Shown: piece after piece, positions 1-40,681 of the stretch
How the letters are laid out: the number at the start of each line of letters is the position of its first letter
Numbering within the stretch: the stretch's first letter is position 1
Origin: an uncultured Eubacteriales bacterium
Lineage (GTDB): Bacteria; Bacillota; Clostridia; Lachnospirales; Lachnospiraceae
Reading direction: 5' to 3'
NCBI GenBank assembly: GCA_900316115.1
Contig: ONBN01000015.1
Location: 1 to 40,681, forward strand
Length of the DNA stretch: 40,681 bases
The notes under the pieces: generated by a model
What the model saw: only the letters and a program-made list of their open reading frames with translations
Databases searched by the model: none
Told to the model about the DNA's origin: nothing
Program-made: the position numbers and the translations under genes

Positions 1-138
1 GGTTTGCGTAAGTTTACTGTCGGAATAAATGGGTTAGAGTTCACCCTGGATGCTCAGATAAAGTATCTGGCGTAGATTTCTTATTCCAACTCTACTTCAT
101 TATTCGCTTTTTTACAAGACCCTTATGGGGCACAATCA

Positions 139-271
139 TACTTAGGTCTGCTTGGCTGCGCTTTTAGGCTGTGTACCGGATCCTGTCAAGAGTGTGTAAC
201 ACCGCTTTGCGGCTAAAGCTCTTGACAGGATTCGGTCCGCAGCCTTTTTGGTAATCAAGCAGACCTAAGTA
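139..271. repeat. Large nested inverted repeat inside the IS, downstream of the transposase
   Basis: Outer arms 139-154 and 256-271 are perfect 16-bp inverted repeats. Inner arms 166-193 and 218-245 pair over 28 positions with four mismatches, mostly tolerable as wobble. The loop carries a small CCGC/GCGG hairpin at 202-212. As RNA or single-stranded DNA this would fold into one long three-tier stem. It lies 3' of the transposase (minus strand), so it could protect or terminate the transposase mRNA or be recognised during transposition. Neither role is shown by the sequence. Confidence 0.8.
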
Positions 272-294
272 TCTCTGTGGCATTTTCCTCTTTC

Positions 295-1773
295 TCATAA
301 TCCCCATATATGTTCATTGAAAAATACTTTTTTCTTTGTCTGCATGCTCACACTGTGAGTCATTGCTTCCACGTATTTCCCAAGCATACCATGGCGGCAT
401 TTTTCACTTTGTATGATGTCTCCTGGAAATATTGACTTCTCTTCACATCCCGCGGCTTTCGGCAACTCTGTTTTCTGATATCTCACCAGTTCCAACATAT
501 CTCCGCCGTTATAATAATAAGCTCTTAACTCGGCCATTTTCCCTGCTCCCGTCCGGCTCCATCCCATCGGACGCGAACTCATTCTGGATGACAGTATGTG
601 ACTTACATGTCCTTCTGTGCTGCTTCCTATCACTCCTTCTTTACGGAGCAGTCTGATTCTTGCGGCTCCCCAGTTATTCAGTATATAATCTCGGTTTTGC
701 TCCAGTCGCATTGTTCCTGATTCTATACGTTCCTCTGGCAAAGCATTTTTCAGTCTCTCTACTACTTCGACCAGGTCGGCTTTTGTTCCATTACGGATCG
801 CTTTTCTCAATTCTCTGAGGGCATCATCTGCACTGTCTTTCATATGGCTGATCATTTTCATCAGATATTTTTGCAAATGGAATTCATCTAATACATAAGT
901 TACCCCCTTGATCCGGGTCTTTGCTGTTTCTATCCATCCGCCTCCGTCTGCATTCAGATAGATCTTTTTCACCTTTTCCAGGTCATAATGAGACGCGATA
1001 TACTCATATATTTCATCCCAGAATGCTTCATTATCCTTTCCGTCGCATACTCTGCAGAAATATCGTGGGTTGATCAGCCTGTATCGTTTGCTCTGTGGTG
1101 CTTCCGGCTCTACTCCTTCATGCACATACACCAGTTTTGTGATCAGACAGTTATTCTTCTGTCCATTGCCGGTCTCTTTCAGATCCCCCTTATGTTCCTG
1201 AAACTGGAGTGACACATGGTCTTCATCAGCCTCTATATACAGATATTCAACTTCCTTTTTCTGTTCAGGTATTTCGGTATTCTTCGGAAACTTCAGTTTA
1301 TGAAGCTTTGTTTTTACAGTTTGCTTACTTACAGCTCCTTCCAGACTGCTTTCTTCTCCACCTCTGCGGTAGGATGTCTGTACCGACTCTTCCAGCATTG
1401 CCGCCACTGCATCCTCTGTCATTCTTTCATGCTTTTCTAATCCAAGGATCCTATCCAACAGATACTCTCGTTCACCTGTCTCTCTGTTTATAAACAGGGT
1501 CTTCGTAAAATATACCGTCCCAAGAGATGTGACCAGCTGTTTAGGCTGATCTTTTTCAACATACCATCCGGTTGTTCTTTTCCCACTGTCTTTCAGCTGC
1601 TGATTCATCTGTTCCAGGGACTCCTGGATCATAAGGAGACCAACCTTATGCAGTTCCCGAGTAATGCCTTTGACGTACTCTGCTATCTTATCCGGATGTT
1701 TATAAAAATCATCCTCTAATTTTTCAAAAATGCTAATGCTTTCTTCTGCGAAATGTTTTATACTCTTAACCAT
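295..1773 (-). CDS. ISLre2-family transposase
   Basis: Transposase of about 492 residues resembling the ISLre2 (UPF0236) family. It has the conserved blocks expected of that family: a central acidic segment (EADEDHVSLQ), then LNADGGGWI, LDEFHLQKYL, and near the C-terminus GSSTEGHVSHILSSRMSSRP. The family's normal length is about 450-500 residues, so the gene looks intact and probably active. ATG at 1773 is preferred over an upstream GTG at 1782 because the AAAGGTAGG ribosome binding site is then better spaced. A 10-bp inverted repeat (1774-1783 with 1833-1842) covers the bases just upstream of this ATG. Family identification rests on recognised motifs, not on a search. Confidence 0.9.
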   Translation of the reverse strand: MVKSIKHFAEESISIFEKLEDDFYKHPDKIAEYVKGITRELHKVGLLMIQESLEQMNQQLKDSGKRTTGWYVEKDQPKQLVTSLGTVYFTKTLFINRETGEREYLLDRILGLEKHERMTEDAVAAMLEESVQTSYRRGGEESSLEGAVSKQTVKTKLHKLKFPKNTEIPEQKKEVEYLYIEADEDHVSLQFQEHKGDLKETGNGQKNNCLITKLVYVHEGVEPEAPQSKRYRLINPRYFCRVCDGKDNEAFWDEIYEYIASHYDLEKVKKIYLNADGGGWIETAKTRIKGVTYVLDEFHLQKYLMKMISHMKDSADDALRELRKAIRNGTKADLVEVVERLKNALPEERIESGTMRLEQNRDYILNNWGAARIRLLRKEGVIGSSTEGHVSHILSSRMSSRPMGWSRTGAGKMAELRAYYYNGGDMLELVRYQKTELPKAAGCEEKSIFPGDIIQSEKCRHGMLGKYVEAMTHSVSMQTKKKVFFNEHIWGL

Positions 1774-1842
1774 AGAGAACACCTACCTTTGTTTGTATTT
1801 TGTTTGAGCGCTAAATACTTTATCACAAAAGTGGTGTTCTCT
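1774..1842 (-). promoter_or_regulatory. Inverted repeat in the transposase mRNA leader
   Basis: AGAGAACACC at 1774-1783 and GGTGTTCTCT at 1833-1842 are perfect inverted repeats. In a minus-strand transcript entering from outside the element they would form a stem ending immediately 5' of the ATG and hold the ribosome binding site in the loop. Some IS elements use such a fold to block translation from read-through transcripts. The role here is inferred. Confidence 0.5.
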
Positions 1843-1883
1843 TTTTCATTTATTTAATTTTCCGACAAAAACTTTACGCTAGC

Positions 1884-3002
1884 TTAAAGCAGCAGGTCGA
1901 TGATCTGCTGTATATTTTCTGAAGTTCCGGTGAAAAACCAGAAATCCAAATCCATATATCCGTTACCACAGTCCGGGTATCCGAAGGTAGTGCTGGTTGT
2001 TTCAAGCTCTGCGAAACCATCGCTGCTGGTATCGTTCATATAGATAAAAAGAGAACAGCCGGTTTGTCCGGGGGCATCAGAAGGCTCTTTGATATACGGA
2101 TCAGAAGGATTGTTGTAATAGTTTCGTATCAGCAGTGTCCATTGATCTTCGGAAAGCTTTAACAGATATCCCACTCTTCCATGAGTCTGATAAGCCTTAA
2201 AGCCTATTTTATGTTCTTCATGGGAATGAACCTTTACTTTGGCAAGTCCATTTTCAAAGGACAGTACATTTCCAGAGGAAGGAGCATAGTAGTCCACATA
2301 GTCCAGAGTTTTTCCATGATAAGGGATCAGGAAGGTTCCACCTGGACGTACCTGAAAAAGATCCCAGATTTCCAGAAGTATTGGAGCGCCTGGCGTAAAA
2401 TCTTCCAGATAGATATGCTCCTGGAAACCACAATAGGAAACCTTTGGAACCAGATCGGAAAAAACGCAGGATGCCGAAAGAGGATTTGAGAGCGGACGGA
2501 TCTGGCGCCGGATATGAAAGCGCTTATGTTTCCAACTGGATTCATATAAATCTGCCTGAAGCATGGAACTGAGTTCGATCAGTTCAGGTGTCTCCCTGGA
2601 AATATGATAGTCTGCAGGATCAATGCCTGGCTGTACAGTGTAGGATTCTTTAAAGTGCTTCCTGGATTTTGTGAAAAAAGGAAATTCAGGAGCGATCCAG
2701 ACCCTGTCACCGCCCATATCCCAGTTTCCTGCATGGAAAAAGTCATCAAAAGAAGGACTTTTAGGATATTTACTGTTGATCCATGTAAGAGGAACCGAAG
2801 AATCCGAGATATATGGACCAAAGATACGACAGCCATCCTCCTGGATCAGTATTTTGTGTCTGGAATCCAGGGGGAATTCCCGGAAGCTTTTCTGACTTTT
2901 TTTCAAAAACTTTTTCAGATTTCCTATCATAATCTCTTTTGTTGAGGATTTCTTTTGTTCTGTGCCATTGCCAGGTGGCATGCTGCTGATGGTTTCATTC
3001 AT
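1884..3002 (-). CDS. Uncharacterised protein, possibly DUF6786 / mutarotase-like
   Basis: Protein of about 372 residues starting at ATG 3002, preceded by GAAAGGA. An upstream in-frame start at 3059 lacks a ribosome binding site. No signal peptide or membrane segment is seen. The body is rich in aromatic residues and beta-type sequence. A block reading NWDMGGDRVWIAPE about residues 90-105 recalls DUF6786-type proteins, which I associate tentatively with the galactose-mutarotase-like fold. It is divergently placed from the rhamnose operon and shares its repeat-rich promoter region, so a sugar-related role is possible. The IS ends about 4 bp from its stop codon, so the extreme C-terminus may have been altered. 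The function is unknown. Confidence 0.7.
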   Translation of the reverse strand: MNETISSMPPGNGTEQKKSSTKEIMIGNLKKFLKKSQKSFREFPLDSRHKILIQEDGCRIFGPYISDSSVPLTWINSKYPKSPSFDDFFHAGNWDMGGDRVWIAPEFPFFTKSRKHFKESYTVQPGIDPADYHISRETPELIELSSMLQADLYESSWKHKRFHIRRQIRPLSNPLSASCVFSDLVPKVSYCGFQEHIYLEDFTPGAPILLEIWDLFQVRPGGTFLIPYHGKTLDYVDYYAPSSGNVLSFENGLAKVKVHSHEEHKIGFKAYQTHGRVGYLLKLSEDQWTLLIRNYYNNPSDPYIKEPSDAPGQTGCSLFIYMNDTSSDGFAELETTSTTFGYPDCGNGYMDLDFWFFTGTSENIQQIIDLLL

Positions 3003-3072
3003 TGTAATGTTCGTCCTTTCTGCGATAGATGTAAACCAGTGCTGTTTACAGGTTATCAATCATGTTCTTTAG

Positions 3073-3246
3073 AATATTGGAAAAAACAATTTATGCATTG
3101 GATTATATATGAAACACAGAAAATAATAAATGGAAAAACGAAAGAAATTCTATAAAAAATATAAAATCTCCAATATTAACAAAAATACAACTGCAATATT
3201 ATGTAAAAATATTGGAAAAAACATGTTGATATGTTGGAAAAACCAA
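3073..3246. promoter_or_regulatory. Repeated TTGGAAAAA motifs in the divergent promoter region (candidate operators)
   Basis: The 16-mer AATATTGGAAAAAACA occurs identically at 3073-3088 and 3208-3223, and a variant (ATGTTGGAAAAACCAA) at 3231-3246. CCAATATT at 3170-3177 is the inverse of AATATTGG at 3208-3215. The last two copies flank or overlap the -35/-10 spacer of the rhamnose promoter, as expected for operator sites. The DeoR-family protein encoded at 6824-7609 is the obvious candidate ligand, by inference. Confidence 0.5.
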
Positions 3247-3254
3247 TATATAAT
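3226..3254 (+). promoter_or_regulatory. Sigma-A-type promoter of the rhamnose operon
   Basis: TTGATA at 3226-3231, a 17-bp spacer and a perfect TATAAT at 3249-3254, about 50 bp before the GTG of the ATPase gene. The spacer contains one copy of the TTGGAAAAA repeat. Confidence 0.7.
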
Positions 3255-3305
3255 TGAATTCAAGAAATGAGGCAAGCAAAAACGAAAAATAATGGAGGAA
3301 GTAAT

Positions 3306-4793
3306 GTGGATGAACCTATTTTGAAAATGCAGGGAATTGAAAAAAGGTTTCCAGGGGTTATAGCACTTCATAATGCTTCATTGAATGTACGGAAAGGTCA
3401 GATCATGGCTTTGCTGGGAGAAAACGGAGCTGGTAAAAGTACATTAATGAAGGTCTTGACAGGTGTTTATAAAAGAGATGGCGGAACCATTGTCTACAAA
3501 GGAAAGCAGGTGGAATACCAGAATACCAGGCAGGCCATGGACGACGGGATCGCCATTATCCATCAGGAGCTTACCCTGGTTCCAAAGATGACGATCTACG
3601 AAAATATTTTTATGGGAAGTGAAAAGACCAAGGGCCTGGGAATAGCAGACAAAAAGTACATGATACAGAAAAGCCGGGAACTGCTTCATACATTGAATAT
3701 GGATCTGAATCCGGAAAAAAGAATTGAAACATTGTCCATTGCCCAACAGCAGATGGTTGAAATCGCAAAAGTGCTTTTATATGATGCTCAGGTGATCGTT
3801 ATGGACGAGCCCACAGATGTGCTTCCGGATGAAGAAGTGGAAAGCCTGTTCCGTGTACTTGAGGATCTGAAAAAAAGAGGCAAGGCCATTATTTATATCA
3901 GCCACCGTCTGAAAGAGATCTTCCAGATCTGTGACATGGTAACAGTGATGAGGGACGGAGAATTTATCGGGGAGAAACCGGTGAGTGAGATCACCAATGA
4001 GTCACTAGTAAGCATGATGGTGGGAAGAAAGCTGGATGAACAGTTTCCGCATGTGGAAGTACAAAAGGGTGAAGAAGTTCTGAAGGTGGAGCAGATTTCC
4101 AACGAATATGTGCATAACATTTCTCTTTCCGTACATGCCGGTGAAATCGTAGGGATCGTAGGGCTGGTAGGAGCAGGCAGGACGGAACTTGCAAAGACCA
4201 TATACGGCTGTTATCCATATCAGGAAGGCCAGGTCAGTGTGAAGAACCGGAAAGTGCCAAAGGGTTCTATCAAACAGGCGATCCATTCAGGAATCTATTA
4301 CATGACAGAGGACAGGAAAAGAGACGGTCTTGTGATGCTTCTGGATGTGCGGACGAATATGACCCTGTCTTCCCTGAAAAAAATCTCTCGCTGTTTTACG
4401 GTACTGAAAAAAACAGAGAAAGAAGCTGCCGAAGATTTCAGGCAGAGAACCAGGGTAAAAACCCCGTCCATTTTTCAGCTTGTACGGAACCTGTCAGGTG
4501 GCAACCAGCAGAAGGTGATCCTTGCAAAGGCACTGATGACAGAGCCGGATGTACTGATCCTGGACGAACCTACAAGAGGGATTGATGTAGGGGCAAAAAA
4601 AGAAATATACAATCTGATCAATGAACTGAAAGACAAGAATAAGGCAATTGTGATCATTTCCTCAGAGATGCCGGAGATCCTGGGAATGAGTGACCGGATC
4701 ATCGTTATGAACGAAGGCTGTATCAAAGGGGAATTGTCCAGGCAGGAAGCTTCTCAGGAAAAGATCATGCATATGATCCTGGATCAGGCATGA
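3306..4793 (+). CDS. Sugar ABC transporter, duplicated ATP-binding subunit (probably rhamnose)
   Basis: RbsA/MglA-type ATPase of 495 residues with two ATP-binding domains. It powers uptake of a monosaccharide through the permease encoded next. Domain 1 has Walker A GENGAGKST (about residue 40), signature LSIAQQQM (about 145) and Walker B VIVMDEPTD (about 165). Domain 2 has the degenerate GLVGAGRTE, signature LSGGNQQK and LILDEPTRG. GTG at 3306 is chosen because GGAGGA lies 6 bp upstream; an in-frame ATG at 3267 has no such site and gives a non-homologous N-terminus. The D-loop of domain 1 reads EPTDVLPDEE rather than the usual EPTDALTD. L-rhamnose specificity is inferred from the downstream catabolic genes. 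Confidence 0.9.
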   Translation: MDEPILKMQGIEKRFPGVIALHNASLNVRKGQIMALLGENGAGKSTLMKVLTGVYKRDGGTIVYKGKQVEYQNTRQAMDDGIAIIHQELTLVPKMTIYENIFMGSEKTKGLGIADKKYMIQKSRELLHTLNMDLNPEKRIETLSIAQQQMVEIAKVLLYDAQVIVMDEPTDVLPDEEVESLFRVLEDLKKRGKAIIYISHRLKEIFQICDMVTVMRDGEFIGEKPVSEITNESLVSMMVGRKLDEQFPHVEVQKGEEVLKVEQISNEYVHNISLSVHAGEIVGIVGLVGAGRTELAKTIYGCYPYQEGQVSVKNRKVPKGSIKQAIHSGIYYMTEDRKRDGLVMLLDVRTNMTLSSLKKISRCFTVLKKTEKEAAEDFRQRTRVKTPSIFQLVRNLSGGNQQKVILAKALMTEPDVLILDEPTRGIDVGAKKEIYNLINELKDKNKAIVIISSEMPEILGMSDRIIVMNEGCIKGELSRQEASQEKIMHMILDQA

Positions 4794-4808
4794 GGAAAGG
4801 TGTGGAAA

Positions 4809-5774
4809 ATGAGTAAAAGTAAAAAAGAATATATCAAAATATTGGGAAGATACAGAATGTTCCTGATTCTGATTCTTGCAGCAGTGATCCTGGGAATCAT
4901 AGAACCAAAGTTTTTAACAGTATCAAATTTTTCCAATATTTTCAAACAGATTGCAACAAATGCCATTCTTGCAGCAGGAATGACCTTTGTAATCCTTACA
5001 GGAGGAATTGATATTTCTGTAGGAGCAACCCTGGCTTTTGTGGGGGCAGTTACCATTAACATGATCGGAAGCGGTGTGAATCTTGGGATTACCCTGATCG
5101 CAGGTCTGGCATTTGGAGCAGCGATAGGTGCGTTTAATGGTATTTTCGTGTCACAGATGCAGCTTCAGCCTATGATCGTTACATTGGCTACGCAGTCTAT
5201 TTTCCGGGGTCTTACCTATATCATTACAAAAGGCTCTCCTATTCCGCTTGATCTTTCTTTAAAAAGCGGACAAGGATATAAATGGATCTATGGAGGTCTG
5301 ATAGCGAATTCTATCCCATTTTCTTTTGTACTGGTATTTTTTGTATACATAGTTTCTTACTATCTGCTTAACAAAGCAACTTATGAAAGACATATTTATG
5401 CGGTAGGAGGTAGTGAGGAAGCTGCAAAACTTTCCGGAATCAATACAAAACTGACAATGATACTGGCATATGTGGCCTGTGGGGTAATGGCGGCAATTGC
5501 TGGGATCATCATATCTGCCGGAGTGGCATCCGCACAGCCTAATGCAGGTGAAACATATGAAATGGATGCAATTGCAGCCGTTGTAATCGGCGGTACATCA
5601 TTACGAGGAGGGGAGGGACATGTTGGATTTACCATTATAGGTGCCATTATCATCGGAATGTTGAATAATTTTCTAAATCTGATGGGTGTGGATACCTATT
5701 ATCAGGTAGTTGTAAAGGGTGTGGTAATTCTTTTGGCAGTATTGGCAGATGCAAAAACGGGGAAAAAGGCATAA
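4809..5774 (+). CDS. Sugar ABC transporter permease, RbsC-like
   Basis: Hydrophobic protein of about 321 residues of the ribose/xylose/arabinose/galactoside permease family (RbsC type), with about eight to ten membrane segments. Typical family features are GMTFVILTGGIDISVG (about residues 60-75), the cytoplasmic loop containing VGGSEEAAKLSGI, and AIAAVVIGGTSLRGGEG. ATG 4809 is preferred, 9 bp after AGGAAAGG; an upstream GTG at 4800 abuts that site. It follows the ATPase gene by 15 bp. Only one permease gene is present, so it presumably forms a homodimer in the transporter. Confidence 0.9.
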   Translation: MSKSKKEYIKILGRYRMFLILILAAVILGIIEPKFLTVSNFSNIFKQIATNAILAAGMTFVILTGGIDISVGATLAFVGAVTINMIGSGVNLGITLIAGLAFGAAIGAFNGIFVSQMQLQPMIVTLATQSIFRGLTYIITKGSPIPLDLSLKSGQGYKWIYGGLIANSIPFSFVLVFFVYIVSYYLLNKATYERHIYAVGGSEEAAKLSGINTKLTMILAYVACGVMAAIAGIIISAGVASAQPNAGETYEMDAIAAVVIGGTSLRGGEGHVGFTIIGAIIIGMLNNFLNLMGVDTYYQVVVKGVVILLAVLADAKTGKKA

Positions 5775-5795
5775 AAATGTAAAGGAGAAGGTAAT

Positions 5796-6734
5796 ATGAA
5801 TAAAAAATTAATGAAAAAACTTACAGCAATCGGTGTTGCAGCAGCAATGGCAGTTCCATGTGGAGCAGTGATGGCAGAGGAAAGCAAGGATACAGAGAAA
5901 AAGGATGTTCTGATCGGTCTTCTTGTTTATAATGACAAAAACGAATTTATCCAGAAGCTGATTGATGGTGCTCAGAAAAAATGTGATGAATACGGATACG
6001 AACTTGTGGAGTATGGCGCTGATAAGGATGCTGCAAAAGAAATGACCAATATGGAAGATCTTCTGTCATTGAATCCGGATGTGATCCTTTATAATCCAGT
6101 GGATTCTGATGCGGCAGGAGCAACTCTTGCACTTGCCAATGATGCCGGGATTCCGGTTATCACTGTTGACCGTGTGGCAAATTCAGGAGAGGTGATCTCC
6201 CATCTTGCATCTGACAATGTATATGGAGGGAAGATCGCAGGAGAGTACATTGCAGAACAGCTTGGCGATGATGGTGGCGAAGTGGTAGAGATCCAGGGAC
6301 AGGCCGGAACCTCCGCAGCCCGTGACAGAGGACAGGGCTTCCATGAAGCGGTTGATGATGTGGAAGGTATTGATGTAGTTGTCAGTGATATTGGTAATTG
6401 GGATAAAGCAGAAGGTATGACCATTATGGAAAATGCACTGCAGGCACATCCAGATATTAAAGCTGTATTTGCCCACAATGACACAATGGCAATGGGTGCA
6501 ATGGAAGCATGCCAGGCAGCCGGAAGAGAAGATATTGTGATTGTGGGTTTTGATGCAGATGATGATGCTGTTCAGGCAGTAAAAGACGGAAAACTGGCAG
6601 GAACGGTAGCACAGCAGCCGGAACTTATGGGAACTGGCGGAGTGGATCTGGCTCATGATTATCTGGAAGGAAAAGAGATTGAAAAATCTACTGCTATTGA
6701 AGTAACTCTGATCACCAAAGATACAGCAGAATAA
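5796..6734 (+). CDS. Sugar ABC transporter substrate-binding protein, RbsB-like
   Basis: Periplasmic-binding-protein-like protein of 312 residues (Peripla_BP_4 / RbsB group) that should capture the sugar outside the membrane. The signal peptide spans residues 1-29 (KKLMKK, hydrophobic stretch, likely cut after VMA). The mature protein has the usual two-lobe pattern: VLIGLLVYNDKNEF, DVILYNPVDSDAAG, IPVITVDR, EIQGQAGTSAARDRGQGF and AVFAHNDTMAMGAMEA. Unlike most Gram-positive binding proteins it lacks a canonical lipobox; the only nearby cysteine is in AVPCGA, where proline occupies the -1 position. It may be anchored another way or the lipobox may be atypical. It ends the transporter cassette, 86 bp before the regulator gene. 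Confidence 0.9.
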   Translation: MNKKLMKKLTAIGVAAAMAVPCGAVMAEESKDTEKKDVLIGLLVYNDKNEFIQKLIDGAQKKCDEYGYELVEYGADKDAAKEMTNMEDLLSLNPDVILYNPVDSDAAGATLALANDAGIPVITVDRVANSGEVISHLASDNVYGGKIAGEYIAEQLGDDGGEVVEIQGQAGTSAARDRGQGFHEAVDDVEGIDVVVSDIGNWDKAEGMTIMENALQAHPDIKAVFAHNDTMAMGAMEACQAAGREDIVIVGFDADDDAVQAVKDGKLAGTVAQQPELMGTGGVDLAHDYLEGKEIEKSTAIEVTLITKDTAE

Positions 6735-6745
6735 TCAGAAAAAAT

Positions 6746-6798
6746 GGTTGCTTTTCTGTTTTATTTAGATTACCTTAAAAAAAGACAACCAGTATAAT
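6746..6798 (+). promoter_or_regulatory. Weak hairpin and possible internal promoter between transporter and regulator
   Basis: GGTTG..TTTT (from 6746) can pair with AAAAGACAACC (up to about 6790) but has no good U-tract. TATAAT at 6793-6798 is a fine -10 with only a poor -35 (TTACCT, 6770-6775, 17-bp spacer). This could let the regulator and catabolic genes be expressed separately from the transporter. Confidence 0.35.
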
Positions 6799-6823
6799 AT
6801 ACAGCGTAAACAGGAGGCGTATG

Positions 6824-7609
6824 ATGAATAAAACAGAAAGGCACCAGGTGATCCTGGATTATATGCATAAAAATGGCAAAAAGGGAGAAATTGAGGATCT
6901 TGTAAAAACCTGTGGTGTGACAAATGAAACCATCCGGAAAGATCTGATCCAGCTGGAAAAAAAGAATCTGGTAAGGAGGATTCTGGGAGGAGCAGTACTG
7001 GTAGAAGAATTTGATGAAAAACCGTTTAATAACCGTTACTGGGAAAAGCTGGATTTGAAAAATCAGATTGCAACAGTAGCAGTTTCGCTGATTAACGACA
7101 GAGATTTTATTGCACTGGATTCAGGGACTACCACATTCTGTCTGGCAAAAAAGCTTCAGAAGAATGTTACAGTGCTGACCAATTCATTGGATATTGCTCG
7201 TGAGCTTGCTGTGGCAGAGGGAGTCAGATGCTTTGTAGCTGGTGGAGAACTGAGGGAAAGAAATATGTCTATGACAGGGGAAACAACGGAAAAGATCGTT
7301 GGAAGCTACAGGGTAAGTAAATGCTTTCTTACCAGTGAAGGAGTAGGACTTGGATATGGGATGATGGATGCTCATGAGTCTGAAAGCAGGGTAAAACGGG
7401 CAATGATGTCTGCTGCAGAGAAGATTTACCTTCTTGCAGACCATACCAAGTTTTCTATTCTTACGCCTATTGTAACAGCGCCGCTGGAAAGACTGACGGG
7501 AATTATTACAGATTCCCAGATTGATCCGAAAATCGTAAATGCATATGAAAAAGCCGGGATACCAATGATCGTTGCAGATCCAGATGGAAGTGAAAAACAG
7601 CTGGAATAG
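6824..7609 (+). CDS. DeoR-family transcriptional regulator
   Basis: Regulator of 261 residues. The N-terminal winged helix-turn-helix covers residues 5-58 (VILDYMHKNGKKGEIEDL, VTNETIRKDLIQLEKK, LVRRILGGAV), the HTH_DeoR pattern. The C-terminal sugar-phosphate-sensing domain has DSGTTTFCLAKKL, VLTNSLDIA and ADHTKF. Such proteins usually repress catabolic operons until a phosphorylated sugar binds; rhamnulose-1-phosphate would be the natural inducer here. ATG at 6824 lies 6 bp from AGGAGG; the adjacent ATG at 6821 is also possible. It sits between the transporter and enzyme genes and is the likely controller of the repeats at 3073-3246. Confidence 0.9.
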   Translation: MNKTERHQVILDYMHKNGKKGEIEDLVKTCGVTNETIRKDLIQLEKKNLVRRILGGAVLVEEFDEKPFNNRYWEKLDLKNQIATVAVSLINDRDFIALDSGTTTFCLAKKLQKNVTVLTNSLDIARELAVAEGVRCFVAGGELRERNMSMTGETTEKIVGSYRVSKCFLTSEGVGLGYGMMDAHESESRVKRAMMSAAEKIYLLADHTKFSILTPIVTAPLERLTGIITDSQIDPKIVNAYEKAGIPMIVADPDGSEKQLE

Positions 7610-7628
7610 ACAGAAAGGATAGGAACGA

Positions 7629-8825
7629 ATGGATAGAACCGGATTTGAAATACTGGCAGAAAAACTGGAAAAAAACGGAATTGATGTGGAATGGGTGCTA
7701 AGGGAACTGGATCAGCTTCTTGTGGAGGTTCCTTCCTGGGGATTTTCAAAATCAGGAACCAGATTTTTCTCTTTTGAACAAAAGGGGGATGCAAGGAACT
7801 TTTTGGAAAGAGCAGATGACTGTGAACAGGTTTTGAAATATACAGGAAAAGGTGGACAGATCTGTATGCATATTCCGTGGGATCAGTGTGATTATAAAGC
7901 TGCCAGGGAATATGTGGAAGAAAAAGGTATGACTTTTGGAACTTTAAATACAAATATGTTCCAGGATAATGATTTCAGGCTTGGTACACTTGCAAATGCA
8001 GATAAAAAGATACGTAAAAAAACCGTAGATACATTGAATCACTGCATTGATGTAGCTCATACAGTTGGTGCCAGATCTCTGAATGTGTGGACCATTGACG
8101 GGAGTGACATTCCAGGACAGAATGATTACAGAATGCGTAGAAAATGGATGTTGGAATCCTTGAAAGAAGGCTATGACCATGCAGTGGCCTGCGGTGTTCA
8201 GTATAATATTGAATACAAACTGTTTGAACCATCTTCCTACCATATGGATATTCCGGACTGGGGTACAGCCTTATATTATGCGTCCAGACTTGGGGAGCAG
8301 GCGAAAGTAACCGTAGATCTTGGACATCATGCTTTCGGTGTAAATGTGGCACAGATCGTTTCCCTTCTCATTGATGAGCAGCGTCTGGGAGCTTTCCATT
8401 TGAACGATAATGTGTGTGCAGATGATGACCTGATCCCGGGCACCATCAATCCATTAAGGCTGTTTGCAATTGAAAATGAAATCGTTGCAGGGATTTGTGA
8501 AAAAGAAACAGAGAACTCTGCAAGAAGTGTATTACAGGGACTGGACATCAGTTTTTATATTGAACCAAAGGTAGAAGCCATGATCCTTTCCGTGGTAAAT
8601 CTTCAGACAGCCTATGCAAAAGCCCTTCTGGTAAACAGGAAAAAGCTTCAGCAGCTTCAGCTGGATAATGATATCCTGGGAGCAAATCAGTGCCTGATGC
8701 AGGCTTATCATACAGATGTAAGTCTCCTTCTTGAGGAGTGGCGGAACCGTCATGGGATCCAGGGTGATCCATATACAAATTATATTCATTCTGAATATTT
8801 TGCAGACAGAAAGAAAAGAGGATAA
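7629..8825 (+). CDS. rhaI: L-rhamnose isomerase, RhaI (TIM-barrel) type
   Basis: Protein of 398 residues resembling the L-rhamnose catabolism isomerase of the Pseudomonas stutzeri/RhaI type, which converts L-rhamnose to L-rhamnulose with divalent metals. It belongs to the xylose-isomerase-like TIM-barrel superfamily rather than to E. coli RhaA. Visible features include PSWGFSKSGTRF near residue 35, NVWTIDGSD about 155, the metal-binding region IEYKLFEP about 200, VDLGHHAFG about 230 and GAFHLNDN about 260. It lies 20 bp after the regulator and 17 bp before rhamnulokinase, which strongly supports the assignment. It ends with a C-terminal helical extension common in this subfamily. Confidence 0.88.
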   Translation: MDRTGFEILAEKLEKNGIDVEWVLRELDQLLVEVPSWGFSKSGTRFFSFEQKGDARNFLERADDCEQVLKYTGKGGQICMHIPWDQCDYKAAREYVEEKGMTFGTLNTNMFQDNDFRLGTLANADKKIRKKTVDTLNHCIDVAHTVGARSLNVWTIDGSDIPGQNDYRMRRKWMLESLKEGYDHAVACGVQYNIEYKLFEPSSYHMDIPDWGTALYYASRLGEQAKVTVDLGHHAFGVNVAQIVSLLIDEQRLGAFHLNDNVCADDDLIPGTINPLRLFAIENEIVAGICEKETENSARSVLQGLDISFYIEPKVEAMILSVVNLQTAYAKALLVNRKKLQQLQLDNDILGANQCLMQAYHTDVSLLLEEWRNRHGIQGDPYTNYIHSEYFADRKKRG

Positions 8826-8842
8826 GGAAGCAGGAACAGGAT

Positions 8843-10339
8843 ATGGACAGGAAAAAATACGTATTGTCCTTTGATCTTGGTGCTTCCAGCGGAAGAGGAA
8901 TCGTTTTTTCTTTTGACGGAACAAGGATGGAGCAGATCTGCCAGCACAGGTTCGGCAATCAGGCAGTTTATCTGAACGGTACTGCTTACTGGGATTTTCT
9001 GTATCTGTATCAGAATATCCTTGAGGCCATGATCCGTGTGGGGACACAGTATCCCATAAGCAGTATGGGGATTGATACCTGGGGGCTGGATTATGGGGTG
9101 ATCGACGGTTATGGCAGACTGTCAGGTAATCCGGTATCCTATCGGGATAAAAGAGGGAGCATAGGGGCAGATCTGCTTTTGCGGAAGATACCGGGGAGGG
9201 AACTGTATCAAAGGACAGGAACCCAGTTTTTATGTGGCAATACAATCTATCAGTTATTTTATGAAATTCAGAAACATCCGGAGCAGTTAAATAATGCAGA
9301 AGCAGTTTTAATGATCCCGGATCTGATCTCTTATTTTCTTACCGGCGAAAAGGGAGCGGAATACACTATCGCATCTACTACCCAATTGCTGGATATGAAA
9401 TCAAAACAATGGAATTTCCCTCTGATCAGTGAAATTGGATTAAGAAAAACACTTTTTTCGGATATAAAGTATCCGGGAGAGGATTCTTATACCCTTTTTT
9501 CAGAGATTCAGGACAGAACAGGGATGAAAGAGGCAAAACTGGTGACGGTGGCATCTCATGATACAGCTTCTGCTGTGCTGGCTGTTCCGGCGGCAGAAAA
9601 GGAAAATTTTATCTATATCAGCAGTGGAACCTGGTCTGTGATCGGGATAGAAACCAGGGAACCTGTGATCAATGAAAAGGGATTTCTGGGGAATTTTACC
9701 AATGAAGGCGGATTTGGAAAAACGATCCGCTACTGCAGAAGCCTGACAGGAATGTGGCTGATACAGGAATGTATGCGGTGCTGGAAGGAACTGGGACAAA
9801 CGATCACCTATGATCAGATGGGAGAGGGTCTGAAAGATACAGAAGAATTTATGTGCTTTATCGATCCGGAGAATGAAGCCTTCCAGAAACAGTGTGATAT
9901 GCCAAAGGCTATCCAGGAGTATTGCCGGAAGACAGGACAGAAAGTGCCACAGTCACAGGCACAGATCGCAAGATGTATTTATGAAAGTCTGGCAATGAAC
10001 TACCTGGAAACTGTGGAAATATTAAAGGAGCAGAAAAAAGCGGATTATGCCAGGATCTATATTGTGGGAGGAGGATCCCAGGCTGCGTTCCTGAACCAGT
10101 GTGTGGCCAATGCCACAGGAATGCAGGTGGCAGCAGGAATCCCGGAGGCAACCTCCTATGGTAATGCATTTGCCCAGCTGTATCATGCAGGAGAATTTCA
10201 TTCCCAGTGGGAATTTCGGGAAATGCTGAAAAGAGAAGAAAATATCCGATATTATGAACCGGAAAACAAGGATGTCTGGAAGCTTATGTACGAAAGATAC
10301 AGACGGGGAATAAAGAATGACGGAGGGCAGAGGATTTGA
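8843..10339 (+). CDS. rhaB: Rhamnulokinase
   Basis: FGGY-family carbohydrate kinase of 498 residues that phosphorylates L-rhamnulose at O1 using ATP. The N-terminal phosphate-binding motif SFDLGASSGRGIV (residues 9-21) is the form seen in RhaB. SMGIDTWGLDYGV (about 74) follows, with VASHDTASAVLAVP and YISSGTWSVIG in the middle and IVGGGSQAAFLNQCVANATG in the C-terminal ATP-binding domain. The length is normal for RhaB. Its TGA overlaps the TTG start of the next gene, implying translational coupling. Together with RhaI and RhaD it completes the route from L-rhamnose to DHAP and L-lactaldehyde. Confidence 0.93.
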   Translation: MDRKKYVLSFDLGASSGRGIVFSFDGTRMEQICQHRFGNQAVYLNGTAYWDFLYLYQNILEAMIRVGTQYPISSMGIDTWGLDYGVIDGYGRLSGNPVSYRDKRGSIGADLLLRKIPGRELYQRTGTQFLCGNTIYQLFYEIQKHPEQLNNAEAVLMIPDLISYFLTGEKGAEYTIASTTQLLDMKSKQWNFPLISEIGLRKTLFSDIKYPGEDSYTLFSEIQDRTGMKEAKLVTVASHDTASAVLAVPAAEKENFIYISSGTWSVIGIETREPVINEKGFLGNFTNEGGFGKTIRYCRSLTGMWLIQECMRCWKELGQTITYDQMGEGLKDTEEFMCFIDPENEAFQKQCDMPKAIQEYCRKTGQKVPQSQAQIARCIYESLAMNYLETVEILKEQKKADYARIYIVGGGSQAAFLNQCVANATGMQVAAGIPEATSYGNAFAQLYHAGEFHSQWEFREMLKREENIRYYEPENKDVWKLMYERYRRGIKNDGGQRI

Positions 10340-12072
10340 GAAAAATCATGAATAAAGCCGACAGATTTGTTTATGAACTGTGCAATGGCATTGCAATGAC
10401 AAATCCGCTGGTTACAAATGATGAGCGATATAAGATAATCAGAAGAAAAGATCTGGATCCCGGCAAGGTTACATTGATCAGTGGAGGGGGCAGCGGCCAT
10501 GAACCGGCACATGCCGGATATGTTGGAAAAGGTATGCTGGATGCAGCTGTATGCGGAGACATTTTTGCATCCCCTACCCAGATCCAGGTATATAAAGCGA
10601 TTGAAGAAACTAAAAGTGAAAAAGGTACTTTGCTGATCATAAAAAACTACAGCGGGGATCTTATGAACTTTAAAAATGGTGCAGCCCTGGCAGAAGAAGA
10701 GGGGATAGAAGTAAAATATGTGGTTGTAAGTGATGATATTGCTGTGAAGGACAGTCTGTATACAGTAGGACAGCGTGGCGTGGCAGGAACTGTGCTGGTG
10801 CATAAGATCGCAGGGGCTGCTGCAGAAGAAGGCTGTTCCCTGGAGGAAGTACAGAAGGTTGCGGCTCATGCAGCAGATTCCGTGAAATCTATTGGCTTTG
10901 CATTTTCCTCCTGTGTGGTTCCTGCAAAAGGCTCTCCTACCTTCCAGATCTGTGACGGTGAAATGGAGTATGGCGTAGGAATCCATGGAGAACCCGGGAT
11001 CCAGAGGGAAACATCTGTTACCAGCAGGGAACTGGCAGCACGTATGACCAGCCAGCTTCTTAAGGCGCTTAATATGGAAAATAAGGGAGAAATCGCCATT
11101 TTGATAAATGGCTTTGGCGGAACGGCACTGCAGGAACTGTACGTAGTTGCCAATGATGTGCGGCGAGAACTGGATCAGCAAGAAAATATTACAGTATATC
11201 GAAGTTTTGTAGGAAACTATATGACCAGTATTGATATGATGGGGGCATCCCTTACAATCATGAAGTTGGATGAATCTTTAAAGCATTATCTGGACTGTGA
11301 ATGTTATGCGCCTGCATTTCGTGTGGACGGCCCGGTGCCTGTAATTCCATTCAGGGAAACTGATCCTGTAGTAAAAGATGCAGAGTTTTTTGAAACAGAA
11401 GATTCCTGGAAGCAGGTAGGAGAACTTGTATCTCTTGAAAACATAAAATATATGGTTGCCCAGATGGGACAGTGTATCATTGACCATGAGGTGCCTTTTT
11501 GTACCATTGATTCTTATGCCGGAGACGGGGACTTTGGGGCAAGCGTGGCAAAGGGCTTCAGACAGCTGAGAAACGAATGGCTGATGCTGAAAGAGAAAGA
11601 CACCATAGAAGGTTTTCTGAAAGCCTGCGGAATGATCATTATTGAGTATTGCGGAGGTGCCTCCGGACCAATCTGGGGTTCTGCCTTTATGGGAGCCGGA
11701 AAATGGGCAAAAGGAAAAGAATCACTGTCTTTGGGTGAGTTCGGCGAAATGATGGAAGAAGCAGTAAGAAGCATTCAGAGAACTGGAGAAAGATCCTTTG
11801 GCAGAGGCGCAGTTGTCGGTGATAAAACCCTGATTGATGCACTGGTTCCTTATGCAGATACACTTGTTGCATGTGGTAAAAAGCAGATAGATATAAAAGA
11901 AGCTTTTAAGGAGGCATCCGCAGTAGCTGTGAAAGGAGCAAAGGAAACGGAAAAGATTGTGGCAAGAATGGGAAGAGCCGGTGTGGTAGGCGAGAGAAGT
12001 CTTGGACATCCGGATGCAGGTGCTTATGCACTTGGTGTTATATTCAGTTGGATTACGGAGGCGTTAAAGTAA
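10336..12072 (+). CDS. Dihydroxyacetone kinase family protein, fused DhaK-DhaL
   Basis: Single-chain, ATP-type DHA kinase of 578 residues. The DhaK-like part (about 1-330) has the GGGSGHEPAHAGYVGKGMLD motif and GIHGEPG, whose histidine forms the hemiaminal with substrate in the family. The DhaL part (about 370-578) has the ADP/Mg motif DGDFGASVAKGF and GGASGPIWG. TTG 10336 is chosen because it follows GGAGGG by 8 bp and makes the N-terminus MRKIMNK align with MKKLIN of known DhaK; ATG 10348 is the alternative. Its place between rhamnulokinase and aldolase is notable, since the standard rhamnose pathway needs no DHA kinase. It might recover free triose or act on another keto-sugar. Confidence 0.88.
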   Translation: MRKIMNKADRFVYELCNGIAMTNPLVTNDERYKIIRRKDLDPGKVTLISGGGSGHEPAHAGYVGKGMLDAAVCGDIFASPTQIQVYKAIEETKSEKGTLLIIKNYSGDLMNFKNGAALAEEEGIEVKYVVVSDDIAVKDSLYTVGQRGVAGTVLVHKIAGAAAEEGCSLEEVQKVAAHAADSVKSIGFAFSSCVVPAKGSPTFQICDGEMEYGVGIHGEPGIQRETSVTSRELAARMTSQLLKALNMENKGEIAILINGFGGTALQELYVVANDVRRELDQQENITVYRSFVGNYMTSIDMMGASLTIMKLDESLKHYLDCECYAPAFRVDGPVPVIPFRETDPVVKDAEFFETEDSWKQVGELVSLENIKYMVAQMGQCIIDHEVPFCTIDSYAGDGDFGASVAKGFRQLRNEWLMLKEKDTIEGFLKACGMIIIEYCGGASGPIWGSAFMGAGKWAKGKESLSLGEFGEMMEEAVRSIQRTGERSFGRGAVVGDKTLIDALVPYADTLVACGKKQIDIKEAFKEASAVAVKGAKETEKIVARMGRAGVVGERSLGHPDAGAYALGVIFSWITEALK

Positions 12073-12074
12073 AT

Positions 12075-12896
12075 ATGGAGATGAAGAAAATACGCTTTTT
12101 CAGGGACTTGATCCGTATGGCCTGTGATGGATGGCAGCTTGGCTGGCATGAATATCACGGGGGAAATATTACTTATCGAATGAATAAGCAGGAAGCAGAA
12201 CAGGTACAGCCTTTTTTGACAGAAGATTCTCCATGGGTGGAAATGGAGGAAGCCTTTCCTGTTCTGGGAGACAGCTTCTTTGTTGTTACAGGCAGCGGGG
12301 AATGCTTCAGAGATGCAGCAGAATATCCAGAAGAGGTTTTTGGAATCGTAAAGCTGAATGAGAAGGGAACTGCTTATAAGGTGATGTGGGGATTGACCGG
12401 AAATGGAGGAAAACCTACCAGTGAGTTCATGCCCCATCTGTTTATACATGAAACAAAGATAAAGATCGGCCAGGAATATAATCGGATCGTATACCATGCC
12501 CATCCGAAAAAGGCTATTATCCTTACCAGCATACTGGAGCATGACAGCGGAAAGATCACCAGGGCATTGTGGGATATGGAGCCGGAGTGTCCCATGACAT
12601 TTCCGAAAGGAATCGGAATCATTGACTGGTGTGTGCCGGGAACAGTGCAGTTGGCCAGAAAAACCGGAGAGCTGATGAAAAAATACAATGTAGTTTTATG
12701 GAGCCAGCATGGGATCCTTGTGTCAGCAGCAAATTGCAATGAAACGATTGGAATTGTACATACAGTAGAGAAATCTTCGGATATGTATCTGGAAATCCGG
12801 AAATATAAAGAAGACCCAGTTGGTGTAGTAACAGATGAGCAGTATAAAAAACTGGCAGAGGTTTTCAGACTGGATCTGCCGGAGAAATATATTTAG
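12075..12896 (+). CDS. rhaD: Rhamnulose-1-phosphate aldolase
   Basis: Class II (zinc) aldolase of 273 residues that cleaves L-rhamnulose 1-phosphate to DHAP and L-lactaldehyde. It matches E. coli RhaD along its length: GWHEYHGGNITYR near the N-terminus, VTGSGECFRD, WGLTGNGGKPTSEF, the zinc ligands in YHAHPKKA (about residue 138) and SQHGI (about 212), and the general-acid region around VPGTVQLA. ATG 12075 is preferred over the upstream in-frame ATG at 12048 because the latter lies inside the kinase gene and gives an extra non-homologous segment. It is the last gene of the rhamnose operon and is followed by a hairpin. Confidence 0.92.
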   Translation: MEMKKIRFFRDLIRMACDGWQLGWHEYHGGNITYRMNKQEAEQVQPFLTEDSPWVEMEEAFPVLGDSFFVVTGSGECFRDAAEYPEEVFGIVKLNEKGTAYKVMWGLTGNGGKPTSEFMPHLFIHETKIKIGQEYNRIVYHAHPKKAIILTSILEHDSGKITRALWDMEPECPMTFPKGIGIIDWCVPGTVQLARKTGELMKKYNVVLWSQHGILVSAANCNETIGIVHTVEKSSDMYLEIRKYKEDPVGVVTDEQYKKLAEVFRLDLPEKYI

Positions 12897-12900
12897 CATA

Positions 12901-12936
12901 AAAGACCGCTTTAAGGAAAGTCCTGAAGCGGTCTTT
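12901..12936. terminator. Bidirectional hairpin terminator after the rhamnose operon
   Basis: AAAGACCGCTT (12901-12911) pairs perfectly with AAGCGGTCTTT (12926-12936). On the minus strand the stem is followed by TTTTAT, on the plus strand only by TTTA. It lies between the convergent rhaD and the GH31 remnant, so it could stop transcription from both sides. Confidence 0.65.
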
Positions 12937-12999
12937 AGCATTGAAGTGATTTCCTTAAAAAATAGATAGAATCCTGAAAAGTAGAATTTATCAGCAGGT

Positions 13000-13545
13000 T
13001 CAGATCTTCCGAATCAAATAAGACTGACGGCCGTCACGAAGGAAAACAGGGATGGTTTCCAGAGGAGCCTGAGCCTGCACGGTCTGGCCGCCATCATACT
13101 GTAAGCCGGTGTGGGCTTCTGTCCAGGTGCAGCCTGCCGGAAGATAAACCTGTATGGATGTGGCATCTCCCAGGGTAACAGGTGCAATGAGAAGATCTGG
13201 ACCGTACATGTATTCGTATTTAATGTCCCATGCTGCAGGATCCTTCGGGAAGTCGTAAAACAGGGGACGGATTACAGGCGCACCTGTCTTGTGTGCCTGT
13301 ATCATCAGACTTTTGGTATATTCTTTTATGGATTCACGGATCAGAACATATTTCTTCATGATCTGATAGTTGGATTCTCCATAGCTCCAGATCTCATTTG
13401 GAGCACCGGTTCCCTCGGTCTCCTGTCCGTTTGGCAGGTATATGTCAGTTCTTGGCAGACGGTTCCCATGCATCCTCATGACCGGGCAGAAAGTACCGAA
13501 CTGGAACCAGCGGATCAAAAGCTGCTCCTTTAAGGGATTTTCCTT
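13000..13545 (-). pseudogene. C-terminal remnant of a GH31 family glycosidase
   Basis: About 180 residues match only the C-terminal part of GH31 alpha-glycosidases/alpha-xylosidases: NPLKEQLLIRWFQFG, FCPVMRMHG, the FYDFPKDP segment, YEYMYGPDLLIAPV and the final beta domain with LPAGCTW. The catalytic nucleophile and acid/base domain, which lie upstream of RWFQFG in intact enzymes (usually 650-800 residues), are absent. The reading frame continues upstream of 13545 without recognisable homology and without a start typical of the family. The fragment therefore cannot be an active glycosidase. It may be what is left of a side-chain-trimming enzyme once linked to the sugar locus. Confidence 0.8.
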
Positions 13546-13712
13546 ATTATAACAATAAACCAGGCAATAGCAATAAAAATGGCATAAACATTTAGGAAGA
13601 TATCGTAAAATAGTAATTAAGTGATCCTGATTTTTATGTACAATTTGTGAATTTTAGCTTGAAAAAGTAAGACATATGTGATAACCTATATTTCAATGTG
13701 TTTATACGCAGC

Positions 13713-13752
13713 ACGAATGACCGCCACAGCCGTACAAACGGGGCGGATTCGT
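13713..13752 (+). ncRNA. Stem-loop immediately 5' of the glycine riboswitch
   Basis: ACGAAT (13713-13718) pairs with ATTCGT (13747-13752) and CCGCC (13721-13725) with GGCGG (13742-13746). The position, just before the aptamer, fits the so-called ghost aptamer stem of singlet glycine riboswitches. That interpretation is an inference. Confidence 0.5.
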
Positions 13753-13756
13753 AAAC

Positions 13757-13844
13757 TCAGGAGAGCCTCTTCAAAAAAATCTAGGGAAGAGCGCCGAAGG
13801 TGTACGCAGCAGGAATGCTGTCAATCTCTCAGGCAAAAGGATGG
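13757..13844 (+). ncRNA. Glycine riboswitch (single aptamer)
   Basis: The glycine aptamer consensus is visible: GGAGAG at the 5' side of P1, CGCCGAAGG, a GCAGCA-GGAA-TGCTGT hairpin, and CTCTCAGGCAAAAGGA at the 3' end pairing with the first element. An internal stem (GCCTCTTC/GGAAGAGC) fits P2. Only one full aptamer is present. GGAGG of the downstream ribosome binding site overlaps the 3' boundary and no terminator is visible, which suggests control of translation. It precedes an AGCS-family symporter, a known target class of glycine riboswitches. Confidence 0.9.
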
Positions 13845-13854
13845 AGGAAAAATT

Positions 13855-15276
13855 ATGTTCACACAAATCTTCACACAAATCAACAACTTTATCACATGGT
13901 TTGACGGAGTCGTATGGGGACTTCCGCTGATCATTCTGATCCTGATCACAGGATTTCTTTTAACCGTTCGGTTAGGTGTTCTACAGGTAAGGCATTTGGG
14001 AAAAGCCCTGAAATTCATGGTAAAAAATGAAGAGGGCGGCGAAGGTGAAGTTACCAGCTTTGGTGCACTTTGTACTGCTTTGTCTGCAACCATCGGTACA
14101 GGAAACATTGTAGGTGTTGCTACAGCCATTGCAGCCGGAGGACCGGGAGCATTGTTTTGGATGATCGTGGCCGCATTCTTTGGAATGGCTACGAAATATG
14201 CAGAAGGACTGCTGGCTATTAAATACCGTACCATTGACAAAGAAGGCCATGTGCTTGGCGGTCCTTTCTATTACATAGAAAATGGTATGGGCAGACAGTG
14301 GAGATGGCTTGCCAAGATTTTTGCATTTTTCGGAGCAGGTGTAGGGCTGTTTGGTATCGGTACCTTTACTCAGGTAAATGGTATTGCGTCTGCTGTAAAG
14401 AATTTCTTTGATCCGGATACAGTACATACTGTTTTAATCCTGGGAAGAAACTATTCCTGGGCAACAGTGATCGCATGTCTGATCCTTACTGTATGTGTAG
14501 GTCTGGTAGTACTTGGCGGTATCAAACGTATTGCAAGTGTATCACAGATCATTGTGCCATTTATGGCAATCTTATATGTGGCGCTTGCACTGATCATTGT
14601 TATTACGAATATTACAGCTGTACCGGCTGCCATTGTTCAGATCGTAAAAACGGCCTTTTCAGGAAGTGCCCTGGCAGGTGGTGTGATGGGAACAATGGTT
14701 GTGGCTATGCAGAAAGGTATTGCAAGAGGTATCTTTTCAAACGAATCCGGTCTTGGAAGTGCACCCATCGCAGCAGCCGCAGCACAGACAAAAGAGCCTG
14801 TACGTCAGGGACTGGTATCTATGACTGGTACATTTATTGACACCATTGTTATCTGTACAATGACAGGACTTGCCATTGTAATGACAGGAACCTGGAATAC
14901 AGGACTTGAAGGTGTGGAGATCACAACTGCAGCCTTCCAGAAGGGACTTCCGTTCCCACCACAGGTCGCATCTTTTGCACTGATGGTGTGCCTGGTATTC
15001 TTTGCATTTACCACTATTCTTGGATGGGATTACTACGGAGAGCGGTGTCTGGAATATTTATTCAACAGGAACCAGGGCGCGGTAAAGACTTACCGTATCT
15101 TTTATATCATCTGCGTATTTATCGGACCGTATATGACGGTTGCAGCAGTATGGAACATTGCTGATATTTTCAATGCGCTGATGGCATTCCCCAACCTGAT
15201 CGCCCTGCTTGCATTAAGTGGCGTGGTAGTAAGGGAAACAAAGGATTTCTTCAAACGTCATAAAAATTACGAATAA
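13855..15276 (+). CDS. Na+/alanine-glycine symporter, AGCS family
   Basis: Membrane transporter of 473 residues of the alanine/glycine:cation symporter family, importing a small neutral amino acid with Na+. Family signatures are ALSATIGTGNIVGVATAIAAGG (about residues 75-95), FWMIVAAFFGMATKYAEG, FSNESGLGSAPIAAAA and the FTTILGWDYYGER segment. About ten hydrophobic segments are visible. ATG 13855 is chosen, 7 bp after GGAGG; the frame stays open upstream to 13678, but that part is the riboswitch. Control by a glycine riboswitch implies that glycine is the substrate or that excess glycine signals export or use. A strong hairpin terminator follows. Confidence 0.93.
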   Translation: MFTQIFTQINNFITWFDGVVWGLPLIILILITGFLLTVRLGVLQVRHLGKALKFMVKNEEGGEGEVTSFGALCTALSATIGTGNIVGVATAIAAGGPGALFWMIVAAFFGMATKYAEGLLAIKYRTIDKEGHVLGGPFYYIENGMGRQWRWLAKIFAFFGAGVGLFGIGTFTQVNGIASAVKNFFDPDTVHTVLILGRNYSWATVIACLILTVCVGLVVLGGIKRIASVSQIIVPFMAILYVALALIIVITNITAVPAAIVQIVKTAFSGSALAGGVMGTMVVAMQKGIARGIFSNESGLGSAPIAAAAAQTKEPVRQGLVSMTGTFIDTIVICTMTGLAIVMTGTWNTGLEGVEITTAAFQKGLPFPPQVASFALMVCLVFFAFTTILGWDYYGERCLEYLFNRNQGAVKTYRIFYIICVFIGPYMTVAAVWNIADIFNALMAFPNLIALLALSGVVVRETKDFFKRHKNYE

Positions 15277-15294
15277 GCATTATAAATACATATT

Positions 15295-15322
15295 CAGGGG
15301 GCCGCTGTGGCCCCTTGTTTTA
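15295..15322 (+). terminator. Rho-independent terminator after the AGCS symporter
   Basis: A GC-rich stem (CAGGGGGCC from 15295, pairing with GGCCCCTTG ending at 15317, loop GCTGT) is followed by TTTTA. Confidence 0.85.
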
Positions 15323-15342
15323 TGCATGTCATAATATTTGCT

Positions 15343-15371
15343 TTTACAAAACAAATGATCTATGGTAAAAT
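15343..15371 (+). promoter_or_regulatory. Promoter of the DegV-family gene
   Basis: TTTACA (15343-15348), a 17-bp spacer and TAAAAT (15366-15371), about 55 bp before the ATG. Confidence 0.6.
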
Positions 15372-15424
15372 ATATTTGATTTTAAAACAATTTTGAAAAA
15401 AGAAAAAACGTGAAGGAGATAATC

Positions 15425-16303
15425 ATGAGCGAATATATTGTTATGACGGATACATCCGCAGATATTCCGGAAGAAATACTTGCAGAAGGTAATATCCGGG
15501 TGATTCCCATGGCATTTGAGCTGAATGGAGAAGAGCGGGTACATTCTGATCCTGGGAAATGGGACAGCAAGGAATTTTATGGAAAATTACGTGACGGCGG
15601 ACTGGGCAAAACATCACAGATTCCCCCTATGGTTTATACAGAATATTTTGAAAAAGTATTAAAAGAAGGAAAAGACATCCTGTATCTTTCTCTTTCCGGT
15701 GGACTTACATCTACCTGGCAAAGCTCCAAGCTTGCAGCTACTGACCTGATGGAAGAGTATCCGGACAGGAAGATTTCCTGTGTGGATTCCCATGCGGCTA
15801 CAGGCGGACAGGGGATCCTTACCCTGATCGCAAGAAAGAACCAGGAAAAGGGTATGAGCCTGGAGGAGAATACTGCCTGGCTGGAAGAGAACAGGAATAA
15901 TATCTGTCACTGGTTTACTGTAGATGATCTGGATTTCCTGAAACGGGGCGGCAGGATCTCACCGGCAGTTGCCTGGATCGGCGGCAAATTAAAGATCAAA
16001 CCTATCCTCAGGATCGCTGAGGATGGTACACTTGCCATTATGGAAAAAGTAAGAGGAGCAAAAGCAGCCCTGAATTATATTGCCGGCAAATACACATCCA
16101 TTCCGGAAAATTATGATCCTGAATATCCATATGTATTCCTTTGCCATGGGGACGCACAGGAGCAGGCAGAAAAGCTGAAAGCAGACATTCTTGCAGCTAT
16201 GCCCCAGGCTCAGGTAGTGATCATGCCTATGAGCCCTATCATCGGCGTACATACAGGCCCAGGCGTTCAGGCTGTGATCTATTACGGCCGGAACAGGGCA
16301 TAA
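15425..16303 (+). CDS. DegV-family fatty-acid-binding protein
   Basis: Cytosolic protein of 292 residues of the DegV/FakB type, which bind a long-chain fatty acid and in many Firmicutes present it to the fatty acid kinase FakA. The N-terminal VMTDTSADIPEE and IRVIPM, the central LSLSGGLTSTWQSS, the VDSHAATGGQG segment and the FLKRGGRISPA motif are all family hallmarks. The C-terminal VIMPMSPIIGVHTGPG is also typical. ATG 15425 lies 7 bp after AAGGAG; the GTG at 15410 is upstream of that site. No fakA is nearby. The gene runs tail-to-tail into the deacetylase gene with no space between stop codons. Confidence 0.92.
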   Translation: MSEYIVMTDTSADIPEEILAEGNIRVIPMAFELNGEERVHSDPGKWDSKEFYGKLRDGGLGKTSQIPPMVYTEYFEKVLKEGKDILYLSLSGGLTSTWQSSKLAATDLMEEYPDRKISCVDSHAATGGQGILTLIARKNQEKGMSLEENTAWLEENRNNICHWFTVDDLDFLKRGGRISPAVAWIGGKLKIKPILRIAEDGTLAIMEKVRGAKAALNYIAGKYTSIPENYDPEYPYVFLCHGDAQEQAEKLKADILAAMPQAQVVIMPMSPIIGVHTGPGVQAVIYYGRNRA

Positions 16304-17140
16304 TCAAAGATCATTAAGGCTCCCGAAGGAATAGCCCATAGATTCCCAGCGGGTCAGCAGTTCATCGAGAATATTGGCATTGGTAGAAGAGGTACTGTGA
16401 AGCAGCACGATGGCACCAGGATGGATGCGTCCAAGCAGCTTTTCAAAGGCCTCTTCTTTTGTTGGCTGTTTATCCTGATACCAGTCTACATAGGCAAGAC
16501 TCCAGAAAAAGGTTTTATAGCCCAGTTCTTTTGCCATAGAAAGATTGGTGCTGCTGTAAATCCCTCTTGGAGGACGGTAAAATTTTGTCATGGCAGAGCC
16601 TGTGACTGACTGGTAAAGATCTTCCGCTCCCTGCAGCTCTTTCTGAAACCCTTCCATGGAGGAAATAGCAGACATATCCGGGTGGGTCATGGTGTGGTTC
16701 CCGATGGTGTGGCCTGCCTGGATCATTTCTTTTAAAAGCTCAGGCTGGTCAGAGATAAAGTTTCCCACAACAAAAAAGGTGGCAGGCACCTGATGCTTTT
16801 CCAATGCTTCAAGGATCTTTGGCATGTTTCCGTTTTCATAACCGCAGTCAAAGGTAAGATATATGATCTTTTCATCTGTGTCTGCAGCATAGTATGCATT
16901 ATATTCTGCCAGTTCTTCTATAGAAGCATTTCCAATGGGACGTTTTCCCTTTTCCTGAAAGCTTAAGCCCCAGCTGGTATTTGCAGAGGACACACTGGCT
17001 GCGTGGGATCCGGGAAGAAAATGTCCGGTGGCTTTACCCAGCAGTGAACCGGCGCAAAAAGCCCCTGTAAGAAGAATAAGAACCAGAACCTGTGACTTTG
17101 ATATGGGAATGGATTTCAGATGAAGAAAGAATTTTTTCAT
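16304..17140 (-). CDS. pdaA: PdaA-type polysaccharide (peptidoglycan) deacetylase
   Basis: Exported or membrane-tethered NodB-fold deacetylase of 278 residues. The hydrophobic segment at 18-36 acts as a signal anchor. The order of motifs matches PdaA, which makes muramic delta-lactam in spore cortex: YLTFDCGYENGNMPKILEALEKH, FFVVGNFI, GNHTMTHPD (metal-binding His pair), FYRPPRG, FFWSLAYVDW and HPGAIVLLH. In the first motif the second Asp of the usual TFDDG is Cys; PdaA from Bacillus has Asn there, so this residue is variable in the subfamily. GAGG lies just upstream of ATG 17140. A terminated leader RNA with three repeats precedes it. Spore cortex function is inferred. Confidence 0.85.
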   Translation of the reverse strand: MKKFFLHLKSIPISKSQVLVLILLTGAFCAGSLLGKATGHFLPGSHAASVSSANTSWGLSFQEKGKRPIGNASIEELAEYNAYYAADTDEKIIYLTFDCGYENGNMPKILEALEKHQVPATFFVVGNFISDQPELLKEMIQAGHTIGNHTMTHPDMSAISSMEGFQKELQGAEDLYQSVTGSAMTKFYRPPRGIYSSTNLSMAKELGYKTFFWSLAYVDWYQDKQPTKEEAFEKLLGRIHPGAIVLLHSTSSTNANILDELLTRWESMGYSFGSLNDL

Positions 17141-17196
17141 AGGACCTCGGAAGGGAAGATTTGTATCAGTTTATGAAAAAGAGAACAAAATATGTG

Positions 17197-17468
17197 AAAA
17201 AAATAAGAGCCATCCGTCTTTACAACCGATGACTCTTAGGAATGCTCACTGTCCAATGGAATGTACCTCGCTTTCATGATCTAATAAAACAATTCAGGTA
17301 TTTCGTTTAAGTTCTTGGTGGACCGTACCTTCCTTTCTTAGAATATAGGAAAATCATTTCTTATTTCGGTGGTCTGTACCTCACTTTCCTGGATTTTATT
17401 TGAGAAATAATTTTATGTTTCTGGGGGAATCACTCCTTTTCTTTTATTATGTTTCCCTTTTGTTTTAT
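17197..17468 (-). ncRNA. Candidate small RNA or attenuator leader with three repeats
   Basis: Read on the minus strand, this stretch has its own promoter, about 270 nt of RNA and an intrinsic terminator. It contains three imperfect 23-nt repeats (17368-17390, 17317-17339, 17255-17277) with the common core GAAAG.(G/A)AGGTAC followed by CCA. The terminator lies 57 bp before the PdaA start codon, so this is either an independent small RNA or the leader of that gene. In the same relative frame the repeats could encode R-K-V-R-Y-R-P-P, K-K-G-R-Y-G-P-P and M-K-A-R-Y-I-P-L, each followed soon by a stop. No good ribosome binding site precedes them. I do not recognise a named RNA family. Confidence 0.6.
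17205..17237 (-). terminator. Terminator of the candidate small RNA/leader
   Basis: On the minus strand AAGAGTCATC (17237-17228) pairs with GATGGCTCTT (17214-17205), including one G-U pair, with a 13-nt loop, and is followed by seven T residues (17203-17197). Confidence 0.85.
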
Positions 17469-17474
17469 GAACTT

Positions 17475-17503
17475 ACCATAACAGAAAAATCATCATATGT
17501 CAA
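17475..17503 (-). promoter_or_regulatory. Promoter of the candidate small RNA/leader
   Basis: On the minus strand a perfect TTGACA (17503-17498) is followed by a 17-bp spacer and TATGGT (17480-17475). The predicted RNA start is near 17468. The remaining stretch 17504-17690 is very AT-rich and shows no gene. Confidence 0.7.
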
Positions 17504-17694
17504 CAGAAAAATAGAAAATAATATAAATTTATAAAAATAAAAAGTTTATAAAATGATAAATACTAAAAAGACTGAAAATTAAGGAGGCCTTTCCAAAGGA
17601 TTTATAAAGAATACAGGAATATAAAAGAATGGTTTTTGAAGATAAATAAGAAAAAGGCCTGATAATATATGATAAAAAGTGTATGAACAGGATG

Positions 17695-17723
17695 TTGCGG
17701 TTTGGAAAGAATAAGGGTATAAT
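17695..17723 (+). promoter_or_regulatory. Promoter of the M24 peptidase gene
   Basis: TTGCGG (17695-17700), a 17-bp spacer and a perfect TATAAT (17718-17723), followed by a GGGAGG ribosome binding site (17748-17753). Confidence 0.7.
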
Positions 17724-17761
17724 AGCAAACGTATTTGACAGAGATAAGGGAGGAACAGATC

Positions 17762-18832
17762 ATGCTGGATAAAATCCTGAAAGACAGAAAGATTCAGGCA
17801 ATTCTGATTATAGATCCATATAATATGCGCCATGTGAGCGGATTCAGAGGAGGAGAAGGAGCACTTTATATTTCTGCTACCCAGACCGTTCTGATCACAG
17901 ATTCCAGATATACGGAGGCAGCAGCAAAGGAAAGCAGCTTTACCGTACTTCAGGAGTCCAATCAGCATAAAAGAGAAGAAATCCTGAAAGAATGCATGGA
18001 AAAAGAGCAGGTACAGGGCGATTTTGCAATGGGCTACGAAGACCAGGCAATGCTCTGCTGTGATTTTGATAAATTAAAAGAAGCACTGCCAGTTCAGTGC
18101 TGGGTACCCCTTGAAAGCAGTATCAATGACTTAAGACAGGTGAAGACACAGGAAGAGATCCAGTGCCTGAAGATGGCAGAGGAGATTGGCGACCGGGCAT
18201 TTGCAAAGCTGCTGCCTCTTTTGAAACCAGGTATGACAGAACTGGAAGCAGCTGCTGAGCTGGAATATCTTATGAAAAAAGAAGGAGCAGAGGATCTCAG
18301 CTTTAATACTATCGTAGCTTCAGGATTGAACAGTTCCATGCCACATGCCATTCCAAGCGCAAAGAAATTTGAAGAAGGCGATTTTATTACCTTTGATTTC
18401 GGATGCAAATATAAAGGATACTGTTCAGATATGACCCGTACAGTAGTCCTTGGAAAGGCAAGCGACAAGCAGAAAGAGATTTACAATGTTGTCCTGAAAG
18501 CACAGCTGGCAGGTCTGGAAGCATTAAAAGCTGGTAAGTCAGGGGCAAGTGTGGACAAGGTTGCCAGAGACATTATCGCAGAAGCAGGTTATGGAGAATA
18601 TTTCGGACATGGACTTGGACACAGCGTAGGACTTTTCATCCATGAGAATCCAAGGCTTTCTCCATCCGATGATACCATTCTTCAGGAGAATATGATCGAA
18701 ACCGTAGAACCGGGGATCTATGTGCCTGGTTTTGGCGGAGTAAGGATCGAGGATATGGTAGTTGTTACCAAAGATGGCCATATCAACCTGGCACACTCGC
18801 CAAAGGAACTGATCGAGTTACCAGTGAAATAA
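17762..18832 (+). CDS. M24B metallopeptidase, Xaa-Pro aminopeptidase type
   Basis: Cytosolic dinuclear-metal peptidase of 356 residues with a creatinase-like N-terminal domain (about 1-125) and the pita-bread catalytic domain. The metal ligands are visible: the two Asp in TFDFGCKYKGYCSDMTR, His in FGHGLGHSVGLFIHE, and the two Glu in ETVEPGIYVPGFGGVRIED. It should release N-terminal residues ahead of proline from peptides. ATG 17762 is chosen because GGGAGG lies 8 bp upstream; the earlier in-frame ATG at 17735 precedes that site. It has its own promoter and is followed 31 bp later by the ACT gene. Confidence 0.92.
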   Translation: MLDKILKDRKIQAILIIDPYNMRHVSGFRGGEGALYISATQTVLITDSRYTEAAAKESSFTVLQESNQHKREEILKECMEKEQVQGDFAMGYEDQAMLCCDFDKLKEALPVQCWVPLESSINDLRQVKTQEEIQCLKMAEEIGDRAFAKLLPLLKPGMTELEAAAELEYLMKKEGAEDLSFNTIVASGLNSSMPHAIPSAKKFEEGDFITFDFGCKYKGYCSDMTRTVVLGKASDKQKEIYNVVLKAQLAGLEALKAGKSGASVDKVARDIIAEAGYGEYFGHGLGHSVGLFIHENPRLSPSDDTILQENMIETVEPGIYVPGFGGVRIEDMVVVTKDGHINLAHSPKELIELPVK

Positions 18833-18863
18833 AGAAAAAGAAAAATATACCGAGGAGATTATT

Positions 18864-19268
18864 ATGTTAAAACAGTTATCTATTTTTGCGGAAAATACAA
18901 AAGGTGCCATGCACAAAATGACACAGATCCTTCAGGAGAATGAGATCAATATTCTTGGATCTGTTACCAACGACAGTGCAGAGTATGGTATTGTACGTAT
19001 GGTGGTATCAGATCCGGACAAGGCTGCCAGGTCTTTGACAGAAGCAGGATTTCTGTGCAAACTTACAGATGTTCTGGGCATTGAGGTTAAGGATGAAGTG
19101 GGAAATCTGAACAACCTTCTCCAGAGCTTTCTGGACAGCAATGTAAATATTGATTATCTGTACCTGTCCTTTAACAGGGATACAGGCCGCCCGATCATGG
19201 TCCTTCATGTGGAGGATATCATGGAAGTAGAAGCCTGCCTGAAAAGCAAAGGCTTTATTTCCCTATAA
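18864..19268 (+). CDS. Tandem ACT-domain protein
   Basis: Small protein of 134 residues made of two ACT-type ligand-binding units (about 3-68 and 70-134). The first begins LKQLSIFAENTKGAMHKMTQIL, the classical ACT start, where the DNA/ENTKG turn binds an amino acid in related proteins. Similar stand-alone tandem-ACT proteins are common in Clostridia and are presumed amino-acid sensors; the ligand and partner are unknown. It has a GGAG ribosome binding site and probably shares a transcript with the aminopeptidase gene. Confidence 0.85.
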   Translation: MLKQLSIFAENTKGAMHKMTQILQENEINILGSVTNDSAEYGIVRMVVSDPDKAARSLTEAGFLCKLTDVLGIEVKDEVGNLNNLLQSFLDSNVNIDYLYLSFNRDTGRPIMVLHVEDIMEVEACLKSKGFISL

Positions 19269-19362
19269 TTTACAGACCGGGAAATGTGATAAAAGGATCT
19301 GTTTTGAATAGAAAGTACCGTTACAGGAAAAACTACCTTTATAAATTTCAGGAGGTAAAAAC

Positions 19363-20682
19363 ATGTTACGGTATCTTCCTATCAGAAAGATTCACGCAAG
19401 ACAAGTATTGGATTCCAGAGGCAATCCTACTGTAGAAGTAGAAGTTACAGTAGGGGAAGGCGTGATCGGAATCAATGGATATACAGCAAGAGCAATGGTA
19501 CCTTCAGGAGCATCTACAGGGAAATTTGAGGCTGTGGAACTGAGGGATCAGGAAAAAGATAAATATCTGGGACTGGGTGTGGAAAAGGCGGTTCAAAATG
19601 TAAATACAAAGATCGCTGAAGCAGTTCTGGGAGAGAATGCATTAAATCAGATGTATATTGACCAGATCCTGCGGCACACGGACGGAACAGACAACAAGGG
19701 GAATCTGGGGGCAAACGCTACTCTTGGAGTATCTATGGCAGTAGCAAGAGCCGGGGCAATGGCCATGCGGATTCCCCTTTATCAGTATCTGGGCGGGTGT
19801 CATGCCAGCAGGTTGCCTGTGCCTATGATGAATATCCTGAATGGGGGCTGTCATGCGGACAATACAGTGGACCTGCAGGAGTTTATGATCATGCCTCTCG
19901 GAGCAGAATGCTTTCCAGAGGCTCTGCGGATGTGTGCGGAAATATACCAGCATCTGAAATGTATCCTCAGACAGAGGGGCATGAATACCGGAGTAGGGGA
20001 TGAAGGCGGATTTGCACCGGATGTAAAGAATTCCAGGCAGGTACTGGAACTGATCATGGAGGCTGTGGAGAAAAGCGGTTATCAGCCTGGAAAAGAGATC
20101 GGGATCGCAATTGATGCTGCTGCCAGTGAACTGTATGACGAAGAAAGAGGAGTTTATGTTTTTCCAGGCGAAAGCCAGATGACAGGAAAAGAAGTATTGC
20201 GGGACAGTGGAGAGATGATCGATTATTATCACACACTGGTTCAGGATTTTCCTGTTGTATCTATTGAAGATGGGCTTCATGAGGATGACTGGGAAGGCTG
20301 GAAGACGATGACAAAGACACTGGGCAGCAGACTGCAGCTGGTGGGGGACGATCTTTTTGTTACAAATATCAAAAGGCTGGCCTGTGGGATCCGTCTGGAG
20401 GCAGCCAATTCCATTCTGATAAAGGTGAATCAGATCGGAACAGTAACAGAAGCTTTGGATGCTGTGGAAATGGCTCATCGTGCAGGATATCGTTCCGTGA
20501 TATCACATCGTTCCGGAGAAACAGAGGATTCCTTTATTGCTGATCTTGCAGTGGCAACAGGAGCAGGGCAGATCAAAACAGGAGCACCCTGCAGATCTGA
20601 GCGGAATGCCAAATACAACCAGCTTCTTCGGATCCATGAGCATCTGGGAGAACTGGCAGTGTATCAGAATCCATTTCTTTAA
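19363..20682 (+). CDS. eno: Enolase
   Basis: Phosphopyruvate hydratase of 439 residues, converting 2-phosphoglycerate to phosphoenolpyruvate in glycolysis. All main motifs are present: [17 protein letters not shown] at the N-terminus, [12 protein letters not shown] (mobile loop), GDEGGFAPD, Mg ligands in [20 protein letters not shown] and LVGDDLF, catalytic Lys in LIKVNQIGT, and [10 protein letters not shown] good ribosome binding site (AGGAGG) precedes ATG 19363. The N-terminus has a few more residues before the first strand than the commonest enolases. Whether it is the only enolase in the genome cannot be told. Confidence 0.95.
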
Positions 20683-20745
20683 TTGTTTTAACTTTTTAAG
20701 ATAATATTTTCTGAAATATTTTGAGAAAACATTTTGGAAAAACAG

Positions 20746-20774
20746 TTGAAATCCCACTTTACCTATGATACAAT
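20746..20774 (+). promoter_or_regulatory. Promoter of secG
   Basis: TTGAAA (20746-20751), a 17-bp spacer and TACAAT (20769-20774), 31 bp upstream of the GTG start. Confidence 0.65.
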
Positions 20775-20804
20775 GAAGAGCAGTTGATTAGGAGGTGTAA
20801 CAGA

Positions 20805-21041
20805 GTGGAGATTTTAAGAACGATATTAACAATTATTTTTGTTATAGATTGTATTGCCCTTACCGTAGTAGTCCTGATGCAGGAGGGAAAGTCTCAGGGA
20901 CTGGGCGCAATTGCTGGAGTAGCAGATACCTACTGGGGAAAGAACAAGGGACGTACCATGGAAGGCGGACTTGTTAAAGCAACTACCCTGATGGGAGTTC
21001 TGTTCTTTGTGCTTGCTGTAGTTCTGAACCTGAATTTCTAA
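20805..21041 (+). CDS. secG: Preprotein translocase subunit SecG
   Basis: Membrane protein of 78 residues that assists SecYEG-driven protein export. Two hydrophobic segments (about 4-22 and 56-76) flank the conserved loop VVLMQEGKSQGLGAIAG and the WGKNKGRT segment, the normal SecG pattern in Firmicutes. GTG 20805 is chosen because AGGAGG ends 9 bp upstream; an ATG at 20784 would precede that site. The secG-rnr-smpB order is conserved in many Firmicutes. A terminator separates it from rnr. Confidence 0.92.
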   Translation: MEILRTILTIIFVIDCIALTVVVLMQEGKSQGLGAIAGVADTYWGKNKGRTMEGGLVKATTLMGVLFFVLAVVLNLNF

Positions 21042-21117
21042 TATTCCAGTGACAGGACGAGCCGCAGGTTTTACAGCTTTATGCTGTGGACATTGTGTAT
21101 AAGTTAGTAAATGGGAA

Positions 21118-21149
21118 AGGCTGTTGCATATAACAACAGCCTTTTTTTT
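21118..21149 (+). terminator. Terminator between secG and rnr
   Basis: AGGCTGTTG (21118-21126) pairs perfectly with CAACAGCCT (21134-21142), followed by eight T residues up to 21149. It ends 16 bp before the rnr start codon, so it could act as an attenuator as well as a plain terminator. Confidence 0.85.
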
Positions 21150-21164
21150 ATCAAAGGAGATATT

Positions 21165-23447
21165 TTGAGCGGAAAAAATAATACAGACAAAAGGAAAAAA
21201 TTCATACTGGAGCTAATGGGAGATCCGGTCTACAAGCCTATGCGGCTGCGGGAAATGGCCTCTTTGCTTGGTCTGTCAAAAGAGGAAAAAAGAGAGCTTT
21301 GGCAGGTGCTGGACGAACTGGAGCAGGAGGGCAAAGCCCAGCTGGACAAAAAGGGCAGATATTCCAAAGTATCCGGTAAAAAGAAAAAGAATAAAATCAG
21401 GGAAAATGAATCAAAATCTGCAAAAGGGACAAGGTCTGCAAAAGAATCTAAAAGCGGGAAAGAGAAGACCTGGGGCAAAAAGAGGCAGTCTGAGAACCGT
21501 TTTCAGGAAGACACCGGGGATATGCCAAGGTATGAGGGAACATTTATCGGACATAGCAAAGGTTTTGGCTTTGTAGAGACAGAAGAACTGGAAGATGATA
21601 TTTATATTCCAGAGGAGAATACAGGCACAGCCATGCATCAGGACCGGGTTGTGGTGGTCGTGACCAGGGAGCCAGAGGAGGGCAAGCGCAGGGAAGGCGC
21701 TGTTGTGAAGATCCTGGAAAGAGGCACCACCCAGATCGTTGGTACTTATCAGAATAACCGGGATTATGGCTTTGTACTTAGCGACAATCCCAGATTTTCC
21801 AAAGATATCTTCATCCCCAAGAAGGATTCTAAGGGAGTGAGGGACGGAGACAAGGTAGTTGTCCAGATCACTGACTATGGTACGAAGAATAAAAGCCCGG
21901 AAGGAAAGGTGATCGAGGATCTGGGAAGCATTAAAGCACCTGGTACAGACATTCTTGCCATTGTGAAAAGCTTCGGGATCCCCAGTGAATTTCCAGATAA
22001 GGTGCTGCGTCAGGCAGACCGGGTGCCGGATCATGTGCTGGATGCAGACCGGGAGGGCAGGCTGGATCTGACCCATCTTCAGACAGTTACCATTGATGGT
22101 GAGGATGCAAAGGATCTGGATGATGCTATTTCCCTGACAAAAGAAGGAGATATCTACCACCTGGGAGTACATATTGCAGATGTAAGCAATTATGTGCAGG
22201 GCGGCAGTGCGCTGGACCGGGAGGCTTTAAAGCGGGGAACCAGTGTTTATCTGGCAGACCGTGTGGTACCTATGCTGCCGGTGCGGCTTTCCAATGGGAT
22301 CTGTTCTCTGAATCAGGGGCAGGACCGTCTTACACTTTCCTGTCTGATGGATATTGATTCTTCAGGAAAGAGGGTATCCTATCAGATCGCAGAGACCGTG
22401 ATCCGTGTGGATGAGCGGATGAGTTATACAGATGTTAAGAATATTCTGGAGGATACGGATCCTAAGGCAAAAGAAAGATATGCCAAACTGGTTCCCATGT
22501 TTTTCCTTATGAAGGAGCTTTCCGGGATCATCCGGGAGGGCAGGCATCACAGGGGATCTATTGATTTCGATTTCCCTGAAAGCAAGATCATCCTGAATGC
22601 AGCAGGAAGGGCGATAGATGTAAAGCCTTATGAAGCAAATGTGGCTACCAGGATCATTGAGGATTTTATGCTGATGGCCAATGAGACAGTGGCAGAAGAA
22701 TACTGTAAAGAGGGAAAGCCTTTTGTATACAGGACACATGACAACCCGGATCCTGAGAAAGTAGAAAGTCTTTTGACGCTTCTGCGTAATCAGGGAGTGG
22801 CTGTACAGAAAATGGGACAGGAGATCACACCAAAGGAGATCCAGCAGATCCTTGAGCAGATCCAGGGACTGGAGAATGAGCCTCAGATCAGCCGTCTTAC
22901 ACTTCGTACTATGAAGCAGGCCAGATATACCACACAATGCAGCGGCCATTTCGGATTGGCAGCGAAGTATTACTGCCATTTTACGTCTCCTATCCGCAGG
23001 TATCCGGATCTTCAGATCCACAGGATCATTAAGGATAATTTAAGGGGAAGGCTGATCCGGGAAGGAAGGACAGAGCATTACCAGGAGATCCTGGAGGATG
23101 TGGCGCAGCAGTCCAGCGCCTGTGAGCGCAGGGCAGATGAGGCAGAACGTGAGTCTGACAAGCTGAAGAAAGCAGAATACATGTCCTATCATCTGGGAGA
23201 AGAATATGAAGGGATCATTTCCGGGGTTACAGGCTGGGGCTTTTATGTGGAACTTCCGAATACAGTGGAAGGACTTGTGCATGTGAATACACTGAGAGAT
23301 GATTATTATACATTTGATAAAGAAACCTATGAACTTAGGGGTGACATGACCAGGAAGGTATACCGGCTTGGACGGAAGGTAAAAGTCCGGGTAGCAGATG
23401 CAGATACATTCCTGAAAACTGTGGATTTTACAGTGGTCAATCCGTAA
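21165..23447 (+). CDS. rnr: Ribonuclease R
   Basis: Processive 3'-5' exoribonuclease of about 760 residues. Order of domains: N-terminal winged helix (about 5-60), a Lys/Ser-rich linker (about 65-125), two cold-shock OB domains (GTFIGHSKGFGFVE and QNNRDYGFVLSDNP), the RNB catalytic domain with the Asp cluster in DGEDAKDLDDAISL, and the C-terminal S1 domain (EGIISGVTGWGFYVELPN). TTG 21165 is chosen because AAAGGAG lies just upstream; an apparent ATG at 21111 lies before the terminator. With the following smpB it belongs to the machinery that rescues stalled ribosomes and degrades faulty mRNA. Confidence 0.93.
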   Translation: MSGKNNTDKRKKFILELMGDPVYKPMRLREMASLLGLSKEEKRELWQVLDELEQEGKAQLDKKGRYSKVSGKKKKNKIRENESKSAKGTRSAKESKSGKEKTWGKKRQSENRFQEDTGDMPRYEGTFIGHSKGFGFVETEELEDDIYIPEENTGTAMHQDRVVVVVTREPEEGKRREGAVVKILERGTTQIVGTYQNNRDYGFVLSDNPRFSKDIFIPKKDSKGVRDGDKVVVQITDYGTKNKSPEGKVIEDLGSIKAPGTDILAIVKSFGIPSEFPDKVLRQADRVPDHVLDADREGRLDLTHLQTVTIDGEDAKDLDDAISLTKEGDIYHLGVHIADVSNYVQGGSALDREALKRGTSVYLADRVVPMLPVRLSNGICSLNQGQDRLTLSCLMDIDSSGKRVSYQIAETVIRVDERMSYTDVKNILEDTDPKAKERYAKLVPMFFLMKELSGIIREGRHHRGSIDFDFPESKIILNAAGRAIDVKPYEANVATRIIEDFMLMANETVAEEYCKEGKPFVYRTHDNPDPEKVESLLTLLRNQGVAVQKMGQEITPKEIQQILEQIQGLENEPQISRLTLRTMKQARYTTQCSGHFGLAAKYYCHFTSPIRRYPDLQIHRIIKDNLRGRLIREGRTEHYQEILEDVAQQSSACERRADEAERESDKLKKAEYMSYHLGEEYEGIISGVTGWGFYVELPNTVEGLVHVNTLRDDYYTFDKETYELRGDMTRKVYRLGRKVKVRVADADTFLKTVDFTVVNP

Positions 23448-23474
23448 AAGTAATAAAAGGAAGGGAGAGAGCCA

Positions 23475-23945
23475 ATGGCAAAGAAACCTGGGATCAAGCT
23501 GATCGCAAACAATAAAAAAGCCTTTCATGATTATTTTATAGAAGATACCTATGAAGCCGGGATCGCACTGGCTGGTACAGAGGTAAAATCTCTCCGCATG
23601 GGGAAATGCAGTATTAAAGAATCCTATGTCCGGTCAGAAAGAGGGGAGATGTTCATATATGGTATGAATATCAGCCCTTATGAAAAAGGTAATATTTTTA
23701 ATAAGGATCCTCTTAGGGTAAGAAAGCTTCTTCTGCACAGATATGAGATCAATAAGATCGAAGGAAAGCTGAAAGAAAAAGGACTTACACTTGTTCCGTT
23801 AAAGGTTTATTTTAAGAACAGCCTTGTGAAAGTGGAGATCGGAATGGCAAGAGGAAAGAAACTGTATGACAAGCGTCAGGATATTGCCAAGAAAGATCAG
23901 AGACGAGAGGCTGAACGAGACTTTAAGGTAAAGAATCTGTACTGA
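23475..23945 (+). CDS. smpB: SsrA (tmRNA)-binding protein SmpB
   Basis: RNA-binding protein of 156 residues that partners tmRNA in trans-translation. It has the family motifs [29 protein letters not shown] and [23 protein letters not shown], and the basic C-terminal tail with [15 protein letters not shown]. The length is standard. AAGGAAGGGAG precedes the ATG. It lies 27 bp after rnr. No tmRNA gene was recognised in the window. Confidence 0.96.
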
Positions 23946-23955
23946 TGGAGGCAGC

Positions 23956-24477
23956 ATGGAGAAAGCAGGATTCATGGAGAAAAATAAAAGTCAGGACAAG
24001 GAACGCCTGGTTCGTACAGTGGCGGATTCAAGGACAGAACAGGTACATCTGATCATGCATCAGCATTTAAATGCAGGTGGGCGTCTGTTTGGAGGTATGC
24101 TGATGCAATGGGCAGATGAGGTGGCCAGTGTGGTAGCCATGCGTCATGCAGGCACCAACCGTGTGACAACGGCAGCCATTGACAATCTGCAGTTCAAAGA
24201 AGCTACCTATGAAGGGGAGCTTCTGGTACTGATCGGATATGTTACCTGTGTAGGAAATACTTCTATGGAAGTGGAGATCGATACGTATGTGGAACGGTCA
24301 GACGGCATGCGCTATTCTGTGAACCGTGCGTTCTTTGTTATGGTTGCAATGGATGAAAATGAGCATCCTATGCAGGTGCCAGGACTTAAGACCTGCACAG
24401 AGGCAGAAAAGGGCAGACATGAGGCCGGGATCCTCAGGAAAAATATGAGGAAAAACCGTATGAAAACAGGATTTTAG
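23956..24477 (+). CDS. Acyl-CoA thioesterase, hotdog fold (YciA-like)
   Basis: Protein of 173 residues of the 4HBT/acyl-CoA hydrolase group. The hotdog core is seen in LIMHQHLNAGGRLFGGMLMQWADEVASVVAMRHAG (about residues 32-66), with the catalytic-type Asp/Asn region, followed by TTAAIDNLQFKEATYEGELL and beta strands ending in FFVMVAMDE. It likely cleaves acyl-CoA to free acid and CoA in the cytosol; the chain length is unknown. The ribosome binding site GGAGG lies between smpB's stop and the ATG, so it is probably cotranscribed with smpB. Confidence 0.85.
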   Translation: MEKAGFMEKNKSQDKERLVRTVADSRTEQVHLIMHQHLNAGGRLFGGMLMQWADEVASVVAMRHAGTNRVTTAAIDNLQFKEATYEGELLVLIGYVTCVGNTSMEVEIDTYVERSDGMRYSVNRAFFVMVAMDENEHPMQVPGLKTCTEAEKGRHEAGILRKNMRKNRMKTGF

Positions 24478-24567
24478 CAGGATTATTTCCGTGGAAAAGA
24501 GGTTACTGTCCATTTCGTTTACAGTAATGAAAAGTCTAAAAATTGTATGAAATCCTGCCAGGGTTGG

Positions 24568-24596
24568 TTGACAAGATGGGGATACTCTGTAATAAT
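24568..24596 (+). promoter_or_regulatory. Promoter of the lipoprotein gene
   Basis: A perfect TTGACA (24568-24573) is followed by TAATAA (24590-24595, spacer 16) or AATAAT (spacer 17), about 85 bp upstream of the ATG. Confidence 0.6.
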
Positions 24597-24681
24597 AAAA
24601 TAGTATTTTTACTGGATGGCAGGTTTGACATCCGGGTTTTATTTTTGATTATCTATCCAATTTTCGGGAGGTATATATATT

Positions 24682-25644
24682 ATGAAAAAGCGTTATCTGA
24701 TCCTGGCAGGGCTGCTTGTCTGTGTGGCAGCTGCAGCCGGATGTGGATGTGGGAAAAAGAGCACAGACGATGGGAAGCAGTCTGAGGCGCAGGTGACAGT
24801 GGCTCCTGCATCAGACGACCAGAAGGCTGACAGCTCTTCCGGCAGTGACACCGGACTGGTGGACATGGAGAAGAGCACAGATGAAGACATTACCAATATT
24901 ATGGGAGAGAAGACAAGCACATCTTCCAAGGTTGTTGTGATCAATAAGACAGGCTCTGAGGTGGCAAGGATCTATATCCGTCCTAATTCTGATGATGATG
25001 ACTGGGGTGATGACCTTGTGAATGGCATGTTTACCCTGAAGGATGGAGACAAGGCTCTGTACTACTTTGAGAAGGATGCCAAGGATGCTTCCGGCAATAC
25101 AGTTTCCAGCTATGATATCCGTATTTCCTATACAGATGAGAATAAGAGCGAGTGCTTCTTCAGGAAGATCCCGCTTCAGAATATCAGCCAGATCACATTG
25201 AAGATGGATGGCTCAGGAGATTCTTCTATTCCGTATGCTACTTACCTTACAGGCAGCAGCAAGAAGGAGACATCCACACTTACAGAGGTTAAGAAGAGAT
25301 TAGGGCTGATCGATGACAATGGAGAGAGTACAGATGGCAGTGACAGCAGTAATACAGATGCCACACCTACTCCGGCAGTGACTTCTGCGCCGTCAGCCAC
25401 CACAGCTCCTACACCTGCTCCTGATCCCAATAATACAGATCCATCTGACAGCAGTGCCAGTGTGGCAGAGCAGTATATCGGGCAGTCCCTGGACAGCCTG
25501 ATCGCAGCATGCGGAGAGCCGCAGGGCAGCGATTATCAGAATGAGCCGGAGACCGGAGAGACAGGTTATCATTATTATCCGTCTTTCACAGTTTCCACAA
25601 CTGTAGATGAAAGCGGCAATGAGATCGTTGCAGGTGTATGGTAA
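24682..25644 (+). CDS. Uncharacterised surface lipoprotein
   Basis: Protein of 320 residues with a lipoprotein signal peptide (KKR, hydrophobic stretch, lipobox AAAGC at residues 17-21), so it should be tethered to the outer face of the membrane. An acidic Ser/Asp-rich linker follows. A folded beta-rich domain spans about 85-190 (VVVINKTGSEVARIYIRP, DGDKALYYF). Next comes a second low-complexity linker of Thr/Pro/Ala/Asp (about 210-260). The C-terminal module of about 60 residues, starting EQYIGQSLDSLIAACGEPQG, recalls SmpA/BamE-like repeats. The function is unknown. GGGAGG precedes the ATG. It has its own promoter and lies upstream of pyrH. Confidence 0.85.
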   Translation: MKKRYLILAGLLVCVAAAAGCGCGKKSTDDGKQSEAQVTVAPASDDQKADSSSGSDTGLVDMEKSTDEDITNIMGEKTSTSSKVVVINKTGSEVARIYIRPNSDDDDWGDDLVNGMFTLKDGDKALYYFEKDAKDASGNTVSSYDIRISYTDENKSECFFRKIPLQNISQITLKMDGSGDSSIPYATYLTGSSKKETSTLTEVKKRLGLIDDNGESTDGSDSSNTDATPTPAVTSAPSATTAPTPAPDPNNTDPSDSSASVAEQYIGQSLDSLIAACGEPQGSDYQNEPETGETGYHYYPSFTVSTTVDESGNEIVAGVW

Positions 25645-25710
25645 CATATATTGCCATAGAGCAGACTGCATAGAATAGAGAATAATCAGAAGCAAAGGCA
25701 GGGTTTTACA

Positions 25711-26412
25711 ATGGAAATGAAAAGAGTGTTATTAAAATTAAGCGGTGAGGCACTGGCAGGCCCCAAGAAGACAGGCTTTGACGAGGCTACTGTGATCGGT
25801 GTTGCAAAGCAGATCCATCAGATCGTATCCGAAGGCCTTCAGGTAGGTATTGTGATCGGAGGCGGTAACTTCTGGAGAGGACGCACCAGCGGTGCTATGG
25901 ACCGCTGCAAGGCAGATCAGATCGGCATGCTTGCTACCATTATGAACTGCATTTATGTATCTGATATCTGCAGATACGTAGGTCTTTCCACGGAAGTTTA
26001 TACACCGTTTACCTGTGGCGCATTTACAAAGCTGTACTCTGAGGACAGCGTAGAGGAGAGCTTTGCACAGGGCAAGGTCGTTTTCTTTGCAGGCGGTACA
26101 GGACATCCTTATTTTTCAACAGATACAGCTACTGTACTCCGTGCAGTGGAGATCGGTGCAGATGCTATCCTTCTTGCAAAGGCAGTGGATGGTATTTATG
26201 ACAGCGATCCTAAGGTGAATCCGGCAGCAGTGAAGTATGATGAGATTTCCATACAGGAAGTGGTTGACAAGAAGCTGGCTGCTATGGATCTTACAGCATC
26301 TATCATGTGTCTGGAGCAGAAGATGCCTATGCTGGTATTTGGTCTTGAAGAAGAAAACAGCATTGTGAATACTGTTCATGGTAAATTCTCCGGTACAAAA
26401 GTAACCGTGTAG
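25711..26412 (+). CDS. pyrH: UMP kinase
   Basis: Bacterial UMP kinase of 233 residues of the amino-acid-kinase fold, forming UDP from UMP and ATP for pyrimidine nucleotide synthesis. Motifs are VLLKLSGEALAG at the N-terminus, IVIGGGNFWRGR, DQIGMLATIMNC, FFAGGTGHPYFSTDTA and DAILLAKAVDGIYDSDP. The length is standard. The ribosome binding site is weak; the next in-frame ATG, two codons on, is also possible. It starts the conserved pyrH-frr-uppS-cdsA-dxr-rseP cluster. Confidence 0.96.
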   Translation: MEMKRVLLKLSGEALAGPKKTGFDEATVIGVAKQIHQIVSEGLQVGIVIGGGNFWRGRTSGAMDRCKADQIGMLATIMNCIYVSDICRYVGLSTEVYTPFTCGAFTKLYSEDSVEESFAQGKVVFFAGGTGHPYFSTDTATVLRAVEIGADAILLAKAVDGIYDSDPKVNPAAVKYDEISIQEVVDKKLAAMDLTASIMCLEQKMPMLVFGLEEENSIVNTVHGKFSGTKVTV

Positions 26413-26446
26413 AAAATAGAGAATAACAGGAGAGGGAGATTGAACA

Positions 26447-26998
26447 ATGGACGAGAGAATTCAGAAATATGAGGACAAAATGAAAAAGACCTTAAGTGGT
26501 TTTGAGACAGAGCTTACAACCATCCGTGCAGGACGCGCCAATCCGCACATCCTTGATAAGCTGACTGTAGATTACTATGGAACACCTACCCCGATTCAGC
26601 AGGTAGCCAATATTACAGTTCCGGAAGCACGTATGATCCAGATCCAGCCATGGGAGAACAGCCTGATCAAGAAGATCGAGAAAGCAATCCTTTGCTCTGA
26701 CCTGGGACTGAATCCAAGCAATGATGGCAAGGTGATCCGTCTCCTTTTCCCAGAGCTTACAGAGGACCGTCGTAAAGAGCTTGTAAAGGATGTTAAGAAA
26801 AAGGGCGAGGCTGCGAAGGTCGCTGTCCGCAATATCCGCCGGGATGCCAATGATGCCTTCAAGAAACTGAAAAAAGAAGATGTTTCCGAAGACGAAGTAA
26901 AGGAACTTGAAGATAAAGTCCAGAAACTGACAGATAAGTATATCAAGGATGTAGATGCTGCAGTTGATAAGAAATCCAAAGAAATTATGACAGTATAA
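26447..26998 (+). CDS. frr: Ribosome recycling factor
   Basis: Protein of 183 residues that splits the post-termination ribosome together with EF-G. It has the typical N-terminal helix, LTTIRAGRANPHILDKLTVDYYGTPTP, IQPWE, LGLNPSNDGKVIRLLFPELTEDRRKEL and the long C-terminal helix. GGAGAGGGAG precedes the ATG. It sits 34 bp after pyrH, as in most Firmicutes. Confidence 0.97.
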   Translation: MDERIQKYEDKMKKTLSGFETELTTIRAGRANPHILDKLTVDYYGTPTPIQQVANITVPEARMIQIQPWENSLIKKIEKAILCSDLGLNPSNDGKVIRLLFPELTEDRRKELVKDVKKKGEAAKVAVRNIRRDANDAFKKLKKEDVSEDEVKELEDKVQKLTDKYIKDVDAAVDKKSKEIMTV

Positions 26999-27012
26999 GC
27001 ATTATATAAGGG

Positions 27013-27057
27013 AGGACTGCTGCAAATAAGGCATTGTCTGTTTGCAGCAGTCCTTTT
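27013..27057 (+). terminator. Hairpin between frr and uppS
   Basis: AGGACTGCTGCAAA (27013-27026) and TTTGCAGCAGTCCT (27041-27054) form a perfect 14-bp stem followed by a short T-run (TTTTG). It may partly terminate transcription or stabilise the upstream mRNA. Confidence 0.7.
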
Positions 27058-27085
27058 GTACTGCGATATAGCGAAGGAGAAAAAT

Positions 27086-27802
27086 ATGAAGGTGCCCAAT
27101 CATGTAGCAATCATTCTGGATGGTAATGGCAGATGGGCGAAAGCAAAAGGCATGCCAAGGACTTACGGGCATGTAAAAGGCTGCGCCAACCTGGAAACCA
27201 TTTGTGATGATGTAAAAGACCTAGGAATCAAATATCTGACAGTGTATGCATTTTCCACAGAGAACTGGAAGCGTTCCAGGGATGAGGTGGAAGCACTGAT
27301 GAAGCTTTTCAGAAGCTATCTGAAAAAGTGTGTAAAAATAGCAGAAAGAAATAAGATGCGAGTGAAGATCATTGGAGATACTTCTGTGTTTGATGATGTG
27401 ATCCAGGAAAGGATCCGTTATCTGGAGGATGTGTCCAAGGATTATGATGAGCTGTATTTCCAGATCGCACTGAATTATGGCAGCAGGGATGAGATCACCA
27501 GAGGTATGCGAAGACTGGCCCAGGATGCTGCAGAAGGTAAGCTGATTCCTGCACAGATCACAGAGGAGACCATTGAAGGCTATCTGGATACTGCAGAGGT
27601 ACCGGATCCGGATCTTCTGATCCGCACAAGTGGTGAGCTGCGTCTGTCCAATTTCCTTTTGTGGCAGCTGGCATATACAGAGTTTTATTTTACAGATGTT
27701 CCCTGGCCGGATTTTGATAAAGAAGAATTAATCAGAGCCATTGAGAAATATAATCAAAGAGAAAGAAGATACGGCGGGGTAAAGGAGGAGCAGAATGTTT
27801 AA
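27086..27802 (+). CDS. uppS: Isoprenyl (undecaprenyl) diphosphate synthase
   Basis: Cis-prenyltransferase of 238 residues that makes undecaprenyl diphosphate, the lipid carrier for cell-wall synthesis. Motifs are HVAIILDGNGRWAKAKG (catalytic Asp), YGHVKG, YAFSTENWKR and the C-terminal LLIRTSGELRLSNFLLWQLAYTE. ATG 27086 follows AAGGAG by about 6 bp; an earlier in-frame ATG at 27056 overlaps the terminator hairpin. It overlaps cdsA by 8 bp. Confidence 0.95.
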   Translation: MKVPNHVAIILDGNGRWAKAKGMPRTYGHVKGCANLETICDDVKDLGIKYLTVYAFSTENWKRSRDEVEALMKLFRSYLKKCVKIAERNKMRVKIIGDTSVFDDVIQERIRYLEDVSKDYDELYFQIALNYGSRDEITRGMRRLAQDAAEGKLIPAQITEETIEGYLDTAEVPDPDLLIRTSGELRLSNFLLWQLAYTEFYFTDVPWPDFDKEELIRAIEKYNQRERRYGGVKEEQNV

Positions 27803-28586
27803 AACTAGGCTTATAAGTGGGATCCTGCTGGTGGCAGTGGCTCTTCTTACGATCATGAGCGGCAGCTATATACTGTTTTTCACACTTCTTGGGATATCCC
27901 TGATCGGTATGCAGGAATTATACAAGGCCATGCAGGTCCATAAAGAGAAATTTACGCTTCTGGAGATCACAGGCTATGTGGGGGCTGTGGTATATTATAT
28001 TGCCATGACAGCAGGTTATGAGAAATATGGCATGATGGGAGTGATCCTTGCCCTGATCCTTCTGCTTTTTGTATATGTGTTTACATATCCAAGATTTCAG
28101 GCAGGAGAAGTGATGGCAGCATTTTTCGGGATCGTCTATGTTGCTGTTATGCTTTCCTTTATTTACCTTACCCGTAACCTTACGGATGGTAAATACATTG
28201 TATGGCTGATCTTTTTATGCTCTTGGGGATGCGACACCTGTGCATACTGTACAGGTATGTTGATCGGTAAGCATAAGATGGCCCCTGTATTAAGCCCGAA
28301 GAAATCCGTTGAAGGAGCCGTAGGTGGTGTGGCTGGTGCAGCCCTTTTGGGTGCGCTGTATGCAGCAGCTACCGGTGGCAAAGTAGCAGAGTATGCTATG
28401 ATCTGTGCTGTTGGTGCATTGATCTCCATGGTAGGAGATCTGGCAGCTTCTGCCATCAAGAGAAATCAGGGGATTAAGGATTACGGCAAACTGATCCCAG
28501 GACACGGCGGGATCCTTGACCGTTTTGACAGTGTGATCATTACAGCACCGGTGATTTACTATCTGGCAACCCTGATCCTGGGTTGA
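27795..28586 (+). CDS. cdsA: Phosphatidate cytidylyltransferase
   Basis: Integral membrane enzyme of 263 residues forming CDP-diacylglycerol from CTP and phosphatidate, the branch point for phospholipids. It has about seven membrane segments and the C-terminal family signature SAIKRNQGIKDYGKLIPGHGGILDRFDS. AAAGGAGG precedes the ATG within the end of uppS, indicating coupled translation. Confidence 0.95.
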   Translation: MFKTRLISGILLVAVALLTIMSGSYILFFTLLGISLIGMQELYKAMQVHKEKFTLLEITGYVGAVVYYIAMTAGYEKYGMMGVILALILLLFVYVFTYPRFQAGEVMAAFFGIVYVAVMLSFIYLTRNLTDGKYIVWLIFLCSWGCDTCAYCTGMLIGKHKMAPVLSPKKSVEGAVGGVAGAALLGALYAAATGGKVAEYAMICAVGALISMVGDLAASAIKRNQGIKDYGKLIPGHGGILDRFDSVIITAPVIYYLATLILG

Positions 28587-28608
28587 TCCTTATATAAAGA
28601 AAGGGTGT

Positions 28609-29757
28609 ATGTTCATGAAAAAAATAGCAATTTTGGGATCTACCGGATCCATAGGCACCCAGACACTGGATGTGGTCCGGGCAAATAAAGATATACAGGT
28701 TCTTGGCATCAGTGCCGGGAGAAATATCTTGAAGCTGGAAGAACAGGTGCGTGAGTTTCATCCCAGGCTGGTAGCTGTATGGGATGAACAGTCTGCAAAG
28801 GATCTTAAGGTACGGATCGCTGATCTGCCTGTAGAAGTGGTTTCCGGCATGGAAGGCCTGCTTCAGCTGGCCAGGATGGAAGAGACGGATATCCTGGTAA
28901 CGGCTGTGGTAGGGATGATCGGGATACGTCCTACCATGGAAGCCATCCAGGCAGGGAAGGATATTGCCCTTGCCAATAAAGAAACACTGGTAACAGCCGG
29001 ACGTCTGATCATGTCCCTTGCAAAAGAGAAGGGTGTACAGATCCTGCCTGTAGACAGTGAGCACAGTGCGATTTTCCAGGCAATCCACGGAGAAAATAAA
29101 AAAGAGATCCATAAGCTTCTCATCACTGCTTCCGGCGGTCCTTTCCGTGGGAAGAAAAGAGAAGAACTGGAGCATGTAACTGTAGCAGACACATTAAAGC
29201 ATCCCAACTGGGTTATGGGACAGAAAATCACGGTAGATTCTGCAAGCCTGGTGAATAAAGGTCTTGAGGTAATGGAAGCCAGATGGCTGTTTGATATGGA
29301 TCTTGACCATATCCAGGTAGTGGTACAGCCACAGAGTATTATCCATTCCATGGTAGAATTTAAAGATGGGGCCGTGATAGCACAGCTTGGCACGCCTGAT
29401 ATGCGTCTGCCGATCCAGTATGCCCTGTATTATCCCCAGAGGCGCTATCTGGATGGAGAACGCCTTGATTTCCACAAGTTAAAGCAGATCACCTTTGAAG
29501 AACCGGATATGGATACATTCCTGGGTCTGCCTATGGCTATTAAGGCAGCACAGGCAGGGGGAAGCATGCCCACCGTCTTTAATGCAGCCAATGAACTGGC
29601 AGTGAGAATGTTCCTTCAGGAAAAGATCCGTTTCCTGGATATTTATGAGATTATCGGGCAGTCTATGGAAAGACATAAAGTGATCCCTCATCCGGATCTG
29701 GATCAGATCCTGGCTGTGGAAAAAGAAACTTATCAGTGGATTGAAAGCAGGTGGTAG
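28609..29757 (+). CDS. dxr: 1-deoxy-D-xylulose-5-phosphate reductoisomerase
   Basis: NADPH-dependent enzyme of 380-382 residues forming MEP in the non-mevalonate isoprenoid pathway. Motifs are the nucleotide-binding ILGSTGSIGTQTLDVV, LANKETLVTAG, VDSEHSAIFQ, LITASGGPF, LKHPNWVMGQKITVDSASLVNKGLEVMEA and the C-terminal FNAANELAV. Two starts, 28609 and 28615, are equally placed relative to AAAGGG. It feeds precursors to uppS in the same operon. Confidence 0.96.
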   Translation: MFMKKIAILGSTGSIGTQTLDVVRANKDIQVLGISAGRNILKLEEQVREFHPRLVAVWDEQSAKDLKVRIADLPVEVVSGMEGLLQLARMEETDILVTAVVGMIGIRPTMEAIQAGKDIALANKETLVTAGRLIMSLAKEKGVQILPVDSEHSAIFQAIHGENKKEIHKLLITASGGPFRGKKREELEHVTVADTLKHPNWVMGQKITVDSASLVNKGLEVMEARWLFDMDLDHIQVVVQPQSIIHSMVEFKDGAVIAQLGTPDMRLPIQYALYYPQRRYLDGERLDFHKLKQITFEEPDMDTFLGLPMAIKAAQAGGSMPTVFNAANELAVRMFLQEKIRFLDIYEIIGQSMERHKVIPHPDLDQILAVEKETYQWIESRW

Positions 29758-29758
29758 A

Positions 29759-31045
29759 TTGAAAATCATTCTGGCAATCATTATTTTCAGCGCAATTGTC
29801 CTGTTTCATGAGCTGGGACATTTCCTTCTGGCAAAGAAAAACGGGATCGTAGTTACTGAATTTTCTCTGGGTATGGGACCAAGACTTATTAGCACTGTAA
29901 AAGGCGGCACCAGGTATTCCCTGAAGCTGCTTCCTCTTGGAGGATCCTGCGCTATGCTCGGGGAGGACATGGAGGATGACAGACCCGGTACCTTTAATGC
30001 TGCACCTGTTTGGGGACGGATCGCAGTGGTGGCAGCGGGACCTGTGTTTAACTTTATCCTGGCATTTGTACTTTCTGTGATCATGGTGTCCCTGGTAGGG
30101 TATGATCCAGCAGAGGTACTGAATGTGGAGACTGGTTCTTCCGCAGAAAAGGCAGGGCTTCAGGCAGGAGATGAGATCACGAAATATGAAGGATATACCA
30201 TTGATCTTTCCAGAGATCTGTACCTGTATACTTATTTTAATCCGGCACAGGAAGATAAGACTGTGCACATGACGGTAGAGCGTGACGGAGAGGAGATCGA
30301 TCTGGCCTTTAAGCCGGATGTATCTGTCAGATACCTGCTTGGCTTTAACAGAAGTGATGCATCATCTATGGAGGTGGAATCCCTGATCTCAGGGATGCCA
30401 CTGGAGGAGGCAGGACTTCAGGCAGGAGATGTGATCACATCTATTAATGGAGTGACTGTGGCAGATGGGGATGAATATCAGGCTTATATTGACGAACACC
30501 CCCTTTCCAATGAGCCTGTACAGATTACTTATGAGCGTGATGGACTGGAATATGATGCCACCATTACGCCAAAGGAATACCGTACACCAGATCTTGGCTT
30601 TTCCTATAATGGCGGTTATCAGAAGACCCAAGGGATGTCAGTCCTGAAATACAGTGCCTATGAAGTGAAGTATCTGATCCGTTCTACGATTATGAGCCTG
30701 AAAGAACTGATCACCGGGCATCTGGGGATCAAGGATCTGAGCGGACCGGTAGGTGTGGTGGATGCCATTGGAACCACCTATGAACAAAGCAAAAAAGAAG
30801 GATTACTTGCAGTGTGGGTAAATATGATCTATATGGCAATCTTTCTTTCTGCAAACCTGGGAGTTATGAACCTGCTTCCTATCCCTGCACTGGATGGAGG
30901 AAGGCTTGTATTTCTGGTGATCGAGGCAGTAAGGAGAAAGCCGGTGAACCGTCAGGTGGAAGGGATGGTTCATTTTGCAGGGCTGATGCTTCTTATGCTA
31001 TTGATGGTTGTGGTCATGTATAATGACCTTTTGAAGATTTTTTAA
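29759..31045 (+). CDS. rseP: RseP-type site-2 membrane metalloprotease
   Basis: Intramembrane zinc protease of 428 residues. Features in order: first membrane segment with the zinc motif HELGH (about residues 18-22), a membrane segment near 95-115, two PDZ domains (about 120-190 and 200-285, each with AGLQAGDEI/VI), and the C-terminal LLPIPALDGGR motif with the third ligand. It cleaves membrane-bound anti-sigma factors or remnant signal peptides. TTG 29759 follows AGGTGG; a TTG at 29741 lies inside dxr without a ribosome binding site. In related genomes ispG often follows; here it is replaced by pilus genes 19 bp later. Confidence 0.93.
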   Translation: MKIILAIIIFSAIVLFHELGHFLLAKKNGIVVTEFSLGMGPRLISTVKGGTRYSLKLLPLGGSCAMLGEDMEDDRPGTFNAAPVWGRIAVVAAGPVFNFILAFVLSVIMVSLVGYDPAEVLNVETGSSAEKAGLQAGDEITKYEGYTIDLSRDLYLYTYFNPAQEDKTVHMTVERDGEEIDLAFKPDVSVRYLLGFNRSDASSMEVESLISGMPLEEAGLQAGDVITSINGVTVADGDEYQAYIDEHPLSNEPVQITYERDGLEYDATITPKEYRTPDLGFSYNGGYQKTQGMSVLKYSAYEVKYLIRSTIMSLKELITGHLGIKDLSGPVGVVDAIGTTYEQSKKEGLLAVWVNMIYMAIFLSANLGVMNLLPIPALDGGRLVFLVIEAVRRKPVNRQVEGMVHFAGLMLLMLLMVVVMYNDLLKIF

Positions 31046-31064
31046 ACAGATATCAGCGAAAAGA

Positions 31065-32615
31065 GTGGAAAAGGAAATGAAGAAAAAAATCATTGCAGTA
31101 TGCCTGATCTTTTTTATGATTTTCCCGTACATTGGCAATGCTGTAACCGCAGAGGAAGCAGCAGAGAAAATCTTCCGTGATACATCAGAGATCACGGAAG
31201 AGGAAAATAATGAGGATGAAAAAGAACAGGATATTTTTTCGGATGAAGGGGATCCGGATCAGAATGCAGAGGATGACACAAAGCAGGATGTAAATACAGA
31301 TGAAAATATCCAGGATGCGATGGATGTAGATCCTGATGAAAATGCAGGGGAAGAAGTATCTGCTTCGGATGAAGAAGCAGTGGAAGATGTAGAGGAAGAA
31401 TCAGAACCTGCAGATATTTTTGAAGAAGAATATACAGATGTAACAGATGTAGTCGATGCAGATGCAACAGAAGCAGAAAGTACCCAGGTTTCAGAAGAGG
31501 AACTTTATTCTCTGAAAGATGGCATGAACTACATTATCTATTATATAGATGGCGATACCAATTATGGGATGGCAGCGCCGGCCGGCAATGAACAGGGCGG
31601 CGTAAAGGAACGGATTCTTGCAATAAATGAGGATGGGGTAGATTTTGGCGATGATCCTGCATGTATCTGGAAATATGAGGCAGACAGCTCTTCTTTGTGC
31701 TCTACAGTAGATGGGATCCAGAAATATCTGGGACTGAATGTGTACTGGGCAGGGATGCCTTATATTGCAAAGGCTGGAACTACGGCTTCCCCTCTGGCGT
31801 TTAAGATATACAAGAAGTCAGACGCTTATGCATTCTGGAGCCTACTACAGAATCAGGGACAGGCTAATGGAGGATTCCTGGGCTTTGACATACAGAACAA
31901 ATGGTTTACCAGTTTGGAAAACTCTTACATGTCTATGCAGATCGCAGAACTGGGATATGATATTGCAGTAGAGGATCACAGTAACATGGTATATAGTGAA
32001 GGTGATCCGATTCTGATCAGCCAGTATGTGAAGGATGGGGGAAGCTATCAGATCACATTAAACAATACCAAGGCAGATGGCAGCGGTGACATTCTGTGGG
32101 TGTGTGAGGGAATGGATGGCAGCACTTATACAAAAGGAGATAACAATCCGAATGTGGATATTACCACAGATCCGGATAATCATACCACTACCGTTACTCT
32201 TACCGGCGTAAGCCAGAGCTACAGGATTTTACCTATTGATGAGAATAAAAGTTATCATCTGGTTTATAAGATGAAAGCAGGACATGCATCGGATGGTTCC
32301 TACTGGGACACCAGGGAAGGGCACTACCCTGTGCTGGAAACTGGCACTTATGACTCCTTTACTACGGATCTTTCCGCTTCGCAGCCATGTATTACCTATC
32401 AGGTATCTGATTTTACGGTAGATGAAGAGGGAAGCTATACACCTCTGGATCTGGAAAGCCATTACTGGCAGACCCTCACCTACAGTGGGGATAATACAAG
32501 GGCTAATCCCAGGTATACTTATACCTTTGGAGGGTGGAGACTGGCTGATGAAAAGGGCAATACCCATCTGATCCATAAGGGTGAGAAGATCACAGCAGCC
32601 CAGTTAAGCAGTTAG
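31065..32615 (+). CDS. N-terminal part of a large pilus adhesin, cut by an in-frame TAG
   Basis: This is the 5' half of a surface protein of about 1445 codons. It starts with GTG 31065 or ATG 31077 and has a signal peptide (KKKIIAVCLIFFMIF, cut near VTA). About 100 highly acidic residues (Asp/Glu-rich, about 35-140) follow, then beta-rich domains without a family I can name. The last part before the stop resembles a Listeria-Bacteroides (InlB B) repeat: YTFGGW, then KITAAQL, then the TAG, then DGTITLISEWW. The stop therefore falls within one domain. The same frame continues without other stops to 35399. No sorting signal is present in this part, so alone it would be secreted and not anchored. 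Confidence 0.8.
   Translation: MEKEMKKKIIAVCLIFFMIFPYIGNAVTAEEAAEKIFRDTSEITEEENNEDEKEQDIFSDEGDPDQNAEDDTKQDVNTDENIQDAMDVDPDENAGEEVSASDEEAVEDVEEESEPADIFEEEYTDVTDVVDADATEAESTQVSEEELYSLKDGMNYIIYYIDGDTNYGMAAPAGNEQGGVKERILAINEDGVDFGDDPACIWKYEADSSSLCSTVDGIQKYLGLNVYWAGMPYIAKAGTTASPLAFKIYKKSDAYAFWSLLQNQGQANGGFLGFDIQNKWFTSLENSYMSMQIAELGYDIAVEDHSNMVYSEGDPILISQYVKDGGSYQITLNNTKADGSGDILWVCEGMDGSTYTKGDNNPNVDITTDPDNHTTTVTLTGVSQSYRILPIDENKSYHLVYKMKAGHASDGSYWDTREGHYPVLETGTYDSFTTDLSASQPCITYQVSDFTVDEEGSYTPLDLESHYWQTLTYSGDNTRANPRYTYTFGGWRLADEKGNTHLIHKGEKITAAQLSS
32613..32615 (+). other. In-frame amber (TAG) codon within the adhesin gene
   Basis: The codon is flanked by open reading frame in the same phase on both sides (31065-35399). 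It lies in a predicted repeat domain where a tyrosine would be a natural residue (TAT/TAC to TAG, one change). It could be a true inactivating mutation, a sequencing error or a read-through site. Confidence 0.85.
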
Positions 32616-32699
32616 GCAGAAGCAGATGGCACGATTACGCTGATTTCGGAATGGTGGCTGTGTGAATCCGGGAATAATTTTGCTTCGGTTTCTTTCTAT

Positions 32700-35399
32700 G
32701 TGAATCTGGGCGGTAATGAGAATTACGGGCAGACCCAGAAAGACAATTTTTCAAAGAGTATTTTTGCCACACATTTTGTGGATGAAGGCAATGGAAATAC
32801 ATATGTAACGGCTGACAATATTCATAAAGTCATGCCGAATATAAAGTATTGCATTTTCGGTGGGGACAGTGACGGAAGTGCTGTAGACAGTATCGGGAAA
32901 GGGCAGCCTATCACGGACATGGACGTATTTAGCAGTGCCCTTCCGGAATTTGACAGCCAGATCCGGCAGCTGGCAACACTGGCAGTAGAGTATAAGGATG
33001 ATGACCGTAATCTGGATCTATGGTTCCGGCTTGCACATTTTCCTACGGATGAGGAGGCCATTGCTGCTGTACGCAGGGAATATGGCAATCCGGCAGATGA
33101 TAAAGACAGTCCTTATGTGGTTGGTACGGAAGTGCTTAAGTGGGGCGAGATCACACCGGATAAATTTACCATCCGATGGAATGTATTTAAAAGAAATCCG
33201 AATACCAGGGACTGGCATATTGATGGAGTGCTTACAAGGAAGAAGGGCAAGCTGGTTGTTACCAAGATTTTTGCGGGCGAAGAACTTGCTATACAGGCTG
33301 TCAAAAACAATGGTTATTCCATTAAAGTAGTTCCGGATGATCCACAGCTTGATACTGTAGAGCATACTTTGAATCTGGAACCTGTTACAGAGGATAATCC
33401 GGGAGGCTACTCTTCATACGACAGTGATACAGGAAAGTATACCTGGGTGATAGATGTACAGCCTACTACCACTTATTCTGTAACAGAAGAGAATTATATT
33501 TATACTGGCACAGAGAACGGGGTAGTGTATTCTACCAGTGCAGAATATCAGATCCAGAATGGAAAAACAGGGAACTGTACCTGGAAAAAATACGACCCGG
33601 ATACAGGAATACAGAATATTTCAGTAGAAGCCTATCCAGAGGATATACTGGATAATCAGGTATTTCAGAGAGTGGAATTTCGGAATACCTACAAGAAAAC
33701 ATATACACTTTCCCTGGAAAAGGTAGACTATACAACCGGGCACGGACTGCCTGGGATCCGGTTTAATATTGAAAAATTCCAGGTTCTTACAGAGGACGGC
33801 AAATATGTGGACTGCAAGGACAGAATCTGCCTTGCTGATGGTTTTACAAGCGGTGTGTATCAGATCCATACACCTGGTTCGGATGTGCAGACTGTACTGG
33901 AAACAGGAAAAGACGGCATATTGTGGTTGAATTATCTGGAAACCGGTACTTATGAGTTTACCCTGGAAGAGGAGGCACCTCCCGGATATGATGCTTCTGG
34001 TGATTATGGGCAGGTATCCGGACGGGTAACAGTGCTTAACGGTCAGATTACAGATACGGTGATCAGCAAGAATGATGCAGGCGTCAGGGTAAACGGACGG
34101 CTGGACTACGGAGAAGATGATGTTACTACCTGGAGACTGAAAAACAAATCCGTAGACAAGCTGGTTTCTGTTACAAAGGATTGGCTGACAGACAGTGAGC
34201 AGACCAGTGTATCCATACAGCTTCTGCGAAACGGTGTTGCTGTTGATACAGTCATGCTGGATGGAACCGGAAATTATGTGCAGACCAATGAAGAAGCGGT
34301 GCTTGGCTGGAGCAGCAAAAAGGTGGCAGGCTGGACCTGTACCTGGACGGTTCCCCAGATGGTAGACCTGAAAAAGGCAGTATACACAGTGAAAGAAACC
34401 AGGATCGGTACTGTAGATTACGATACCATGTATCCGGATGGGTATGCGGATTATATTGTGCTGACCTCAAAAGGAACTACTGTGACAGATGGGGAAGGGC
34501 AGGAACATCTGTCCTATGTGGTCTCCAATATGCTGGATCATGGGCAGATCCTGATTTATAAGTATGATGAGAATAACAATCCACTGCCTGGCGCAGAATT
34601 TACTTTTTACACAGATGAGGCATGTACACAGCCGGTTATGACTGCAGCAGGAACAAGCCTTACCTGTACATCCAACGACAAAGGGATCATTTTCATACGT
34701 AACAGTCTTCTGAATCAGGGCGGCACCTATTACATGAAAGAGACAAAGTTCCCAGACAGCAGGTTTTATGAACTGAATGATTCTGTGTATAAGATCAATA
34801 TAAAGAATAAAGTATCTACAGTAACGGTTTATAATGAAGATGCCCATGCCTGGGTTACTGCAGATGGGATCGTGGATGCATCTGTTCAGGTTACTGAGAA
34901 GATCCTGACTGTAAAGAAGCAGGTAAAAGGAAATCTGGCAGATACAGACAAGCGGTTTGACTTTACACTTAGGGTAAAGGATTCTAGGGAAAATGCCTAT
35001 GCCGATGATCTTACGGTTTCTTATGGGGAAGATGGGGAACAGGTTCTTCATGCAAAAGGAGATGGATCCTATCACTTCCGGTTAAAGCATGGAGAGCATA
35101 TCAATATAGCTGTTCCTGAAAACTCTGTGTGCAGTGTATCAGAAGAGGAAAGTGTAAGTGCAGGATACGCAGTAAGCTATCAGGTGGATGATGAACCTGT
35201 AGTAAAGGGTGACTCCTGGACTGGTGGCAAAATGACCCGGAACACAGTCGTTACATTTATCAATGTGCTGGACGCAGTGGCATATACAGGAGTAAAAAGA
35301 AATATTCTTCCATATGTGCTTCTTGCAGCCGTGGGAGCACTGCTCCTTGTGGGAATGGGATATTTCCACAGCAGAAAAAGGAGGCACAGGGAAAGCTGA
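32700..35399 (+). CDS. C-terminal part of the pilus adhesin: Cna-B/SpaA-type domains and cell-wall sorting signal
   Basis: The 3' half (899 residues from a GTG at 32700, but coding from 32616) has no ribosome binding site or signal peptide of its own. It carries prealbumin-like/Cna-B domains (start points about YTLSLEKVDYTTGHGLPG, VSVTKDWLTDSEQTSV, GQILIYKYDENNNPLPGAEF), then a module beginning LTVKKQVKGNLADTDKRFDFTL that is also found in the major pilin. It ends with a sorting signal: AYTGVKRNILPYVL, membrane segment, and the basic tail HSRKRRHRES. The motif is AYTG in place of LPxTG. The layout is that of a tip adhesin like streptococcal Cpa. Its stop overlaps the start of the SipA-like gene. 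Confidence 0.85.
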   Translation: MNLGGNENYGQTQKDNFSKSIFATHFVDEGNGNTYVTADNIHKVMPNIKYCIFGGDSDGSAVDSIGKGQPITDMDVFSSALPEFDSQIRQLATLAVEYKDDDRNLDLWFRLAHFPTDEEAIAAVRREYGNPADDKDSPYVVGTEVLKWGEITPDKFTIRWNVFKRNPNTRDWHIDGVLTRKKGKLVVTKIFAGEELAIQAVKNNGYSIKVVPDDPQLDTVEHTLNLEPVTEDNPGGYSSYDSDTGKYTWVIDVQPTTTYSVTEENYIYTGTENGVVYSTSAEYQIQNGKTGNCTWKKYDPDTGIQNISVEAYPEDILDNQVFQRVEFRNTYKKTYTLSLEKVDYTTGHGLPGIRFNIEKFQVLTEDGKYVDCKDRICLADGFTSGVYQIHTPGSDVQTVLETGKDGILWLNYLETGTYEFTLEEEAPPGYDASGDYGQVSGRVTVLNGQITDTVISKNDAGVRVNGRLDYGEDDVTTWRLKNKSVDKLVSVTKDWLTDSEQTSVSIQLLRNGVAVDTVMLDGTGNYVQTNEEAVLGWSSKKVAGWTCTWTVPQMVDLKKAVYTVKETRIGTVDYDTMYPDGYADYIVLTSKGTTVTDGEGQEHLSYVVSNMLDHGQILIYKYDENNNPLPGAEFTFYTDEACTQPVMTAAGTSLTCTSNDKGIIFIRNSLLNQGGTYYMKETKFPDSRFYELNDSVYKINIKNKVSTVTVYNEDAHAWVTADGIVDASVQVTEKILTVKKQVKGNLADTDKRFDFTLRVKDSRENAYADDLTVSYGEDGEQVLHAKGDGSYHFRLKHGEHINIAVPENSVCSVSEEESVSAGYAVSYQVDDEPVVKGDSWTGGKMTRNTVVTFINVLDAVAYTGVKRNILPYVLLAAVGALLLVGMGYFHSRKRRHRES

Positions 35400-35884
35400 T
35401 GGAAGAGGTAAAAGGCTTTTTGATCAAGCTGTTGCTGTTTCTTGTGATCATGTTTACTCTGTTTGGGGTGATTTTTGGACTGGCGCAGGCACCAAATGAT
35501 GATATGTTCCCCAGGATTTCCGCAGGGGATCTGATGTTATATTATCGTCTGCCTTCTGCATGGCACAATGAGGATGTACTTGTTTATATAAAAGAAGGGC
35601 AGCTATATGTAGGCCGTATCGTCGCAAGAAGTGGCGATACAGTAGAGATTACAGATCAGGGAGCCCTGAAGGTGAATGGCAGTACAGTACAGGAGAACAG
35701 GATTTATTTTAAAACTTTGCCATACGACAGTGAGGTAAGCTATCCGCTGACTGTAGGAACTGATCAGTTTTTCGTGCTTTCTGATATGCGGGAAGGGGGA
35801 AAAGACAGCCGCTGGTTTGGCTGTATTTCCAAAGAAGAGGTAAAGGGCAAGGTAATTTCCATACTAAGAAGAAATGATCTTTGA
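35399..35884 (+). CDS. SipA-like, catalytically inactive signal peptidase of the pilus operon
   Basis: Protein of 161 residues of the S26 signal peptidase fold with one N-terminal membrane segment (about 7-28). In active enzymes the catalytic Ser lies in SM.P and the Lys in KRVVA. Here the corresponding stretches read DMFPRISAGD and VGRIVARSGDTVEI, with Asp and Gly in these positions. The same two replacements (Asp and Gly) are described for Streptococcus pyogenes SipA, needed for pilus assembly as a chaperone-like factor. The remaining GDTVEI, VLSDM and SRWFG signatures are kept. It overlaps the adhesin stop (ATGA-type junction), implying coupling. Confidence 0.85.
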   Translation: MEEVKGFLIKLLLFLVIMFTLFGVIFGLAQAPNDDMFPRISAGDLMLYYRLPSAWHNEDVLVYIKEGQLYVGRIVARSGDTVEITDQGALKVNGSTVQENRIYFKTLPYDSEVSYPLTVGTDQFFVLSDMREGGKDSRWFGCISKEEVKGKVISILRRNDL

Positions 35885-35938
35885 TCTTGAAGCGAGGATA
35901 TGTTTTACAAAAAAGATAAAGGGGAAAGGAAAAGCGAA

Positions 35939-37093
35939 ATGAGGAAAAATGGGATTATAGCAGTGCTTGCAGCAGTAATGCTTCTTGGCAGTACCGTAGT
36001 ATATGGGGCAGAGCAGGCGCCTCAGGCAACAGACAACAAGGCAGTGTTTTCACAGGCACTGGACATGACAGAGGCTGTGGGGGCTTCTGTACCGGGAGTG
36101 ACTTTTAACTATACTATTGCAGCAGGAGCAGCAGTTGCTGAATCTTCTGCAAATGCAGAAGTAAAGGCAGGGGTTGTTGTAACAGACGCACAGGGAAATG
36201 TGACAGCACCAACCATCCAGGGAGAGGCTTTTTCTTCTGCGGATACAGTCAGCAGCTCAAAGGTTGTGAAGAATATTACTGTGGATTTTGCAGGAGTTAC
36301 CTTTACCCAGCCAGGGATCTACAGGTATGTTGTGAATGCCAGTCCGTCTGGAAATGCAGATATTACAAATGACGCAGAGCCGAACCGGTATCTGGATGCT
36401 TATGTAACAAGAAATGCAGATGGCAGTCTGTCTGTAACCAGTTATGTGGTTAAGAAGGAGATTGTGAATCCGGCGCAGACCGTTAATCATGGTGAGATCG
36501 GCTATACCTACGGAGAGGTGGCAAAATCTGAAGGATATACCAGTACTTACAAAACCTATTCCCTGTCTCTTGAAAAGAAGGTTGAGGGTTCAATGGCAGA
36601 TCTTAGCAGGAAGTTTGATTTTACCCTTGCGTTTACAGGACCTGCAGGCACCAGCTTTACCTGTGTGATCAGAAACGGCGGAACAGATACAGCGGAAGCA
36701 CCGGTGGTTCTGGATGAAAACGGCACTGCTTCTGTAACAGGGATCCAGCTGAATAACTCTACAGGTACCTATGTGATCACAGGTGTTCCGTCCACAGTTT
36801 CATACAAGATCACGGAAAATATTGATGAAGGTGAGGGATATACAACTACTCATCAGATTAATAAAGGGGCTGCCACAGGAACGATTACTACTGGTACCTC
36901 TACTTCCGCAGACAGCACCAAAGAGCTTATGGGAAAAAATGAAAACAGGGTTATTTTTACAAATACGAAAAATGCGGTATCACCTACAGGTATTGTCCGC
37001 AATGTGCTGCCTTATGTTTTAATGGTTGGTATTGCCATTCTTAGCATTTTTGCAGTACATGTTGGAAAGAAAAAGGAAAAACCGGAAAAGTAA
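35939..37093 (+). CDS. Major pilin, Spy0128/FctA-like
   Basis: Secreted pilin of about 384 residues. Signal peptide (RKNGIIAVLAAVMLLGSTVVYG, cut near YGA). An N-terminal Spy0128-type domain (about 30-190) has VPGVTFNYTIAAG and FTQPGIYRYVV. A second domain (about 200-345) begins YSLSLEKKVEGSMADLSRKFDFTL and ends RVIFTN; Lys, Glu and Asn at these points are candidates for an intramolecular isopeptide bond. The sorting signal is SPTGIVRNVLPYVL, a membrane segment and the tail KKKEKPEK. SPTG replaces LPxTG. ATG 35939 follows GGAAAGGA by 8 bp; ATG 35900 is a weaker alternative. The next gene encodes the presumed polymerising sortase. Confidence 0.88.
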   Translation: MRKNGIIAVLAAVMLLGSTVVYGAEQAPQATDNKAVFSQALDMTEAVGASVPGVTFNYTIAAGAAVAESSANAEVKAGVVVTDAQGNVTAPTIQGEAFSSADTVSSSKVVKNITVDFAGVTFTQPGIYRYVVNASPSGNADITNDAEPNRYLDAYVTRNADGSLSVTSYVVKKEIVNPAQTVNHGEIGYTYGEVAKSEGYTSTYKTYSLSLEKKVEGSMADLSRKFDFTLAFTGPAGTSFTCVIRNGGTDTAEAPVVLDENGTASVTGIQLNNSTGTYVITGVPSTVSYKITENIDEGEGYTTTHQINKGAATGTITTGTSTSADSTKELMGKNENRVIFTNTKNAVSPTGIVRNVLPYVLMVGIAILSIFAVHVGKKKEKPEK

Positions 37094-37141
37094 AGAGCAA
37101 GATAGATCTATTAGAAAACGTAAAAGACGAAAGGAGTGAGG

Positions 37142-38080
37142 ATGATGAGAAAGGCGCTTATAAAGACTGCCCGTGCAGGCAATAAGCTGCTGAATCTCTG
37201 CCTTGTGCTTCTGGCAGTTGTACTGCTTGCATTTGGCGGTTATTCGCTTTGGGATACGTTCCTGCTTTATAAGAATGCCTATGCATCAGAAGAACTTCTC
37301 CAATATAAGCCGGTTGGCAGTACTGAGAGCGCAGGCTCCGGATTTATGCAGCTGCAGAAGCTGAATCCGGATGTAAAAGCCTGGCTGACTGTGGATGATA
37401 CCCATATAGATTATCCGGTGCTTCAGGGAGAAAACAACCTGGAATATGTGAATAAAGATGTTAATGGCAAGTATTCTGCATCAGGAGCCATATTTATGGA
37501 CAGTGAAAACAATGCAGATTTTAAGGATCCTTATACCATCCTGTATGGCCATAATATGGAGAATGGCGCCATGTTTGGAGATATTAAGAAATATCAGGAT
37601 AAGGATTATTTTGAAAAGCACAAAAGTGGGATCCTGTATGTAAACGGCACGGAGTATCAGATACAGTTTTATGCACTTATGCAGGTGGACGCATATGATC
37701 CGGTGATTTTTAATGTTACAGATCTGGATGCACAGGGTATCCATGACCTGCTGCAGTATGTGGATGAAAATGCCATCCAGACCATTGGTGCTGCCATAGA
37801 GGGCAGCAACCTGATCGCATTGTCTACCTGTACAGAGGAGACAAACGGAAGACTGGTTCTGATGGGACAGATCAATACGCCAAAAAGATCCGGGGATCCG
37901 GCAGATATAGGTGCCAGCGGGGCAGATGGTTCAGGGAATATCAGCGGTCTTCCCACAACAGAGCCTGTAAAAACGGATGATCCTACAGACCTGTTAAAAT
38001 GGTATCAGCTTCTGGCTTTGGCAGTCATTCTGTGTGCTACAGCAGGCGCAGGGTTTTATTTAAAGAAGGATAAGCACTGA
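37142..38080 (+). CDS. Class B sortase of the pilus operon
   Basis: Membrane-bound cysteine transpeptidase of 312 residues. An N-terminal membrane segment (about 15-38) is followed by the class B core: KAWLTVDDTHIDYPVLQG, catalytic His in LYGHNMENGAMFGD, Cys in LSTCTEE, Arg in GRLVLMGQ. It should join pilin subunits at their SPTG/AYTG signals. Unusually, the core is followed by a Ser/Gly/Pro linker with GLPTTEP, a second hydrophobic segment and a basic tail (KKDKH). ATG 37142 is chosen (6 bp after AAGGAG). The position after SipA and FctA-like genes matches the class B sortase SrtC of streptococcal FCT loci. Confidence 0.9.
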   Translation: MMRKALIKTARAGNKLLNLCLVLLAVVLLAFGGYSLWDTFLLYKNAYASEELLQYKPVGSTESAGSGFMQLQKLNPDVKAWLTVDDTHIDYPVLQGENNLEYVNKDVNGKYSASGAIFMDSENNADFKDPYTILYGHNMENGAMFGDIKKYQDKDYFEKHKSGILYVNGTEYQIQFYALMQVDAYDPVIFNVTDLDAQGIHDLLQYVDENAIQTIGAAIEGSNLIALSTCTEETNGRLVLMGQINTPKRSGDPADIGASGADGSGNISGLPTTEPVKTDDPTDLLKWYQLLALAVILCATAGAGFYLKKDKH

Positions 38081-38138
38081 TATGGCAGGTGTCCATATTT
38101 AAGTTCAAATGAATAACCGTAATATACTCCGAGATCAT

Positions 38139-38166
38139 GGGGCCTGGACAATTCCGGGCCTCTTTT
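38139..38166 (+). terminator. Terminator of the pilus operon
   Basis: GGGGCCTGGA (38139-38148) pairs with TCCGGGCCTC (38153-38162), including two G-U pairs, with a 4-nt loop, followed by TTTTA. Confidence 0.85.
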
Positions 38167-38241
38167 ATATTGTCAAAAATCAGGAACATTATTTTGCATG
38201 GTGTCATATGCTAATCTGAAAAGCATTTTTTGAGGGATTAT

Positions 38242-38943
38242 ATGCGTTCATTTTCAGGAATCCATGCCATGGAGGAAAATATAGACAGGGGGAAACTTCA
38301 GGTAACAGTAAGATCAGGTGCAGACAATCATCCGATAGAAAATGCGCTGATCAGAATTTCTTATACCGGTGATCCGGGCAGTACCATTGAGGAGGTACGG
38401 ACAGATGCATCCGGACAGACACCGGTACTGGAACTGAAATCCCCGCCTTTGGAATACAGTATGAGTGCGGATCAGGAAGAACAGCCATATGCAGAATATA
38501 CTGTGCAGGTGGAAGCGGAAGGATATGAAAATGAAGAGGTGGCGGGAACAGAAGTGCTGCCAGAGGTACTGGCAAAACAGCCGGTTCTTCTGGCAGCACG
38601 GAATATACCTGACTCTTATCAACGGATCGTGATACCGCCTCATACCTTGTTCGGGGATTATCCGCCGAAGATTGAAGAGGCAGAAGTAAAACCAGTGGAC
38701 GAATCCGGAGAGATCGTTCTGAGCAAAGTGGTGATCCCGGAGTACATCGTGGTTCATGACGGGCCTGTAAATGATAATTCTGCGTCCAATTATTATGTAC
38801 GATACAGAGATTATATAAAAAACGTGGCAAGCAGTGAGATCTATGCCACCTGGCCGGACGATACCATCCGGGCAAATGTACTGGCCATCATGTCCTTTAC
38901 ATTAAACCGTGTATATACGGAATGGTACCGGAACAGACAGTGA
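38242..38943 (+). CDS. Cell-envelope/cortex-type protein, apparently truncated
   Basis: Protein of 233 residues from ATG 38242 (GAGGGA just upstream). The first 115 residues form a carboxypeptidase-regulatory-like beta domain (LQVTVRSGADNHPIENALIRISYTG). The second part has IPEYIVVHDGPVNDNSASNYYVRYRDYIKNVASSEIYATWP, a block I associate with longer clostridial peptidoglycan/cortex-related proteins. In those the chain continues well past the TEWYRN segment, whereas here a TGA occurs two residues later. The next codons of the same frame read FVIEA before another stop, as if a remnant. No signal peptide is visible. The function is uncertain, and truncation is inferred from memory of the family. 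Confidence 0.65.
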   Translation: MRSFSGIHAMEENIDRGKLQVTVRSGADNHPIENALIRISYTGDPGSTIEEVRTDASGQTPVLELKSPPLEYSMSADQEEQPYAEYTVQVEAEGYENEEVAGTEVLPEVLAKQPVLLAARNIPDSYQRIVIPPHTLFGDYPPKIEEAEVKPVDESGEIVLSKVVIPEYIVVHDGPVNDNSASNYYVRYRDYIKNVASSEIYATWPDDTIRANVLAIMSFTLNRVYTEWYRNRQ

Positions 38944-38947
38944 TTCG

Positions 38948-39847
38948 TCATTGAGGCGGAGTGATCAACGGATGTTCTTTATAATATCTCTTGGTGAAAT
39001 TCAGAAAGATCTGCATATCATTACGGATATATTTCCCCTTTTTCCAGACAATACCGATTTTGATGTGGATAGGCGGATGCAGGGGGATACTGACAATAGA
39101 AGGAAAACGGTCAGTCATACTGGTGTACAGAAAACAGCCACAGCGTCTGGTTTTTAAAAACTGTAAAGTGGTATAGATCTGACTGCTTCGCATAATAACA
39201 TCAGGAGTATAGCCGTCCAGTTCAAAGCGCATCTTTATAAGCTGATTCTGAACAGAATCTCCATTAAAAAGGATCAAAGGCTCTTTTGCCATTTCCCTGG
39301 TGGTAACTGTTTCTTTGTGTGCAAGAGGGTGTTCCTTATCTACACAGAATACCACCTGATCATTGGCAAGAAGAATATTGTGGAATTTATCAATATTATA
39401 CTGCTCCATATTTACAAGTGCCAGATCAAGGGTATCATCCTGGACAAGATTACAGGCACGCACTGAACCATATTCTTCCAGAAGCACAGGAATTTCCGGG
39501 TATTGTTCCTGAAAAGCATTCCATAATTCAGGGAAAAAGACAGTACTGAGCATAGGGGGGATCCCTATATGCAGGGGTGGCTTGACTCGGAACATGCTAG
39601 AGCAGTCGGCCTGCATTTCGTTACAGTATTGAAGTATATAATTTGCCTTTTCGTAAAGCTGTTCACCCTCAACTGTAAGGATCAGTTGATTTCCTTTTCT
39701 GTAGAACAGACTGATACCGAATTCAATCTCAAGATCACGGATAGCTACAGAAACCGTTGGCTGAGTAACAAACAGTTCTTCGGCTGCACGGGTAATGCTG
39801 TGACAGCGGCTTGCAGTACAAAAATAACGAAGCTGATTTAAGGTCAT
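38948..39847 (-). CDS. LysR-family transcriptional regulator
   Basis: LTTR of 299 residues. The N-terminal winged helix-turn-helix is at 1-60 (LNQLRYFCTASRCHSITRAAEELFVTQPTVSVAIRDLE), followed by a linker helix and a periplasmic-binding-protein-like effector domain (PPLHIGIPPMLSTVFFPELWNAF, LDLALVNMEQYNI). ATG 39847 lies 7 bp after GGAGG; the in-frame ATG at 39880 precedes it. It is divergent from the SLC13-type transporter gene and likely regulates it in response to an organic anion, by the usual LTTR logic. The effector is unknown. Confidence 0.92.
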   Translation of the reverse strand: MTLNQLRYFCTASRCHSITRAAEELFVTQPTVSVAIRDLEIEFGISLFYRKGNQLILTVEGEQLYEKANYILQYCNEMQADCSSMFRVKPPLHIGIPPMLSTVFFPELWNAFQEQYPEIPVLLEEYGSVRACNLVQDDTLDLALVNMEQYNIDKFHNILLANDQVVFCVDKEHPLAHKETVTTREMAKEPLILFNGDSVQNQLIKMRFELDGYTPDVIMRSSQIYTTLQFLKTRRCGCFLYTSMTDRFPSIVSIPLHPPIHIKIGIVWKKGKYIRNDMQIFLNFTKRYYKEHPLITPPQ

Positions 39848-39970
39848 ATGAAATTCCTCCGGATGTATGATCTCTGGCATCTATATATAAAGAGTAACAC
39901 AGAAGCAGTAAGTTATCTATGTGAATCCTGGAATACAGTAAACTTGCATAAAAATAGCTTCTTGATTTGT

Positions 39971-40003
39971 AAAGTATAAAAATATTTTATGGGGTTATAC
40001 TTT
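39971..40003. promoter_or_regulatory. LTTR-type box and inverted repeat upstream of the transporter
   Basis: ATAA-N7-TTAT at 39976-39990 fits the T-N11-A rule for LysR-type regulators. A 9-bp inverted repeat AAAGTATAA / TTATACTTT (39971-39979, 39995-40003) overlaps it. It is placed between the divergent lysR and transporter genes. Confidence 0.5.
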
Positions 40004-40100
40004 CTAACAATTTGTTTTTATGATACCGGGATTTTATAATAAAGTCAACAAAGGAAAGGCGTGCGGCCGGCGCTTTACAAAAACGAAAGGAGATTTAAGA

Positions 40101-40634
40101 ATGTCACAAACAACAATTACCCTGCTGTTTCTTGCGTTCACTGTGGTCAGTTTTGTCCTTGAAAAGATTCCTCTCGGTTTGACAGCAACGATCTGCGCCC
40201 TTGGTCTTAATTTAACCGGAGTATTGGATGGAACAACGGTTTTTTCACAGTATGTGAACAGTAATGTTATTTTATGCGTAGGCATGTTTGTAGTAGGACA
40301 GGCATTATTTGAAACAGGAATGGCAAATAAGATCGGTGGTGTGGTAACAAAATTTGCCAGGACAGAGAAAAAACTGATCATAGCGATCATGGTGATCACA
40401 GGGATCATGTCAGGATTTTTATCCAACACAGGTACAGCAGCAGTTCTGATCCCGGTGGTATGCGGGATAGCAGATGAGTCCGGATATTCCAGAAGCCGCC
40501 TGCTTATGCCACTGGTATTTGCCGCTGCACTGGGAGGAAATCTTTCCATTATCGGTGCACCGGGAAACCTGATGGGTGTAAATGCACTGCAGGAAATGGG
40601 GCAGCCCACCAGCAAAACGAGCGTGAAAAAGTGA
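40101..40634 (+). CDS. SLC13-type (DASS) anion transporter, 3'-truncated
   Basis: The first 165 or so residues match the start of divalent-anion/SLC13 or related ion-transporter superfamily permeases: hydrophobic segments, then FLSNTGTAAVLIPVVCGIA and NLSIIGAPGNLMGVNALQEMG, the first-half ligand/Na+ motif region. Intact family members have about 420-500 residues in two halves. Here homology stops near base 40598 and a short unrelated tail (PTSKTSVKK) leads to TGA. The second half is missing, so the product should be inactive. GAAAGGAG precedes ATG 40101. The break may mark an insertion or rearrangement whose other side lies beyond the window. Confidence 0.8.
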   Translation: MSQTTITLLFLAFTVVSFVLEKIPLGLTATICALGLNLTGVLDGTTVFSQYVNSNVILCVGMFVVGQALFETGMANKIGGVVTKFARTEKKLIIAIMVITGIMSGFLSNTGTAAVLIPVVCGIADESGYSRSRLLMPLVFAAALGGNLSIIGAPGNLMGVNALQEMGQPTSKTSVKK

Positions 40635-40681
40635 TATCTGCCATTTCATCCGCAAGATAGAAGAACAGTTCCCCAAGAGTT

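What the first reader, a model, noticed from the sequence alone, without database searches (positions are those of the whole stretch)
17197..17503. Unrecognised minus-strand RNA with promoter, three repeats and terminator upstream of pdaA
A complete transcription unit is visible on the minus strand: TTGACA-N17-TATGGT, about 270 nt of RNA, and a strong stem plus T7 terminator. Inside are three 23-nt repeats with the shared core GAAAG.(G/A)AGGTAC...CCA at uneven spacing (51 and 62 nt). No long ORF explains it and I cannot match it to a known RNA class. It may be a free small RNA with repeated seed sites (the AGGTAC core resembles a Shine-Dalgarno sequence) or an attenuator leader of the cortex deacetylase gene.
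Basis: partly seen in the sequence, partly recalled or inferred. Interest (0 to 1): 0.75.

Follow-up and report, generated by a model that had tools for sequence, protein, structure and literature searches.

The report
Start-less ribosome-docking array RNA
Many gut bacteria of one family carry a small unrecognised RNA that looks like a row of evenly spaced ribosome landing pads with no start signal, ending in a gene of only about five to seven codons; it may park or titrate ribosomes, though this is so far a prediction from sequence.

Summary
The finding is real and larger than described. No Rfam family matches. A one-copy model hit 166 of 396 genomes and 114 of 245 genera of the window's family; all 16 hits of a class-wide search lie in that family.

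In 280 copies from 69 loci, the repeat is a Shine-Dalgarno (SD) extended to the 16S 3' end. In 197 copies no AUG or UUG stands at the start position, and the window after the SD is almost U-free. Downstream copies may instead carry AUG, two codons and a stop. The last usually carries a 5-7-codon ORF rich in Asp/Glu. No two copies lie closer than 48 nt.

Best reading: an mRNA-like decoy that docks 30S subunits without productive initiation. Pairing and translation signatures are computed; expression, ribosome binding and role are inferred. The pdaA-leader idea is not supported (42 downstream gene groups, some antisense). The nearly invariant CC-A-CC block, and any partner other than 16S, remain unexplained.

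The parts
17475..17503 (-). promoter TTGACA-N17-TATGGT
   Evidence: >=10/12 promoter in 69 of 69 loci
17197..17468 (-). predicted RNA, about 270 nt (start inferred about 7 nt after the -10)
   Evidence: inference from promoter and terminator; no expression data
   Evidence: by eye against first copies of relatives; coordinates; below the threshold of the repeat scan
17361..17389 (-). copy 2, start-less extended SD: GGAAAGUGAGGUACAGACCACCGAAAUAA
17307..17337 (-). copy 3, start-less extended SD: GAAAGGAAGGUACGGUCCACCAAGAACUUAA
17257..17275 (-). copy 4, SD of the terminal mini-ORF: GAAAGCGAGGUACAUUCCA
17236..17256 (-). terminal six-codon ORF UUG GAC AGU GAG CAU UCC UAA (MDSEHS)
   Evidence: in-frame start and stop; acidic codon enrichment across loci
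17197..17237 (-). intrinsic terminator; its stem takes in the last two bases of the stop codon of the terminal ORF
   Evidence: fold -17.4 kcal/mol, z -6.4

Best explanation
A strongly promoted, mostly unstructured RNA built as a row of ribosome landing sites. Each repeat is an extended Shine-Dalgarno that can pair with the 16S rRNA 3' end. In the 5' copies the place where a start codon would sit is nearly U-free, so a 30S subunit could dock but not initiate. In some 3' copies an AUG followed at once by a stop allows at most a three-codon minigene. The last copy usually carries a 5-7-codon acidic ORF whose stop lies on or next to the terminator. The RNA therefore most likely acts in trans by engaging 30S subunits non-productively (decoy, reservoir or titrator of free ribosomes), while bound ribosomes protect it from nucleases as at a STAB-SD. 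Shown by computation: coupled complementarity to 16S, absence of start codons, mini-ORF frames, acidic enrichment, ribosome-sized spacing, conservation through the family. Inferred: expression, actual 30S binding, trans action, physiological condition.
For: Pairing energy of 151 strict start-less copies with the 16S tail (read from a genus member) is -13.6 kcal/mol against -11.9+-0.13 after column shuffling (z -13.8), a more extreme z than any of 60 permuted tails; one copy per locus, n=69, z -11.5. Adding the UUUCU end of 16S changes the coupling from z -6.4 to -15.3; a generic CCUCC strand gives -5.2. A GAAAG extension and an unbroken GGAGG core replace each other (extension only 75, both 6, core only 61, neither 9; p 3e-25; one per locus 41, 5, 21, 2; p 5e-11). 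T fraction at +3..+18 is 0.018 against 0.36 before and 0.33 after; NTG or ATH triplets in any frame in 16 of 151 copies against 135 of 151 in an equal window downstream. 83 of 83 start-bearing copies stop in frame within 7 codons; of the 43 without a stop at codon 3, 43 do so in frame 0 against 13 and 28 in the other frames. 211 copy intervals, minimum 48 nt, 107 of them 50-54. Outside the locus the motif is at the level of reversed-pattern controls (21 genomes, 6 genomes). Terminal ORF at the terminator in 83 of 100 loci; Asp+Glu 118 of 331 codons against 31.6+-5.0 in shuffles.
Against: No expression or ribosome-binding data. The CC-R-CC block is not explained by 16S pairing (U avoidance alone would allow A or G). 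One of the 60 permuted tails had a lower mean energy than the true tail (-14.1 against -13.6), though not a more extreme z. Minigene copies have SDs slightly weaker than column-shuffled ones (z +2.6). 2 of 41 mixed loci break the order. 17 of 100 loci gave no terminal ORF by my rule, and 8 of 109 gave no terminator. 230 of 396 family genomes gave no match, so it is not universal, though that search loses weak matches. Copies within and between related loci are not independent, so z-scores and p-values overstate significance.
Confidence: 0.5

Rival explanations
1. The RNA is the mRNA of the terminal acidic micropeptide (MDNEQ, MDEIV, MIEPVN ...). The upstream start-less SDs are a multiplied STAB-SD that keeps this tiny message alive; the peptide, or the paused ribosome making it, is the functional part.
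For: Terminal ORF in 83 of 100 loci; the terminator stem begins 2-6 nt after the first base of the stop codon in 70 of the 83. Strong acid bias and basic depletion (118 D/E and 14 K/R of 331 codons against 31.6 and 66 in shuffles; other frames give 6 and 16 D/E). STAB-SD is described as a 5' stabiliser by 30S binding (passages of PMC4113751).
Against: 64 distinct peptides in 83 loci with little in common beyond an acidic residue near the start (D/E at position 2 or 3 in 59 of 64); up to 11 copies for one 5-codon ORF seems excessive; the minigene copies are left unexplained.
Confidence: 0.22
2. A sponge for a C-rich small RNA or for an RNA-binding protein, like RosA or CsrB.
For: Repeated G-rich motif and free-standing gene; RosA sponges C-rich RoxS and FsrA in Bacillus subtilis (part of the abstract and passages of PMC8216469). 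The CC-A-CC block looks recognised by something.
Against: Coupling is much stronger with the UUUCU end of 16S (z -15.3 against -5.2 for a generic CCUCC strand); the copies folded do not form hairpins better than shuffles; the minimum spacing of 48 nt is wide for protein or sRNA sites; in-frame start and stop codons are unexplained. No complementary locus stood out in 6 genomes with up to 2 mismatches (capped list), but partners with more mismatches were not sought.
Confidence: 0.14
3. A cis attenuator: a ribosome pausing on the acidic terminal ORF covers the terminator and lets transcription into the downstream gene (pdaA here).
For: The stop codon lies on or next to the terminator stem; early acidic residues can pause or drop ribosomes (EttA and MgtL work, passages of PMC11282234); the next gene is co-directional in 62 of 81 loci.
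Against: 42 downstream gene groups and 19 of 81 opposite-strand neighbours. That Firmicutes often place terminators at stop codons because transcription outruns translation is recalled; I saw only listings on this.
Confidence: 0.08
4. Chance or relic: a non-functional repeat cluster.
For: The generic promoter scan alone is at chance level.
Against: Found in 114 of 245 genera examined in the family, with coupled substitutions and kept frames.
Confidence: 0.02

Closest known systems
STAB-SD of cry3A mRNA
   Same: An SD-like site near the 5' end that interacts with the 16S 3' end without directing initiation (PMC4113751 passages).
   Different: One site in the leader of a protein-coding message; here 1-11 copies per locus in a free RNA with only a terminal mini-ORF before the terminator.
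Two- to six-codon minigenes / mini-ORFs (axe-txe, LEE1, LEE4 esp)
   Same: Very short ORFs with an SD; ribosome binding at a six-codon mini-ORF is reported to protect a transcript (PMC8708949 passages).
   Different: Those act in cis on a downstream gene; here they stand in series in an RNA that ends at a terminator.
RosA sponge RNA of Bacillus subtilis
   Same: Stand-alone RNA with G-rich regions (PMC8216469 passages).
   Different: RosA targets C-rich sRNAs; here the coupled complementarity extends to the 16S terminal UUUCU and the repeats carry start/stop logic.
CsrB/RsmZ-type sponges (recalled)
   Same: Multiple copies of a G-rich site in one RNA.
   Different: GGA sites in hairpin loops, closely spaced (recalled); here no hairpin signal and at least 48 nt apart.
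6S RNA (recalled), as a functional analogy only
   Same: A decoy RNA for a core machine is the closest functional analogy.
   Different: Different machine (RNA polymerase) and a structured RNA; no sequence relation claimed.

Membership tests
Any Rfam 15 family | covariance-model score at or above the gathering cut-off | tested here: not met
   window (only a glycine riboswitch elsewhere), segment at E<=5 (two snoRNA models far below cut-off), 12 related loci (only a T-box elsewhere in L260)
STAB-SD element | complementarity to the 16S 3' end without a start codon | tested here: met
STAB-SD element | lies in the 5' UTR of a protein-coding mRNA | tested here: not met
   terminator follows a mini-ORF; downstream genes vary
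STAB-SD element | blocks 5' exonuclease RNase J1 | not testable with these tools
   needs decay assays
Minigene | SD + start + very few codons + stop | tested here: met
   40 of 83 start-bearing copies are start-NNN-NNN-TAA; 83 of 83 stop within 7 codons
Minigene regulating in cis | conserved co-directional downstream gene | tested here: not met
sRNA sponge (RosA-like) | pairs with a C-rich sRNA | tested here: inconclusive
   a generic CCUCC strand fits worse than the 16S tail; no sRNA search done
CsrA-sequestering RNA | GGA in hairpin loops, many copies | tested here: not met
   window copies 2, 3 and 4 fold no better than shuffles (z 0.10, 1.11, 0.57); presence of CsrA not tested
pdaA leader/attenuator | linked to pdaA across relatives | tested here: not met
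   18 of 83 loci; 22 of 69 in the earlier tally

The most novel reading that the evidence does not exclude
A dedicated ribosome-sequestering RNA: a 30S docking array, widespread in one bacterial family, that lowers or buffers free small subunits, a translational counterpart of 6S RNA, with an acidic terminal mini-ORF that parks or destabilises one 70S at the 3' end.
Probability: 0.33. Interest if true: 0.95.

Novelty: categorically new. Interest (0 to 1): 0.82.

Why it matters
If right, bacteria of a dominant gut family control ribosome availability or translation-start capacity with an RNA that imitates many start regions at once. That would be a new layer of translation control, immediately testable by toeprinting and deletion. 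It would also warn that strong Shine-Dalgarno sites in intergenic DNA need not mark genes. Even if the trans role fails, a recurring ORF of 5-7 codons that ends on its own terminator and shows amino-acid-level selection would be unusually short for a gene.

Tried and rejected
Rfam at gathering and at E<=5: nothing over the RNA. Whole-RNA structure: z -0.99. A hairpin inside each repeat (GGAGGU-loop-ACCACC) was considered on paper and dropped: positions -2/-3 vary while CC stays fixed, and the window's copies fold no better than shuffles. Genome-wide motif as a shared mRNA target site: counts at about or below the reversed-pattern control once the locus is allowed for. pdaA leader: rejected on gene context. 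Carriage by viruses: exact two-copy pattern, 0 in viral contigs. Translation of the start-less copies: no AUG or UUG at the position, and in-frame stops are looser there (151 of 197 within 4 codons against 41 of 42 minigenes). Literature: ten searches. No paper on such an RNA appeared in the listings that I saw; several were capped (15 of 23, 15 of 67, 15 of 28, 10 of 12, and 6 of 4,322), and the library lacks most subscription journals.

Full report
Observation. On the minus strand of the window there is a complete predicted transcription unit: TTGACA-N17-TATGGT at 17503-17475, three repeats with core AGGTAC....CC at 51- and 62-nt spacing, and a strong terminator. A fourth, divergent copy stands first (17440-17412); I place it by its position after the promoter in relatives, since the repeat scan does not reach it. 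The last repeat is the SD of a six-codon ORF, UUG GAC AGU GAG CAU UCC UAA (17256-17236), whose stop codon reaches into the terminator stem. The generic promoter scan by itself is at chance level, and the tool's terminator rule did not list this hairpin. The RNA is not globally structured (z -0.99). So the case rests on comparison.

Relatives. A DNA search found the RNA in 36 of 64 genomes of the genus at E<=1e-6 (26 of 34 good ones). One scan of named genomes with a two-copy pattern returned 67 stretches. Three I set aside on reading them (L104 Chromatiales, L123 Citrobacter, L128 Akkermansiaceae). The other record titles name Lachnospiraceae genera or loosely named Clostridia, Eubacteriales or 'bacterium' bins: Blautia wexlerae, B. 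luti, B. massiliensis, Anaerobutyricum hallii, Diplocloster, Eubacterium sp. 14-2 and others. A sequence-only model of one start-less copy (R1) then hit 166 of 396 genomes and 114 of 245 genera of the window's family (E<=0.001), 113 of 393 genomes of the order (E<=0.01; two hits outside the family, E 0.0078 and 0.0097), and 16 of 392 of the class, all 16 in the family. Several genomes hold two or three separate loci. No Rfam family covers it.

Anatomy. From 110 loci I kept 69 distinct ones and found 280 repeat copies, 1 to 11 per locus, against 3 in letter-reversed sequence. Promoters of >=10/12 precede 69 of 69, against 20 of 69 reversed controls. Copies are of two kinds: 197 have CCA (109), CCG (75), ACA (8) or another non-start triplet where a start codon would be; 83 have AUG (51) or UUG (32) there. 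Start-less copies come first and start-bearing ones last in 39 of 41 mixed loci (exceptions L120 and L126). Of 211 intervals between neighbouring copies none is under 48 nt and 107 are 50-54, wide enough for a ribosome on each (a ribosome covers about 34-38 nt of mRNA, PMC8708949 passage). The scan itself only forbade copies within 20 nt.

Pairing with 16S. The 16S 3' end of a genus member reads GGATCACCTCCTTTCT (L194). Column-shuffling the copies keeps base composition at each position but breaks combinations. The real combinations pair better with this tail: 151 strict start-less copies -13.6 kcal/mol against -11.9+-0.13 (z -13.8). Sixty permuted tails give a most extreme z of -10.7 and a median of +0.7; one of them reached a lower mean energy (-14.1). 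One copy per locus, n=69, gives z -11.5; last copies z -6.8; minigene copies z +2.6, that is, not stronger. The 3'-terminal UUUCU contributes most of the coupling (z -6.4 without, -15.3 with; generic CCUCC strand -5.2). Copies have either a GAAAG extension or an unbroken GGAGG core (extension only 75, both 6, core only 61, neither 9, p 3e-25; one per locus 41, 5, 21, 2, p 5e-11). Related sequences inflate these numbers, but the specificity to the true tail is not easily explained otherwise.

Start-codon proofing. In the 151 strict start-less copies positions +3 to +18 after GGTA are 1.8% T, against 36% before and 33% after; an NTG or ATH triplet in any frame occurs in 16 of 151, against 135 of 151 in an equal window further on. 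Usable start codons need a U, so this is what a landing site that must not initiate would look like (inference).

Mini-ORFs. All 83 start-bearing copies reach a stop in frame within seven codons. Forty are start-NNN-NNN-TAA. Of the other 43, 43 stop within seven codons in frame 0, but only 13 and 28 in the other frames. A separate search from the terminator side, over 109 loci (8 without a terminator, 1 duplicate), found a short ORF ending at the stem in 83 of 100; the stem starts 2-6 nt after the first base of the stop codon in 70 of the 83; stops are TAA 58, TGA 13, TAG 12; starts ATG 41, TTG 40, GTG 2. The ORF was chosen by best SD, so this count is not blind, and a few picks with weak SDs may be wrong. 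The 64 distinct peptides (MDNEQ, MDEIV, MIEPVN, MTEEPTK, a 13-codon MDEIFSLEDEYSV ...) contain 118 Asp/Glu and 14 Lys/Arg in 331 codons against 31.6+-5.0 and 66+-6 in within-ORF shuffles; frames +1 and +2 give 6 and 16 Asp/Glu and 32 and 41 stops. This points to amino-acid-level selection on an ORF of mostly 5-7 codons.

Context. The downstream genes of those 83 loci fall into 42 groups; 62 are co-directional, 19 opposite, 2 not found. Genes of the pdaA group (the window's member matches Pfam polysaccharide deacetylase) follow in 18 of the 83. In the 69-locus tally an enolase-like gene stands upstream on the opposite strand in 27 loci (the window's own enolase is confirmed by Pfam; group names are by eye). 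Outside the locus the motif is at about the level of reversed-pattern controls in the genomes tested, and the exact two-copy pattern is not in viral contigs. So it is a free RNA, not a pdaA leader.

Mechanism. Nothing is encoded behind the array except the terminal peptide, so stabilising SDs alone (STAB-SD, PMC4113751 passages) would protect only the RNA itself. The most economical reading is a trans-acting decoy that docks 30S subunits at start-less sites, allows only very short translation at the 3' sites, and is itself protected by the docked subunits. The acidic terminal peptide may pause or destabilise its ribosome: early acidic residues do so in E. coli and EttA relieves it, and MgtL carries a destabilising EPDP motif (PMC11282234 passages), echoed here by MIEP and MEPG peptides. 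That last step is speculation. Extended SD pairing is documented in Staphylococcus aureus (PMC13009471 passages).

What does not fit. The nearly invariant CC-R-CC block is stronger than U avoidance requires and suggests a further partner. Minigene SDs are not maximal. Expression is inferred only from promoters. More than half of the family's genomes gave no match. The strongest rival is that the terminal peptide is the point and the array its stabiliser.

Novelty. Ten literature searches listed nothing of this kind in the part of the listings shown, from a library without most subscription journals. The known relatives that I can name are single elements (STAB-SD), cis minigenes, or sponges for sRNAs and proteins; a free array of start-less ribosome sites is outside those kinds.

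Noticed in passing
window 13748-13854 (+): Glycine riboswitch (Rfam RF00504, 47.7 bits) inside the called 5' end of a sodium:alanine symporter ORF (13678-15276; Pfam PF01235 from residue 115 on); the true start is probably downstream of the riboswitch.
   Followed up: partly
L226/L227 (G323), L228-L230 (G359), L233-L235 (G401): Single genomes with two or three separate loci of the same RNA kind, in different places.
   Followed up: partly
L067, L098, L102, L107, L125, L132 (Anaerobutyricum / Eubacterium group): Long versions in which a repeat-free stretch separates the early copies from the last ones (273-317 nt from copy to copy); these stretches are unexplained.
   Followed up: no
L251-L253 (genus g18): Variant with a 13-codon terminal ORF (MDEIFSLEDEYSV and a close relative) and unusual earlier copies (GGTACACTCCAAAGG).
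   Followed up: no
69-locus set, positions +8..+12 after GGTA: CC at +8/+9 is invariant in all three classes of copy tabulated, and CC at +11/+12 is 95-98% in start-less copies; 16S pairing does not account for it.
   Followed up: partly
L055, region upstream of the RNA promoter: A different short repeat (around AAGAAGGAGGTAATCCCTCAAAGGGATACCATTATGGCC) partly read as N.
   Followed up: no
L260 3577-3817 (+): T-box leader (RF00230, 99.2 bits) downstream of the array locus.
   Followed up: no
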